NCBI GenBank assembly: GCA_024278595.1
Contig: JAJRSW010000011.1
Coordinates: 78,636 to 142,635, forward strand
Source of the DNA: Fidelibacterota bacterium
Lineage (GTDB): Bacteria; Fidelibacterota; UBA8477; JABMPR01
Length of the DNA stretch: 64,000 nt
Direction of reading: 5' to 3'
The position numbers and the translations under genes were made by a program. Numbering within the stretch: the stretch's first letter is position 1; every line of letters starts with the position of its first letter. Positions 1 through 64,000 of this stretch are shown in pieces. The notes beneath the pieces were generated by a model. That model was not told the origin of the DNA and did no database searches. It saw nothing but the letters and a program-made list of their open reading frames with translations.

Positions 1-1385
1 GTTTCACCCTCTACCATTACGAGATCTGCACCACCATCTCCAACGCCATTGATCCCAAAGAAACCGTGCAGTGAAGTGGGCGTGTCATAAGCCCAGGTGT
101 CGCCACCCTCCATATAAATGGGATTACCAGCCATGGCGTAGTCAACCAGTGCATTCACTTCTGCAGAACCCTCAGTGAGTTGAAAATTTCCATTCCCAAA
201 GATACCCAGGGTCACGAATACAGCTTCATAACCTGCCTGTACCGGAGGGCCGAACATAAATAGGTCGGTTGTCATGGTAGCTGTATAGCCTAAAGCAGTG
301 ATACCATCCAAAAAAGCCTGGCCGCTAATGGAGCCTGAGGGGTTCCAGATCATATATTGGGGGAATCCATCGTAAACCATGGCGGAAGCTGTGACTGTTA
401 CTTCAGTCAAGTTATCTGCATTACCGGTAATGGTATAGGTTCCGACTGCGGCACCTTCACTTGTGGGGGTCAGGGTCACATCCATAACCACGGAAGTTCC
501 AGCGGCAACTGTAACGGGGGCAGTCAAGGTTGTTGAAAAATCAGCACCGGCAACAACGATAGAGGTGACATCAAAGTCAGTATCACCAAGGTTTGAAATA
601 GTAACATCCTGAGAAACGGTACCATCACTCAACTGCATGACACCAAAATCAATATTCTGAGGTGTAACGGTCATGTATGAGCCGGCTATGTCTTGAAAAA
701 TATATGTGGCTGTAATGCCAAAGTTTCCAACCAGGGTTGGATCACCACCAACAGCAGCATCAATCGTTTCCCAACCATTGGCGGTACTTACCCAGTTTCT
801 ATCGATATAATTAGGTTGCAGGTCATTGGCAATACCCATAAAACCGCTATCGTTTTCCCAGACCACCACATAATAGTCACCACCATCAATGACAATGTCA
901 TCGACCACAATATCAAACTGCTGTAAAGAACCGTCTGGAGAAGAAAGATCCATCACAGCTGATTCCCAGATAGCACTGCCATCACCAGGACCGGCCGGCA
1001 GGCTGGGAGGACCAGCAAGACCAGCAGCTGGATCAAGGTAAATACTGACAATAGAGGCGAATGCAGCAGCATCACCTTGGGTATAGATTGTCAGCCCGGT
1101 GAGAAATTGAGGAGCATCGGCAGTAAACCGAACACCAAAGGCGCATCCACCACCACAACCAATCTGGCCTTCGAAACTGCCATCATGGTAGGCCAATATC
1201 TCATCGCGTAACGACAAGGCATCCACGGGTGCTGCACTCCAGTTAATATCCAGGCTGCCATCAAGGGCAGTCTTGAGACAAACATCGCAATCAGCATCTG
1301 GATCGATCTTCTGGTCAGCAAAAACGCCAACCGCCATAAGCATAACAAGTACAAATATCCAGCCAGTTGAGTACAATCGTTTCAT
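1..1385 (-). CDS. Secreted protein with signal peptide and HYDIN/ASPM-like 'choice-of-anchor D' Ig-type domain; partial, runs off the left window edge
   Basis: Not in the supplied ORF track. Minus frame is open from ATG at 1385 (MKRLYSTGWIFVLVMLMAVGVFADQK...) to base 1; aaggag RBS immediately upstream; contains MTVTPQNIDFGVMQLSDGTVSQDVTISNLGDTDFDVTSI. Confidence 0.8.
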   Translation of the reverse strand, partial: MKRLYSTGWIFVLVMLMAVGVFADQKIDPDADCDVCLKTALDGSLDINWSAAPVDALSLRDEILAYHDGSFEGQIGCGGGCAFGVRFTADAPQFLTGLTIYTQGDAAAFASIVSIYLDPAAGLAGPPSLPAGPGDGSAIWESAVMDLSSPDGSLQQFDIVVDDIVIDGGDYYVVVWENDSGFMGIANDLQPNYIDRNWVSTANGWETIDAAVGGDPTLVGNFGITATYIFQDIAGSYMTVTPQNIDFGVMQLSDGTVSQDVTISNLGDTDFDVTSIVVAGADFSTTLTAPVTVAAGTSVVMDVTLTPTSEGAAVGTYTITGNADNLTEVTVTASAMVYDGFPQYMIWNPSGSISGQAFLDGITALGYTATMTTDLFMFGPPVQAGYEAVFVTLGIFGNGNFQLTEGSAEVNALVDYAMAGNPIYMEGGDTWAYDTPTSLHGFFGINGVGDGGADLVMVEGE

Positions 1386-1698
1386 GGGGAACTCCTTCAT
1401 ATTCTATTTATAATCAATCGCTTCGGCCATAAAATAAACCAAATCTTTTCTACTTTGCTAGTATATCACCCTTAAAAAAAGGAACAATTTCTCCTGTAAT
1501 AGGTCGCGAATATAGATTTTGGTCACTTTCAATTCAAGCGTATTTCCGAAAAGCTAATCAGGTGACATGAAAATGGGATATTTAAGTGAGCTATGTCATC
1601 AGGGCTTTTTCCCTCAATAGTGGAAAAATTTACACCCGTGGACTTGGGGACCATTTCTGCTAAAACTATGGTGGGCAAGCTTTCTGGCTTACTACTGC

Positions 1699-2346
1699 TT
1701 ATGATTTTGTCAGGTGACCGAACCAAATTCGCATGGAGATTCCGGTCAAAGCTGCATACTTAGGGTTAAATCCAAATTCGGATACTTTTGGCCAACCGGA
1801 AAAATTATGGAAATAACCTAGCTCCATGCCCCAGTTGTTCCGAAAATTCATCCCGTAAAGTAGTCCGAACAAATGGATCTTATCGCCCCACAATCCCGAA
1901 GGCAAATAGGCATAGCGCAAACCCAGATAGCCATAATTGAAAACATCTGTTTCGGTTTGCTTGAAAACCTTGCCATCCCGTCTGACTGTTTTCGAGCGCG
2001 CTTTTCGAGATACATTGTAATAAGTCGCTTCAAATGAACTTTGCTCCGCATAGGTGGTCGCCAGATTCAGGGTGTGTAAGCGAACCCCTTCATCTCTCAG
2101 GACAAATGTCAGATCTACACCGCTGCCTTGCAGGGCGAACATGCCGATACGGATACCCCCATCCATCTGCTCCCCCAGACCTTTACGAAACACAAATTGG
2201 GGGGCCAGGTTCTCTGCTGACAGGACTACGCCCTGATAGCTCTCATCTGGCTTCAAGGGTTCTGGCGCAATGACAGGATGGGAAGTACAGGCAACCAGAA
2301 ACAGCAATGGACCCAGCAACAGATGATGTGATCTAATTTTTAGCAT
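1699..2346 (-). CDS. Putative lipoprotein / outer-membrane-associated protein of unknown function
   Basis: ORF 1699..2412; internal Met at 2346 gives MLKIRSHHLLLGPLLFLVACTSH with a lipobox (LVAC); C-terminal part looks beta-barrel-like. Confidence 0.6.
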   Translation of the reverse strand: MLKIRSHHLLLGPLLFLVACTSHPVIAPEPLKPDESYQGVVLSAENLAPQFVFRKGLGEQMDGGIRIGMFALQGSGVDLTFVLRDEGVRLHTLNLATTYAEQSSFEATYYNVSRKARSKTVRRDGKVFKQTETDVFNYGYLGLRYAYLPSGLWGDKIHLFGLLYGMNFRNNWGMELGYFHNFSGWPKVSEFGFNPKYAALTGISMRIWFGHLTKS

Positions 2347-2535
2347 GTCCTTGAATTTCCATGCAACTGGTATTGATGACAAGGTTTTTGTTCCAGTTGT
2401 TGAGGTCAACATGTCAGGTCTTCACCGTCCATTCAAACTGAACAAGTAAGTTTTTAACAGCTCAGCCCGAATAGTACGCAGTTCTGCCAGAGCAATTTCC
2501 AATTTCCATTTTCCATTTTCCATTTAGATTGTAAC

Positions 2536-3309
2536 ATGGAAACAAAACAAGAGATCGTAAAAAACTGGATCTTCCGCTACACGGGTGTAAAACCCCAGGA
2601 CTTTGGAGATCGCATCCTACTGACCAACTTTAAGAATTATGTGGAAAAATTTGCTACTCGCTTTGACGTACCCGTCTTTGGTGAAGATCGTTCAATGACA
2701 GTTGCCACCAATAAAGATGGCCTGAGTATCATTAATTTCGGAATGGGCAGCGCCAATGCCGCTACAGTCATGGATCTGCTTTCAGCAATCAATCCCTACG
2801 GCGTACTTTTTCTCGGGAAATGCGGCGGGTTGAAACAGTCCACTGATCTAGGCCATTTTATTCTCCCCATTGCTGCCATCCGCGGTGAAGGAACCAGTAA
2901 TGATTATCTCCGGCCGGAAGTCCCGGCCATGCCCAGTTTCAAAATCCACAAGTATATCTCCCAGATCCTGGTAGATCATAATCTGGACTATCGTACCGGC
3001 GTGGTTTATACGACTAACCGTCGGGTCTGGGAACATGATAAAGCCTTTAAAGAATATTTAAGAGAGATCCGAGCCATCGGTATAGATATGGAAACTGCCA
3101 CTATCTTCATTACCGGTCTGGCGAATAACATCCCCCGGGGTGCCCTGCTGCTGGTCAGTGATCTACCCATGGTCCCCGATGGTGTTAAGACCGAAGCGCT
3201 CGACCAGAGCGTTACCAAAGAATTTGTAGACCTCCATCTGGACATCGGTATCGAAGCCATGACCCATATCTCCGAACAAGGAGAACAGATCAAGCATTTC
3301 TCGTTTTAA
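2536..3309 (+). CDS. amn: AMP nucleosidase (short form, nucleoside phosphorylase fold)
   Basis: 257 aa; NFGMGSANAATVMDLL, FLGKCGGLK and GIDMETATIF motifs of the PNP/UDP phosphorylase superfamily, AMP nucleosidase type. Confidence 0.85.
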   Translation: METKQEIVKNWIFRYTGVKPQDFGDRILLTNFKNYVEKFATRFDVPVFGEDRSMTVATNKDGLSIINFGMGSANAATVMDLLSAINPYGVLFLGKCGGLKQSTDLGHFILPIAAIRGEGTSNDYLRPEVPAMPSFKIHKYISQILVDHNLDYRTGVVYTTNRRVWEHDKAFKEYLREIRAIGIDMETATIFITGLANNIPRGALLLVSDLPMVPDGVKTEALDQSVTKEFVDLHLDIGIEAMTHISEQGEQIKHFSF

Positions 3310-3321
3310 TACATCTCACCT

Positions 3322-3537
3322 AGTGTTCAGTCAACCTTGTAGTGTGTGAAAAGTCGCAGGAGTTTTTGATTGATAACAAGGCGAATATTTTGAGTATAGC
3401 CGCTGGTGCTGAGTTCATCGAAGTATAGCTATGGTTGAAATATTTAACGCAGGTAACAGCAAAAAGAACCTGACCTACCTGCGCTCTGCTACGGTTGGCG
3501 AGGCTTGGTTGCGTCAATACAGGGTTGACTGGACAGC
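3322..3537. repeat. MITE-like element with terminal inverted repeats
   Basis: Left end TGTTCAGTCAACCttGTA; right end reverse-complements to TGTCCAGTCAACCctGTA; about 215 bp, intergenic. Confidence 0.55.
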
Positions 3538-3585
3538 CTCTCGAATCCCAGCCTGGGGCAGATTCAAATTTTTACTCAGGAAAAT

Positions 3586-5766
3586 TTAAAAATCGATGAC
3601 AGTTGGTTGCTTACGGTTCCCGTGCACATCACAGTATTGGGTTGGCACTGTTCCCGGTAAAAAGACCTCACGCTCCGGAGTACAGTACTGAGTCGCCAGC
3701 TTGTGGGTCTCTGAACAGACATTGACAAAGACCACCGACTCTTCCGGGATCTCAAATTCCTGTCGGTCCCAATCCAGACTATCATAGACGGCTTTCATAT
3801 ACTGAGCCCAGATAGGTACCCCCAGAGCAGATCCTGCCATGGCGGGTCCCAGACTGATGGAGGGTGAATCCATCCCGACCCAGACCGCAGTGGACAATCG
3901 GGTAGTAAAACCCACGTACCAGGCATCGGTAAATCCAGTAGTAGTCCCGGTTTTACCCCCAGCTGGCTCATAAAAACCAAAGCGGGTTCGAGCACCAATG
4001 CCAGTCCCACGATTTGCAACCGTTTCCAGTAATGACAGCATGACGTAGGAAGTTCCCCGACCCAGGACTTCCTTCCGCTCTGGTGTATACGTGCGGAGCA
4101 CACCACCAAATCGATCCTGAACGGACAGGATCCCCAGCGGTTCGATCCAAATACCCAAACGAGGGTACACACCATAGGCGGCGGCCATTTCGATGGGATA
4201 GACCCCTGATGCACCTAAGGCCAGTGCATCACCCGGGTATAAGCGGGTGGTGATGCCCATGGCCCGGGCTTTCTCAACCACCGCTGCCGGGGCGACCAAT
4301 TCTTGAATAGTGCGCACAGCGATCAGGTTGAGCGAACGCCGGATTCCTTCCCGAATAGTGGTCTCCCCGCCCATGCTCAGATCGTAATTCTTGGGACGCC
4401 AATCTGTAGAATCGTTCATTCCAGTTTTGATCACAACCGGCTGATTTAGCAGGGTGGTAGTCACGGGATAGCCGTTATCGATGGCGGCCGTGTATAAAAA
4501 TGCCTTGAACGATGATCCGGGTTGCCGGATCATCTGGGTGGAACGGTTCCATTTTGATTTACTGAAATCTTTGCCCCCCACCATGGCTTTGATTTGGCCA
4601 GTTTCCACATCCAGAGAGATCAACTGAGCCTGCACCGTGAGCAATTGCTCTATCCGGGGCGTTATCTCCACTGAGTCACTGAGCATTAAACGAACCGTAT
4701 CCACAGTGAGCTCAATATTGTGTCTTGCTAAGATTTCAGCCAGGGCATTGGATTTTTTGTCCAGCATCCGGGCATTAAAAATAGCCTGGATCCTATCCAA
4801 CTCTCGGGCAACAACCTCATTGGCAATCGACTGCATCCGCGTATCCAAACTGGTATAGATGGTCAGCCCATCTCGATAAAGATCCACCCCCAGCTCGTCA
4901 TCTTCCTTTTCCAACTGGCGGCGGACAAATTCCCCGAAATGGGGCGCCACATTGCCCATTTCAACAGAATCAGGGGCATACGTTTCAATGGGGAGGGACT
5001 TGAAATAATTTCGCTCAACTGCATTAATTGCTTTTTCCCGGAACATGGAATTGATCACCACATTACGTACGTGGCGAGAACGGTCAGGGTGTGTGATGGG
5101 TGAATAATAGGCCGGTGCTCTTAGCATTCCCACCAGGATGGCCCCCTCATCCAGAGTCAGGTTTTCTACTTTTTTATTGAAATACTTGGTGGCCGCAGCC
5201 TGGATCCCATAGGCTCCATGTCCAAAATACACCGTATTCAGGTACATGGTCAGGATCTCTTCCTTGGTGAAAGTATGTTCGATCTGAACCGCAGTGATCA
5301 ATTCGCGAATTTTCCGGGTATAGGTCTGCTTGAATCCAATTCTGGCGTACAGACTACGCGCCAGCTGTTGGGTCAGTGAAGATGCACCACCGTGAATCTC
5401 ACCGGTCAAAAGATTCAGACTGATGCTGTACACCGTCCTGAAAAGGTTCATTCCCCAGTGACTATAGAACTGCTGATCTTCGGTAACGATCAGGGCTTTT
5501 TTTACATGGGGTGGGATTTCATTGGATTTTACCAGGGTCCGCTGGGTGGTAAAAAGTTCCTGGATAACCTGATCATCAGCAGAGACGATCCGGGTGATCA
5601 AATCCGGGTCATATCGTTCCAGTTCATCCAGCGACGGTAGATCCTGGGTCAATAGAAATAGCCAGGTAATCAGGCCAACTGTGAATACAGCGCTAACACC
5701 TAATGCAACATAGATACGCTGCTTGAATTTTTGTCGACCGCCTTTGGCTTTGAAGTGTCTGTTCAT
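3586..5766 (-). CDS. PBP1A family penicillin-binding protein (transglycosylase/transpeptidase)
   Basis: 726 aa; N-terminal TM, GT51 motifs (VTEDQQFYSHWGMN, GASSLTQQLAR), transpeptidase motifs (RQPGSSFKAFLY, GGKTGTTTGFTDAWYVGFT). Confidence 0.93.
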   Translation of the reverse strand: MNRHFKAKGGRQKFKQRIYVALGVSAVFTVGLITWLFLLTQDLPSLDELERYDPDLITRIVSADDQVIQELFTTQRTLVKSNEIPPHVKKALIVTEDQQFYSHWGMNLFRTVYSISLNLLTGEIHGGASSLTQQLARSLYARIGFKQTYTRKIRELITAVQIEHTFTKEEILTMYLNTVYFGHGAYGIQAAATKYFNKKVENLTLDEGAILVGMLRAPAYYSPITHPDRSRHVRNVVINSMFREKAINAVERNYFKSLPIETYAPDSVEMGNVAPHFGEFVRRQLEKEDDELGVDLYRDGLTIYTSLDTRMQSIANEVVARELDRIQAIFNARMLDKKSNALAEILARHNIELTVDTVRLMLSDSVEITPRIEQLLTVQAQLISLDVETGQIKAMVGGKDFSKSKWNRSTQMIRQPGSSFKAFLYTAAIDNGYPVTTTLLNQPVVIKTGMNDSTDWRPKNYDLSMGGETTIREGIRRSLNLIAVRTIQELVAPAAVVEKARAMGITTRLYPGDALALGASGVYPIEMAAAYGVYPRLGIWIEPLGILSVQDRFGGVLRTYTPERKEVLGRGTSYVMLSLLETVANRGTGIGARTRFGFYEPAGGKTGTTTGFTDAWYVGFTTRLSTAVWVGMDSPSISLGPAMAGSALGVPIWAQYMKAVYDSLDWDRQEFEIPEESVVFVNVCSETHKLATQYCTPEREVFLPGTVPTQYCDVHGNRKQPTVIDF

Positions 5767-5833
5767 GTCTTACAATTATAAACTTTTAAGTCTGTCATGT
5801 TCATACGTATTTAACAATATGAAGATTTAATCA

Positions 5834-6006
5834 TGACGCCCCCGCAAAAAGTATTTGGAGAAACACGGAATATACCCTATGTGTAATAAATACAATTATT
5901 TATGGTAAATACATCTAAACCTATAAATAACAACACTCTGCGTCATTTCGACAGACTCAATGCAACGCTCTGCGCGCTGCGAGAGGGACTTTCTGCGAGG
6001 GTGTCA
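5834..6006. repeat. Dispersed TIR element family R1, copy A
   Basis: TGACGCCCCCGCAAAAAGT ... ACTTTCTGCGAGGGTGTCA; internal sequence shared with copies near 19134, 35742 and 40396. Confidence 0.75.
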
Positions 6007-6070
6007 ATCATACTTAATCCGTAGAGACCGATCTTAGCTCTGTTTTCTACCAGAATTGTCTCGAAAGACA

Positions 6071-6101
6071 AAAAGAGTCGAGTAATATCCTCGACTCTTT
6101 T
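6071..6101 (-). terminator. Rho-independent-like hairpin downstream of the fumarase genes
   Basis: AAAAGAGTCGAG-taatatc-CTCGACTCTTTT. Confidence 0.6.
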
Positions 6102-6126
6102 CAGAAGTTCTTTTTCCAAATTACAC

Positions 6127-6708
6127 TCAACCAAAGATCAGCTTTTTAGCCACCGCATCCGATTTCGCTTTGATGGTTGTGTGTAATGATCCACCGTGAC
6201 TATCCATGGTAACTACAGCCGGAAAATCCTTTACTTCGATGTGCCAGAATGCCTCTGGAATACCCAGTTCTTCCAGCATATAAACATCTTTCACCCTCAC
6301 CACCGTTTTGGCCAATGAGGCCGCTAACCCACCAATGGCATGTAGATACACACCACCTGATTTTTCCAGACCGGCTAAAGTTTGCGCACCCATACCACCT
6401 TTACCGATCACCGCTCTGACCTTATAATGCTCCATGACAGATGCTTCATAAGGTTCTTCTCGGATACTAGTCGTGGGACCAGCGGCCACAAAAGACCAGG
6501 AACCATCATCCCGCTGTTTTACAACCGGTCCACAATGGTAGATCATGCTGTTCTCCATGATCGGGTTCAACCAATCCGGCCAATTCTCATGGATATACTT
6601 ATGGGCAGCATCCCGTGCCGTTACCATTAATCCTGAAATAACGACCTCGTCGCCAATCTTTAATTCGCGGATGGTTGCTTCGGAAATTGGTAATTGCAAC
6701 TTAATCAT
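6127..6708 (-). CDS. Fumarate hydratase class I, beta subunit (C-terminal Fe-S hydro-lyase domain)
   Basis: 193 aa; LKIGDEVVISGLMVTARDAAHKYI, YHCGPVV, AVIGKGGMG motifs. Confidence 0.88.
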   Translation of the reverse strand: MIKLQLPISEATIRELKIGDEVVISGLMVTARDAAHKYIHENWPDWLNPIMENSMIYHCGPVVKQRDDGSWSFVAAGPTTSIREEPYEASVMEHYKVRAVIGKGGMGAQTLAGLEKSGGVYLHAIGGLAASLAKTVVRVKDVYMLEELGIPEAFWHIEVKDFPAVVTMDSHGGSLHTTIKAKSDAVAKKLIFG

Positions 6709-7588
6709 AGCTCACCTCCCCACCGGCTTTCAAGGTCATGCTGTGACGACGATAGGCCCAGCACATATATGAGATCGATACAAAGAAAGATGCCGGCAGA
6801 CGATGCAAAGCTCCCATCTTTACCGCCAGAACCGTTGTGTTTCCGCCAAAGCCCATTGGACCAACCCCTAATTCATTCAGATCACCCTTGAGCCTGGCTT
6901 CTAATTCGGCCAATTCAGGATTGCCGTTCGTATCTGTGATCTTTCTGAAAAGCTGGGTCTTGGCAGCCAGGTGTGATGAGGTCCGGTCACCACCAATTCC
7001 GATTCCCAAAATTCCGGGAGCGCAGCCTAAACCCTGGGCAGCATTGACTGCATCTACGATCACCTTGTAGACACCATCCAGATCACGACCGGCACCCAAA
7101 CCCACATCAGGCAACTTATATTGGGTGGAAACATTCTCACAACCCCCACCCTTGAGCATCAACTTGAATTCGATATGATCCTCATCCCATTCTTCGAAGT
7201 GAATAAAGGGTTGACCCTCTCCAATGTTGTTTCCAGAATTTTTTCCAGTCAGTGAGTCCACTGCATTGGGTCGCAGGTAACTCTTATCAACGGCCTCAAC
7301 AGTTGCCTCTTTGATCAGCGCCGTAAGCTTTCGCATGGACACTCCTTCGGGAATATAGACCAGATAGATATTGGTACCCGTATCCTGACAGATTGGAGTG
7401 GACTCATCTCGAGCCAGGTCAATATTTTTTAACAGCATCCCGAACACATTTCGTGCAGCAGAGCCCTCAGGCTCGTTTTGCCGGGCGGCCTTGATCGCAT
7501 CCACCACATCGACTGGTAGATCCGTGGCAGCTAAGCGGATCAACTCCAGAAGTTGATCTTTCAGAACTTTTTCGTCATATCTAAACAT
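6701..7588 (-). CDS. Fumarate hydratase class I, alpha subunit (N-terminal Fe-S hydro-lyase domain)
   Basis: 295 aa; PICQDTGTNIYLVYIPEG, GGCENVSTQYKLP, GIGIGGDRTSSHLAAK; overlaps the beta-subunit start. Confidence 0.88.
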   Translation of the reverse strand: MFRYDEKVLKDQLLELIRLAATDLPVDVVDAIKAARQNEPEGSAARNVFGMLLKNIDLARDESTPICQDTGTNIYLVYIPEGVSMRKLTALIKEATVEAVDKSYLRPNAVDSLTGKNSGNNIGEGQPFIHFEEWDEDHIEFKLMLKGGGCENVSTQYKLPDVGLGAGRDLDGVYKVIVDAVNAAQGLGCAPGILGIGIGGDRTSSHLAAKTQLFRKITDTNGNPELAELEARLKGDLNELGVGPMGFGGNTTVLAVKMGALHRLPASFFVSISYMCWAYRRHSMTLKAGGEVSYD

Positions 7589-7714
7589 ATTTCACCCCTA
7601 AAATACTCACAACTAAATAGGTGTTTAGTGTCTCACCGCCTGCCAAGTCGAAGCTGGATCCCGCCGATGGAGCGGGACAAGCATAGATTGGAGCCTGTCG
7701 AAGGGCGGTGCCTG

Positions 7715-8743
7715 CTACTTAACTTCCCACACATCACCGGAATAGAACAGACTCTCAAGCGTACCTTCACCCTTGGCCTCGATAACATCCTCGATCTGAG
7801 CGGTTAACATCTCATCGTAGGTCGGTGCTTCAATAGCTCGAAGGATACCAAAGGGGGTCGGGTTCAGTGGATCAAAGGTCATTTCCAATAACAGGTTAGT
7901 GATGATGGAATTGGTCTCATCATGCACCAGCAGATCTTTTTCTGACCAGTCACCCCCCAGGGTGACCACTTTGGGATGGTGATCTTTCATGATGATCCCC
8001 TTGTCATGCTCTTTACCAAAGATCATGGGTTCGCCATGGGTCACAAAAAGGGCATTGTCAGGCCGGGTAGCCTTGCTCTCACCATCAGCGAATTCACCGT
8101 CATTAAAGATGATACAGTTCTGATAAACCTCAATAAAGGCCGCCCCTTTATGGCGCTGAGCCCGCTTGATACTTTCCTGAAGACCCTTGGCGTCAACATC
8201 CAGAGCCCGGGAGATAAAGGTCGCATTGGCACCCAGGGCGATGGCGCTGGGATTAAAAGGACGGTCGATGGAGCCGTAGGGAGAAGACTTGGTTTTCATC
8301 CCCAGTTGAGAGGTAGGCGAATATTGACCTTTTGTCAGACCATAAATCCGGTTGTTGAACAACATGATGTTCAGGTCAATATTTCGTCTCAATACGTGGA
8401 TCATGTGGTTTCCACCAATGGAAAAGCCATCACCATCACCGGTAATGACCCACACAGCCAGGTCAGGGTTGGCCAATTTTACACCCGATGCGATTGCCGG
8501 TGCCCGGCCATGGATCGAATGGAAACCGTATGTATCCATATAATAGGGGAAACGACTGGAACACCCGATCCCGGAGATAAAGGCGTAATTTTCTTTTTTT
8601 ACACCCATGACCGGCAGGGTCTTCTGCATGTTGGCCAGCACCGAATAATCCCCACAACCCGGACACCAACGAACTTCATTACCCGGCACAAAATCTTTCC
8701 GGGTTAGATTCAACTCTTCTATACCTTGAATAGTCTCACTCAT
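7715..8743 (-). CDS. korB: 2-oxoacid:ferredoxin oxidoreductase, beta subunit
   Basis: 342 aa; WCPGCGDYSVLANMQKTLP, GIGCSSRFPYYM, TPP-binding GDGDGFSIGGNHMIHVLRRNIDLNIMLFNNRIYGLTKGQYSPTS. Confidence 0.92.
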   Translation of the reverse strand: MSETIQGIEELNLTRKDFVPGNEVRWCPGCGDYSVLANMQKTLPVMGVKKENYAFISGIGCSSRFPYYMDTYGFHSIHGRAPAIASGVKLANPDLAVWVITGDGDGFSIGGNHMIHVLRRNIDLNIMLFNNRIYGLTKGQYSPTSQLGMKTKSSPYGSIDRPFNPSAIALGANATFISRALDVDAKGLQESIKRAQRHKGAAFIEVYQNCIIFNDGEFADGESKATRPDNALFVTHGEPMIFGKEHDKGIIMKDHHPKVVTLGGDWSEKDLLVHDETNSIITNLLLEMTFDPLNPTPFGILRAIEAPTYDEMLTAQIEDVIEAKGEGTLESLFYSGDVWEVK

Positions 8744-8775
8744 CTTACTATACCTTATCTATAATTGCTCGGGCA

Positions 8776-10614
8776 TTAACCGAGGATCTCGTTTATTTTT
8801 TCTTCGATCTCTGAAGCCCGGAAAGGTTCTCCGCGAACCTTGTTCAATTGATGAATGGGTCGCACCAGGTCGGCTTTTAAAAGCAGTGAAAGCTGACCGG
8901 AGTTTACCTCAGGAATCAGGATCTCATCAAAATTATCACAGATCTCCTTCAGGTCCGATGGGAAGGGACTCACCCAACGTAGATGGAGTTGACTAACAGA
9001 TTTTCCTTCAGCTTGAACACGATCCACTGCCACGTGGATAGAGCCATGGGTACTTCCCCAGCCAATTACCAGCACCTTGCCTTTGGCTTTTCCAAAGATC
9101 TCAGATGGTGGTATTTCCTGAGTGATCCGCGTTATTTTACGAGCCCGGATATCGGTCATGAGCTGGTGATTCTCAGGATCCTGACTGACCATACCGGTGA
9201 TATTTTCTTTTTCAAGACCACCGATCCGATGCTCCAGACCAGGTGTACCTGGCAAGGCCCAGGGCCGCGCTTCATTCTCATCCCGGGAATAAGGCATAAA
9301 GCCATTTTCACCCCTGGCAGATGAATCCGGGTGGGTCACCTTGATCTCCGGCAGACTTTTGGGATCCGGGATCAGCCAGGGACCGGAGCCCTGACCTAAA
9401 TAGCCATCCGTTAATAAAATTACCGGTGTCATATATTTTAAAGCCACTCTAGCTGCCTCAAAAGCACAGTCAAAACAATCAGCTGGGTCCTGAGCGGTGA
9501 TGACCGGGATCTGGGCATCACTGTTGCGACCATGAACCGCCTGCAGTAGATCGGATTGTTCCATTTTGGTGGGCATTCCAGTACTGGGGCCACCCCGTTG
9601 AACATTAACGATCACCAGGGGTAATTCAGTGATAATTGCCAGACCGATGGCTTCAGTTTTCAAAGCCATACCAGGCCCTGAGGTCGTGGTACAGGCCAGA
9701 TCACCAGCATAGGAAGCACCGATGGCAGAAGCAATTCCAGCGATCTCATCCTCAGCCTGAAAGGTTTTAACAGCATGATTCCTGAGACCTGACAAAGTAT
9801 GCAGAATCTCGCTGGCAGGGGTAATGGGGTAGGAACCCAGGAATAATTCTTTACCCGCTTTTTTCGCAGCAGCTACAAGACCATAGGCCACAGCGACATT
9901 ACCAGTAATGTTGCGATATTTACCCTTGGGTAGATCAGCTTTTTCAACGGCATAGGAGGTGGTGAATATCTCTGTCGTCTCACCGTAATTGAACCCGGTT
10001 TTCATGGCGGTTATATTGGCTTCTGCAATGGCCGGGTTCTTACCAAATTTTTTGCGAAGCCAGGCTTCAGTTGGCTCTACCGGACGATTGTACATCCAGA
10101 AGAGCACACCCAGCGCAAACATATTTTTGGTACGCTCAATCCCTTTTGAGGTCAGATCTGAACTCTCAAGCGCTTTTCCAACCAGTTTGGACATCTCGAT
10201 ACTGTAAACCGTATACCCTTCGAGGCTCCCGTCTTCTAGAGGATTTCCCTCCCATCCAGCCATTTTCAAATTCTTTAGCGAAAAGGCATTGGCGTTGGCC
10301 AAAACAGTACCACCTTTTTTTAAATCCTTCAGGTGGACCTTCAAAGCAGCTGGGTTCATAGCTACCAGAGTATCCGGCAGATCACCCGGAGTGAACACCC
10401 GGGACGATCCGAACATCAATTGAAAAGCACTGACACCAGCCAGGGTTCCCAGTGGGGCTCGAATCTCAGATGGATAGTTGGGAATGGTTTTTAGATCATT
10501 GCCTACAATGGCCGTTGCTTCTGTAAAGCGCGTGCCGGTTAGCTGCATACCATCGCCTGAATCTCCGGCAAAGCGAATGGTAGCCTCATTAATACGTATT
10601 ACTTTTTTCGTCAT
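8776..10614 (-). CDS. korA: 2-oxoacid:acceptor oxidoreductase, fused gamma-alpha subunit
   Basis: 612 aa; N-terminal gamma domain (RFAGDSGDGMQLTG), alpha domain (GSYPITPASEILHTLSGL, TTTSGPGMALKTEAIGLA, RGGPSTGMPTKMEQSDL). Confidence 0.92.
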   Translation of the reverse strand: MTKKVIRINEATIRFAGDSGDGMQLTGTRFTEATAIVGNDLKTIPNYPSEIRAPLGTLAGVSAFQLMFGSSRVFTPGDLPDTLVAMNPAALKVHLKDLKKGGTVLANANAFSLKNLKMAGWEGNPLEDGSLEGYTVYSIEMSKLVGKALESSDLTSKGIERTKNMFALGVLFWMYNRPVEPTEAWLRKKFGKNPAIAEANITAMKTGFNYGETTEIFTTSYAVEKADLPKGKYRNITGNVAVAYGLVAAAKKAGKELFLGSYPITPASEILHTLSGLRNHAVKTFQAEDEIAGIASAIGASYAGDLACTTTSGPGMALKTEAIGLAIITELPLVIVNVQRGGPSTGMPTKMEQSDLLQAVHGRNSDAQIPVITAQDPADCFDCAFEAARVALKYMTPVILLTDGYLGQGSGPWLIPDPKSLPEIKVTHPDSSARGENGFMPYSRDENEARPWALPGTPGLEHRIGGLEKENITGMVSQDPENHQLMTDIRARKITRITQEIPPSEIFGKAKGKVLVIGWGSTHGSIHVAVDRVQAEGKSVSQLHLRWVSPFPSDLKEICDNFDEILIPEVNSGQLSLLLKADLVRPIHQLNKVRGEPFRASEIEEKINEILG

Positions 10615-11087
10615 GAATACGAACTCCCAATAAACGAAACTCTGTTTCTATAATTAAAATTGACTGATTCTCTGGAATTGAATATCACTTGTAATGGATC
10701 GGTGGTCATCAGATTTACAGGTAATCTCTGCACACCTTTTTGAAGTCGACCATGTTTAGGATTTCCCGACCTATTCATGATCAAAAACTAACTTTCACCT
10801 CAGGTAAAACAATGCAGAATGATATAAGACACCATTTATTTTTCACAAGTATTGGACGAAGCAACTATTGAGCCGTATTAGCCATTCTCTTTATTTTTCT
10901 ACCGCTTCTACTCTCATACCAAATTGCAGGTCTAAAGTGGTCATTAAATCCAAAATATTACCCAACGCCTGACAAGCTACAGGGTGACCTGCTTTTCTGG
11001 TTCACAAATCCTGACCAGACCCAATCCCGCCCCAGAAACATAGAATACCGAACCTTGTCCCCTTATACCCTTTTTAATTTTTTTGCT

Positions 11088-13472
11088 TCACTTACTAATA
11101 CTCTGCCCCTTAACAAAATACTGCTTCAATTTGCTCTGAGCCTCCCCAAAAACGGTCCGGGCGGGAAAGTTGCCGTGCTTATTCAAACTGCCAGCTTTTA
11201 CCCCCGTCAATAGTTCAATCCCCTCAGCGATCGTGCTCACCGACCATATATTGAATTTTCTGTTCTTAACAGCTGCTTGAATATTAGGCATGATCATCAA
11301 GTGATCCACGTTGGACTCGGGAATGATTACCCCTTGTTCACCAGTCAATCCGCGCAGGTCACACAGGTGAAAAAAGCCCTCGACCTTCTCGTTGACACCA
11401 CCAATCGCCTGGATTTCACCCCACTGATTCACAGACCCGGTAACAGCAATTCCCTGCTTGATCGGAAAACCAGATAAGGCGGAAAGGATAGCATATATCT
11501 CCGTGGAACTGGCGCTGTACCCATCTATCCACCCATACGACTGCTCAAAAGTCAGTGTGACAGCCACCGACAAAGGAAAGTTTTGAGCAAAGGTCTGTCC
11601 CAGATAACCATTAATGATCAAATTACCTTTATCATAGGTCTTGCCTGAGAGTTTCGCTTCCCGCTCAACAGCAATGATACCAGGTTCCCCCATATAGGTG
11701 GTAGCTGTAATCCGGGAGGGTTTTCCAAAAGAATTGTCACCCATGGAGTAAACTGCCAGGCCATTGATCTGGCCCACCCGTTCACCGGCAACATCGATCA
11801 GAAGGGTCTCATTTTTAATATTGTCCCAGACTTTTTCCTCGTAGAGGCTGCCCCGGAAGCGTTTCTCCTTAATGGCTTGTCGAACATCATCCTTCTGGAC
11901 CTGACGATTCCGTTGTTTCCTGGCCCAGTAAGCAGATTCGGTGATGAGTCCAACCAGAGTACCAAACTGTAGTGACAATTTTCCTTTGTCACCAGCCAGC
12001 CTGGAACTGTAAACAATGATCTGAGTGGCTGCCTGAGATGTAAAATGGGGTAATTTATCTTCACGACACACCCGGGCAATGAACTGACATAAGAGATGTT
12101 CGTTTTCAGCAGTACGAGTCACCTCATAGTCGAAATCAGCTCGTACTCTAAAGGTTTTATTAAAGGCATCATCCACTTCCTGTAGATAGTGGAAATAGTC
12201 TGACCGCCCCAGGAGCACAACATTCAGATCCAGGGGAATGGGCTCAGGCCGCAGTGATGTAGTGGATGAGAACCCGAACTGTTCATTTACATCTTCAATC
12301 TGCAGTGATTTATTTTTCAAGGCTCGTTTGAGCGGCTCCCAAACATGGGCATTCTGCAGGACGCTCTGGATATCCAGGATCAGGAAACCACCATTGGCTT
12401 TTAAAAGTGCGCCGGCAGTGATCATGGTAAAATCACTGTACCAGGCACCCATAAACGCTTTTTTGTCAATGCGACCAAACAGATTATAGTAAGAAGGATT
12501 GGTGTCAAAGATGACAGGCGCCCCTTTTTGGCGGCAGTTATCTACTAGTAAATTCACTTTATAGCGTTGGAGTAAAGCCTTCTGGATCTGTTGCGGGCTG
12601 GCCTCATCATCCCCATTGCTGGTTTCCATTCCAGTGAATTCCTTGACATGTTCAGCTATATCGTCCCTGACATTTTCTAAATATTCGATAATGCCGGGAT
12701 ACTCAGAATAGTTCTCTAATAATCGCCCGATCCGGTGTTCCACTGAGTCCAGTGCGATCTTTTCTTGAAGATTTTCAACCACATCTTCCCGCTCTTCTTC
12801 AAGCTCTGCCATATCCCGCAGAGCCCGCCGTAAGAGCTCCTGAATCGTACTGATCCGCCCGTTTAGATTAGTTTGCTCCTTTTCTGAAAGAGCACTGAAA
12901 TCTTCTTCGCTCATGGGTTCCCCATCCTTCAACGGAATGGTTTGGAAACCCTCCTGACCAAGGGTCAACTGGATATCCTCTTCAGCAGCCGCGACATTGA
13001 CGCCGGCAATGATCTCCTCGCGACCCGTATCAAATTCTGCAGTTATCTCTTTCTTCCGTTTTGCATAAAGCTCACCCTTGAAGACCTTGGGCAGATCCGT
13101 GCTCAAACTACTGATTAATCGTTTCATCTGTTTGGTGAACTTCAGCCCCTGACCAGCCGGTAAACTGAAGACCCTGGGATGATATTCGTCCCGGAAGTTA
13201 AAGACCAGGATCCAGTCCAAAGGCTCAGGTTTGGTGGCAGCAAACTTTTTTACCAGATTCTTGACAATAGTGCTCTTGCCGGTACCAGGTAAACCACCGA
13301 CAAACACATTGTAGCCTGGAGCAAGGAGTTCAAGACCGAATTGAAGGGCCCGGACAGCCCGTTCCTGACCAATTACCTGTTTAAGGCTGGGTAGTTCTGA
13401 AGTGGCTTTGAAGGTCAGAGCGCTTTCGTCAGTTGTTCGGCAAAGATCTTTTGGGGTGAGTTTCTTCATCAT
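11088..13472 (-). CDS. Lon-like ATP-dependent protease (AAA ATPase with C-terminal Lon proteolytic domain)
   Basis: 794 aa; Walker A GLPGTGKST; C-terminal DGYSASSTEIYAILSALSGFPIKQGIAVTGSVNQWGEIQAIGGVNEKVEGFF typical of the Lon Ser/Lys protease domain. Confidence 0.88.
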   Translation of the reverse strand: MMKKLTPKDLCRTTDESALTFKATSELPSLKQVIGQERAVRALQFGLELLAPGYNVFVGGLPGTGKSTIVKNLVKKFAATKPEPLDWILVFNFRDEYHPRVFSLPAGQGLKFTKQMKRLISSLSTDLPKVFKGELYAKRKKEITAEFDTGREEIIAGVNVAAAEEDIQLTLGQEGFQTIPLKDGEPMSEEDFSALSEKEQTNLNGRISTIQELLRRALRDMAELEEEREDVVENLQEKIALDSVEHRIGRLLENYSEYPGIIEYLENVRDDIAEHVKEFTGMETSNGDDEASPQQIQKALLQRYKVNLLVDNCRQKGAPVIFDTNPSYYNLFGRIDKKAFMGAWYSDFTMITAGALLKANGGFLILDIQSVLQNAHVWEPLKRALKNKSLQIEDVNEQFGFSSTTSLRPEPIPLDLNVVLLGRSDYFHYLQEVDDAFNKTFRVRADFDYEVTRTAENEHLLCQFIARVCREDKLPHFTSQAATQIIVYSSRLAGDKGKLSLQFGTLVGLITESAYWARKQRNRQVQKDDVRQAIKEKRFRGSLYEEKVWDNIKNETLLIDVAGERVGQINGLAVYSMGDNSFGKPSRITATTYMGEPGIIAVEREAKLSGKTYDKGNLIINGYLGQTFAQNFPLSVAVTLTFEQSYGWIDGYSASSTEIYAILSALSGFPIKQGIAVTGSVNQWGEIQAIGGVNEKVEGFFHLCDLRGLTGEQGVIIPESNVDHLMIMPNIQAAVKNRKFNIWSVSTIAEGIELLTGVKAGSLNKHGNFPARTVFGEAQSKLKQYFVKGQSISK

Positions 13473-13621
13473 TAATTCCTGAATTCATTTTATGCGTACC
13501 TGGATCGGAATATTTCGAAGTCCAAGTGTTTCTTTCCATGAGATCTGTCAATTTAAGATAATCGAATTATTATGATGTCCTGCCTTAAATTCATGATATA
13601 TCTGTTTCTTCCTCCCTGATT

Positions 13622-13709
13622 AGTCTTCCTGAGCGCACGCGAAGGATCTCCCCGTTGACTGTAACTCACTACCCTTAAAGTGAGATTCTTCGTTGCACTC
13701 AGAAAGACT
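13622..13709. repeat. Dispersed short inverted-repeat family R3, copy 1
   Basis: AGTCTTCCTGAGCG...GCACTCAGAAAGACT; shared with 25048..25143 and 59018..59104. Confidence 0.6.
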
Positions 13710-13822
13710 ATATTTTTAGGTCCTCTGGAATGGCTATCCTGCCCTGCATATTCACAGTCAAAAGCTGAAATAACCCTACTAAAAACCTTCTTCAATAATA
13801 CCTTTCCCGCGCAACGAAAAGG

Positions 13823-15375
13823 ATGCCTATGTCACCACAAATTCATACCGAAGCTATTAATCCTGCCACCGGGGAATCCCTGGGGAAGATTCCGCAGAAT
13901 GCCATCGAAGACATCCAGGAAGCCGTTAAACGGATTCGCATTGCCCAGGCGGAATGGTCCCGGATCTCTTTTTCTGAACGGGGTCATTACCTGCGCAAGA
14001 TGCAGCGTCATCTGGTTGAGCATGGTGAAGAATATGCCGCCATCATTTCCAGTGATAATGGCAAGACACTGCCCGATGCCTATATGACAGAAATTTCTGC
14101 GGTCATCATTTCATTTGATTATTATATCAAACACACCGCCCGGGTATTGCGAACCCGCCGGGTCAAAGGCTCCCATATTTTTGGTCTTTTCACCCGTAAT
14201 CGACTCCAGCACGTACCCATGGGGGTCATCGGGATCATCTCCCCCTGGAACTATCCTCTGGCTATTCCCATGCACGAGATCCTCATGGCTCTGATGTCCG
14301 GTAATGGCCTCCTCTACAAGGCTGCTTCCGAGACCCAGATGGTGGGACAAATCATCCAAAAAATAATTGATGCCGGAGAGTTGCCCCAGGATCTGTTCAT
14401 CCAGGTGAATGTCCCGGGACGCTTGGCCGGTGATGCCTTTTTGGAAGCCGGGATCGATAAGCTTTTTTTACTGGCAGCGTCCCGATTGGCAAAAAGCTTA
14501 TGGCCAAGGCTGCCGAAACACTGACCCCGGTATCCCTGGAGCTGGGGGGCAATGACCCCATGATCATCTGTGCTGAAGCCAATTTGAAAAAAGCGGCCAA
14601 CGGAGCGATCTGGGCCGGGCTTTCCAATTCAGGTCAGAGTTGTGCGGGGATCGAGCGGGTTTACGTTCACCGTGATGTCTATGAACCCTTTCTGAAGATT
14701 CTGCAGAAAAAGGTTGAGCAGCTTCGTGTTGGCGATCCTTCTGAAGCAGAAAACCATATCGGTACCATGACCACCGCTCGTCAACAAGCTGCCGTGCGCA
14801 AGGTGTTGGAAGAGGCCATTGACCAGGGAGCCGTTGTCTTAGCTTTATCTCAGATTGACGAGGGGACTGATCAGGCCTTACCAGCCACCATCCTTACTGA
14901 TGTTACTCATGAAATGACTATCATGAAGGAAGAAACTTTTGGTCCTGTGTTGGGAGTTATGCCTTTCGATACCATTGAGGAGGCGATTAACCTGGCCAAT
15001 GATTCTGATCTGGGATTGACTGCTTCTGTCTGGACCAGGAACCAGCGTTTGGGACGTAAGATCGCTGCTGAACTACAGGCTGGCGTGGTGACTATCAACA
15101 ATCACCTGATCTCGCATGGTATTCCCAATTTGCCCTGGGGCGGATTCAAGCTAAGTGGTATTGGCCGGACCCATGGTGAACTGGGATTGCTGGAGATGAC
15201 TGAAGCGCGCGCCATTGTGAATGATTACCTGCCCTTGAATAAGCAGTTCTACTGGACACCAGTGCCTGGGTTCATCTACCGGCGCTGGATCGGTTTCATG
15301 ATGCTGGTTGGCGGCACCTGGAAGTTCAAGTTAAAGGGGCTGCTCAAGTTAATATTCGGGTTTAAGAAAATATAG
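13823..15375 (+). pseudogene. Aldehyde dehydrogenase family protein, split by a single-base frameshift in a poly-T run
   Basis: ORF 13823..14524 carries the NAD-binding half ending ...EAGIDKLFLLAAS; ORF 14500..15375 continues MAKAAETLTPVSLELGGNDPMIICAEANLKKAANGAIWAGLSNSGQSCAGIERV. Adding one T at 14463-14469 restores DKLFFTGSVPIGKKLMAKAAETL. Confidence 0.85.
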
Positions 15376-15398
15376 GTAGAGACGCAATGCGTTGCATC
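15372..15398. repeat. Intergenic palindrome
   Basis: GAGACGCAATGCGTTGCATCTC just after the ALDH stop codon. Confidence 0.45.
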
Positions 15399-15514
15399 TC
15401 TTCATCTCCCGGTGGATCAGCAACTCACGACTTAAGTTGCGGTTGCTGACTGATTGGCAATTTGTAGACCGTTTCAACAGTTTATCAGGTTTTATAAAGC
15501 AACCAGTGCCAGAT

Positions 15515-16930
15515 TTAATTGACTTTTTTTCCAAATCGCTGCATGATCCTGGCAGCAATTTTCACCATCAGGGGGTTATCATCACCCTCCATAGGCATTG
15601 AACCCTGTGGACTATAGAGTCCTTCCATCATTTTCATCACTTCTTTTTTGATCATCCCCCGGAAAGGCAGTTTGGCAATCATACCATACATGGCGGCACT
15701 GCCCTCTATTGCCAAATCAGGATTTGAACGTACCAGTTCCACAGAAGTCTTAAGATCTGACAAAAAGTCATGGACGATTTTTACATGACCCGGCGTTACC
15801 ATCACATGCAATCCCTCTGGTCTTTGAATGCGGTCGATATGCCACCCTTTGGCTTCCATTTGGTCACCAACGGCAAAAATATTTACCCGACTATCAGTAG
15901 CATAGTATCCAAAAACACTCATGTTGGGGCGCCCCATGATTGCCAAACCGTCTATGGCTTTTATCCCGGCTTGGAGTTCACCGGTAACATCCATAATCTG
16001 CCGGGCATTTTCCCGATAACCTTGCTCGCCCAGGGCATGCATAGCCGCCCAGGCCGCTGCAAAAGAGCCCCCGGGACGGGTTCCCAGAAGGGCGGGAGAA
16101 GCAAAGACACCACCGGGCCAATTTTCATCGATAAAGAATTGATGCTTCATGTAACTCATATTGCGATAAATAAGCGTTGAGGCACCTTTGGCTGCAAATC
16201 CATATTTATGAACATCAGCAGAAATGGAGGTTACTCCAGGCAGTCGGAAGTCAAACTCAGGGACACTAACCCCATTTTTCTCAATAAAGGGCAACAGAAA
16301 ACCACCTAGACACGCATCTACATGCAAGGGCAGGTTGTGCTGTTGAGCAATCAGACTAAGTTCAGCAATTGGATCGATGACACCATGGGGATATGAGGGA
16401 GCCGAGCCCACCAATAGAATGGTTCGACGATTGATTAGCTTGCGGACCGCTTCCACATCTACTCTGAAGTCATCTTTTAGCGGAGCGTAGATTATTTTCA
16501 CACCGAAATATTTGGCGGCTTTGATCCAGGCCACGTGAATACTCTCCGGAACCACCATCTCAGGCTTGAAAGCTAACTTCCGTTTGGATCTGGCCATATC
16601 CCGATAGGTGAGAACCGGCAGCAGACAACTTTCTGTGCCACCGGAGGTTAGGGTACCCACCACTTTTTTATCGCCATGGAACAGGGTGGCGGTCATGCTA
16701 ATGACTTCTGTTTCAAAGCGTTTCAGGCTCTTGAAAGCCATGGGGTTCAGGGCGTTCTCTGAGAAATAAAGACCGTAAGCCTCTTTTAAAAAAGCTGTGT
16801 GGTCTTCGTTAAGATGGTAGACCAGACTCCAGGTCTTTGAGTCATGATAATTAACATCACCACTACCATACTGCTGCATCTGTTTCAGGATCTCAGCGTG
16901 ATCAAGTCCCTGTTCGGGTATGGTCTTCAT
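15515..16930 (-). CDS. Sphingosine-1-phosphate lyase-like PLP-dependent enzyme (group II decarboxylase fold)
   Basis: 471 aa; VGTLTSGGTESCLLPVLTYRDMA, VGSAPSYPHGVIDPIAELSLIAQQHNLPLHVDACLGGFLLPFIEKNGV, FDFRLPGVTSISADVHKYGFAAKGASTLIYR, GTRPGGSFAAAWAAM; closely resembles remembered eukaryotic S1P lyase sequence. Confidence 0.82.
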   Translation of the reverse strand: MKTIPEQGLDHAEILKQMQQYGSGDVNYHDSKTWSLVYHLNEDHTAFLKEAYGLYFSENALNPMAFKSLKRFETEVISMTATLFHGDKKVVGTLTSGGTESCLLPVLTYRDMARSKRKLAFKPEMVVPESIHVAWIKAAKYFGVKIIYAPLKDDFRVDVEAVRKLINRRTILLVGSAPSYPHGVIDPIAELSLIAQQHNLPLHVDACLGGFLLPFIEKNGVSVPEFDFRLPGVTSISADVHKYGFAAKGASTLIYRNMSYMKHQFFIDENWPGGVFASPALLGTRPGGSFAAAWAAMHALGEQGYRENARQIMDVTGELQAGIKAIDGLAIMGRPNMSVFGYYATDSRVNIFAVGDQMEAKGWHIDRIQRPEGLHVMVTPGHVKIVHDFLSDLKTSVELVRSNPDLAIEGSAAMYGMIAKLPFRGMIKKEVMKMMEGLYSPQGSMPMEGDDNPLMVKIAARIMQRFGKKVN

Positions 16931-17113
16931 TCTCTACATCCTTAGTTTTAAAAAGATCAACTGTTGCCGGTCTGGTAGTTATCGTTAATATCACCTATTG
17001 ATAACTTTCCCGGTTGTTCCCCAGCACACAGAATGCCTGCTAAAAATATTAGCCTGTGAGCAGTAATCATAGATACATATTCTGTGGTTTTTGGTTCAAT
17101 TCAGGTGCTTGAT

Positions 17114-18940
17114 CTATTTTAGTAAAATTAGCTTCTGGAATTCCCCCACGGGCCGACCATCAAGGATCATCACCGCTAAATAGACACCCGAACTCATGGG
17201 CAAACCCTGGTTGTTGGATCCGTCCCAGGCAACCTGCTGATTGCCCCTGGGTCCCCTCAGTTCATATTCCCAGATCTGGCGTCCTTGAATATCAAAGATC
17301 ACCGCTAAGGCACGTCCCTTATTTTCGGGAACAGTCAAGCTCAAAGCAACTACCCCATTGAAGGGGTTGGGGTAAGCATTGACCAGACCGACCTGGTCAG
17401 GTTGAATCCCCAGATCTTTATCGTTAATGGCGGTAATAGTGGGCGCTTTCCGCATCCAGAAATCCAGATATGCATCATCTGACAATTGAACCGTTTCATC
17501 AAAATGTGCGGTGAACTCGGCAAAACCAGCAAAATTCATTGAGCCCTGCATATCATTATAAAAGACCAGTTCATAGCTTGGAGTAATAGCCCCAAGTGGT
17601 TGGGCATCGCAGCTCTCCCAATACATGCCACTGCCATTCAAAGCGATATCCATGAGCCAGTCATCTGGATCCTGAGCCCCAAAATCATAGACCAGATTGG
17701 ACTCATTCCAAACTCGTAACCCATTAAGTTGAATTCTGCCGGTATGTTGAAAAATCAGAATCTCAGGTCTTAGAACCAATACCAGTGAATCAACACTACC
17801 GGCTGGCTCTCCTTCAATAAAGAGCTGCTCAACTGGAATATTGTATTGGTACCAGGTGGTGTCCAGGGGATAGGTCTTGAATGGGGAAAAAGCCTGGTCG
17901 AAACCGATCGATAGACTTTCAGTCAAATCAAGCTCGCCAATACTATGCACCATTTGATGTTTGCCCACGAGATCCCAATGCACATTGGTCCCAGCGATAT
18001 CCCACCGGGTAATGCCAATTCCCCAGCCAAAGTGAAGATTCGCACCGGGTATCCCATCCGGACTGAAGGATTTCACAAAACGTGGGTACCCCAGAATGTT
18101 TTGATATTCTTCTGCGTATAGTAACACTCCGAAGCTTGTGTCATCACCAGTATATTCATTTAACTTCAGCGTAAAGTCATAGGGAATTTCCTCGAGGATT
18201 ATCTCTCCTTCATCGGTGTACACATACTGGACTTCCTCAAAAACTACTGGCTCAATATGAGCATTATCCATATGTGGATAGTTCCATTTTCTTGTCTCTA
18301 ATACGATCAATGTGTCTCCCCCGCCAAAAGAGTGGTTGACCGGTGCTTCAAAGATAGCGCTGTGCCCTACATTAGAATCACTTGGTTTATACAGCCAATA
18401 TGTGTAATCATAAGGAAGATAATCACCAAAGTAGGCTTCATCATCGTCTGAACGCATCATCAGGCCTACACTGTCAGGGATTGCGGGATAGAAGTTCTCT
18501 GGTTCTTCGATCCAAATAGTATCTCCAGAGATTGTTTCATAAATATTCGTTTCTATATGAAGCATATACCCTTCTCCATTCAGATGAGGCACACGCTCTG
18601 CCAAAACAACGCCCTGGGAGAAACTCACTTCAAAAGAATCACTCTCAAAATCAATGAAGGCATTGCTGGGAAAACGGATATTGTCCAGATAGTAGGAAAA
18701 AACTGAATCAAAAGGGGTTGGGTTAAAATACCAGAGACCGACTATTAGCTCAACTCTATCTATTCCTGTTTCAGGCACTTCAACCATCTCAAAAGGTGCC
18801 GAAAATGAACGCCATTCATCATCAAATGGTACTGGAAATGTTTGCGTGGATTCTGAGTTAAAATTAAACCAAGCTGGCGTAAATATGATCTGTGCGAGCA
18901 GCAGGTTCGCTGTGCAGAAAAATAATATTAGGGCTCTCAT
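17114..18940 (-). CDS. Secreted protein with C-terminal T9SS (Por) sorting domain
   Basis: 608 aa; signal peptide MRALILFFCTANLLLAQ; C-terminal VNAYPNPFNGVVALSL...VIFDIQGRQIWEYELRGPRGNQQVAWDGSNNQGLPMSSGVYLAVMILDGRPVGEFQKLILLK. Confidence 0.85.
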   Translation of the reverse strand: MRALILFFCTANLLLAQIIFTPAWFNFNSESTQTFPVPFDDEWRSFSAPFEMVEVPETGIDRVELIVGLWYFNPTPFDSVFSYYLDNIRFPSNAFIDFESDSFEVSFSQGVVLAERVPHLNGEGYMLHIETNIYETISGDTIWIEEPENFYPAIPDSVGLMMRSDDDEAYFGDYLPYDYTYWLYKPSDSNVGHSAIFEAPVNHSFGGGDTLIVLETRKWNYPHMDNAHIEPVVFEEVQYVYTDEGEIILEEIPYDFTLKLNEYTGDDTSFGVLLYAEEYQNILGYPRFVKSFSPDGIPGANLHFGWGIGITRWDIAGTNVHWDLVGKHQMVHSIGELDLTESLSIGFDQAFSPFKTYPLDTTWYQYNIPVEQLFIEGEPAGSVDSLVLVLRPEILIFQHTGRIQLNGLRVWNESNLVYDFGAQDPDDWLMDIALNGSGMYWESCDAQPLGAITPSYELVFYNDMQGSMNFAGFAEFTAHFDETVQLSDDAYLDFWMRKAPTITAINDKDLGIQPDQVGLVNAYPNPFNGVVALSLTVPENKGRALAVIFDIQGRQIWEYELRGPRGNQQVAWDGSNNQGLPMSSGVYLAVMILDGRPVGEFQKLILLK

Positions 18941-19133
18941 CTAATCTCCTCCAAAGTTTGATTTCCATATTAGTCACTTAAGACCATTTCAGCAAGCCTC
19001 CAAACCAGATAATTGATGGGCAAAAATTGGTGTAATGGCACTAATTTTCTCGGGGGAGATGTCCCGTCAGGGACAGAGGGGGGGTCCAGACAAGCTCGGA
19101 CGGGGACTTGATTTTAATTTTTTGAGTGAAAAT

Positions 19134-19335
19134 TGACACCTCCGCAAAAAGTCCCTCCCCCACACGATTGTCGGGATCTTCTACTCGCAGAGCACGTAGA
19201 GCGTTGCATTGAGCTAGCCGAAATGACGCAAAGTGTTGTTATTTATTGCTTTATGTGTGTTTGGCGCAAGTGGGTGTATTTAATGGTTATAGGGCATGTT
19301 TTGTGCTTTTCTAAATACTTTTTGCGAGGGCTTGA
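19134..19335. repeat. Dispersed TIR element family R1, copy B (inverted relative to copy A)
   Basis: TGACACCTCCGCAAAAAGT...ACTTTTTGCGAGGGCTTGA; reverse complement aligns along the length of copy A. Confidence 0.75.
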
Positions 19336-19443
19336 AAATTCTCATTATAAATTTTCATTTAAACATGTCTTATTCATTGGATTAAAAAGTCTTACCACTA
19401 AAATTGACAGCTAGATAATGCAAATTTCCGATACGAGGACACT

Positions 19444-20487
19444 ATGAGCATCACCCGCAGACAAATTTTACAGCTGGTGGGCGCCGGAATGGCTGCCACA
19501 CAAGTTCCCTTCGCCACAGCATCAGGCCTCTTTTCTAAAGCGACCCTCAAGCCCCCTCGTTTAAAAACCGGTGACACGGTTGGCCTAATCAATCCTGCCG
19601 GTGCCACTTTCCACCATGATGATGTGGCCATCGCTGAAGAAACCCTGGCCGCCCTGGACCTTAAAATGAAAGCAGGTGAGCATCTCCTGGACCGCTACGG
19701 CTATCTGGCCGGCACCGATCAGGCCCGGGCAGATGACGTGAATAGCATGTATGCCGATCCAGCTGTTAACGCCATCATCACCCTGCGTGGCGGATGGGGT
19801 TGCAACCGCATATTGGATTTATTGGATTATAAATCAATAGCCAAACATCCCAAGATCCTCATGGGCTATAGCGATATTACCAGTCTTTTGCTGGCCCTGA
19901 ATGCTAAAACTGGCCTGGTCACCTTCCACGGCCCTGTAGGCATCTCAACCTGGAATAAATACTCCACTGATTTTGTCAAACGCCTTTTGTTTGAAGCTCA
20001 AACCTTCAGCATGGAAAATCCCCAGGAGATCGGTGACAATCTGACCCAAACCGAGGACCGGATTCTGACCATTAATTCCGGGAAGGCTCGGGGGAAACTT
20101 CTGGGCGGAAATCTTTCGGTTTTCACCGCCATGGTGGGTTCAGATTACCTCCCTGATTTTAAAAATAATATTCTCTTTCTGGAAGAAGTGGGTGAAGATA
20201 TCTATCGCGTGGACCGGATGCTGACCCAGCTCAAATTGGCTGGTATTCTGGATGATCTCTCTGGCTTTGTTTTTGGCAAATGTAGTAAGTGTGGAGCTGG
20301 CGAAGGATACGGTTCACTCACTCTGGAAGAAGTGCTTGATGATCATATTAAACCACTGGGGATCCCCGCCTGGTACGGTTCCATGATCGGGCACATCAGC
20401 AATAAATTTACCATACCCCTGGGGATCGAAGCTGAAATAGATGCCAGTAAGGGTCGGATTACTTTATTGGAGCCAGCTGTTATATAG
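19444..20487 (+). CDS. LD-carboxypeptidase / S66 family peptidase with Tat-like signal
   Basis: 347 aa; MSITRRQILQLVGAGMAATQ; LKTGDTVGLINPAGA, LRGGWGCNRILDLLDY, MGYSDITSLLLAL, GKLLGGNLSVFTAMVGS, FLEEVGEDIYRVDRML. Confidence 0.9.
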   Translation: MSITRRQILQLVGAGMAATQVPFATASGLFSKATLKPPRLKTGDTVGLINPAGATFHHDDVAIAEETLAALDLKMKAGEHLLDRYGYLAGTDQARADDVNSMYADPAVNAIITLRGGWGCNRILDLLDYKSIAKHPKILMGYSDITSLLLALNAKTGLVTFHGPVGISTWNKYSTDFVKRLLFEAQTFSMENPQEIGDNLTQTEDRILTINSGKARGKLLGGNLSVFTAMVGSDYLPDFKNNILFLEEVGEDIYRVDRMLTQLKLAGILDDLSGFVFGKCSKCGAGEGYGSLTLEEVLDDHIKPLGIPAWYGSMIGHISNKFTIPLGIEAEIDASKGRITLLEPAVI

Positions 20488-20500
20488 TGTCACAACTTTC

Positions 20501-20680
20501 TAGCCTGCATTATTCATGAATTATTGCCACGAAAACACTAAGCCACGAAGATTATTAAAGTTATGAACAAGTTCATTTTAAACAGAATTACTTGCATCTG
20601 TGAGTGATAATTTTTGCTAAGCATATATTTTTTAAAACTTTGTGCCTTCGTGACTTAGTGGCTATGAATTATTCAGGCTA
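20501..20680. repeat. Dispersed TIR element family R2, copy 1 (180 bp)
   Basis: TAGCCTGCATTATTCATGAATTATTGCCACGAA...GACTTAGTGGCTATGAATTATTCAGGCTA; near-identical to 27617..27796 and 63876..64000. Confidence 0.85.
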
Positions 20681-20742
20681 GGTGGGGATTCAATCCCCGC
20701 TTAGATTTTCGAATACCATCCTAAAAATAACATGAGGAATTT

Positions 20743-21294
20743 TTAAGCCAGACCACCAGTTGTGGGTGCGATCTCGATCCCGAAACTTTGCATGGCCGAT
20801 TGCCACTTCTCCTGCTCATTGCCTTTAAAGACGAAATCCGGGGTCACTTCCTGAAACAACCAGTCACCATTCTCGATCTCACGCTCCAACTGACCCTTGC
20901 CCCAGCCCGCATACCCCAGCAGCATTTTAAAATACTGAGGGCCATCTCCAGCCTTGATGGCATCAATAATTGTGGAATTTGAGGTAAGTGAAAATTCAGC
21001 GTTCACCTGAATGGTCTCATCGGTTAAAAAGTCAGCACTGTGGAGTAAAAAGCCCCGTTCCAGATCAACAGGACCCCCAAAATGCACGGGTGAAATTACC
21101 TCACTGATAGCATCATCATTAACGATCAGGGTGGGGAATATTTCCTTAACTGATTCATCTTCAAACGACTTATTGATGATCAGTCCCATGGCCCCGTTTT
21201 CATCATGTTCACAGATAAAGACCAGGGATCGCCCAAAGTAGGGATCCGTCAGGTGGGGCATGGAAATGAGAATATGGCCCTTCATTGATGACAT
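20743..21294 (-). CDS. YqgE/AlgH family protein
   Basis: 183 aa; GHILISMPHLTDPYFGRSLVFICEHDENGAMGLIINK, FGGPVDLERGFLLH, GYAGWGKGQLEREIENGDWL. Confidence 0.92.
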   Translation of the reverse strand: MSSMKGHILISMPHLTDPYFGRSLVFICEHDENGAMGLIINKSFEDESVKEIFPTLIVNDDAISEVISPVHFGGPVDLERGFLLHSADFLTDETIQVNAEFSLTSNSTIIDAIKAGDGPQYFKMLLGYAGWGKGQLEREIENGDWLFQEVTPDFVFKGNEQEKWQSAMQSFGIEIAPTTGGLA

Positions 21295-21376
21295 AACTAA
21301 AGGTAGGGTTTATTTTGGTATATTGCCAACATTGTAATTTAGTTAGGGAAAATTATTCCAGTGCGGGTGCATCGTA

Positions 21377-21415
21377 TTGACCAGGCGGGGATTCAATCCC
21401 CGCCTGGCAGGTCAA
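21377..21415. repeat. Intergenic hairpin
   Basis: TTGACCAGGCGGGG-ATTCAA-TCCCCGCCTGGcagGTCAA between algH and the acylase gene; related core GGGGATTCAATCCCC at 20684-20698. Confidence 0.6.
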
Positions 21416-21421
21416 TGACGC

Positions 21422-23782
21422 TCAATTTTTGGGTACTAACCGCAATTCCTGCACTTCACCCAGCTGCTCACGATCCAGATGAACATCCACATATTCTCCA
21501 GCAAGCCAGAGATCAACAAGGTCGGTATAGTGGTCCTGCATGGGCATTCCCACCTGCCCGGAGGCGTTGGCCATACGACTGTTGGAAGCATCCGCCATAT
21601 CGATGATCAAGCGCATGGAGGCCGTCATCTCAGCCATATATGGTTTGGTAAAAACGTGGGTGGCACGATTAACAGTTTCACCATCACCACCAAAAGGAAA
21701 GGGCCCATAGTTAAAGAATTTCTCGATGAGACCACCCTTGGCCTCGAAGGGATGATGGAAAACAATGTTATGGATCACGCCCCAGTCCCAGGTCGAATAG
21801 TCAGCTGTACCATATTGCTGTTCCAAACTGACCAATGCCTGATCAAATGCAGCCAGGAGGAGGTCATCTCTGGTCTCCACCCGGTCAGTTTCAATATTAT
21901 CAAACCAATGATAGGAATTGTCTGCCAGCATGGAGACCCACCGATTCATGGAGATATACCAGGTATCCAGATATTTTTCTGTGAGTTCCAAGCCCATATC
22001 ATCGACCCAGATGGAGCGTAAAAAGGTTTCCAGTGTTTCATGATAAATACTACCCTCAAAACCATTCTCATCTAACACATGATCCCAGTTTGCCAGGGCT
22101 TCCTGAATGTCTGCGTGAGCTTCAGGAATGATCGGAATCAGATATTTTAAAAACACAGGTGCCAGGTAGGATTGACGATCGAACTGAATGGCGGCCATAT
22201 CGTCCGCCGTTAGTTTTTCTTTGGATTTGAGTAGCTCCCGAATGCGCCTGGTGCGGTACTCCGGTGCATAGACCCCGGGCATGGGATAGGGGTAATCCTC
22301 ACCATAGGGCTCAGCATTAGCAGTAACGATTAGGCCACCGGCCGGGTTATAAATGTGGGGCATATCTTCAAACGGAATGTAGCCCTCCCAGTCATAATCA
22401 CCAGTGCTGCCAGGTACTGGAAAAATGCCAGAACCCTGCTTTCTCAAGGGCACTTTTCCGGCTCCATAATAACCGATATTACCAGCTACATCGGCATAGA
22501 CATAGTTTTGAGGCGCCGTGGAAAAATGCGCAACAGCCGCAGTGAACTCACCCCAATCTGAAGCATGGTTCAAGCGATAAAAGGCTTCCAGTTCTCCGTT
22601 GAAATGATGACCGGTCCAGGCCAAAGCCAGCACTTCTTCATCCTCCTTGATCACCGGACCGTGTATTGATCTGCGAATTTCTAATTCTTCAGTTCTAAAC
22701 CCGCTCTCCTCACTATCGTCTTTAATGAAAATGGTTTCTGGAATAACCTCAAAATCAAGCCAGTTCTCCTTATAAAGATACTGGTAAGGATTATCGGGGT
22801 TGACCTCTTCAATGAACAGGTCCTGGACATCGGGACCCATATTGGTCAAACCCCAGGCAATTTGACGATTATGACCGATGAGAGCAGTTGGCAAACCCGG
22901 AAAGAATCCGCCAGCGACATCCAGTCCAGGGGCTTTAAGATGTGCAAAATACCAGGGGCCGGGTAGGCGTGAGCCGTGCAAGTGGGGATCACTGCACAAG
23001 ATCGGTTTCCCTGAGGCAGAACGTTCACCCGAAACAACCCAGTTATTGGAACCACCATTGGTTCCCAGTAATTCTTTTAGTTTAACAGCCTGGGAGATGA
23101 GCTCCGCATCACCACTTGTTGGTGTCCCAAACTCATCCAGAAGCTTTAGGTGCTCAGCTGAATAGTAGGGAAATAATTCTGCAGCTTTTTCAAGCCCCAG
23201 CTTCTGGTTTAGCTGACGATAGATCAGTTCCATATCATAGTTATAGGACAACTGCCAGCTTTGCAGCTTGATGATGGCCAGCATATCCGCGATGGTCCAT
23301 AATGTGGGTGTATGACCCAACAGCCTGAACTCGATGGGCAGATCAGGGTCTGCCTTGATAAAACTATTAATTCCCTCCATAAAATAAGTCAGCATGGCCT
23401 GCACCTGAGGTGGGTTGCTATCAAACAAGCCCTGAGCATCCCGGGGTCGCAGCATGATGCGGCGCAGGAACCTGTCAGACTTCAGCATTGATTCACCCAG
23501 GATCTCACTGAGACTACCGTTTCCGGCTGCGCGCAGGAATTCCATCTGGAACAGACGGTCCTGGGCCATGGCATACCCCAGAGCGAAATAGGCATCTGTT
23601 TCAGTCCTGGCAAAGATATGGGGAATGCCGGCTTGATCTCTCAAAATGGAGACCTCATTATCCAGACCCTTTAACTGGACGGTCCCTGCATGCTCTGGAA
23701 TACCGATTTTTAAATAATGATTCAGATACGCCGCACCCAATAACAGAATTACAACGATCCCGATGATGATTTTTTTGATCAT
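21422..23782 (-). CDS. Penicillin acylase family protein (Ntn hydrolase, S45)
   Basis: 786 aa; DQAGIPHIFARTETDAYFALGYAMAQDRLFQME, catalytic GGSNNWVVSGERSASGKPILCSDPHL, ANAEPYGEDYPYPMPGVY. Confidence 0.92.
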   Translation of the reverse strand: MIKKIIIGIVVILLLGAAYLNHYLKIGIPEHAGTVQLKGLDNEVSILRDQAGIPHIFARTETDAYFALGYAMAQDRLFQMEFLRAAGNGSLSEILGESMLKSDRFLRRIMLRPRDAQGLFDSNPPQVQAMLTYFMEGINSFIKADPDLPIEFRLLGHTPTLWTIADMLAIIKLQSWQLSYNYDMELIYRQLNQKLGLEKAAELFPYYSAEHLKLLDEFGTPTSGDAELISQAVKLKELLGTNGGSNNWVVSGERSASGKPILCSDPHLHGSRLPGPWYFAHLKAPGLDVAGGFFPGLPTALIGHNRQIAWGLTNMGPDVQDLFIEEVNPDNPYQYLYKENWLDFEVIPETIFIKDDSEESGFRTEELEIRRSIHGPVIKEDEEVLALAWTGHHFNGELEAFYRLNHASDWGEFTAAVAHFSTAPQNYVYADVAGNIGYYGAGKVPLRKQGSGIFPVPGSTGDYDWEGYIPFEDMPHIYNPAGGLIVTANAEPYGEDYPYPMPGVYAPEYRTRRIRELLKSKEKLTADDMAAIQFDRQSYLAPVFLKYLIPIIPEAHADIQEALANWDHVLDENGFEGSIYHETLETFLRSIWVDDMGLELTEKYLDTWYISMNRWVSMLADNSYHWFDNIETDRVETRDDLLLAAFDQALVSLEQQYGTADYSTWDWGVIHNIVFHHPFEAKGGLIEKFFNYGPFPFGGDGETVNRATHVFTKPYMAEMTASMRLIIDMADASNSRMANASGQVGMPMQDHYTDLVDLWLAGEYVDVHLDREQLGEVQELRLVPKN

Positions 23783-23868
23783 GACAGCCCCTTATAAATT
23801 TTTGTTTTTTTATTGGATATAGATTAGTTGAATACAGACTTGAAATGAAATGGTTTTTCAGTAATACA

Positions 23869-23896
23869 GTAGAGTCGTAGTATGCTACGCCTCTAC
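23869..23896. terminator. Intergenic hairpin downstream of the glycerol-3-phosphate dehydrogenase gene
   Basis: GTAGAGTCGTAG-TATG-CTACGCCTCTAC. Confidence 0.4.
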
Positions 23897-25011
23897 CTTG
23901 CACAGCCTAACACCCCAGCTACTTTCTCCGCCAGTGACAAATAGGTCGTCAGCTTTCCCCCAAAAACATGCAACAGCTTTGTATCACCTCGTGTATGAAG
24001 ATCCAGCTTGTACTCACGACTGACATCAGACATCTGACCTTTTTTCCGGACCAGGGGTCGTACGCCGATATAAATATCCCGCACATCCTCTCGCCGAAAT
24101 TGATGATCGGTCTTTAAATAGGCATTCACCTGATTCAGCAGGTACTGGATATCTTCCTCCTGATCCTGGAGCTCATCCATGCTGCAGTTTTCTTCCCGTT
24201 CAGTCGTCCCAATTAAAGTGTGATCGTTTTCTGGCTCGGGAATAATAAAGAAGATACGCTTTTCCCGGGTTTGCATGAACATGAGTTCCGGCACGACCAG
24301 ACCCTCAAAGATCAGATGGATTCCACTCACTTTTCGGATCTGGAATTTGGCAGGAAGATTATATTGTTTGTTTACCTCATCGATCCAGGGGCCGGTAGCA
24401 TTGACCAAAACGGTGCTGCAAAACTTTCCGGCAGATGATTCGATCAGAAAACCATTATCATCCCAATTAACACTTTCAACTTTACAGTGTACCAGGACGG
24501 TTCCACCCAACTCCTGGAAATCGTCAGCGACCCGGCGGGTCAATTCACTATCGTGAGTCTTGCCATCCACATAAGAGAGTACCGAACTCAGATCTTTCTC
24601 AGAAAAGGCCGGAAAGCGGCGCTTGAATTCTGCCACATCTTCCTTCCGGGATTTTCCGGCTGATCTGGTTCCAGATAGCCGGTCATACATCCACAAGCCC
24701 AGTCGGATCATCCAGGCTGGACGGGGACTGCTTTTGTAGATGGGCAGGAAGAATCTTTTGTATTCAACCAGATCGGGGTATTTCTCCACCAATCGCTTTC
24801 GGTCGCGGAGAGATTCATGGACCAGATGAAGCTGGCCGGTTTCCAGATAGCGCAGTCCTCCATGGATCAGTCGAGATGATTTTGAAGAGGTCCCCTGCCC
24901 CACTCCAGCTTTGTCCAGCAATAGGACCTGTTTCCCTGCTCGAGCCAGATTCTCAGCTATACCACAGCCGTTAATACCAGCACCGAGTACGATGACATCA
25001 AAAGTCTGCAT
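23893..25011 (-). CDS. glpD: FAD-dependent glycerol-3-phosphate dehydrogenase/oxidase, short form
   Basis: 372 aa; VLGAGINGCGIAENLARAGKQVLLLDK, GTSSKSSRLIHGGLRYLE, GVRPLVRKKG, HVFGGKLTTYLSLAEKVA. Confidence 0.85.
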   Translation of the reverse strand: MQTFDVIVLGAGINGCGIAENLARAGKQVLLLDKAGVGQGTSSKSSRLIHGGLRYLETGQLHLVHESLRDRKRLVEKYPDLVEYKRFFLPIYKSSPRPAWMIRLGLWMYDRLSGTRSAGKSRKEDVAEFKRRFPAFSEKDLSSVLSYVDGKTHDSELTRRVADDFQELGGTVLVHCKVESVNWDDNGFLIESSAGKFCSTVLVNATGPWIDEVNKQYNLPAKFQIRKVSGIHLIFEGLVVPELMFMQTREKRIFFIIPEPENDHTLIGTTEREENCSMDELQDQEEDIQYLLNQVNAYLKTDHQFRREDVRDIYIGVRPLVRKKGQMSDVSREYKLDLHTRGDTKLLHVFGGKLTTYLSLAEKVAGVLGCAR

Positions 25012-25047
25012 GGTGGAAAGATAACACTACGAATTGATTTTATTAAT

Positions 25048-25143
25048 AGTCTTTCTGAACGAGTGAAACGCAGTGAAGAATCTCCTGGTTTCAGGCAGTG
25101 CGTCACAGTCAAACGGGGATCCTGCGTTCCACTCAGGAAGACT
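25048..25143. repeat. Dispersed short inverted-repeat family R3, copy 2
   Basis: AGTCTTTCTGAACGAGTGAA...GATCCTGCGTTCCACTCAGGAAGACT. Confidence 0.6.
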
Positions 25144-25174
25144 ATTCTAAAATGCTTTCACCTAATTTACAGTC

Positions 25175-26059
25175 TTATTTAACAACCAAAATTGGAGTGT
25201 TGGACCGTTTCAAAGTCTGGATCGGTTTGGATCCAAAAAACAGTTTCTTCAAGGGGGTCGCCCGCGAGGCACCCATAATAATGATGTGATCATCCCTGGC
25301 GAAATCCACAAAAGTGGCAACTGGATCACCTGTAAGAAAAAATTGTTCAACAGGAATATCATGCTTCTCAAGGTATGCTTTGGCTTTTTCGGCTGCCCCG
25401 GAATAGCCAGAGCCAAAACGCTTGGTCTTGCTTACCGTCAGTGTGCGGACTTCCCATTGCTCAGTTTTAGCAATCTCAGCCCCAAATCTGACTGATCGCT
25501 TGGTCGCTTCAGAATCATCGACCAGAAGTAATAATTTATATTTTTTCTCGAGATCCATTCCCCGGGCAATAAAAACAGATGAGGGTAGGTACTGGATCAG
25601 ATCATGCGCCATATTTCGCGTGCCCTGACTACCGCCAATGATCGTCAAGGCGTAGTCATCCAGCCGCAACTCTTCCCGCAGTTCCTGAATGAGCTCACCC
25701 TCTCTCAGGGTTAATTCGACCTGGCACCCAACTGTGGTGGGCAGGATCATCTTAAACCGGTTATGCTCCTGTTTGATATGTTCTGGATTGAATTCAGCCG
25801 ACTTTAGTTCATCATTTTCCGGGCAGATCTGCTGCAATTCTTTAAAGGCCCACTCCAGGACTTCGATTCCCGGATGATATATATTCCATTTAGCCAGATT
25901 TTCTCGAGATAGATCCAGCGGACCCTCTTCCAATCCTTTATGCTTTGTACCTACATAGACAACATTAAGCTCGGCGTTAAAAGCCTGGGAGATAATGGCT
26001 CCCGCCTTCAATGTGGGACCGGAATACTTGCTGCTGCTGATGGCTAATAGAAATTTCAT
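25175..26059 (-). CDS. Tandem-domain universal stress protein
   Basis: 294 aa; two USP halves; second half LLLLVDDSEATKRSVRFGAEIA ... IIIMGASRATPLKKLFFGSKPIQTLKRSNTPILVVK. Confidence 0.85.
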   Translation of the reverse strand: MKFLLAISSSKYSGPTLKAGAIISQAFNAELNVVYVGTKHKGLEEGPLDLSRENLAKWNIYHPGIEVLEWAFKELQQICPENDELKSAEFNPEHIKQEHNRFKMILPTTVGCQVELTLREGELIQELREELRLDDYALTIIGGSQGTRNMAHDLIQYLPSSVFIARGMDLEKKYKLLLLVDDSEATKRSVRFGAEIAKTEQWEVRTLTVSKTKRFGSGYSGAAEKAKAYLEKHDIPVEQFFLTGDPVATFVDFARDDHIIIMGASRATPLKKLFFGSKPIQTLKRSNTPILVVK

Positions 26060-26202
26060 GCTTTATTCCTCGACAGTCCTTAAACCTTTGAAACGGCTTA
26101 ATAAGTAAAAGGGTTTCATTAATCCACGACCTAAGTCGTGGATTACTAAGAGTTTATTCAACGGTTTTATTAATCAACATGGATATCCTCAAATTAGATA
26201 AT

Positions 26203-27606
26203 TCAATGTACGACTGGCCACCAGAGTAATGCAACAAGCATTAATGATAACACAGACATGATGGCCATTTTCCAACCCGCCCGTAAAAAATCCGGCGCTT
26301 TCACCAGACCGCTGGAATAAATAATGGTACAGGCTGGCGCAGCAACTGCAGTGAAATAACCAAAGGCAGAGGCGATTACCGAGGCCAATCCTAATAAGAT
26401 GGGATCACCCCCCAGATTCAGGACCACCGGACCAACTACTGCAACTGTGGCAGAACTACTCAAAAGATTGGACATGATACCACTCAGGGCTACCGACACA
26501 ACTGCTCGCAAGGCATCAATATTGGGAATCACACTTTGCAGGAATCCGACGCTGAGTTCGGCTAGCCAGGCTGCTCCTCCAGTATTCTTCATCTGGACAC
26601 CAATGGATATTGTTGCCCCGAAAAGCAGGACGACCCCCCAATTCACACCTGAGTTCAGATCTTTCCATGAGACCAAACCAAAGGCCATATAGAGGAATAT
26701 CCCAATGAGTGCGATATTTCCCAGACCATAGTCCTCGCTCAGGGTCATCCAACTCAGCAGAATCAGTGCAAATAATGCCACGGTCAAAATCTCCCGCGCA
26801 GTGGTCTTCCCGGCATGAGCCACCTCCACCAACAATCGTCGCACAGCTGTATCCAACACCCGCGTTTCTGGCGGGAAAGTTTTCAAAATAATGAAAGCAG
26901 TGATGGGTATTTCAATGAGCACCATGGGATAGACCATCTTCATCCATTGCAGATAGCTCAAACTGCCTGACCCGAATTCGGCCCAATAGTTCATCATGAT
27001 CACATTCCGCCCACCGCCGCTGGGTGTGCCAATGGATCCAACGGTCGCTCCATAAGCAATGGAAAATAAAAGTGCTGCCGTCAATCCCGAACTTGACTTA
27101 CCAGACCTGGGTGTGAACCGGATCAGTGTCAAGGCTACTGGCAACATCATGGCGGTTACCATGTGAGGACCCACAAAACTGGAGAGGATGGCTGAGATAG
27201 CCGTAAAGCCGGCCACAATTCTCCAGGTTTGATTGCCTGTGATCCTGATAATGCCCAGGGCCATGCGTTTATCCAGACCCTGACTGACAATAGCCACCGC
27301 CAGCATGAGTGAGCCCATGATAAAGAACACAGCGTCATTCATGAAATAACTTCCCACTTCGTTAGGTGTGCTACCTCCAATGATCACCTGCCAGAAGATC
27401 AGTTGCAGGGCGATGGCCGGCAAAGGCACTGGCTCTTTCAGGATCAGGATCAAGGTCATTAGAATGATAATTAGAATATGATAGCCTTCTAAGCTTAAGC
27501 CTGTGGGACCCGGGACGAAATGATAGAGCACAGCACCCAGGGAAAAGGCGATCAGGAGCCAACGTTTCTGTTGAAGCCAAAAGATCATATCAGCTGAAAT
27601 ACGCAT
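26203..27606 (-). CDS. SLC13/DASS family anion (dicarboxylate/sulfate) permease
   Basis: 467 aa, multiple TM; FFIMGSLMLAVAIVSQGLDKRMALGII, AYGATVGSIGTPSGGGRNVIMM, SSSATVAVVGPVVLNLGG. Confidence 0.85.
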   Translation of the reverse strand: MRISADMIFWLQQKRWLLIAFSLGAVLYHFVPGPTGLSLEGYHILIIILMTLILILKEPVPLPAIALQLIFWQVIIGGSTPNEVGSYFMNDAVFFIMGSLMLAVAIVSQGLDKRMALGIIRITGNQTWRIVAGFTAISAILSSFVGPHMVTAMMLPVALTLIRFTPRSGKSSSGLTAALLFSIAYGATVGSIGTPSGGGRNVIMMNYWAEFGSGSLSYLQWMKMVYPMVLIEIPITAFIILKTFPPETRVLDTAVRRLLVEVAHAGKTTAREILTVALFALILLSWMTLSEDYGLGNIALIGIFLYMAFGLVSWKDLNSGVNWGVVLLFGATISIGVQMKNTGGAAWLAELSVGFLQSVIPNIDALRAVVSVALSGIMSNLLSSSATVAVVGPVVLNLGGDPILLGLASVIASAFGYFTAVAAPACTIIYSSGLVKAPDFLRAGWKMAIMSVLSLMLVALLWWPVVH

Positions 27607-27616
27607 GCGGAAAGGC

Positions 27617-27796
27617 TAACCTGCATTATTCATGAATTATTGCCACGAAGACACTAAGCTACGAAGATTATTAAAGTTATGAGCAAGGTCATTTTAAACA
27701 GAATTATTTGCATCTGTGAGTGATAATTTTTGATAAGCCTATATTATTTAAAACTTTGGGTCTTCATGACTTAGTGGCTATGAATTATTCAGGCTA
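27617..27796. repeat. Dispersed TIR element family R2, copy 2 (180 bp)
   Basis: Same length and nearly the same sequence as 20501..20680. Confidence 0.85.
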
Positions 27797-27941
27797 ATAA
27801 GCCCGGTTGGTTTTTAATGTATCTGTCTGCAGGATGTGGCTGAGTACTTCAAGCTCAGTGACCACCTGCCAAAGCCTGTTTGAAGGATTGACCCAGGGTT
27901 TTGGTGGAGCAAATCTTAAAATTGGTGGCAGCATGGGAGTA

Positions 27942-28877
27942 CTAGCGAATGATGAGGATCGGAACATCAGTTCGAGCAAGGGTCTTGATAGGCTTGCTGC
28001 CAAACAGGAGTTGTTTGATGGGGTTGAGGGTCGAGGCACCCATGATGATCATATGATCATCACCGGCAAATTCAGCAAAGGTATTCACCGGATCCCCCGT
28101 CAGGAAAAATTGTTCCACTTCGATATTCCGGGATTCAAAATAGGCTTTAGCCTGGTCAGCAGCCCCCTGATAACCCGGTCCAAAATGTCTAGTTTTAGAG
28201 ACTGTCAGGGTCCGAACCGGCCAATCCAGTTTCTCAGCAATGAGCGCCCCCCAGGCCACAGATTTCCGGGTAGCCTGTGAATCATCTACCAGAAGCAATA
28301 ACTTATACTGCTTCCGTGGTTTGAACTTTTGCAACACCAGGACCGATGATGGCAAATACTGAATGATGGAATGAGCCAGGTGACGCTTGTTCTTGCTGCC
28401 ACCGATAATTGCCAGATCATAGCCTTCCAGCTGGATCTCCTTGCGCAATTGATCTACCAGTTCACCTTCGCGGAGGATAAGTTCGATCCGACCGCCTTTT
28501 TCTTCCGGTAAAAGCACCCGGACCCGACCATCTTCTTCATAAACATGGTCTGAGTTAAACTTAATTCCTCCCAGAGCTTTATTTTCAGGAGCGTAGGTTT
28601 GTAGTTCTTTAAGCGCCCATTTCAAGGTTTCCAGGCCTGGGTGAATGATGTTCCAGTTATCCAGGTTATGACGAGTGAGATTAACCGAACTCCCATGGAA
28701 TTCATTGGCTTTTTCACCGACATACACCACGCCTAGATCAGCATCAAATACTGAGGCAATCAATGATCCCATCTTCAACGTTGGTCCGGAGTATTCACTG
28801 CTGCTTACTGCAGTGAGAAACTTCAGCGTGTCAGGAATTATTTTGGGTGAGTGCTTCATCGTAACACCGGCCACCAA
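27942..28877 (-). CDS. Tandem-domain universal stress protein (paralogue of 25175..26059)
   Basis: 311 aa; LLLLVDDSQATRKSVAWGALIA ... IIMGASTLNPIKQLLFGSKPIKTLARTDVPILIIR; start may be the internal MKHSPK. Confidence 0.85.
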   Translation of the reverse strand: MVAGVTMKHSPKIIPDTLKFLTAVSSSEYSGPTLKMGSLIASVFDADLGVVYVGEKANEFHGSSVNLTRHNLDNWNIIHPGLETLKWALKELQTYAPENKALGGIKFNSDHVYEEDGRVRVLLPEEKGGRIELILREGELVDQLRKEIQLEGYDLAIIGGSKNKRHLAHSIIQYLPSSVLVLQKFKPRKQYKLLLLVDDSQATRKSVAWGALIAEKLDWPVRTLTVSKTRHFGPGYQGAADQAKAYFESRNIEVEQFFLTGDPVNTFAEFAGDDHMIIMGASTLNPIKQLLFGSKPIKTLARTDVPILIIR

Positions 28878-30259
28878 AATAGCGCTAGACCCAGTAGACT
28901 CAAAATAGAGAGGATACCCATTTTCCAGCCGGCCCTGAGAAAATCTTTTGATCTTACCAGGCCGCTGGAGTAGATGATTGTACAGGCCGGAGCTGCAACT
29001 GCAGTAAAATAACCAAAAGCGGAGGCAATGGCCGTTGTAAATCCGATCAATATTTTATCCCCGCCCAGATCCAGTACGATCGGTCCCACCACAGCGACTG
29101 TGGCAGAGCTACTCAAAATATTTGACATGAAACCAGTCAATAAGACTGAAACACTACCCGTGAGTACTTCGGGAGAGTGGATCACCCGACTCAGATTATT
29201 GATGATCACCCCCGCCACCCATTCAGCGGCACCGGTTTGATTCATTTGGATACCAATTGAGATAGCCGCACCAAACAACAGGATCACACCCCAATTCGTT
29301 TTACGATTCAACTCATTCCACTCCACCAAACCAAATGCCAGATACAGGAACACCCCCACCAGGGCGATAATACCCAGCCCAAAATCCTCACTGAGAAAGA
29401 CCCACCCTAAAAAGACTAACGCAAAAAGAATAATAGCCAGCCACTCTCGACCCTTGATCTTACCGGCCCGAGCCACTTCTACTACCAGTTTGCGCACAGC
29501 AGTATCCAGATTGGATTGCTCGGGTTTAAAGGTCCATAGGATGATCATTACGGTAAAAGGGATTTGAAAGAGAACCATGGGGTAGACATATTTCATCCAT
29601 TCCAGATAAGAAACCGACCCAGCTCCAAATTCGGTCAAGTAATTCAGCATGATCACATTACGACCGCCACCGGATGGGGTTCCAATCGAGCCAATGGTGG
29701 CACCATAGGCGATGGAGAATAAAAGCGCCGCTGTTAAACCGGCCACTTTACGAGGATCCTTATGAGCATAGCGGACCAGGGTCAAGCCAACTGGCATCAT
29801 CATGGCGGCCACCGTGTGCTCGCCAATAAAAGAAGCCAGGATGGCAGAAATGGCAGTAAACCCCGCCACGATCCGCCAGGTTTGATGACCTGTAAGCTTG
29901 ATGATGCCCAGAGCCAACCGCTTATCCAGCCCCTGACTCACAATCGCCACTGCCAGCATGAGTGATCCCATAATAAAGAAGACTGCATCATTCATAAATG
30001 AAGAGGCCACGTTATTGGCCGTATCGATCCCCAGAACCACCTGCATGAAAAGCATGAATATGGCGATGGCCGGGAGGGGTAATGGTTCAGTAATAATAAG
30101 GATCAGGGCCATTGAAATAATGATCAGGGCATCATAAGCAGCCGGATTTAGATCAGCAGGCGGGGTGACCCCATGATGCATGACCATGCCATAGATCAGG
30201 GCGACCAGCAGCCATTTTTTCTGGCGGATCCAAAACAGAATGTCAACGTATATGTTCAA
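28856..30259 (-). CDS. SLC13/DASS family anion permease (paralogue of 26203..27606)
   Basis: 467 aa; same motifs: AYGATIGSIGTPSGGGRNVIMLNYLTEFGAGS, SSSATVAVVGPIVLDLGG. Confidence 0.85.
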   Translation of the reverse strand: MNIYVDILFWIRQKKWLLVALIYGMVMHHGVTPPADLNPAAYDALIIISMALILIITEPLPLPAIAIFMLFMQVVLGIDTANNVASSFMNDAVFFIMGSLMLAVAIVSQGLDKRLALGIIKLTGHQTWRIVAGFTAISAILASFIGEHTVAAMMMPVGLTLVRYAHKDPRKVAGLTAALLFSIAYGATIGSIGTPSGGGRNVIMLNYLTEFGAGSVSYLEWMKYVYPMVLFQIPFTVMIILWTFKPEQSNLDTAVRKLVVEVARAGKIKGREWLAIILFALVFLGWVFLSEDFGLGIIALVGVFLYLAFGLVEWNELNRKTNWGVILLFGAAISIGIQMNQTGAAEWVAGVIINNLSRVIHSPEVLTGSVSVLLTGFMSNILSSSATVAVVGPIVLDLGGDKILIGFTTAIASAFGYFTAVAAPACTIIYSSGLVRSKDFLRAGWKMGILSILSLLGLALFWWPVLR

Positions 30260-30361
30260 ATTGGGCCTTTATTCAGTAATGAAATTTATTGCGGTCGAAA
30301 TATGATCTGAAATTCAATGAATTAAAACAATTCATAATTGTTCTCTGCAATCCATAATTCG

Positions 30362-30425
30362 CCTGCATATTTCATGAGGACGCACAAAAACCACTAGGAT
30401 TGTGCGTCCTCATGAAATACGCAGG
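30362..30425. repeat. Long near-perfect inverted repeat upstream of aconitase
   Basis: CCTGCATATTTCATGAGGACGCACAA / TTGTGCGTCCTCATGAAATACGCAGG; 26-bp arms with one mismatch. Confidence 0.8.
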
Positions 30426-30630
30426 TTAGGGATTAAACCTGGCTTTTCTGGGTGCCAAAAACTTCCTTTTGATGCTTTATTTGATCAGCAAATCACTTTA
30501 CCTGGCAGATACTTATGGCAATTGATTTTTCTGTGCAAAAGATTAGTTTCGACGGTGTTTAAGATCATACTTTATACCACCCTTCTTTACCGTAAATCCA
30601 CGATCAATCTTATAAATTTCAGGAGTTCTC

Positions 30631-33309
30631 ATGGCCAGCAAACCTAAATCTCTGGATAGCTTCCAGACCCGGTCAAATCTAAATCTTAACGGAAAAGACT
30701 ACGAATATTTTGCCCTTTCAAAACTGAATGCTGATACCAGGCTTAAACAATTACCCATTGCCCATAAGATCCTTTTGGAAAACATGCTGCGCTTTGAAGA
30801 CAACGTTACGGTTACAAAAGAAGATGTCCAGGCCGTCTTAAATTGGGATGCCAAGGCAACGCCTACTCACGAGATCCAACTCAGACCCAGTCGCGTCCTG
30901 CTCCAGGATTTCACCGGCGTGCCTGCTGTTGTGGATCTAGCGGTGATGCGAGATACCATGACCGACCTGGGTGGCAAACCTGAAAAGATCAATCCCCTTC
31001 AACCCGCCGACCTGGTCATCGATCACTCGGTGCAGGTTGATAAATTTGGATCCCATTCAGCCTTTGCAGATAATGCAGTAATTGAAATGGAACGTAACCG
31101 GGAGCGTTATGGTTTTCTACGTTGGGGACAGGGTGCTTTTGAAAATTTCCGGGTCGTTCCACCTGATACCGGCATTATCCATCAGATCAATCTGGAATAC
31201 CTGGCCCAGGTCGTCTTCAAAAATGAAACTGATGCAGGCACTCAAATTTATCCTGATTCACTGGTCGGAACAGACTCCCATACCACCATGATCAATGGTC
31301 TGGGTGTAATGGGTTGGGGTGTCGGTGGTATTGAAGCCGAAGCTGCCATGCTGGGCCAGCCGATCTCCATGCTGATCCCCCAGGTCGTGGGCTTCAAGCT
31401 AACCGGAAAGATGGCTGAAGGCACCACTGCCACTGATCTTGTTCTCACCGTTGTTGAAATGCTCCGGGCCCAGGGTGTGGTTGGAAAATTTGTCGAATTT
31501 TACGGAGCTGGAATTGCCCACCTCAGTCTGGAAGACCAGGCCACCATCGCCAATATGGCTCCTGAGTACGGTGCCACCATGGGCTACTTCCCAGTGAATG
31601 CAGCAACCCTGGATTATCTACGCTTTAGTGGTCGTGATGAGGAGCAGGTGGAGCTGGTTGAAGCTTATACCAAAGCCCAGGGCATGTACTATGAAGCCGG
31701 TGTTGAAGATGCGGTTTATTCTGCCACACTTGCACTGGATATTAGCACAGTGGTTCCCTGCATTTCCGGGCCCAAACGTCCCCAGGATCGGATTGAGTTA
31801 AGCAGATCAAAGGCTGCCTGGAAAAGAGATCTTGAGGTTCTTAAGGGCGGCAGTAAAGGGAGCGTCCCTGTAACAGGAGCAGAATTTGAGCTGAAGGATG
31901 GTGCCGTTGTGATTGCATCCATAACCTCCTGCACCAACACCTCCAATCCCAGCGTAATGGTGGGCGCCGGTCTGGTTGCAAAAAAGGCCGTTGAACTTGG
32001 TCTGGACATTAAACCCTGGGTTAAGCCCAGCCTGGGACCCGGTTCCAAGGTTGTTACAGAATATCTCAATGCAGCTGGTCTTACGCCCTATCTGGATCAA
32101 CTAAAATTCAACCTAGTTGGTTACGGCTGTACCACCTGCATCGGGAATAGTGGTCCCCTGCCGGCCCCCATTGGCCAGGCTGTTGAAACCGGAGATCTGG
32201 TAGCGACTTCCGTTCTGTCCGGTAACCGTAATTTTGAAGGTCGTATCAGTCCCCATGTGAAAGCCAATTACCTGGCTTCACCGCCCCTGGTGGTGGCCTA
32301 TGCTCTGGCAGGAACCATGGATTTTGACATGTACAATGATGCCTTGGGGCAGGATAAAAATGGCAAGGATGTCTTTCTGAAAGATATCTGGCCTAGTTCC
32401 ACAGAAATCGCAGATGCTGTAGCAAAAGCCGTGAAACCGGAGCAATTCAAAGCCAAGTATGCCGATGTCTTTGCTGGTGATCAGGCCTGGCAAAATCTGG
32501 ATACTCCTGATGGCAATACCTTTGCCTGGGAGCCCGATTCGACCTATATCCGCAAACCATCTTTCTTTGAAGGCATGAGTCGTGAGTTTGGTGAGCTCAG
32601 CGATATCAAGGACGCACGTCTGTTAGCCCTGCTGGGTGATTCCGTAACAACGGATCATATTTCACCCGCTGGCGCTTTTGCCGCTGATTCACCCGCCGGG
32701 AAATACCTCATCGCCCACGGAACTGAGGTAAAGGATTTCAACTCCTACGGCAGTCGTCGCGGTAATCACGAGGTCATGATGCGCGGGACCTTTGCTAATA
32801 TCCGTCTGCGCAACCTCCTGGCTCCAGGAACTGAGGGTGGTTTCACTAAAAAACTGCCGGAAGGTGAGGTCACCACGATCTTTGATGGTGCCATGGCTTA
32901 TAAAGCTGAAGGTACCCCCCTCATGGTCATCGCCGGTAAAGAGTACGGCACCGGCTCCAGTCGTGACTGGGCTGCCAAGGGAACTTATCTACTGGGTGTT
33001 ATAGCAGTGATCGCTGAAAGTTTTGAGCGCATCCATCGCAGTAATCTCATCGGCATGGGTGTTCTGCCCCTGCAATTCATGGATGGCGCAGGACGTGAGA
33101 GCCTGGGTTTGACCGGTGAAGAGACCTTTTCGATCACCGGGATCGCTGATGGATTAGCACCTGGGAAGGTCCTGGCTGTCACTGGCCAAAAAACTGATGG
33201 CAGTACTTTTTCCTTTACGGCAACTACCCGCATTGACACACCCAATGAACTGGAATACTACCGCCATGGCGGCATCTTGCAGTATGTGATGAGGTCTTTG
33301 CTGGATTAG
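30631..33309 (+). CDS. acnA: Aconitate hydratase AcnA
   Basis: 892 aa; [102 protein letters not shown]. Confidence 0.95.
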
Positions 33310-33545
33310 CCACGGGCTATTGGAGGGTGTGCACATTTCGGCCTGGCCCAATGTCCGGCAGTTCTGGAGGTTGAGACCGCCGAAGCCTGAGGCTGTTGCC
33401 AGGGTGTGAATATTTTCAGCTGTGATTGTCCGGTGTTAGCTATATCTTCTGGCCTAACCCAACAACAATCGGATAGAAAAATGAAGCACAAAATTAATTA
33501 TTGTAGTTGTACCTGCGTGGTCTTTTCCCAAATTCGTGAATCAAT

Positions 33546-35720
33546 ATGATCGCACAAGCAAAAATAATTCTAAAAGATATCTTCGGTTACGATGAATTCC
33601 GCCCCTTACAACAGGAGGTCATCGAAAATGTCCTCCATAAAAAAGACACCCTGTGCATCATGCCCACTGGTGGTGGGAAATCACTCTGCTACCAAATTCC
33701 TGCTCTCCTATTTGAGGGATTGACCATTGTCGTCTCGCCCCTGATCTCATTGATGGAAGATCAGGTAAAGCAGTTGGATGCCCTGGGCATTGAAGCCATC
33801 ATGTTGAACAGCTCATTGTCAGCTAATGAGTACCAATCCAATATTCAGCGTATCAGACAAAATAAGGTTCGTTTGCTCTACCTGGCTCCGGAAACCCTGC
33901 TTATGGAGCGAACCCTTGCGTTACTTGCTTCCCAGAAAGTAGCTTGTTTCACCATCGATGAAGCTCATTGCATCAGTGAATGGGGTCACGATTTTCGGCC
34001 TGAATATCGTCAGCTCATGGACCTTAGAAAACGATTCCCGGAAGCAGCTTGTCTGGCCCTGACTGCAACCGCTACCCAACGGGTCCAGGAGGATATTCGC
34101 AGATCCCTTAACTTTGAGGCATCTGCCAGTTTTGTGGCCAGTTTTAATCGGGAAAATCTCTTCCTGGCAATAAAGCAAAAGTCGCAGCCTGCTCAACAAA
34201 CTCTGAGTTTTCTGGAAAAATTCCCCGATCAATCTGGCATTATTTACTGTCTATCTCGCAAACAAGTGGATGAAATGGCCGAATTTCTTGAAGACGAGGG
34301 TTATTCAGTCAAACCCTACCACGCCGGTTTGGCAACCGAGGTGCGCCAGCAGAACCAGGCCAGTTTTATTCGGGATGATACCCAGATTATGGTGGCAACC
34401 ATCGCCTTTGGGATGGGTATCAATAAACCCAATGTGCGGTTCATTCTGCATTTCGACCTGCCTGGTAATATTGAAAGCTATTACCAACAGATCGGCCGAG
34501 CCGGTCGGGATGGGCTTAGAGCAGATTGTCTATTTCTTTTCGGCTATGGTGATATTCGCAAGATCAAATATTTTATTCAGCAAAAAAATGAAAGTGAACA
34601 GATCATTGCCTCGACCCAGTTAAATGCGCTGATTGGTTTTGCTGAAACAGAAGATTGCCGGCGTCTGCCCCTGCTCAAATATTTTGGAGAAGCCTACAGC
34701 GAACCAAACTGTGGTATGTGTGACAATTGTTTGAACGAAGATCAAACCGCAGTCGATGTAACGATTGCGGCCCAGCAATTTTTATCCTGTGTTAAACACT
34801 CCCGGGAAATTTTCGGTGCCGGGCACATCATTGATATCCTGCGTGGTTCAAAGTCTCAAAAGATCAAAAAATTCGCTCATCACGATCTATCCACTTACGG
34901 TATCGGGCTGGATTGGTCCAAACAACAGTGGTTTTATCTTTCGCGACATTTTGTTCAGAAGGGACTACTCGATCAGGACCTCCAGCACGGCAGTCTCAAA
35001 CTCACTCCCAAAGCCTGGGAGGTCTTAAGAGGCAATCAAAGCATCTCTGCTAAGATTAACCAGCAGTCGGAAACGCGATCTCGACCCAAAATAGTACAAA
35101 AATATGATTCGAGCCTGTTTGAGATCTTGAGGCAGGTTCGTAAAATTATCGCAGACAAAAACCAGGTGCCGCCTTATGTAATTTTCCCGGACAAGACCTT
35201 GATCGAAATGGCCATTTATTTTCCCCAGTCAGAAGATAATTTAATGCCATTACACGGTGTCGGGGCAGTGAAATATGCAAAATATGGCGATCCCTTTATG
35301 CGCGCCATTGCTGATTATTGCCAGGTTAACCAACTGACTGAAACGCCTAAGGCTGGCAGGGGATCTGGATCAAGCTCTAAAAAAATCGGCAGATCCAGAT
35401 ACCAGGTTGTAGGTGAAAAATATAATGAGGGCTCAACTGTGTTACAGCTTGCTAAGGAATTCAAGGTCAAAAACCAGACCATTTTCGATCATCTGTACAA
35501 GTACAGTTGTGCCGGGAATACTCTTCGTCCCAGTAATGATTTTCTAGAAATATCTCAGTTGTCCCCGGAACAACAGCAGACAGTCAGTGCTGCTTTTCAG
35601 GAATTTGGAACAGGGGCCCTGCGTCCGGTTTACGAGGCCCTGCAGGAGGAAGTAGGGTATGAAGAGCTAAAGATTATTCGGTTGCATTGTCTGACTGAGG
35701 AACTCAAAAAGACAAGCTAA
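33546..35720 (+). CDS. recQ: ATP-dependent DNA helicase RecQ
   Basis: 724 aa; MPTGGGKSLCYQIPALL, DEAHCISEWGHDFRPEYRQL, IYCLSRKQVDEMAEFLEDEGYSVKPYHAGL, QQIGRAGRDG, zinc-binding CRRLPLLKYFGE...CGMCDNC. Confidence 0.95.
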   Translation: MIAQAKIILKDIFGYDEFRPLQQEVIENVLHKKDTLCIMPTGGGKSLCYQIPALLFEGLTIVVSPLISLMEDQVKQLDALGIEAIMLNSSLSANEYQSNIQRIRQNKVRLLYLAPETLLMERTLALLASQKVACFTIDEAHCISEWGHDFRPEYRQLMDLRKRFPEAACLALTATATQRVQEDIRRSLNFEASASFVASFNRENLFLAIKQKSQPAQQTLSFLEKFPDQSGIIYCLSRKQVDEMAEFLEDEGYSVKPYHAGLATEVRQQNQASFIRDDTQIMVATIAFGMGINKPNVRFILHFDLPGNIESYYQQIGRAGRDGLRADCLFLFGYGDIRKIKYFIQQKNESEQIIASTQLNALIGFAETEDCRRLPLLKYFGEAYSEPNCGMCDNCLNEDQTAVDVTIAAQQFLSCVKHSREIFGAGHIIDILRGSKSQKIKKFAHHDLSTYGIGLDWSKQQWFYLSRHFVQKGLLDQDLQHGSLKLTPKAWEVLRGNQSISAKINQQSETRSRPKIVQKYDSSLFEILRQVRKIIADKNQVPPYVIFPDKTLIEMAIYFPQSEDNLMPLHGVGAVKYAKYGDPFMRAIADYCQVNQLTETPKAGRGSGSSSKKIGRSRYQVVGEKYNEGSTVLQLAKEFKVKNQTIFDHLYKYSCAGNTLRPSNDFLEISQLSPEQQQTVSAAFQEFGTGALRPVYEALQEEVGYEELKIIRLHCLTEELKKTS

Positions 35721-35741
35721 AAGTATTAACCCGCATATTTC

Positions 35742-35975
35742 ATGCGGGCTAAGTATCTTAAATACAAGTATATATCAACAATATCCCCCTGTCCATAATT
35801 ACCAACGCTTTGCGTCATTTCGACAGGTGGTTCCTGAGCCCAGCCGAAGGGTGGTTCCTGAGCCCAGTCGAAGGGCGGTTCCTGAGCCCAGTCGAAGGGC
35901 GGTTCCTGAGCCCAGTCGAAGGACTCAATGCAACGCTCTGCACTCTTTGCGGTTAGACTTTTTGCGAGGGCGTCA
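35742..35975. repeat. Dispersed TIR element family R1, copy D, containing a 4 x 24 bp tandem array
   Basis: Right end ACTTTTTGCGAGGGCGTCA and core TTTGCGTCATTTCGACAG...ACTCAATGCAACGCTCTGC shared with copy A; left end degenerate. Confidence 0.65.
35827..35922. repeat. 24-bp tandem repeat, 4 units
   Basis: (GTGGTTCCTGAGCCCAGYCGAAGG) x4 with minor variation. Confidence 0.9.
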
Positions 35976-36041
35976 AACTTTAAATGCAATTTTGATGTTT
36001 ATTTGGTGTCAATTCTCTCAGTTAGCGCTGAAAAAGCATGA

Positions 36042-36752
36042 CTAAAAATTCGGGACCATTTCCTTGCGGAACTTGGCAAAGAAGCCCGTGATGGCGTCCA
36101 TGACTTCTTCAGCAGTATCCACCAACCGGAATAACTCCAGATCATCCTTGTTGATATTACCCTCTTCCAGCACCTTTTCGGTAAGCCAGTCTACCAGACC
36201 GGACCAGTAATCGCGCCCCACCAGCAGGATAGGAAATTTGGGCGTCTTGCCTGTTTGGGAGAGTGTCAGGGATTCGAATAACTCATCCAGAGTTCCCAGG
36301 CCACCGGGAAAGGCCACAAAGGCTTGTGAATATTTTAGAAACATGAGCTTGCGGACAAAGAAATAGCGAAAAGTGATATTTTTGTCAGCATCTATATAGG
36401 CATTATTGGAGGCTTCGAAGGGCAGTTCAATGCCAACGCCAGCCGATGCTCCACCAGCTTTCATGGCTCCCATATTGGTGGCTTCCATAACGCCGGGTCC
36501 ACCACCAGTGATCACTGTGAGACCCTCACGAGCTAGTAGTTCACCAAGATCATAGGCAATCTTATAGTATGTGTCGTCGGGTTTTGTCCGGGCTGATCCA
36601 AATACAGTTACCGATGGCCCGATCTCGGTCAAAGCATCAAAGCCTTCCACGAATTCTGCCATGATCCGGAAAACCTGCCATGAATTTTTTGATTTTATCT
36701 CACTCCAGGTCTTCTTTTCAAATTTACGGATAACACGCTTATCTACATTCAT
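36042..36752 (-). CDS. TIGR00730/LOG family Rossmann-fold protein
   Basis: 236 aa; VTVFGSARTKPDDTYYKIAYDLGELLAREGLTVITGGGPGVMEATNMGAMKAGG, FPGGLGTLDELFESLTLSQTGK. Confidence 0.92.
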   Translation of the reverse strand: MNVDKRVIRKFEKKTWSEIKSKNSWQVFRIMAEFVEGFDALTEIGPSVTVFGSARTKPDDTYYKIAYDLGELLAREGLTVITGGGPGVMEATNMGAMKAGGASAGVGIELPFEASNNAYIDADKNITFRYFFVRKLMFLKYSQAFVAFPGGLGTLDELFESLTLSQTGKTPKFPILLVGRDYWSGLVDWLTEKVLEEGNINKDDLELFRLVDTAEEVMDAITGFFAKFRKEMVPNF

Positions 36753-37657
36753 TCAATTGCTCCTTCCAGGGCAGATTCCAGGGCCTTCATCAACATCTTA
36801 CTGGTTGTGGTAGCACCGGTGATACCTTCCACATCAGGGGTTTATTTTGCCATGACCCGGGGTAAGATACCAGTGGCGAAACGAGCGTAGGGGCTGTCTC
36901 GATTTTATCTGACCTCAATATTTTCGATGTGGTGCTTGTTCACCTTAGCCTTAACTACATAACCAAATTCGGCATAGCCAGCACTTCCCCGATAAACCCC
37001 ATCCGGTATCCGGGTAAGATCTGGACTGCTGATCTCCAGATTCCGATCGGATTCCAGATCATAATCACCCCGGATCCCGAAGGCAATACTCACAACAACT
37101 ACCGAACCGGTGAGGATCAGAATTGTTCCCCGACCTAAAGCATAAGCCTGTGTGCGTTGACCCCAGGGCTTGAAGATGGTGATGGTGATTAGGGTTATAA
37201 ATATGACCATGACCACCAAAATGGCCGGACCAATATTACCAGCATAATCATGGTACAAAAACTGGTCTGACCGGGGTGCCAGACCGGCATCTGAAAGAGC
37301 TGTCATTCCATTAATTGCGGGACCAGGCCAGATCCAAACCAAAGCGAATACTGACAGGGTTCTGACCCATTTTGCCATGATCCACCAATGTTTGGACAAG
37401 GCCCAATGAGTAAAGACCGAGTAGATCAATCCAGTACAGATCACCCCATAAAATGAAAATGTGACCACTCCATTGAAGAGGATATACATGGAATAATTAA
37501 TTACAAAAAGTTCTCTCTGAGCAAAACCAGGGAGTCTAATGATCATAAAAATGGATAACAAACCACCCACAAGTGAGGCGATAAATACGATGTGGGTAAT
37601 TTTCAGCCAACGACGGGCTTTTTTTTCTAACATAACTCTCCTATGGTCAAACAGCAT
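36749..37657 (-). pseudogene. Membrane protein with C-terminal FMN-binding domain interrupted by two in-frame TAA codons
   Basis: ORF 36905..37657 stops at ...DGVYRGSAGYAEFGYVVKAKVNKHHIENIEVR; same frame continues past TAA (36905-36907) as NRDSPYARFATGILPRVMAK, TAA (36842-36844), TPDVEGITGATTTSKMLMKALESALEGAIE, TGA (36749-36751), which overlaps the LOG-gene ATG. Confidence 0.75.
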
Positions 37658-37909
37658 TAAGGATAAGTATTTTTTTGGTGCCAGACAGGTTGTTTTTTAC
37701 TTTTCCTTCATTTTGCAGCATTCGGGGTTGGATCTTTATTGAATCTTCTTATTCGAAACATATTTACGCTGCTTATGGGGATGTTGCTGACAGACCCCCG
37801 GAAAAGCGGTAATAGATCTCTGTTTTTGGCGGTATATTATTTGTTGGTTTGGGAAATTCAACCAAACACCAAAATTGGACGAATCTATTAATGAGGAAGT
37901 TTTATATCA

Positions 37910-38074
37910 GTGCAGATCCAGATCTTTATAACCGGTGGAACTTTTGACAAGGAGTATAATGAACTCGATGGGGATCTGTATTTTAGGGATACTCATTTGA
38001 ATCAGATGTTTGAGCAGGGTCGTTCACAATTGAATATATTGATTCGTAGTCTGATGATGATCGATAGTCTGTAA
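37910..38074 (+). pseudogene. Truncated asparaginase-domain protein remnant
   Basis: GTG-initiated frame VQIQIFITGGTFDKEYNELDGDLYFRDTHLNQMFEQGRSQLNILIRSLMMIDSL, TAA, then MTE; matches the N-terminal TGGTxDK nucleophile region of asparaginase-like proteins. Confidence 0.6.
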
Positions 38075-38249
38075 ATGACTGAAAATGTGAAGAGTATACC
38101 GCGCATTCTGAACTGAAACTGGCAATACATCTGTGCCCATCCGTGTTTCATCAGCGGCTAATCAATAATTTATTGGAGACAGATGTGCTAAGGACCCCTT
38201 GATGATTGAAATCTGTTTGAATTATTTGTATTAAAGACATATTGCCGGT

Positions 38250-39170
38250 ATGAAGATCACGGTAAAAGAACTTACGACCATTGGTCCTACCATCCATTCA
38301 AGTTTTATCAGTTTACCCTTCAGGCGAGACGAGACGAGTAGTCCCAAACTGCCCAAACCGGTTCTGGCGTATCAAACGGTATCCTGTATCAAGGTCGTTG
38401 GCAATATTCATCATTTTTTAGCCGCCCAGGAAAATGGCCAGGCAACTGTACCGGTCTATCTGATCCAGGAATCAGAATCTACGCTTGAGCTGCTGGAGCT
38501 GATCATCGAATATTATACGCCCATGAATCTCCTGGACAAGGCGCTCCTCACCAGGGCCGCTCTGGAGCTTGGTGTACCACGATCGCTCCTGGCCGAAAAG
38601 CTCTTACCGATCATGGAGCTGGCAGCACGTGAAAAACTCATCGACCAGGTGCTATTTCTTCTGAAATTACCCCCGGAACTCCAGAAATTTGCTTTGGATA
38701 AAGATCTGAGCCTGAAGCGGGTCTTAATCTTTCAAAGGGCTGAGCAGCATTTGGATTGGGTTACCAGTTTTATCTCCAACCTGAAGATTGGCATCAATAT
38801 GACGGCTGAGATCATCCAGAATATCTGGGAAATGGCTGGACGTGACAATCTGGAATTTGAAGCAAAAGCTCGGGAAATTGGATTATGGGAGATGGCCTAT
38901 ACTGATTTTGAAGACAATCGCCTGGCGGTAATGGCGATTCGGGAGAAGATCAATACTGCCCGATATCCAGCGCTCTCCAAGGCTGGTGTCGATCTCTCCA
39001 AGACCATCAAAAAGGCCGAACTACCTGAGTCAGTCAAGATCAAGTGGGATCCCTATTTTGAGCGCCAGGGGATCGATATTGCCTTTCATGCGAAAGATGA
39101 AGCCGAACTGGAGTCAACGCTCAAAAAATTATCCACTTCAGCATTCAAAACTATTTTTGACCAGATCTAA
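38250..39170 (+). CDS. ParB/Spo0J-like nuclease-fold and HTH protein
   Basis: 306 aa; VVGNIHHFLAAQENGQATVPVYLI (ParB-like pocket) and helical LLKLPPELQKFALDKDLSLKRVLIF region; ends 7 nt before the radical SAM gene. Confidence 0.55.
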   Translation: MKITVKELTTIGPTIHSSFISLPFRRDETSSPKLPKPVLAYQTVSCIKVVGNIHHFLAAQENGQATVPVYLIQESESTLELLELIIEYYTPMNLLDKALLTRAALELGVPRSLLAEKLLPIMELAAREKLIDQVLFLLKLPPELQKFALDKDLSLKRVLIFQRAEQHLDWVTSFISNLKIGINMTAEIIQNIWEMAGRDNLEFEAKAREIGLWEMAYTDFEDNRLAVMAIREKINTARYPALSKAGVDLSKTIKKAELPESVKIKWDPYFERQGIDIAFHAKDEAELESTLKKLSTSAFKTIFDQI

Positions 39171-39176
39171 GACCCT

Positions 39177-40376
39177 ATGAAGGAACCGAAGATTACCAGG
39201 ATCATTGTTGATCAAAAAGTCGCTGGCCAGGATTTGGTTCAGCGCTATATAGCTAACAACCCTCAGGCCCGGGTGGTCCATGAGGAGATCACTGAAGCAA
39301 AAAAAGAAGCCATGTTTCGCAAGGAAGCGACGCCTGCCAAGCGAGAGATCCTGCTTACTGAGAAACAGGGACATACGGTCAAGCAGTGCCCTGGAACCGA
39401 TCGGACCTACCGCTGCTGCAACTATCATGTGATCAATCAAACCAGCAATTGTCCCATTGACTGTACTTATTGTATTCTTCAGTTCTACCTCAATAATCCG
39501 GTGACAACAGTCTATGCTAACACCGCCAAATTGTTGACAGAGGTAGGGGATAAGATCGCCACTCAACCCCGGCGTTTTTTTCGGATCGGCACGGGTGAAT
39601 TAAGTGACAGTCTGGCCTTCGATTCATCTTCGGAATTCTCCCGGGATATTATTAATTACTTCGCTGGATTGAACAATGTGCTGCTGGAATTAAAGACCAA
39701 GTCAAACCGTATTGAAAATTTACTGGATCTGGATCACAAGGGTCATACTGTCATTTCCTGGTCTGTTAATCCACAGGTCATCATCGATGCTGAAGAGCAT
39801 AAAGCTGCTAGTCTGGCTGAACGGCTTGAGGCAATGCGGCAGGTCCAGGCTGCCGGCTATAAAATTGGCTTTCATTTTGATCCCTTGCTTTTTCATGCTG
39901 ACTGGCGGACAAGTTACCCGGATCTAATCCGGCAACTATTTGAGGTGGTGGATCCTGTCAACGTGGCCTGGATCTCAATTGGATCGCTGCGTTTTCCACC
40001 TGAGATGAAGGAAAAGGTCCTGGAAAAGTTTCCCCGGTCCAAGATCATGTTTGCCGAGTTGATCCGCGGTATGGATGGTAAGCTGCGCTATCCCAAACCA
40101 TTGCGCCTGGATATGTATCGGACGGTATACAAGGCACTGCGTTCTTACGGCAACCAGAATCTTTTTATTTATTTCTGCATGGAATCAGCTGAGATCTGGG
40201 AACGGGTCATGGCTTGGAGTCCGGAAAGCAACGAGCACCTGGATTTTCTCTTCGCTACCAGTCTCTATTCGCAATTTCCCGGACTGCTGGCTGAAAGACC
40301 TGAACGACTTGTCTATGATACTGGGATTCCCCTGCACCACGAGAAAGCGGACCTGCCTGGTTTCAGACAAGGCTAA
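39177..40376 (+). CDS. splB: Spore photoproduct lyase-like radical SAM protein
   Basis: 399 aa; QCPGTDRTYRCCNYHVINQTSNCPIDCTYCILQFYLNNP (CxxxCxxC) and RIGTGELSDSLAFD, LLELKTKSN. Confidence 0.75.
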   Translation: MKEPKITRIIVDQKVAGQDLVQRYIANNPQARVVHEEITEAKKEAMFRKEATPAKREILLTEKQGHTVKQCPGTDRTYRCCNYHVINQTSNCPIDCTYCILQFYLNNPVTTVYANTAKLLTEVGDKIATQPRRFFRIGTGELSDSLAFDSSSEFSRDIINYFAGLNNVLLELKTKSNRIENLLDLDHKGHTVISWSVNPQVIIDAEEHKAASLAERLEAMRQVQAAGYKIGFHFDPLLFHADWRTSYPDLIRQLFEVVDPVNVAWISIGSLRFPPEMKEKVLEKFPRSKIMFAELIRGMDGKLRYPKPLRLDMYRTVYKALRSYGNQNLFIYFCMESAEIWERVMAWSPESNEHLDFLFATSLYSQFPGLLAERPERLVYDTGIPLHHEKADLPGFRQG

Positions 40377-40395
40377 AATGATCTGGAGTTAACTT

Positions 40396-40529
40396 TGATG
40401 AGCTCGCAAAAAGTATCTAGAAAATCACATAATATGCCCTATAACCATTAAATACAACTGCTTACGACAAATACACGTAAAGCAATATATAACAACACTT
40501 TGCGAGAGGGACTTTCTGCAGGGGCGTCA
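40396..40529. repeat. Dispersed TIR element family R1, copy C (shorter)
   Basis: TGATGAGCTCGCAAAAAGTATCTAGAAAATCAC...TAACAACACTTTGCGAGAGGGACTTTCTGCAGGGGCGTCA. Confidence 0.7.
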
Positions 40530-40662
40530 ACTTTGGAAGGCTGATCCTTGGCAGGGCAACCAAAAGTAAGCAAGCCGGGGTCCTTGTGGTATCTGTCCAC
40601 AGTGTTCCGGGTAGGCTTAGCTGTGACTATCCGAACAATTACCTCCCCTCTGTTGGGATAAA

Positions 40663-40690
40663 AAAAGACCGGGGCTAAGCCCGGTCTTTT
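40663..40690 (-). terminator. Rho-independent terminator of the tonB operon
   Basis: AAAAGACCGGGGCTAAGCCCGGTCTTTT with flanking A/T tracts, just downstream of the tonB stop. Confidence 0.8.
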
Positions 40691-40714
40691 GGAGATATAT
40701 AGTTTTGGTCGATT

Positions 40715-41362
40715 TTAACCGTTTTTAAGACGAAAGACCACTGGAACTGAGATTCTCACCGTGACTGGTTTGTCACGTTGATAAGCTGGTTTCCATTTAA
40801 TGAGCTTGATGGCATCCATTGCGGCTTCATTCAAACCGGTTTTGGGAATACCCTTAAGCACGATGGTCTCTTTGACCCGACCATCTTTACCAATAGTTGC
40901 CTGGACGATCACCGTACCTTCAATACCAGCTTCCCGGGCGATCTCCGGGTAGATAACTGCTTTCTGAATGGCTGCATAGCCACCAAGCGGTTCTGGTGGT
41001 TCGTCATAAGCGATGAAGATCACATTACTCTCTGGCGGTGGTGGTGGTTCATCGAGGATCTTAAAATCTTCCAGATCAGTTTCTTCGATGGTGAAGTCCT
41101 CATCGATCTCTTCATCCTCAGACTCAATGGGAATTGAGGGCCGCGCAGGTGGCGGCGGTTTATCGAACTGCTGCGTTTCTGGCGGAATCTCAATGTTCTC
41201 AATTGGAGCCACATAGGCTTCCTGCACGATCTCTTCCACAGTAAATTTTGGAATGGCATACAAAATAACCGTGAAGATACCCAGCACGAGAATGGCACCA
41301 ATTTCAAGATATTTGCGGTGATGCAGAATTATGGAGGCACTAGGATATTGTTGTTCGCGCAT
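40715..41362 (-). CDS. tonB: Energy transducer TonB
   Basis: 215 aa; N-terminal TM, acidic/Pro-rich linker, C-terminal YPEIAREAGIEGTVIVQATIGKDGRVKETIVLKG...AMDAIKLIKWKPAYQRDKPVTVRISVPVVFRLK. Confidence 0.92.
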   Translation of the reverse strand: MREQQYPSASIILHHRKYLEIGAILVLGIFTVILYAIPKFTVEEIVQEAYVAPIENIEIPPETQQFDKPPPPARPSIPIESEDEEIDEDFTIEETDLEDFKILDEPPPPPESNVIFIAYDEPPEPLGGYAAIQKAVIYPEIAREAGIEGTVIVQATIGKDGRVKETIVLKGIPKTGLNEAAMDAIKLIKWKPAYQRDKPVTVRISVPVVFRLKNG

Positions 41363-41366
41363 AATC

Positions 41367-41774
41367 CTATTCCCTCGGTTTGGCTGAATAATTGAGCTTC
41401 AAGGCCGATGCTTCACGCAGTTCCTGGTGAATATCTGTGATAATTGCCATCTCAGTCTGTCGATCAGCTTTCAACGAGACCGTCAATTGGGGATCAGCCA
41501 CCACTTTATCATACATGATGGTCCGAATTTTTCCCATGGTGACGATCTGATCATCAATGGATATTGACCCCTCGGCCGTCGCCCATATATGTGAGACATG
41601 CTTATTCCCCTCCAACTTGGCGATCTTTTTAGCTTCTGGAAGGATCAGCTTTAATCCCTGAAACTCGCGTAGAACCGTCACTACCATAAAGAAGATCAGG
41701 AGCATAAAGATGATATCAGGAAGCGAGGATGTTGGGATCCCGGCATCAATTTTTATTTTTCTTTTTAGACGCAT
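41367..41774 (-). CDS. exbD: ExbD/TolR family biopolymer transport protein
   Basis: 135 aa; IPTSSLPDIIFMLLIFFMVVTVL. Confidence 0.9.
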   Translation of the reverse strand: MRLKRKIKIDAGIPTSSLPDIIFMLLIFFMVVTVLREFQGLKLILPEAKKIAKLEGNKHVSHIWATAEGSISIDDQIVTMGKIRTIMYDKVVADPQLTVSLKADRQTEMAIITDIHQELREASALKLNYSAKPRE

Positions 41775-41777
41775 TCT

Positions 41778-42191
41778 CTAACTCTCCGGATCTGCGATGG
41801 AGATTCGCCTGGCATCGGCCTGTTTAAGCTGGTCAATCACATCCACGTAGACTTTGTACATAGTTCGGGAATCTGTTTTGACGGAAAAGATCATCTTGTC
41901 ATTGGTCGCCAGAAGCTGTCTGGCGATCTGTTTCAGTTCACGAACATCTACAATGCGAATATCACCACCACTACCAATGGCAACTTTTCCCGAAGCACTC
42001 ACCAGAATATTGGTGATGTTCTTCTTGTGCACTTCAACTGATTCTCCCTTATCTGGAAGAACCATACCCAAACCTTTATCCATATCAATGGTCGTGGTAA
42101 CCAGGAAGAAGAGCAAAAGCATGAACACAATATCCGGGAGGGATGCTGTGGGAATTTCCCCACCACTGCGCTTTTTCTTATTCTTTAGCAT
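41778..42191 (-). CDS. exbD: ExbD/TolR family biopolymer transport protein (second paralogue)
   Basis: 137 aa; IPTASLPDIVFMLLLFFLVTTTID. Confidence 0.9.
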   Translation of the reverse strand: MLKNKKKRSGGEIPTASLPDIVFMLLLFFLVTTTIDMDKGLGMVLPDKGESVEVHKKNITNILVSASGKVAIGSGGDIRIVDVRELKQIARQLLATNDKMIFSVKTDSRTMYKVYVDVIDQLKQADARRISIADPES

Positions 42192-42220
42192 AGTATCAGC
42201 TAACCCCGGTTATGGTGTTA

Positions 42221-42832
42221 TTATTTATTCTCCAATGATTCAATGGTATCGACCAGGTCAATGGAAGATTCTTCCATTTTGACGATCAATTTGTCGATCA
42301 TAAAGGTAAAAAGATTTTGGAAGAACTGAATGATCATAGCCACAACCAGACCAAACAGGGTCGTTAGCAGAGCCTGGGAGATACCAACAGCAACCAGCGC
42401 TGGCTGGATGTCATTTGCAGCAGCGATCGATTCAAATGCCGATACCATACCAGAAACCGTACCGGTAAACCCGAGCATTGGTGCCAGTGAAACCGCCGTT
42501 GACAGCCAGATCATGTTGTTCTCAAGAAAAGACATCTCGATGGAACCAGCACTCTCAATTGCTTTTTCAACAGCAGCGGTGCCGCGATCAGCGCGAGAAA
42601 GACCAGCCAAATAGATCTGAGCGACTGAACCAGGGGTACTGCGACACAGTTCCAGGGCTGCTTCCACACCCTGCTCATTCAAAACAACATTTACATTTTT
42701 CAAAAAAGATTTTGTCTGAATAGTTGTCCTCATCAAACTGAAAAACCGTTCGACAACAAAGACCAGTCCACCCATAAATACAAAAAGGATGGGCCACATA
42801 AAATCACCGCCCTTAAAAAACCACGCAACCAT
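42221..42832 (-). CDS. exbB: MotA/TolQ/ExbB proton channel family protein
   Basis: 203 aa; LSTAVSLAPMLGFTGTVSGMVSAF, GISQALLTTLFGLVVAMIIQFF. Confidence 0.9.
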   Translation of the reverse strand: MVAWFFKGGDFMWPILFVFMGGLVFVVERFFSLMRTTIQTKSFLKNVNVVLNEQGVEAALELCRSTPGSVAQIYLAGLSRADRGTAAVEKAIESAGSIEMSFLENNMIWLSTAVSLAPMLGFTGTVSGMVSAFESIAAANDIQPALVAVGISQALLTTLFGLVVAMIIQFFQNLFTFMIDKLIVKMEESSIDLVDTIESLENK

Positions 42833-42969
42833 ATCGGTTATACCTCCTGTTAATCCTGTCTAGATTTCAACTTGATTTGACCAAGCGCACAATCATAGTT
42901 TGATACGTCTCTAAAGTCAATCAATTTCCAGCTCTAACCGTGAGTTTCTACTACAGGTCCAAGCTTTAT

Positions 42970-44559
42970 TTATAAATAATCTGCAGCCGCAGCGATTTCA
43001 CGAGCCTTATCAAAGTATTGACGGGCTTCCTGGATCTGGTTATCCATTCCCGTTCTGATCTGATATTGCTCATTTCTACCCCACAGTTTTCCTGCAAGTT
43101 CACTCTTAATATAATAGCGGATGGTTTCTTCATCACTGCGTATCTGGTCCTCATCCAGCTCCAGATCCTCGATGGCGAAGATCTTTGCATACACCTCTTC
43201 CAGGAGCGAATCTTCAACCTTGAAGTCATTCAAAAATCCCGGCCAATCTTCGGCCAATTCCGGATGGATCGCTGCATAATCTGAAGCAACTTTAAAAAAG
43301 AATCTAATATCGTTGCGCCTCACCTTGGCCAGATCCCGTGAGATGGTAGTTGGATTCTGGAGTTTAATATCCGGAGTAATACCACCGCCACCATAAACCG
43401 TGCGCCCCATTTTGGTCTTGAACTGAGGCTTATCATCCAATTTGGTTGTATCGCTGTCCCGTTCACTCAGCTCGAGATAATAATCCCGGGCATCCCCGTT
43501 TTCATAATGCCGCTGGATCAATCTGCCGCTGGGTGTGTAGTAACGTGCTACGGTTACCCGTACTGCAGAGCCATCGCGCAGGGGATACTGACGCTGGACC
43601 AGCCCTTTGCCAAAGCTGGTTTCACCAACCACAATTCCCCGATCAAGGTCTTGCAATGCGCCGGCCAGGATCTCACTGGCTGAAGCTGATCCCCGATTGA
43701 TTAAGACAATAATAGGTTGCTTATAATAGATGGCTTTGTGTTTTGAATACATTTCCTCATTGGCATTCTTAAGGCGGCCCTTGGTGGAGAGAATCTTCTC
43801 TCCGCCTGGTAAAATATAATCAACAATCTTGATCACTTCATCCATATACCCACCGCTATTGTTGCGAAGATCGATCATTAGGCGGGTCATTCCCTGGGCC
43901 TGCAGTTCGGTGATGGCCGTTATCACCTCTTCTGAAGTTGTGGATGAGAAGCGATTTAGCAGGATATAGCCGGTACCATCCTCCATTACGAATTTTGCCA
44001 AAACACTATAGATGGGAATTTTATCACGAACAATCGTTACCGGGATCAACTCACTTTCACCCAGCCTGGCGATCTCCAACTGAACTTTTGACCCTTTGGG
44101 TCCCCGCAATTTATCAAACACCCCATCCCGGGTGATTTTATAAGCTGATTCATCGTTGATCTTGACAACCTGGTCACCCGGGTGCAACAGACCATCTGAA
44201 GGGGATCCCACAATGGGAGTGATCACTGTGATGTAATCATCAATAATATCAAATTCGATTCCGATACCTTCAAAATTACCTCGAAAAGATTCGTTGATCT
44301 GATCCATACGGTCTGCACCGATGTAGACAGAATGGGGGTCCAGGGCTTCCATTAAGCCGTTCTGCGCACCGACCATGGTTTTGTCCCAATCAACATCCTC
44401 AACATAATTGGTGTTGATTATTTTGACCATATCCTGAAAATCTCGCCATTTATTGTAAAAATCGCTGCCCTGGGCAAAGAGGACCTGCCCGGAGGGACTC
44501 AAGGCGAAGAGTCCCAGCAGAATGAGAGAGATAAGTGTTATTTGTTTTATAATTTTCAT
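42970..44559 (-). CDS. S41 family C-terminal processing peptidase (PDZ + protease)
   Basis: 529 aa; DPHSVYIGADRM, PDZ SPSDGLLHPGDQVVKIND, catalytic RGSASASEILAGALQD, GETSFGKGLVQ. Confidence 0.93.
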   Translation of the reverse strand: MKIIKQITLISLILLGLFALSPSGQVLFAQGSDFYNKWRDFQDMVKIINTNYVEDVDWDKTMVGAQNGLMEALDPHSVYIGADRMDQINESFRGNFEGIGIEFDIIDDYITVITPIVGSPSDGLLHPGDQVVKINDESAYKITRDGVFDKLRGPKGSKVQLEIARLGESELIPVTIVRDKIPIYSVLAKFVMEDGTGYILLNRFSSTTSEEVITAITELQAQGMTRLMIDLRNNSGGYMDEVIKIVDYILPGGEKILSTKGRLKNANEEMYSKHKAIYYKQPIIVLINRGSASASEILAGALQDLDRGIVVGETSFGKGLVQRQYPLRDGSAVRVTVARYYTPSGRLIQRHYENGDARDYYLELSERDSDTTKLDDKPQFKTKMGRTVYGGGGITPDIKLQNPTTISRDLAKVRRNDIRFFFKVASDYAAIHPELAEDWPGFLNDFKVEDSLLEEVYAKIFAIEDLELDEDQIRSDEETIRYYIKSELAGKLWGRNEQYQIRTGMDNQIQEARQYFDKAREIAAAADYL

Positions 44560-44744
44560 ACTATTAGTTGATCCCGGTTTTCTTCCATGCTTCCAATTTA
44601 TTTATGGTGCATAAAATAGTGGACACATTGATTTGATGAAAGCACCCATTTGGGCGTTACAAGATAATTATAACCTTACTATAACGCTGGCAAATGGTCG
44701 ATTCTAGATAAAGGGTCTGGGCAAAAAACATCCGAATATATCGG

Positions 44745-45494
44745 TCAAAGGATCACATAAAGCTGGAACCGGAAGAACAGTGCCCGCAGCTGAACCTCAG
44801 GCGAATCAGTGATAACTTTATTGTGGTATAGCTTCCAGCTTCCAGCGGCAGCCACCTGTTCATTCCAGCCGGCGATGGCTTTTGCACCCATGGAACGCGA
44901 AATATCAAAGCGTAATCCCAGATAAGGTTGAATAACCGGTGTCCAGGAGGATAATTCAAAAGCCTGACGCGTATTTGTTCCAGAGATGATATCATTCCAA
45001 CTCTCATTTTCTGGTGAAGAGCTGGCGGTGATGGAGACCTGGCCGATCCCGAACAACGAGCCTCCGAGTAATTTTAGACGCGATCTGACATGGGTGTTGA
45101 ATTCAGCGGTCACCCCAACCTGACTCAAGGTAAAATTGATCATATAGTTAACCAGAGCTGCATCTTGAGCAAAAGCCAGATACTCACCCTGCCCGGCATA
45201 CATGCCAATGGTCCAATGCGGTGTAACCTCACCGAAACCTTCAAAACCGGTGACAACCATGCTGTTATTATTAATAATGGATGGATTTTTCGGAAACGAG
45301 GCTTCCACGATCTCAAAATCTGAAGAAAAATTACCCAGAAATTCAAAAGCATCTTCATCCAGCTCAAGCGAGATCAAATAAGAGAAAGCGGGACCAACGG
45401 CCCCCCTCAGGACAGGTTGTCCCTCAGCGAATTGAGCCTTTAGTGAGCCCATTATTAGCAGTGAGTAAATGATAATATGTAGCCATCTTTTCAT
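44745..45494 (-). CDS. Putative outer-membrane beta-barrel protein
   Basis: ORF 44745..45557; start MKRWLHIIIYSLLIMGSLKAQ gives a signal peptide; alternating amphipathic C-terminus ...ALFFRFQLYVIL. Confidence 0.55.
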   Translation of the reverse strand: MKRWLHIIIYSLLIMGSLKAQFAEGQPVLRGAVGPAFSYLISLELDEDAFEFLGNFSSDFEIVEASFPKNPSIINNNSMVVTGFEGFGEVTPHWTIGMYAGQGEYLAFAQDAALVNYMINFTLSQVGVTAEFNTHVRSRLKLLGGSLFGIGQVSITASSSPENESWNDIISGTNTRQAFELSSWTPVIQPYLGLRFDISRSMGAKAIAGWNEQVAAAGSWKLYHNKVITDSPEVQLRALFFRFQLYVIL

Positions 45495-45766
45495 TTTCTT
45501 ATTACCTCTCTGTATCTGCCTGCGGAATGCGAGCGACCGCTCAAGCACCCTGATCACAGAATTGTGCCTGATAACTTGTACTTCTTTTCAACTTAAAACA
45601 AACAGTTGGCATAATATACTTGCTCCCATTTTTTTACACAAGTCTTTTAAGAATTTACTTTAAGTGTCAGCTTAAATTTATATTGCATACAGTGGCTTAG
45701 CCCGATAAATTGGCTAAAAGTTTGGAGTAGGATTCAAAAGTTTTAACCATAAAGAAATGGGTTTCC

Positions 45767-48700
45767 ATGATGAGTAAACATTATTTTAGTCGTGTCATAG
45801 TACGTCATATCTTGCTGGTCCCACTCTTGATCATACTATCAACCACCAGCATCTGGGGTGCTGATGGACTGCGCGACATTCAGCATTTGATGGATCTTGG
45901 GGACCTGGACCATAACGGGAACAATGATTTTGGAGCGATTCGAAAGGTCGGCGACGGCTCAGAATTAATCGCTTTTGAGGTTACCCCTGATGGTGAGTTT
46001 AACATCACCTGGCGTTTTGCCCTACCCGAGAACCTGGTAGGTGAATGGGTTGATTTCACTTTGACTGACCTGAATTTGAATGGCCGACCGGAAATAGTCG
46101 CCATTACCAAGCTCATCTCAGCAGCCTCTGGGAACAGCGCTCCCTGGATGTACGGTTTCGAATGGAATGGTCAGGAATTTGAGTTTATCCCCAGTTTTCA
46201 ATGGGGCTGGGCACCGGATAACGGGCTATTTGCTCGTCCGGTTCAGATCGAAGCCGGAGATATCGATGACGATGGTCTTACAGAACTCATCGTTTTACTC
46301 AGTGCACCACAGACAAATTTACTGGTCATTGAATTTAAAGGTGACTTGAGTTCGGCTGCCATCCAGGTGGAATTTGCTGGCCTTCCCGCAGCCATGACCC
46401 GGATCCCGGCCTCCATCCTCATGACCCTGGTCGATGTGAACAATGACCAGAATGACGATATCCTGCTATTTCAGAAGCAGGGTAAGCAACTCATGGCAGC
46501 CAGCATAATCGCAACCGGAGAAGACAAATATACGAACCGTCAGGCATCTCCCTTGAAGTTGGAATCCGGCAATACAGAGATCATTCGCCCCTCAGCAATC
46601 GCTTCAACCGATCTAAATCTGTCCGGATCAGACCAGGTCTATCTGGGAAGCTCAAAGGGCCACATCTATCAATACAATTCAAGTCGGGGCGGGTTCGTCT
46701 GGCAGTCATTTGGTGAACCGGTTCATCAACTTGGTTTTTCTGATCTAAATGGGAACGGCCTCCAGGAGTGTCTGATCCGGACTGGTGATCAGGTTTATTA
46801 TCTTGAGCAGGAATCAAGTGAGAGTGGCTTTGACCAGTTTAATTCCCTGGTTGATGAAGATATCTTTGGTAGTGCTGTTTTAGCCTTTCAGGATGGCCTT
46901 TTATTAGCGCGACATGGTCGTTACCAATTCCGGGCAATTGATTCAAACCGGGATGAAGCCCTTGAGGTCGTCCAGGAAGTACTGGAGACTGAGGGCGACC
47001 TGGAGCTGGAAACAGACCTGGGAACTATCCCACCTGCAGTAACACCCCTGTTAGAGAAATTGACCGCCGAACCGGTTGAACAACTGGCTATCATGCCTGA
47101 GATCAAAAGAAAACCCAAGACTCCAGATGTGATACTCCATGCTGGAGATAGCTTCGTGCATAATATCCCCCGCCAGGATGAGATCGATCCCGGTCAGGCC
47201 TATGTCAAATTTAAAACTTATCCCGAAGGAATGCGTCTGGGGAAAGATTTCATGCTCAGGTGGAACCCGGCTGAAGACCAGTTGGGTTATCACCAAATCT
47301 CCTATTCCTTTGGTCAACAACTCGATACTCTTTTCACGCTGTATGTAAATCACATCCCTGAAATCCTCTCATCACCCCCTCCTCTGTCACAGACTGGCCA
47401 ACAGTATTTATATCAGGTTCAGTTGGAAGACCTGAATGAAGAGCAGTATTTTGAATATGAACTTTTATCTGCCCCTGCTGGTATGCAGGTGGACGAGGAA
47501 GGTCTGATACGCTGGCTACCCAGTGATACTCAACTGGATTCACAATATGTAACCTTGAGTGTGAGCGATGGGTTTGAGCGAACGCTTCAGAAATTCACGC
47601 TTTATGTTAATATTCCGCCACTCATCCTTGAGAAACCGGGACCAGTTGCATTCATCAATGAGCCGTATATTGGCCAGGTAAACATTCAGGATAAGAACGT
47701 TCCCAACACAGCCCGCCTGATTCCACTACGCATCCCTCAAAACCTGGTAATGGAATCTTCCGGTCGCATCACCTGGACGCCTGAGACCCAACAAACCGGT
47801 TTCCATGATATCCTATTTGAATTAACCGATGATATGTCCACTGTGCTGGATTCATTCACCATTTTTGCCAACACACCCCCGGTGATCACTTCTAAATACG
47901 ATGAACACGTACCCGTAGGCAAGCCATGGCATTACAATGTTGAGGTCAACGACCCCAATAATAATCAGGATATCAGCTTTCTACTATCTGAGAGTAGCAT
48001 TCCCAATTTAACCATCAGCCGTCGGGGTCGGATCACCTGGACCCCAACCGAGGCCGAGCTGGGAAGACAAACTTTTACTATTTCTGTCTCTGATGGTCTC
48101 AGAGATGATCTTCAGAAAGTGACTGTTTATGTTAACAGTCCACCTGTACTTGGAATAGTAACTGACACCCTTGCCACAGTCGCACGCCCCTTCTCAACCA
48201 ACCTGCCGGTAACCGACCTGAACAAGGAGCAGAAACTCAGTTACGCTTTTCTAACTGCTCCCAAAGGGATGAAGATCGGCAAGAGCGGGCAGATCCTTTG
48301 GACTCCGGGCAAGGCCCAGAAGGGCTGGAACGAGGTCTTTGTCAAAGTCTCTGATAAATATAGTTCTGATACCTACAAATTTGCTGTATACGCCAATGCA
48401 CCACCAGTTATCGTCTCCAGAGCAGATACCATGGCCATTGCCGATGAGGAGTATGTTTATGAGATCAAAGCCCTAGATCTGAATTCAGACCAGGATCTGG
48501 TGTATAAGGTGTATGATGCTCCGGCTGGTGTCGTCCTGACCGGTGGCAACATTTTGCGCTGGACCCCCAAAATAGATCAAATCAATCAGGCTCAATTCAA
48601 GGTGAGTGTTACTGATGGGTTTATCTCAAATGTGCAGAAGGTCGAACTGTTTGTGAATGCCCGGCCTGAGGTAACATCCACCCCCTCCGCCGTGGTGCTT

Positions 48701-49015
48701 ACTGATCGTGAATACCGCTATCTACTATCTTCACGCGATCTAAATGAGGATAGCATAGTTTATTCAAAGATCGTACTCCCCAATGGGGCTAAGATGAATG
48801 CAGAAGAGGGGTTGATCACCTGGACACCGGATGCCTCCAACGAAGGTTCAAATAAATTTATTATCGAACTGACCGATTCCCGTGGTTCCTCAAGTATTCA
48901 TGAATTCGAGGTCAATGTGTTTCAGGATCCCAAAAGCCCCATCCGTCAGATGGGTGCTTTCCTGATCACTCTGGCAGGAATTGGAGCCATGTTCATTATG
49001 AAATTCCTGTATTGA
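45767..49015 (+). CDS. Large surface protein with N-terminal FG-GAP/VCBS-like repeats, multiple Ig/cadherin-like modules and C-terminal TM
   Basis: 1082 aa; DLGDLDHNGNNDFGAI, DIDDDGLTELIVLL; recurring G(R/L/Q)ITWTP...VSDG...QKxTLYVNxPP module; terminal GAFLITLAGIGAMFIMKFLY. Confidence 0.8.
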   Translation: MMSKHYFSRVIVRHILLVPLLIILSTTSIWGADGLRDIQHLMDLGDLDHNGNNDFGAIRKVGDGSELIAFEVTPDGEFNITWRFALPENLVGEWVDFTLTDLNLNGRPEIVAITKLISAASGNSAPWMYGFEWNGQEFEFIPSFQWGWAPDNGLFARPVQIEAGDIDDDGLTELIVLLSAPQTNLLVIEFKGDLSSAAIQVEFAGLPAAMTRIPASILMTLVDVNNDQNDDILLFQKQGKQLMAASIIATGEDKYTNRQASPLKLESGNTEIIRPSAIASTDLNLSGSDQVYLGSSKGHIYQYNSSRGGFVWQSFGEPVHQLGFSDLNGNGLQECLIRTGDQVYYLEQESSESGFDQFNSLVDEDIFGSAVLAFQDGLLLARHGRYQFRAIDSNRDEALEVVQEVLETEGDLELETDLGTIPPAVTPLLEKLTAEPVEQLAIMPEIKRKPKTPDVILHAGDSFVHNIPRQDEIDPGQAYVKFKTYPEGMRLGKDFMLRWNPAEDQLGYHQISYSFGQQLDTLFTLYVNHIPEILSSPPPLSQTGQQYLYQVQLEDLNEEQYFEYELLSAPAGMQVDEEGLIRWLPSDTQLDSQYVTLSVSDGFERTLQKFTLYVNIPPLILEKPGPVAFINEPYIGQVNIQDKNVPNTARLIPLRIPQNLVMESSGRITWTPETQQTGFHDILFELTDDMSTVLDSFTIFANTPPVITSKYDEHVPVGKPWHYNVEVNDPNNNQDISFLLSESSIPNLTISRRGRITWTPTEAELGRQTFTISVSDGLRDDLQKVTVYVNSPPVLGIVTDTLATVARPFSTNLPVTDLNKEQKLSYAFLTAPKGMKIGKSGQILWTPGKAQKGWNEVFVKVSDKYSSDTYKFAVYANAPPVIVSRADTMAIADEEYVYEIKALDLNSDQDLVYKVYDAPAGVVLTGGNILRWTPKIDQINQAQFKVSVTDGFISNVQKVELFVNARPEVTSTPSAVVLTDREYRYLLSSRDLNEDSIVYSKIVLPNGAKMNAEEGLITWTPDASNEGSNKFIIELTDSRGSSSIHEFEVNVFQDPKSPIRQMGAFLITLAGIGAMFIMKFLY

Positions 49016-49036
49016 TCCTACTTCCAAACAGCACAT

Positions 49037-49064
49037 AAAAACCCACTGCTCAGGTGGGTTTTTT
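49037..49064 (+). terminator. Rho-independent terminator
   Basis: AAAAACCCACTGCTCAGGTGGGTTTTTT downstream of 45767..49015. Confidence 0.8.
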
Positions 49065-49086
49065 ATTTTTTAACCCGGTTGGTGGG

Positions 49087-50652
49087 TTATTGTAGAATAA
49101 GGTCTATCAGCTGGATAAGATCTTGAACCGTGATCTGTGTATCATAATTCAGGTCGGCAGCTGCTACCAGTTCAGGCGTGGCTTCGATCCGCCCCAGGAT
49201 CAGGTTGACCAGCACGATAACATCCTGGATATTGACCTGCCCATCCAGGTTCAGATCCCCATCAGCAGAAGGGGACCATGTCGCTGCGCGTAGAACCGCC
49301 TGGTGCAGGTTTAATCGCCCCTGAGATACTGTGATGCCTTCCAGGGCATCCAGGGTATCAACCGAACTTAAGATCATGGACTTGAAGATCTGAGCAGCTA
49401 ATCCAGGTTGTTCCTCATAGTACCGGGCCAGGTCGGCATTCGCTGCCGCATGCATCAGGGCTACTGCACCAGTGACATGCGGGGTCGCCATGGAAGTTCC
49501 GGATTTAATGGTGGTTCCCTGATAATATCCAGTGGATAAAATGATGGAGCCTGGTGCTCCCAGATCGATGGTTTCTGCACCATAACCACCCGAGGGCTTT
49601 AGATCATTCTTATTGGTCATGGTCACTGTGATCAGATAAGGGCTACTGCAACTGGTGGGTAGATCACCATCCACATCAACGTTGATATTGGAATTTGAAG
49701 TCGCTGCTATGGAGAGGATCCCGGCTTCCCCCATGGTGTTATACATATCATTCCACACTGGATAATCATTGGTCTCACAATCAGCATAGTTAAGCCCAAA
49801 ACTGGAATTGGCTGAAACGACAAAGGCTCCGCTCACTCCTGCAGATTCGATCCAGGCCAGCTTTTGCTCCAGCACATAACTGTATGCTTCCATGGCCGTG
49901 GAGGTTGTGGTACTGGCTCCGGCAACGATCATCAATTTTACATTCCAGTTCACACCGGCTACCTGATTGGCATTGTTGGAGTGGGCGCCAACTATCCCTG
50001 AAACATGCGTGCCGTGATTCGCGTCTGTTGTATTAGTTGGAATATTGCCATTGTGTCCATAAGCATTCCAGCCCAGCGAATCATCAATCCAGCCATTTTC
50101 ATCATCATCGATACCGTTGTTAGCTATGTCACCAGGATTGGACCAGAAATTAGCCAGCAAGTCGGGGTGGATCATATCACATCCACCATCCACGATCCCG
50201 GCAACGATCTCCTGGCCAAGGATGGTTTGACCACCAGTTGTGATCTCCCAGGCCTCTGCAGCATCAATATCTGCATCGACTGTACCACCGGTTTGACCGG
50301 TATTCTCAAAATTCCACTGTTGCTCATACATGGGGTCATCCGGTTCTATTCTTAAACTCAGATAATGATCATTTTGAGCATAGATGACCTCGGGGAAAGC
50401 TTCCAGCAATCGACGAGCCTGGTGCAATTGCGATTTACTGAGATCGACATGAACCAGCCAGAGGTTCAGAGGTCGACTGATCTGCCTGTTCATATCCAGA
50501 GGACTATCGAACAGAACAACCTCAATATCACCTGCTGTGAGTCCACGGTCAAAGCGAACAATAAGTTCATTCTCAACAAATAAGGGCGCACCCCCAAAGC
50601 TAAAGCTGGTTAGGAATATTGAGGATAATATGATTTTATACAGATTAGACAT
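49087..50652 (-). CDS. S8 (subtilisin) family serine protease with C-terminal dockerin-like module
   Basis: 521 aa; VAGIVDGGCDMIHPDL, DANHGTHVSGIVGAHS, SGTSMATPHVTGAVALM; C-terminal GDLNLDGQVNIQDVIVLVNLILG...AADLNYDTQITVQDLIQLIDLIL. Confidence 0.92.
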   Translation of the reverse strand: MSNLYKIILSSIFLTSFSFGGAPLFVENELIVRFDRGLTAGDIEVVLFDSPLDMNRQISRPLNLWLVHVDLSKSQLHQARRLLEAFPEVIYAQNDHYLSLRIEPDDPMYEQQWNFENTGQTGGTVDADIDAAEAWEITTGGQTILGQEIVAGIVDGGCDMIHPDLLANFWSNPGDIANNGIDDDENGWIDDSLGWNAYGHNGNIPTNTTDANHGTHVSGIVGAHSNNANQVAGVNWNVKLMIVAGASTTTSTAMEAYSYVLEQKLAWIESAGVSGAFVVSANSSFGLNYADCETNDYPVWNDMYNTMGEAGILSIAATSNSNINVDVDGDLPTSCSSPYLITVTMTNKNDLKPSGGYGAETIDLGAPGSIILSTGYYQGTTIKSGTSMATPHVTGAVALMHAAANADLARYYEEQPGLAAQIFKSMILSSVDTLDALEGITVSQGRLNLHQAVLRAATWSPSADGDLNLDGQVNIQDVIVLVNLILGRIEATPELVAAADLNYDTQITVQDLIQLIDLILQ

Positions 50653-50883
50653 TATGGTCCTTTGACCCTAAAATTAACCCCTCGCGAGCCACTGCGGGGT
50701 GATCGATCACACACCTAAATCTCAAAGGCAAGCTAAACATAACCTCTAAGTTGTGAAAAGCATTAGGGTTTTTGGGATGGTATTTACCCTCTATTAGAGA
50801 TCCTTAAACCTCTGGTCCCAGGAAGACCGACCTAAAGTGGTTTTTAAGTTTTTTCCCAGGTTATTACATAATGTGATCTGGGC

Positions 50884-51801
50884 TTAGAGGCGATAACTCA
50901 GCGAGATTTGACTCACCCAGCCGGCAGCCCCAAAGCTTTGAGTTGCAGACTCTATCAACATGCCTTGCCAGTCAATGGCAAATCCCGCTGAAGCACCTGC
51001 GATAAAATCTTGTTCTGTCACTCCGGTCTGCAGGCCAAACCGGTTGGAGTTGATTCCCAGACGGACATTAAAATTGGGATGAAGCAGGATCTCAGCACCG
51101 ATGGCAAACCGTATGAGATCGTTAAAGCCATAGATACCTTCCAGGTTCAATCGTAGCGGGAGATGTGAAAGGATCTTTGAAGTACCGATGTGCAGCTGCG
51201 TGGGGAAAGTTTCTTCACCCTCTCCCAGAGCCATGGATGCCAGATATACTCCTATGGTTAGTGAGTCAACTTCATTATGGTAGATACCCCCGAGATCGTA
51301 GTAGAATTCACCTTGGGAACGGCCATCAGCCAGCCGCAGGATCCGACCAACCCGACCGCCCAGACGAATAGCATCAGAAAATTCAAATGCGTAGCCCAAG
51401 GCCGTTGACAGGTCATGGAACCCAAAGCTACTTTGAGTATTGCCCAGGATATCAGTCTTGTCAAAAAGACCGTAGTCAAAGTAGATCAGCTCGCCACTGA
51501 TACGGTGACGATCCATGGGCAACACACCTGCGCTGGAATAGCCTTTTATACCTACCAGATGATTCACAAAGCCCACCTGCCCCTGGATGGTTTTCACAAA
51601 ACTTGCAGAAGCAGGATTCCCCTGAATATCAATATTACCTGATGGATCAACTGCCCGGGTGCCGCCCATGGCTGCCGAGCGGTTACTAAACGGGAAGGTC
51701 AGCATTTGGTAGGATGGTGTTTCTGAGAACACAGTAGACATACTCCACAACAATACCAAGGCAATTTTTATACAACGATTCTTCATGACCCTGATATACA
51801 T
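50884..51801 (-). CDS. PorV/PorQ family outer-membrane protein
   Basis: 305 aa; signal peptide; YQMLTFPFSNRSAAMGGTRAVDPSGNIDIQGNPASA, barrel end VSQISLSYRL. Confidence 0.7.
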   Translation of the reverse strand: MYIRVMKNRCIKIALVLLWSMSTVFSETPSYQMLTFPFSNRSAAMGGTRAVDPSGNIDIQGNPASASFVKTIQGQVGFVNHLVGIKGYSSAGVLPMDRHRISGELIYFDYGLFDKTDILGNTQSSFGFHDLSTALGYAFEFSDAIRLGGRVGRILRLADGRSQGEFYYDLGGIYHNEVDSLTIGVYLASMALGEGEETFPTQLHIGTSKILSHLPLRLNLEGIYGFNDLIRFAIGAEILLHPNFNVRLGINSNRFGLQTGVTEQDFIAGASAGFAIDWQGMLIESATQSFGAAGWVSQISLSYRL

Positions 51802-51913
51802 GCCTTAAAATGAAATTTGTTTCCAGATAAAATACAACTTTTTTACAATATTCGGAATTGGGGGAAACGCTAAACTGGATTTTCACTGGGATAAAGTCTA
51901 GTTTGAACGCCTG

Positions 51914-52786
51914 ATGATCACTCTCTTCTGGATACTGCTGGCAATCCTTTTCTTCTATGTGTCCCTCCGTGTGCTTACCTACAAGATGTATAACCTGACA
52001 ATAACACCCCACACCGAGACACCTGATAAATTTGGGATTCCATTTGAGGAGATTCGCTTCCCTACCAAAAATCAACGCGCACTCTATGGATGGTGGATAC
52101 CAGCAGAAAAGCAGCCGGAGAGTGCCCCAACCCTAATCCTGGTCCATGGGTGGAGTCGTAATCTGGGGCGCATGCTCCGCTATATCCAGCACCTGCACCC
52201 GCTCAATTATAATCTGCTGGCCTTTGATGCCCGCCATCACGGGTCCAGCGATCCAGATCATCATTCATCAATGTATAAATTTGGCCAGGATATACAGGCT
52301 GCCGCTCAATACGCCTGCAAGCGTAAAATTGATCCGGGAAAGCTCGGTGTGATCGGTCTTTCTATTGGCGGAGCCGGTTCGGTGTATGCCGCCGCCCGGG
52401 ACTCCTGTATCAAGGCTGTGGTTACCGTTGGAGCACCGGCCCACCCTGTGGATGTGATGAAACAAGAATTTTCACGCTATCATATCCCCTCTGTATTGAG
52501 TTGGCTGATCCTCAAGCAGATCGAATTAAAGATCGGGGTCTCATACGACTTGTTTGCGCCAGTCCACAACATTGCCAAATCTGAGGCAAGCTTTTTTGTC
52601 ATTCATGGTGATCAGGATCAGGTCATTTTACCATCTCAGGGTGAAATGCTAAAAAATGCTGCCCGACCAGGCCAATGTGTGTATTGGAGTATTCCTGATC
52701 GCGGTCACTCCAATTGCCACCATGAACCAGAGTTCTGGGAAAGAGTACACGCTTTTCTTCAAACCAATCTGATAAGCAAGGGCTAG
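51914..52786 (+). CDS. Alpha/beta hydrolase
   Basis: 290 aa; LILVHGWSRNLGRM, GVIGLSIGGAGSVYAA, VIHGDQDQVILPSQG. Confidence 0.85.
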   Translation: MITLFWILLAILFFYVSLRVLTYKMYNLTITPHTETPDKFGIPFEEIRFPTKNQRALYGWWIPAEKQPESAPTLILVHGWSRNLGRMLRYIQHLHPLNYNLLAFDARHHGSSDPDHHSSMYKFGQDIQAAAQYACKRKIDPGKLGVIGLSIGGAGSVYAAARDSCIKAVVTVGAPAHPVDVMKQEFSRYHIPSVLSWLILKQIELKIGVSYDLFAPVHNIAKSEASFFVIHGDQDQVILPSQGEMLKNAARPGQCVYWSIPDRGHSNCHHEPEFWERVHAFLQTNLISKG

Positions 52787-52789
52787 ATC

Positions 52790-53506
52790 ATGTTCACAAA
52801 AAAAAGGGCTCTTACGGCCATCCTGATTACTTCAATGGTGTTATCAGCTTGTATCTTTTCCGGGCATCCCCTGGCCGGGGTAGCTATTCCCGAACCCGAA
52901 AACCCAGACCTGGTGTATTATTTTATTCGCGGTGCCAGAACCGTCTTATTTAAACGAGGCGCTAAACTGGATCAAGCCCGTGAGGATCTTGAACGGGTCA
53001 TCAAACAAGACGATCTGATGCAATACCCCGCAGCATATCCCTTTCTAGTTGAATGTTACCAGCAGCTTGAACTTTCGGACAGTTCTGAGTGGATCTACGC
53101 TCAGGCCCTTGGAAGAATGGAGCAAAACCCGCTACTTTCAGATGAATACAGGGAGCTGTTCAAGCGTTGGCAGGCATCCTTTCCCACTCTGCCAGCTGAA
53201 TTTCTGGAAGCGGATTATTCTGTACTTGATGCAACCCCAGAGCCCCTGGGCGGTATGCAACGATTTTACAGCATTTTGGAATATCCAGAAATGGCGAAGA
53301 ATATGAATCGGTCCGGCATTACCTGGGTGTTCTTCATGATAAAAGCGGATGGGTCTCTTGCTGAGCTTCAACTATTGATATCCAGCTACCCTGATCTTGA
53401 TGAAGCTGCTCTGACTGCCATCAAGAGTACCCAGTGGGTGCCCGCCCGGTACCAAGAAGAACCAGTTGCTTACCATATGATCATGCCGGTCTATTTCAGA
53501 CTATAG
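52790..53506 (+). CDS. Lipoprotein with C-terminal TonB-type domain
   Basis: 238 aa; lipobox LSACIFSG; C-terminal YPEMAKNMNRSGITWVFFMIKADGSLAELQLLISSYPDLDEAALTAIKSTQWVPARYQEEPVAYHMIMPVYFRL. Confidence 0.75.
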   Translation: MFTKKRALTAILITSMVLSACIFSGHPLAGVAIPEPENPDLVYYFIRGARTVLFKRGAKLDQAREDLERVIKQDDLMQYPAAYPFLVECYQQLELSDSSEWIYAQALGRMEQNPLLSDEYRELFKRWQASFPTLPAEFLEADYSVLDATPEPLGGMQRFYSILEYPEMAKNMNRSGITWVFFMIKADGSLAELQLLISSYPDLDEAALTAIKSTQWVPARYQEEPVAYHMIMPVYFRL

Positions 53507-53543
53507 TCACCGGATGATTCTATAAAAAACCCCGAGGATCAAA

Positions 53544-54926
53544 ATGAAATATCCACCAGAACCATTTCGAATTAAAACTGTTGAACCCATTGCCCGGACC
53601 ACTGACTGGGAACGCCTGGCTGTGATCCAGGATGCTGGATTCAACGTCTTCAATATTCCGGCTGATAAAATCTATATCGATCTACTCACCGATAGCGGGA
53701 CCAGCGCCATGAGCGATAACCAGTGGGCCGGAATGATGCGCGGTGATGAATCCTATGCCGGCAGTAAGAATTATTTTCATTTCGAACAAGCGGTGAGCAA
53801 GATCTTTGGTTTTAAGCACGTCATCCCTACCCACCAGGGTCGGGTGGCTGAAAACCTGTTGTTCTCCACGATCTTGAAAGACCAGCACGATCTGGTCATC
53901 CCAAACAACAATCACTTTGACACCACCCGGGCCAATGTGGAGTATAATGGTGGGACCGCTACCGACCTGGTGGTGGATATTGCCAAGGACACCCAAATGA
54001 TCGATGATTTCAAAGGTAACATCGATCTAAATAAACTGGCAGCTCTCATTGATCAGGTCGGCGCGGACCGAATTCCCATCGGCATGTTGACTATTACCAA
54101 TAACTCAGGCGGGGGACAACCCGTTTCCATGGCCAATATCAGGGCTACTTCAGAGTTGCTCCACCAGCATGAAATCCCTTTTTATATCGATGCCTGCCGT
54201 TTTGCTGAGAATTCCTACTTTATTAAAACCAGGGAAACTGGTTATCAGGACAAGAGCATCCTGGAGATCGCCAATGAGATGTTCTCCTATGCTGATGGCT
54301 GTACCATGAGCGCTAAAAAAGATGCCCTGGTAAATATGGGTGGTTTCTTTGCCACCAATGACGATGAACTGGCGCAGCAGATCACCAATCGACTGATCCT
54401 GATCGAGGGTTTTCCCACCTATGGTGGCCTGGCCGGTCGTGATCTGGAAGCCATCGCCCGAGGCTTGGAAGAGGTTCTGCAGGAAGATTACCTGGCTTAC
54501 CGGATCTCTCAGGTGGAAGAGTTGGGGGATCGCCTTATTGAGGCTGGCGTTCCAATTTTAAGACCCACTGGTGGCCATGCTGTTTATCTGGATGCCAAAA
54601 GTTTTCTGCCTCATGTACCCCAAGCTGAATTTCCTGGAATAGCGCTCACCGTAGCCATGTACACCCATGCCGGAATTCGAGCAGTTGAGATCGGCAGTCT
54701 CATGTTTGCCCATACGGATCCGGAAACAGGTGAAACGAGTTATCCTGATCTGGAGTTGGTCAGATTAGCCATTCCCCGACGGGTCTATACCAATAGCCAG
54801 ATGCAGTACGTGGCCGAAAATATTATTGAATTATATGAGGACCGGAAAAACATCAAGGGCTATGGGATCGAATATCAAGCCCTGGTATTAAGACACTTTA
54901 CAGCCCGGTTAAAACCATTGGAATAG
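53544..54926 (+). CDS. tnaA: Tryptophanase / tyrosine phenol-lyase family (beta-eliminating lyase)
   Basis: 460 aa; PEPFRIKTVEPIARTT, IDLLTDSGTSAMSDNQWAGMMRGDESYAGSKNYF, IPTHQGRVAEN, TNNSGGGQPVSMAN, MSAKKDALVNMGG, YGIEYQALVLRHFTARLK. Confidence 0.9.
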   Translation: MKYPPEPFRIKTVEPIARTTDWERLAVIQDAGFNVFNIPADKIYIDLLTDSGTSAMSDNQWAGMMRGDESYAGSKNYFHFEQAVSKIFGFKHVIPTHQGRVAENLLFSTILKDQHDLVIPNNNHFDTTRANVEYNGGTATDLVVDIAKDTQMIDDFKGNIDLNKLAALIDQVGADRIPIGMLTITNNSGGGQPVSMANIRATSELLHQHEIPFYIDACRFAENSYFIKTRETGYQDKSILEIANEMFSYADGCTMSAKKDALVNMGGFFATNDDELAQQITNRLILIEGFPTYGGLAGRDLEAIARGLEEVLQEDYLAYRISQVEELGDRLIEAGVPILRPTGGHAVYLDAKSFLPHVPQAEFPGIALTVAMYTHAGIRAVEIGSLMFAHTDPETGETSYPDLELVRLAIPRRVYTNSQMQYVAENIIELYEDRKNIKGYGIEYQALVLRHFTARLKPLE

Positions 54927-54949
54927 TGATAGCGATATACTTAACACCA

Positions 54950-54976
54950 GGCGAAGATTTTAATCTTCGCCCTTTT
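54950..54976 (+). terminator. Hairpin terminator downstream of tnaA
   Basis: GGCGAAGATTTTAATCTTCGCCCTTTT. Confidence 0.65.
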
Positions 54977-55088
54977 AAACTGGTTGAGTGGCTTTCCCCA
55001 TAAGGGTTTGATTTTGATTCCTCGCCTTTTTCATTCGGTAGGGAAAAACTTCTGTTCATAAACCTCTATCTTCTTCTACTTTTACAGC

Positions 55089-56687
55089 ATGTCCATTTGC
55101 CGCCGCCTACTTCCCCTGCTCACCGTCACATCCTACCTGCTCACCGTCACATCCTACCTGCTGGCCGGCACACCCCACTGGGTCTTTTTTGAAGATGATC
55201 CAGCAAGACCACCGGTAAAGCTCACCGTCCGGGCTGAACAGCGACTGGCAGAACGAGGATCACCCATGGCAAAAGGCAGACGGGGCGTTGCGCCAGCTTA
55301 TATTGCTGCATTGAACCAGACCGGTGTCAGGATCAGACATATCTCCCGGTTTTTAAATGCGGTCAGTGTAGAGATAGAGCATGATGAACAGCTTGAGTAT
55401 CTCACACAGCTCCCCTTCGTAAATTTGATTAGACCTGTCGCTCAACGAATGATCACCGCACCTGTTCAAGACCAACAGCTCGCCCGAATTTCAGAACTGT
55501 CCTATGGCCCTTCTTTTACTCAGAGCGAAATGCTGCATATACCGGCCATCCACGATCTGGGCTATGATGGTTCCGGAGTGCTCATTGGTGTGTTTGATAC
55601 TGGTTTCATCATGAACCACCCTGTTTTTGACCAATTGGATATTCAGGATCGCTACGATTTTGTGGATCATGAAGTGGATCCAAGTGGCGTAGGTCATGAG
55701 CATGGTATCAATACCCTCAGCATCCTGGGAGGATATTATCCGGGAGAAGTGATCGGCCCCGCCTTTGGGGCAACCTATTTATTGGCCCGCACTGAAAACA
55801 ATAATTCTGAAACCAGAGTTGAAGAAGATAATTGGGTGGCAGCCCTGGAATGGGCTGACTCCCTGGGTGTTGATATTGTCTCATCATCATTGAATTATCG
55901 CGATTTTGATGGTACTGCCGATGACTATCCGCCATCAGCCATCGATGGTGAAACTGCTATCATTACCCGAGCGGCCAACATTGCCGCTGAACGGGGAATT
56001 CTGGTGGTGAATTCAGCTAGTAATGATGGACCATCACCAGGCAGTATCTGGCCACCAGCCGATAGTCCGCAGGCATTAATAGTGGGAGCCATTAATTCTG
56101 ATGGTGATATCATGTCCTGGTCCAGTCGTGGACCTACCTATGACGGTCGCCTGAAGCCGGATGTGGTGGCTATGGGGGCCGCTGTCTATATGGCTTCCAG
56201 CATTAACAGCTATCGCACCAGTAACGGGACCTCCTTTTCCACACCACTCATTGCTGGACTGGCAGCGTTACTGATCCAGGCGCATCCTCAGTTATCACCA
56301 GATTCGATCATCGCCATTTTCCATAATCATGGCGATCGGGCAGGGAGTCCTGACAATTCATATGGTTATGGTCTCCCTGATCTCCGAGATTTCTTTCAGC
56401 GCTTATATAATGACCCATCAAATAGCAGCCTGGTTTATCCCAACCCCAGCTCAGGACAGCTGGTCAATCTGGTGCTTCCAAATCCGGTTGCCCAATTGGT
56501 TGAGGAGGCCAACCTGATCAATATTAAAGGTCAAATAATTGCCTCACTGGCAACGACCAGTATCAGTGAATACACCCTCCAGGTAAACCTGCCCACCCAT
56601 GTTTTTCTGGCCGACCAGCTCTACATCATCACTCTGCAAGTTGGTAATCGGGTCTATTCAGGCAAGCTGATCTATATCAAATCCTGA
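55089..56687 (+). CDS. S8 (subtilisin) family serine protease with T9SS-type C-terminal sorting domain
   Basis: 532 aa; IGVFDTGFIMNHPVF, HGINTLSILGGYYPG, NGTSFSTPLIAGLAALL; C-terminal SLVYPNPSSGQLVNLVLP...NRVYSGKLIYIKS. Confidence 0.88.
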   Translation: MSICRRLLPLLTVTSYLLTVTSYLLAGTPHWVFFEDDPARPPVKLTVRAEQRLAERGSPMAKGRRGVAPAYIAALNQTGVRIRHISRFLNAVSVEIEHDEQLEYLTQLPFVNLIRPVAQRMITAPVQDQQLARISELSYGPSFTQSEMLHIPAIHDLGYDGSGVLIGVFDTGFIMNHPVFDQLDIQDRYDFVDHEVDPSGVGHEHGINTLSILGGYYPGEVIGPAFGATYLLARTENNNSETRVEEDNWVAALEWADSLGVDIVSSSLNYRDFDGTADDYPPSAIDGETAIITRAANIAAERGILVVNSASNDGPSPGSIWPPADSPQALIVGAINSDGDIMSWSSRGPTYDGRLKPDVVAMGAAVYMASSINSYRTSNGTSFSTPLIAGLAALLIQAHPQLSPDSIIAIFHNHGDRAGSPDNSYGYGLPDLRDFFQRLYNDPSNSSLVYPNPSSGQLVNLVLPNPVAQLVEEANLINIKGQIIASLATTSISEYTLQVNLPTHVFLADQLYIITLQVGNRVYSGKLIYIKS

Positions 56688-56947
56688 ACCGCTGGTTCTC
56701 CAAATGAGATCTGCCTTAACGTTAAGGCTTTAATTTATTCTGGATCTCCGGATGGACTGGATAACCTGGAGCCAAAGCCCGGTCACCATGCTTGAAGACC
56801 GTAGACGGGTATAAATCCAGCTTGTCACACCGTAGAACAGCATAGCCGGATACTTAAAAAGATTCTATATTGATCTGACTGAATTAGTGTTTAGCTCGTA
56901 AATGAAACTTTCACATATCAGGATCAAAGAATAGATGAACGGTTGCC

Positions 56948-58924
56948 ATGAAGCCCACTGAAGCACTGAAGAATTTTGAAGCCACTAAACAAGACATTGG
57001 CTATGTGGATCGTCAAAACGCTACACCAAAAGACTACCAGCGGATCGGATTCAAGTCCGGCCTGGAAGTCCACCAACAACTCAAAACCAAGCGCAAACTC
57101 TTTTGCCGCTGCCCGGCCGGAGTTTATCACTCTGACGATGATTATAACGCTGAGGTCATCCGACACATGCGCCCCACCCTCAGTGAATTGGGTGAGTATG
57201 ATGGTACGGCGCTTATGGAGTTTAAGACCCGCAAAGAGATCACCTATCGTTTGAACAACCAAACAGCTTGCACTTACGAAGTCGATGATACACCCCCTTT
57301 TCCAATTGACCGTGAGGCACTGGAATTCGCTCTGGAGATCTCCCTTTTAGCTAAATTTAATATTGTGGGCGAGGTTCATATCACCCGTAAACAGTATTTG
57401 GATGGCAGTATTCCCACTGGATTTCAGCGCACAGCCATTCTGGGTGTGGAAGGTGAGATTCAATTATCGAATAAAAAGGTGGGGCTGATTCAATTGAGTA
57501 TTGAGGAGGATTCGTGTCGGGAGATATCTGACATCGGGCATAGCCGGATTTACAAAACGGATCGACTGGGAATGCCGCTGATTGAGACGGTCACCCATCC
57601 TGATATGGAAACCCCTGATGAACTGGCTGAAGCCGCTGAATACATTCGTTTTTTAAATCGGAGCACTGGAAAAGTCCGCACCGGCATGGGCGCGGGCCGG
57701 GAAGATGTGAATGTGAGCTGTGCCGGAGGTAGTCGGGTTGAGATCAAGGGTGTCGCCCATAATAAATGGATCCCTGAGCTGTCTCATAATGAGGCGTTTC
57801 GACAATGGGCCCTGCTGAATATTCGCAAATTGATCAAGGATCGGGGGCTAAAGAAGCAGACGTGGAAAATGAATTCCCAGAAGATTGATCTGTCACATCC
57901 TGAACTGTTGCCCCCCCTTTTGCGGGAAAAAATAAATCAGGGTTTGGAAGTCATTGGGATCAACCTTCCCAATTTAAAGGGAATCCTCTCTCATTTCACC
58001 CAGCCCGGCCATCCATTCGCAGCTGAGCTCATCCACCGCTTGAAAGTGATCGCCTGCATCGAACGACCTAATATGACCCACTCAGAGGAGCTTGAGCCCC
58101 TCCTTGCTCACCAGGATCTTAAGCAGATCGCCAAGTGGCTTAGGGCTGATGAGGCAGATGCCCAGATTATACTCTGGGGACCTCCCGCAGATATCCCCAC
58201 CGCTTTGGAAACTATCGAAGAACGAATTTTGATGGCCTTCGGTGGCGTACCTGAGGAGACCCGGAAATCTTTCGCCGATGGAACTACGATTTTTGAGCGG
58301 GTGCTGCCCGGCAGTGATCGCATGTATCCAGATACAGATTCAGCCCCCATCCCGCTAACCGTGGAATACATTGAAAGTCTGGGCCGAGATCTACCTCAAG
58401 ATATCTCAAGTCGTTATCAACAATTGAAAGATTGGGGGGTTCCCGCTGATACCTGGAAATATCTGCTAAGCAAAAACATGCCCCCACTCATTGAAAGAAT
58501 CTGTAACAAGTTTGGTTTTCCCCACAAATTAATCGGCTCATTTATTGGCCATACTTTCAAGAACATCGAAGGCCAGAACGAACTGCATAAGAATTTTTCC
58601 TATGAGAAAATCTATGAGCTGTTCCGCTACATCAGTGAGAAAAAACTGGTGCCCGGGATCGCTAAATTCATGATGCCGGTGATCTACGAATTTCCTGACA
58701 TGCAGTTTAGCTCCGTGCTCACCAGTATCCATTTTAAACGACGAAATCTGGTCGAGGTCCTTACCCCCATTGAATTTCTGCTTGAAAAGTTCAAAGAAAA
58801 CACACCGGATCCCGAACCTGATTCGACCATTAACTGGCTCATGGGACAGGTCCATCAACAGGCGATTGGAAATGTCCGCCTCGCGGATCTGAGACAGCAG
58901 ATCGAACAAATCATCAAATGCTAA
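56948..58924 (+). CDS. gatE: Glu-tRNA(Gln) amidotransferase subunit E (archaeal-type GatE)
   Basis: 658 aa; GFKSGLEVHQQLKTKRKLFCRCP, YEVDDTPPFPID, ITRKQYLDGSIPTGFQRTAI, IEEDSCREI, VRTGMGAGREDVNVSCAGGSRVEIKGV; GatE-specific insert ERVLPGSDRMYPDTDSAPIPLT. Confidence 0.93.
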   Translation: MKPTEALKNFEATKQDIGYVDRQNATPKDYQRIGFKSGLEVHQQLKTKRKLFCRCPAGVYHSDDDYNAEVIRHMRPTLSELGEYDGTALMEFKTRKEITYRLNNQTACTYEVDDTPPFPIDREALEFALEISLLAKFNIVGEVHITRKQYLDGSIPTGFQRTAILGVEGEIQLSNKKVGLIQLSIEEDSCREISDIGHSRIYKTDRLGMPLIETVTHPDMETPDELAEAAEYIRFLNRSTGKVRTGMGAGREDVNVSCAGGSRVEIKGVAHNKWIPELSHNEAFRQWALLNIRKLIKDRGLKKQTWKMNSQKIDLSHPELLPPLLREKINQGLEVIGINLPNLKGILSHFTQPGHPFAAELIHRLKVIACIERPNMTHSEELEPLLAHQDLKQIAKWLRADEADAQIILWGPPADIPTALETIEERILMAFGGVPEETRKSFADGTTIFERVLPGSDRMYPDTDSAPIPLTVEYIESLGRDLPQDISSRYQQLKDWGVPADTWKYLLSKNMPPLIERICNKFGFPHKLIGSFIGHTFKNIEGQNELHKNFSYEKIYELFRYISEKKLVPGIAKFMMPVIYEFPDMQFSSVLTSIHFKRRNLVEVLTPIEFLLEKFKENTPDPEPDSTINWLMGQVHQQAIGNVRLADLRQQIEQIIKC

Positions 58925-59017
58925 AAAATCACGCCACACAGTACCCAGCGAACACTGAGAGAGTTAAGATCACAGAGGGTGATTTACAAAAGCAAGCAAG
59001 ACCAGACATTTTATAGT

Positions 59018-59104
59018 AGTCTTTCTGAACGGAGTGAAGAATCCTGATACCCAATCATAAATCACAGCTATCTGGGGAGATCCTGCGTTTCACTCAGGAA
59101 GACT
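59018..59104. repeat. Dispersed short inverted-repeat family R3, copy 3 (between gatE and gatD)
   Basis: AGTCTTTCTGAACGGAGTGAAGAATC...GATCCTGCGTTTCACTCAGGAAGACT. Confidence 0.6.
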
Positions 59105-59123
59105 TTAAAAAAAAGAGTATCAA

Positions 59124-60509
59124 ATGAGTGATGATATTTTTCAAGGTTATAAAGGCTCAGCCCTAAACACCCTAAAGCGGTTTAACGTTAGGGTCTGGGG
59201 TCAAGCAGAGATCAAGACCACCCGTGGAACCTTTCAGGGTACGGTACTCCCGCGAGCTGAAAATGATGATGATCAGCATATCGTGCTTAAGATCCCAACC
59301 GGCTATAATATCGGAATTGATATCGTGACGATTGAGCAGATGGTGGAAACCGGCTATCAAAAAGCCAACTATAAGATTCCTGAAAAAGCCTTTCCTTATT
59401 CTGCTGATAAACCCAACGTGAAACTCTTTGGCACCGGGGGCACGATCGCCTCTCGGCTGGATTATCGTACAGGTGCCGTTATTCCGGCCTTTTCACCGGG
59501 TGAACTCTATGGCGCAGTTCCCGAACTGGCTGATATTTGTAATATCGACACCGAGAAACTCTTTGCTGTGTTCAGCGAGAACATGGGGCCAGATCAATAC
59601 AAGATCCTGGCAGAAAGCATTGGCAAGGAGATCGCCAATGGCACGGATGGCATCATGATCGGACACGGTACCGATACCCTGCACCATACTGCGGCAGCAT
59701 TGTCATACATGGTTCAAGACTCACCTATTCCCATCATCTTGGTGGGTTCACAGCGCTCTTCAGACCGGCCATCCTCTGATGCAGCTCTCAATCTGATCCA
59801 CGCCTCCTATGCTGCCGGTCATGGCGATATTGCGGAAACCCTGGTATGTATGTTTGGACCCACCTCAGATGAATACGGGTTTTTACACCGGGGAACCCGG
59901 GTTCGCAAGATGCACAGTTCCTACCGGTCCACCTTCCGAACCATCGGGGATACCCCCGTGGCAACGGTAACCAGCAGTGGGTTGAACATGATCAAGCAGG
60001 AATATCAACATCGACGCAAAGACAAACAGGTAAAAATCACACCAACCTTTAATGAAAAGGTTACGATGATGTATTATTACCCGCATATGAAATCGGAGAT
60101 CATGGAAGCTTTGATCGATGCCGGATATAGGGGCATCATCATTATTGGAACCGGTCTGGGACACGTGAACCGGGAACTTTATCCCGCCCTGAAAAGAGCT
60201 CAGGAAGAGGGCGTTTCGGTTTTTATGACCCTCCAGACCCTCTGGGGTTATTCGCACATGTTTGTCTATGATACTGGACGTGATATGCTGGCGCTGGGTG
60301 TGGTCCCCCTGGGGAATATGCTGCCTGAAGTGGCCTGGGTCAAACTAGGCTGGACCCTGGGCCAAACCGAGGATGTTGAGCAGATCAAAGAGATCATGTT
60401 AACCCCTATCAATGATGATATCACTGAACGGGAACCCTATAATGGTTATCTGGTCTACCAGGGCGGGGTCCCCGAAGTAGAGGGCTTTGTTAAGAATTTC
60501 CGAAAATAG
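59124..60509 (+). CDS. gatD: Glu-tRNA(Gln) amidotransferase subunit D (archaeal-type GatD)
   Basis: 461 aa; N-terminal GatD-like barrel domain then asparaginase domain: KLFGTGGTIASRLDYRTGAVIPAFSPGEL, IGHGTDTLHHTAAALSYM, GSQRSSDRPSSDAALNLIHASYAA. Confidence 0.93.
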   Translation: MSDDIFQGYKGSALNTLKRFNVRVWGQAEIKTTRGTFQGTVLPRAENDDDQHIVLKIPTGYNIGIDIVTIEQMVETGYQKANYKIPEKAFPYSADKPNVKLFGTGGTIASRLDYRTGAVIPAFSPGELYGAVPELADICNIDTEKLFAVFSENMGPDQYKILAESIGKEIANGTDGIMIGHGTDTLHHTAAALSYMVQDSPIPIILVGSQRSSDRPSSDAALNLIHASYAAGHGDIAETLVCMFGPTSDEYGFLHRGTRVRKMHSSYRSTFRTIGDTPVATVTSSGLNMIKQEYQHRRKDKQVKITPTFNEKVTMMYYYPHMKSEIMEALIDAGYRGIIIIGTGLGHVNRELYPALKRAQEEGVSVFMTLQTLWGYSHMFVYDTGRDMLALGVVPLGNMLPEVAWVKLGWTLGQTEDVEQIKEIMLTPINDDITEREPYNGYLVYQGGVPEVEGFVKNFRK

Positions 60510-60583
60510 CATCCTGTCGCCCCCGCATTAAGTAGGGGTTGCCAGAGACTTATGAAACTTGTAAAGAAACTGATTAATATTAA

Positions 60584-61684
60584 ATGATAATCCCTAACCG
60601 TTCAGAGTATCTCAAACAACAGGCTAGAAATGGTCAAAAGATCATGGGTGTCCTGCCGGCCCTGTATCCCAGAGAATTGTTATGGGCTTTTGATATCCTG
60701 CCCGCTGAGATCTGGGATCCACCAGGTGATATTTTACAGGCCAACGCTCATCTGCAGACCACCATTTGTCCCGTGGTAAAACAAGGCCTGGAGTTCATTT
60801 TGAAGGATCCGGAGATCGTAACGGCCGGGTACCTATTCCCCCACACCTGTGATTCTCTGCAAAACCTGGCAACTCAGGTGAAGGACCTCATCGGTATATC
60901 AGCACCGGTGTATACTTTTTACAATCCCAAAGGGGCTTTCAGGCAGGCCACCAGGAATTATTACCAGGATGTGCTCAGGGAGCTTCAAACAACATTAGAA
61001 CAGCTCCATGGTCCCTGTGACCCGGAAAAGTTGCAGACTGCCTGCCAGTTGGGCTTCAAGATCGATACGCGGTGGAACGAACTGCAAAAAGCCTGGATGT
61101 CGGACCAGTTGCCTGTTACCAATCAGGAATATTTTGGACTCATGCGGGCCCTTGAATACATGCAACCGGCGGATTATCTGGAATTGCTGGACCAGGTCAC
61201 TGTTCAGGACCAAACGGTGATCCGAAATGACACACGACTGTTGGTTTCCGGCATCCTGCCTCCGGATATTGAGACCTTATCCTTCCTGGATGAGCTTAAG
61301 GTCAGGATCGTTGCTGACGATCTGTTAGCCGGGAGTCGCCGCATCCCCATCGTTTGCATGGATCCACCCTATGACCCCATGGAGCACCTCACCGATCGCT
61401 TTTTTATGCTGCCGCCTTGTTCCACCCGAGCCAATAGTCTTGCTGAAAGATCACACTACCTCAAGACGCTGATCGCAAAAAGCGATGCACAGGGGGTCCT
61501 TTTCAATATTGTTAAATTCTGCGAACCAGAACTTTTTGATCACCAGTTTCTGGTCAAATCACTAAAGTCGGCCGGTTTACCATTGCTCAACCTGGAAACT
61601 GAGTTACAACCCGGACTGTCCGGACAGACCAAAACCCGTATCGAAGCATTTATTGAGATGCTGGATGACCAGGTGACTGCATGA
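60584..61684 (+). CDS. 2-hydroxyacyl-CoA dehydratase / benzoyl-CoA reductase family subunit (HgdB/HgdA-like)
   Basis: 366 aa; VLPALYPRELLWAFDILPAEIWDPP, HTCDSLQNLA, GVLFNIVKFCEPELFDHQFLVKSLKSAGLPLLNLETE. Confidence 0.85.
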   Translation: MIIPNRSEYLKQQARNGQKIMGVLPALYPRELLWAFDILPAEIWDPPGDILQANAHLQTTICPVVKQGLEFILKDPEIVTAGYLFPHTCDSLQNLATQVKDLIGISAPVYTFYNPKGAFRQATRNYYQDVLRELQTTLEQLHGPCDPEKLQTACQLGFKIDTRWNELQKAWMSDQLPVTNQEYFGLMRALEYMQPADYLELLDQVTVQDQTVIRNDTRLLVSGILPPDIETLSFLDELKVRIVADDLLAGSRRIPIVCMDPPYDPMEHLTDRFFMLPPCSTRANSLAERSHYLKTLIAKSDAQGVLFNIVKFCEPELFDHQFLVKSLKSAGLPLLNLETELQPGLSGQTKTRIEAFIEMLDDQVTA

Positions 61685-63003
61685 GCATTTCAGCCAGGTT
61701 AAAGTATAGTTTCATGAAGGACATTGGTGCCCCGGCCTTGATGTCTTTAAAAGACCTGAAACCACGTCGAGCCCGTGCAGTATCTAAGGCCTTCGGTCCG
61801 CCCTTGCAGTCCAACAAACGGCTCAAGGAGATTCTGAGTCGGCACTATTTTCTGGCACGATACGCCCCGGGTGCCAAGCAAGTGGCCTGGGTCACCAGCG
61901 GGGCTCCGGTTGAATTACTACGTACCTTCGATTTCTACACGATCTACCCGGAGAATCATTCTGCCCTGATCGGCGCAAAAAAACAAGGCGCTGATTATTG
62001 TGCAATCGCTGAAAGCGCTGGGTTCAGCCAGGATCTCTGTTCTTATGCTCGTATTGATTTGGGACACCTGCTTTCAGGCAAGACGCCAGCCGGAAAACTG
62101 CCCAAACCTGACCTGCTCTTTTGCTCCAATAATATTTGCCAGACCGTGCTTTACTGGTACAAGGCCATCGCCCAGGAATTAAACATTCCCCTGATCCATT
62201 TTGATGCGCCTTTCGTCGCTATTGAACAATCTCAGCATGATGTACGCTATATGGCTCAACAACTGCAGGATATGATCCCCATTCTGGAACAGGTCAGTGG
62301 GAAAGTTTTTGACCTCAAACAATTCGAGATCATCCTCAAGCGCTCCCAGAATAGCTCAATGACCTGGGGTAGAGTATTGGAGTGCATGCAGTCTAAACCA
62401 GCTCCCATGACCATCTTTGATGCTTTTGGTCACCTGGCTCCAGTGGTTTCATTACGAGGATTACCAGTTGCCCAGGATTATTACAATATTCTATTGGAGG
62501 AGGTCGAAGACCGGGTTACCAAAGGGATCGGGGCCATCACCAATGAGCGCTACCGGCTGATCTGGGATAATATCGCGGTCTGGTATAAGGTGCGATTTCT
62601 GGCTACTTTTTTTGCAGAACGCAACATGAATTTTGTCACCGCCACCTACACCAATGCCTGGGCGGAAACCACCGGTTTCCTGGATGTAAAGGACCCCTGG
62701 TCCTCCATGGCCAAGACCTATGGACAGATCATTCTTAACAATAATTTAAAGCATCGGCTGGGCTTAATGAAAAAAATGATCCGCAACTTTTCCGTTGATG
62801 GCATGGTCATGCATTCCACCCGCAGCTGTAAGCCCTATTCGGTGGGACAATTTGATCTGCGAAAAGCTCTCAGCACAGAGTTGAACCTTCCGGCTGTGAT
62901 CCTGGATGCCGATATCGCCGATGAAAGGGTCTGGTCTGAGCAACAGATCCAAACCCGTCTGGAAGCCTTTTGTGAAACCCTGGAGGATACAAGCCTTGTC
63001 TGA
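61681..63003 (+). CDS. 2-hydroxyacyl-CoA dehydratase / benzoyl-CoA reductase family subunit
   Basis: 440 aa; overlaps preceding stop by 4 nt; VTSGAPVELLRTFDFYTIYPENHSALIGAKKQG, LLFCSNNICQTVLYWYKAIAQELNIPLIHFDAPF, MVMHSTRSCKPYSVGQFDLR. Confidence 0.85.
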   Translation: MSISARLKYSFMKDIGAPALMSLKDLKPRRARAVSKAFGPPLQSNKRLKEILSRHYFLARYAPGAKQVAWVTSGAPVELLRTFDFYTIYPENHSALIGAKKQGADYCAIAESAGFSQDLCSYARIDLGHLLSGKTPAGKLPKPDLLFCSNNICQTVLYWYKAIAQELNIPLIHFDAPFVAIEQSQHDVRYMAQQLQDMIPILEQVSGKVFDLKQFEIILKRSQNSSMTWGRVLECMQSKPAPMTIFDAFGHLAPVVSLRGLPVAQDYYNILLEEVEDRVTKGIGAITNERYRLIWDNIAVWYKVRFLATFFAERNMNFVTATYTNAWAETTGFLDVKDPWSSMAKTYGQIILNNNLKHRLGLMKKMIRNFSVDGMVMHSTRSCKPYSVGQFDLRKALSTELNLPAVILDADIADERVWSEQQIQTRLEAFCETLEDTSLV

Positions 63004-63793
63004 AAACTATTTTGCGAGTGTGGATGTGGGATCTCTCAGCACCGATGTGGTGATCATCAATTCAGCCGGGAAAACAATGAGCGAGGTCGTTCTGGACACA
63101 GGTGTCAACGGGGTGGCAGCTGCTCAAAAAGCTATCGATCTGGCGCTTGAGCACTCAAATCTCACTCAGGAGCAAGTGATAGCCGTGACTGCTACCGGGT
63201 ATGGTCGCGCTTCCGTCCCTTTTGCAAGTGGGAAGACCACTGAGATCAGTTGCCATGGTGTGGGTGCTCACCAGCTCTTCCCAAAAACCGGAACTGTCAT
63301 AGATATCGGCGGACAGGATAGTAAGGTCATCCAGATCGATGATCGCGGTCGCATGCTGGATTTCACCATGAATGATAAATGTGCTGCTGGCACAGGTCGT
63401 TTTTTGGAAGTGATGGCTGATCGACTGGAGCTGGGCTTGAACGAGTTAAGTGACCCCTCGCACATAACTGGGAAATCAGCCCGGATCAGCAGCACCTGTA
63501 CGGTGTTTGCTGAGAGTGAGGTTATCTCCCTGATGGCCAAGCATACACGTCGGGAACAGATCGTGAATGGCTTGCAACGCTCGATCGTGAATCGGATCTG
63601 GAGTATGGTGACCAGCATCGGTATTGAGGGGGAGGTGACCCTGACCGGTGGGGTCGCCAATAATCGTGGATTAGTGCTGGTTCTGGAAGAAAAATTGGGC
63701 CAGAAACTCAACGTTCCGGAAAATCCACAAACTGTTGGCGCCCTGGGAGCCGCGCTTATTGCCCTGCGAAATTTTAATAACCAGCATTTCTGA
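62996..63793 (+). CDS. hgdC: Activator of 2-hydroxyacyl-CoA dehydratase (HgdC; BadF/BadG/BcrA/BcrD ATPase family)
   Basis: Likely TTG start at 62996 (LSENYFASVDVGSLSTDVVII); IDIGGQDSKVIQID, MNDKCAAGTGRFLEVMADRL, CTVFAESEVISLMAK, LTGGVANNRG. Confidence 0.88.
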   Translation: MSENYFASVDVGSLSTDVVIINSAGKTMSEVVLDTGVNGVAAAQKAIDLALEHSNLTQEQVIAVTATGYGRASVPFASGKTTEISCHGVGAHQLFPKTGTVIDIGGQDSKVIQIDDRGRMLDFTMNDKCAAGTGRFLEVMADRLELGLNELSDPSHITGKSARISSTCTVFAESEVISLMAKHTRREQIVNGLQRSIVNRIWSMVTSIGIEGEVTLTGGVANNRGLVLVLEEKLGQKLNVPENPQTVGALGAALIALRNFNNQHF

Positions 63794-63875
63794 AAGTGCC
63801 CTTTTTGACACCAAGTTTAGGGAAGTATCGAATAAACATGAAGTCTCTTGGATTCCAAAATGGCAGTAAAACATT

Positions 63876-64000
63876 TAACCTGCATTATTCATGAGTTATT
63901 GCCACAAAGACACTAAACCACGAATATTATTAAAGTTAAGAACAAGGTCATTATAAACAGAATTATTTGCATCTGTGAGTGATAAGTTTTGATAAGTATA
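63876..64000. repeat. Dispersed TIR element family R2, copy 3 (truncated by the window edge)
   Basis: TAACCTGCATTATTCATGAGTTATTGCCACAAAGACACTAAACCACGAATATTATTAAAGTT... Confidence 0.8.

Follow-up and report, generated by a model that had tools for sequence, protein, structure and literature searches.

Archaeal-type GatE and GatD genes in bacteria of the phylum Marinimicrobia: a candidate Glu-tRNA(Gln) amidotransferase, mostly found alongside GlnRS

Reviews state that the tRNA-dependent amidotransferase GatDE occurs in archaea only (PMC9499178, PMC8007984). Two adjacent genes on a bacterial contig, within the 64,000-nucleotide stretch analyzed here (hereafter, the window), were described on first inspection as full-length GatE and GatD. 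The locus therefore raises the question of whether these assignments are correct and, if so, what an archaeal-type enzyme does in a bacterium. The host is a marine bacterium and belongs to the Marinimicrobia (also named Neomarinimicrobiota or Fidelibacterota, the current NCBI name), a bacterial phylum of the FCB group. Its draft genome of 3.26 Mb, in 124 contigs, is 94% complete and 0.29% contaminated. No report of a bacterial GatDE was found among the titles and abstracts of the open-access literature; such genes may already carry the label in automatically annotated genomes.

The first gene, gatE (56948..58924, plus strand), encodes a protein of 658 amino acids. Its score exceeds the curated NCBIfam cut-offs of both GatE models, with 461.1 bits for NF003107 (cut-off 456) and 387.2 bits for TIGR00134 (cut-off 319.55), and the same assignment is obtained above the curated cut-offs in five other genomes. 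The best GatB models reach only 105-115 bits on this protein, roughly one third of the 315-338 that they require. Pfam recognizes a GatB_N domain, and a sequence search against the PDB returns the archaeal GatE structures 2D6F and 1ZQ1 as top matches. These two structures also rank first in a Foldseek search with the AlphaFold model (E-value 8e-35 for 1ZQ1, against 6e-18 for the top GatB), a model with a mean pLDDT of 77.9 and low confidence in some stretches. Residues H42, E186 and E213 correspond in the alignment to H15, E157 and E184 of Methanothermobacter thermautotrophicus GatE, and all three are invariant in an alignment of 21 Marinimicrobia GatE sequences. We take these to be the Mg-binding, catalytic positions. 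The protein is thus, with near certainty, a GatE of the archaeal type rather than a GatB.

Conservation is unevenly distributed along GatE. The catalytic (cradle) part, approximately residues 27-301 (57026..57850, plus strand), is the most conserved stretch and contains the invariant blocks. The C-terminal part, approximately residues 472-658 (58361..58921, plus strand), is all-helical in the AlphaFold model, poorly conserved between lineages and higher in dN than the catalytic part. Residues 435-658, searched alone against Pfam, gave no match. Both this weakly conserved C-terminal part and an N-terminal helical extension, an extra helix present in GatE of the window genus and of genome G122, set the Marinimicrobia proteins apart from the archaeal ones.

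The second gene, gatD (59124..60509, plus strand), encodes a glutaminase/asparaginase-like subunit of 461 amino acids. It scores 486 bits against NF003217 (cut-off 310) and 485 bits against TIGR02153 (cut-off 324), both from NCBIfam. The type I asparaginase subfamily model is passed as well (365, cut-off 260.5), as expected of any GatD; the two share their fold and active site. The GatD models score higher and, in contrast to a type I asparaginase, GatD carries a GatD_N domain and pairs with GatE. Pfam indeed identifies Asparaginase, Asparaginase_C and GatD_N (PF18195, 44.6 against a cut-off of 25.7). Archaeal GatD of 2D6F and 1ZQ1 are again the top matches in the PDB sequence search. T107, T183, D184 and K262 align with T101, T177, D178 and K254 of M. 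thermautotrophicus GatD, presumably the active-site residues. It is nearly certain that this protein is GatD. The pair therefore corresponds to the first description, and the HMM scores rule out that it consists of a GatB and a free, cytosolic asparaginase.

In its organization, the pair resembles the archaeal GatDE of Pyrococcus abyssi (1ZQ1) and M. thermautotrophicus (2D6F): two subunits, one with a GatB_N-type cradle and one combining GatD_N with an asparaginase, with the catalytic residues kept and the archaeal proteins as top sequence and fold matches. The genes are separated by 199 bp (58925..59123). This gap holds pieces of a short dispersed repeat, one of which, 29 nt long, is 93% identical to positions 25115-25143 of the window, while partial copies occur elsewhere in the window and on other contigs of this genome. 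The preliminary description had singled out the E-then-D order with a repeat in between. The repeat is real, but the order is standard for the phylum, as gatE precedes gatD wherever both are seen. In many relatives, the two frames overlap by 8-11 bp, and the 199-bp gap is one among several exceptions.

Bacterial GatCAB is related to this system, GatB being homologous to GatE and catalyzing the same ATP-dependent amidation, but it obtains its ammonia from the amidase GatA, together with GatC. In the window genome, GatA was not found by a search that detected it in 12 of 14 controls, and the sole match to the GatE/GatB family is GatE itself, even though the same search detects GatB in control bacteria. 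The absence of GatCAB is thus judged on GatA and GatB. On the other hand, a GlnRS is present, scoring 741 bits (cut-off 426) and possessing both the catalytic and the anticodon-binding domains, as are one GluRS and an AsnRS. Next to GlnRS, GatDE consequently supplements the direct route to Gln-tRNA; it does not replace it and is not the sole route. The position of Arg358 in Thermus thermophilus GluRS was considered as a mark of tRNA discrimination. It is Arg in genus members with and without GatE and hence uninformative, and the source paper itself does not regard it as general.

Whole-genome searches covered 199 sampled Marinimicrobia genomes. GatE was identified in 27 of them, belonging to five families (25 above the cut-off and two with fragments at contig ends), and in 14 of the 19 sampled genomes of the window genus, with 78-84% identity to the window protein within that genus. 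GatD of cut-off strength was confined to GatE-bearing genomes, with its gene immediately downstream of gatE; it is missing in two of the 27 (G021 and G092), in which gatE lies near a contig end. Among the GatE-bearing genomes, 21 have GlnRS without GatB, one has both, two have GatB without GlnRS and three (G026, G061 and G085) have neither. The GatE-less genomes contain GlnRS only (79), GatB only (59), both (10) or neither (24, mostly incomplete). Some genomes appear to hold a second gatE copy, which may reflect the binning of close strains (contamination is 5-6% in three). An apparently damaged gatE/gatD in G029 is an artefact caused by a run of N in the assembly. Plasmids, phages and viral contigs were searched as well and yielded no GatE of close similarity; the matches there were limited to a haloarchaeal fragment and GatB.

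Of the three genomes with neither alternative, G061 and G085 are poor assemblies. G026, in contrast, is 94% complete and encodes a GatE of 490 bits, two GluRS and an AsnRS, one of the GluRS genes lying close to tRNAGln(UUG). No GlnRS, no GatA and no GatB-strength match was detected in it. Only three of the 94 genomes that are at least 90% complete lack GatE, GlnRS and GatB all together, which makes a chance absence of the alternatives in G026 unlikely, though possible. Judging from this gene content, GatDE is probably the only Gln-tRNA route in this organism.

If GatDE works in these bacteria, it has to read a bacterial-type tRNAGln. The archaeal enzyme is reported to recognize the D-loop and the A1:U72 pair of tRNAGln (PMC9499178). 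In all Marinimicrobia tRNAGln that were read, with or without GatE in the genome, the first pair is U1-A72, and the archaeal-type A1-U72 was encountered in none. The window genome has tRNAGln(UUG) and tRNAGln(CUG). The discriminator is A73 in the window genus and mostly G73 elsewhere, A73 being the archaeal and G73 the bacterial state (PMC9499178). However, the tRNAGln(UUG) of the window genome is identical in sequence to that of the GatE-less G033, so that A73 is not attributable to GatDE and this tRNA does not track the enzyme. Nor does the tRNAGln(CUG) gene, which is present in genomes of both kinds. Its D-stem pair 13-22 separated four GatE-bearing from three GatE-less genomes, but the GatE-bearing G029 breaks the pattern.

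We consider it probable, with real room for doubt, that the Marinimicrobia GatDE is an active Glu-tRNA(Gln) amidotransferase adapted to bacteria, accessory in the window genus and the sole route in G026. Most likely, GatD would hydrolyze glutamine (or asparagine) to release ammonia, and GatE would activate the tRNA-bound glutamate at the expense of ATP and convert Glu-tRNA(Gln) into Gln-tRNA(Gln) by amidation; the enzyme would accept a bacterial tRNAGln with U1-A72. In the window genus, GluRS would provide the Glu-tRNA(Gln) and GatDE would amidate it, beside GlnRS, either as a dispensable second route or as a clean-up of misacylated tRNAGln. A putative role in translation fidelity, as suggested in the preliminary description, is possible. 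Activity of GatDE is likely, whereas its role in the window genus is uncertain: if GluRS discriminates against tRNAGln, little substrate would be available there, GlnRS being present. Two further features speak against this reading, namely the U1-A72 tRNAs, with no tRNA feature tracking GatDE, and the placement of the genus GatE in a more divergent subgroup with a conserved gene neighborhood.

A more specific version, which we hold only tentatively and would not expect to be right as a whole, is that Marinimicrobia possess a bacterial GatDE branch of their own, which would have separated anciently and have adapted to tRNAGln of the bacterial type. This branch would be the sole source of Gln-tRNA in one lineage and would fulfil a distinct role in the GlnRS-bearing ones, be it clean-up, tRNA-dependent asparagine formation or a new substrate linked to a dehydratase. 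Marinimicrobia GatE share 33-41% identity with three archaeal GatE (from a methanogen, from Pyrococcus and a Natrinema fragment), which are 53-56% identical to each other; for GatD, the identity to the archaeal proteins is 43-49%. A recent archaeal donor is therefore not visible. In trees, the Marinimicrobia GatE form two groups, the window genus with G122 (the more divergent) and the families f9, f12 and f25; with two or three archaeal sequences included, these trees name no donor and leave the family unrooted. The inter-domain transfer proposed at first is thus not demonstrated, and the sequence comparison is compatible with either an old transfer or an older bacterial branch, both of which are possible.

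Amidation of another tRNA has to be considered as well. In the GlnRS-bearing genomes, GatDE could act on Asp-tRNA(Asn), supplied by an AspRS of the non-discriminating type, and so produce asparagine in a tRNA-dependent way. There is a precedent: Bdellovibrio, Deinococcus and Thermus possess GatCAB beside GlnRS and AsnRS and use it for asparagine (PMC4206432). These bacteria resemble Marinimicrobia in combining GlnRS and an amidotransferase in one cell, but theirs is a GatCAB for Asn-tRNA(Asn), whereas here GatDE occurs without GatCAB. The tRNAAsn of the window genome also begins with U1-A72, which would fit. Nevertheless, an AsnRS is already present in this genome, and no second, archaeal-size AspRS was found among the AsnRS-family matches, although one ordinary AspRS could suffice. 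Moreover, archaeal GatDE is described as a Glu-tRNA(Gln) enzyme (PMC9499178, PMC8007984), and the route that is missing in G026 is the one for glutamine, not asparagine. We regard this alternative as unlikely.

The genes downstream of gatD suggest yet another possibility. A protein of 366 amino acids resembling the D component of 2-hydroxyacyl-CoA dehydratase (Pfam HGD-D; 60584..61684, plus strand) is followed by a second HGD-D protein of the same cluster (440 amino acids; 61681..63003, plus strand) and by an acyl-CoA dehydratase activase of the BcrAD/BadFG ATPase type (62906..63793, plus strand; TIGR00241 above the cut-off). The latter counts 295 amino acids as listed, but its true start probably lies downstream because of the long overlap. 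Two HGD-D genes follow gatE-gatD in all 12 genus loci with sufficient flank, and then the activase where the contig extends. GatDE of the genus could hence have been recruited to another substrate tied to these dehydratase genes, with its tRNA function gone there. The divergence of the subgroup formed by the genus and G122, with its extra N-terminal helix, would agree with this, as would the presence of GlnRS in its members wherever the assembly permits judgement. Against this, neither the catalytic residues nor the greater part of the cradle domain has changed, and a conserved order within a single genus is weak evidence. The distance between gatD and the HGD-D genes ranges from 41 to 333 bp, so that co-transcription is not evident, and the arrangement is absent beside gatDE of the other lineages; a functional link between gatDE and the dehydratase is thus possible at most. 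Loss of the tRNA function by recruitment is, in our opinion, also rather improbable.

It is still harder to accept that gatDE, in genomes that encode GlnRS, is no more than a functionless remnant or a passing acquisition. The pair can evidently be lost, as the GatE-less genus genomes G015, G033, G045 and G088 are scattered among the GatE-bearing ones on the GlnRS tree, some of these genomes being incomplete, although G015 is 91% complete. However, both genes are under strong purifying selection, with dN/dS values, in comparisons with unsaturated synonymous sites, of 0.04-0.08 for GatE and 0.01-0.02 for GatD, and gatE is kept in the 14 genus genomes mentioned above. Apparently, gatDE was lost several times in GlnRS-bearing relatives, yet it was retained and selected in most members of the genus.

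Finally, contamination with archaeal DNA or chimeric assembly of the contig, for which no support was found beyond the draft state of the genome, can be dismissed: the pair recurs in many assemblies, on contigs with bacterial neighbors and with the high GatE identity within the genus, the archaeal proteins are far more distant, the GC content does not shift at gatDE relative to its surroundings, and domain searches confirm the bacterial nature of the window neighbors noted at the outset (RecQ, a PBP1A-type transglycosylase/transpeptidase, a TonB C-terminus and a T9SS-like tail).

The statement that GatDE is exclusively archaeal underlies an argument on the evolution of Gln-tRNA formation, and the Marinimicrobia enzyme bears on that split. 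It differs from the archaeal systems in residing in a bacterium, mostly alongside GlnRS, and in facing tRNAGln with U1-A72 instead of A1-U72. A bacterial GatDE would open several questions to direct testing: whether the enzyme can act on tRNAGln of the bacterial type, what kept archaea from adopting GlnRS and what role an amidotransferase can play next to GlnRS. For this purpose, the most informative genome is not that of the window but G026, in which GatDE would be the only source of Gln-tRNA.

The GluRS of the genus is of a divergent type, in which the KLSKRK motif is followed by an insertion of about 33 residues, and it is unlike the enzymes of other families of the phylum. In the source genome it is encoded at L082:3488-5092 (L, sequence handle), and in many members of the genus its gene lies just ahead of glnS. 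Across the phylum, gltX, glnS and tRNAGln genes tend to be grouped together (L081), as exemplified by contig C94 of genome G122, which carries gltX, glnS and tRNAGln. For the tRNAGln(CUG) of the genus (L280:12410-12481), the numbers are small: D-stem pair 13-22 is A-U in four genus genomes with detected GatE, and U-A in three genomes without it and in G029, where GatE is present.

Neither GatE, GlnRS nor GatB was detected in three genomes of the phylum, each at least 90% complete (G016, G073 and G099), reflecting either assembly gaps or another route to Gln-tRNA. A second, divergent GlnRS (~61% identical) is found in the genus genome G080, on contig C108 (L301), and is possibly a contamination.

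The gap between gatE and gatD (window 58925-59123) contains a short dispersed repeat, also present at other sites of the window (13682-13712 and 25115-25143). Immediately 3' of gatD, two HGD-D (2-hydroxyacyl-CoA dehydratase-like) proteins and a BcrAD/BadFG ATPase activase are encoded (60584-63793), a set kept at every one of the 12 loci of the genus whose flanking sequence is long enough. Together with the tryptophanase-family gene located upstream (53544-54926), these genes possibly constitute an amino-acid fermentation cluster.
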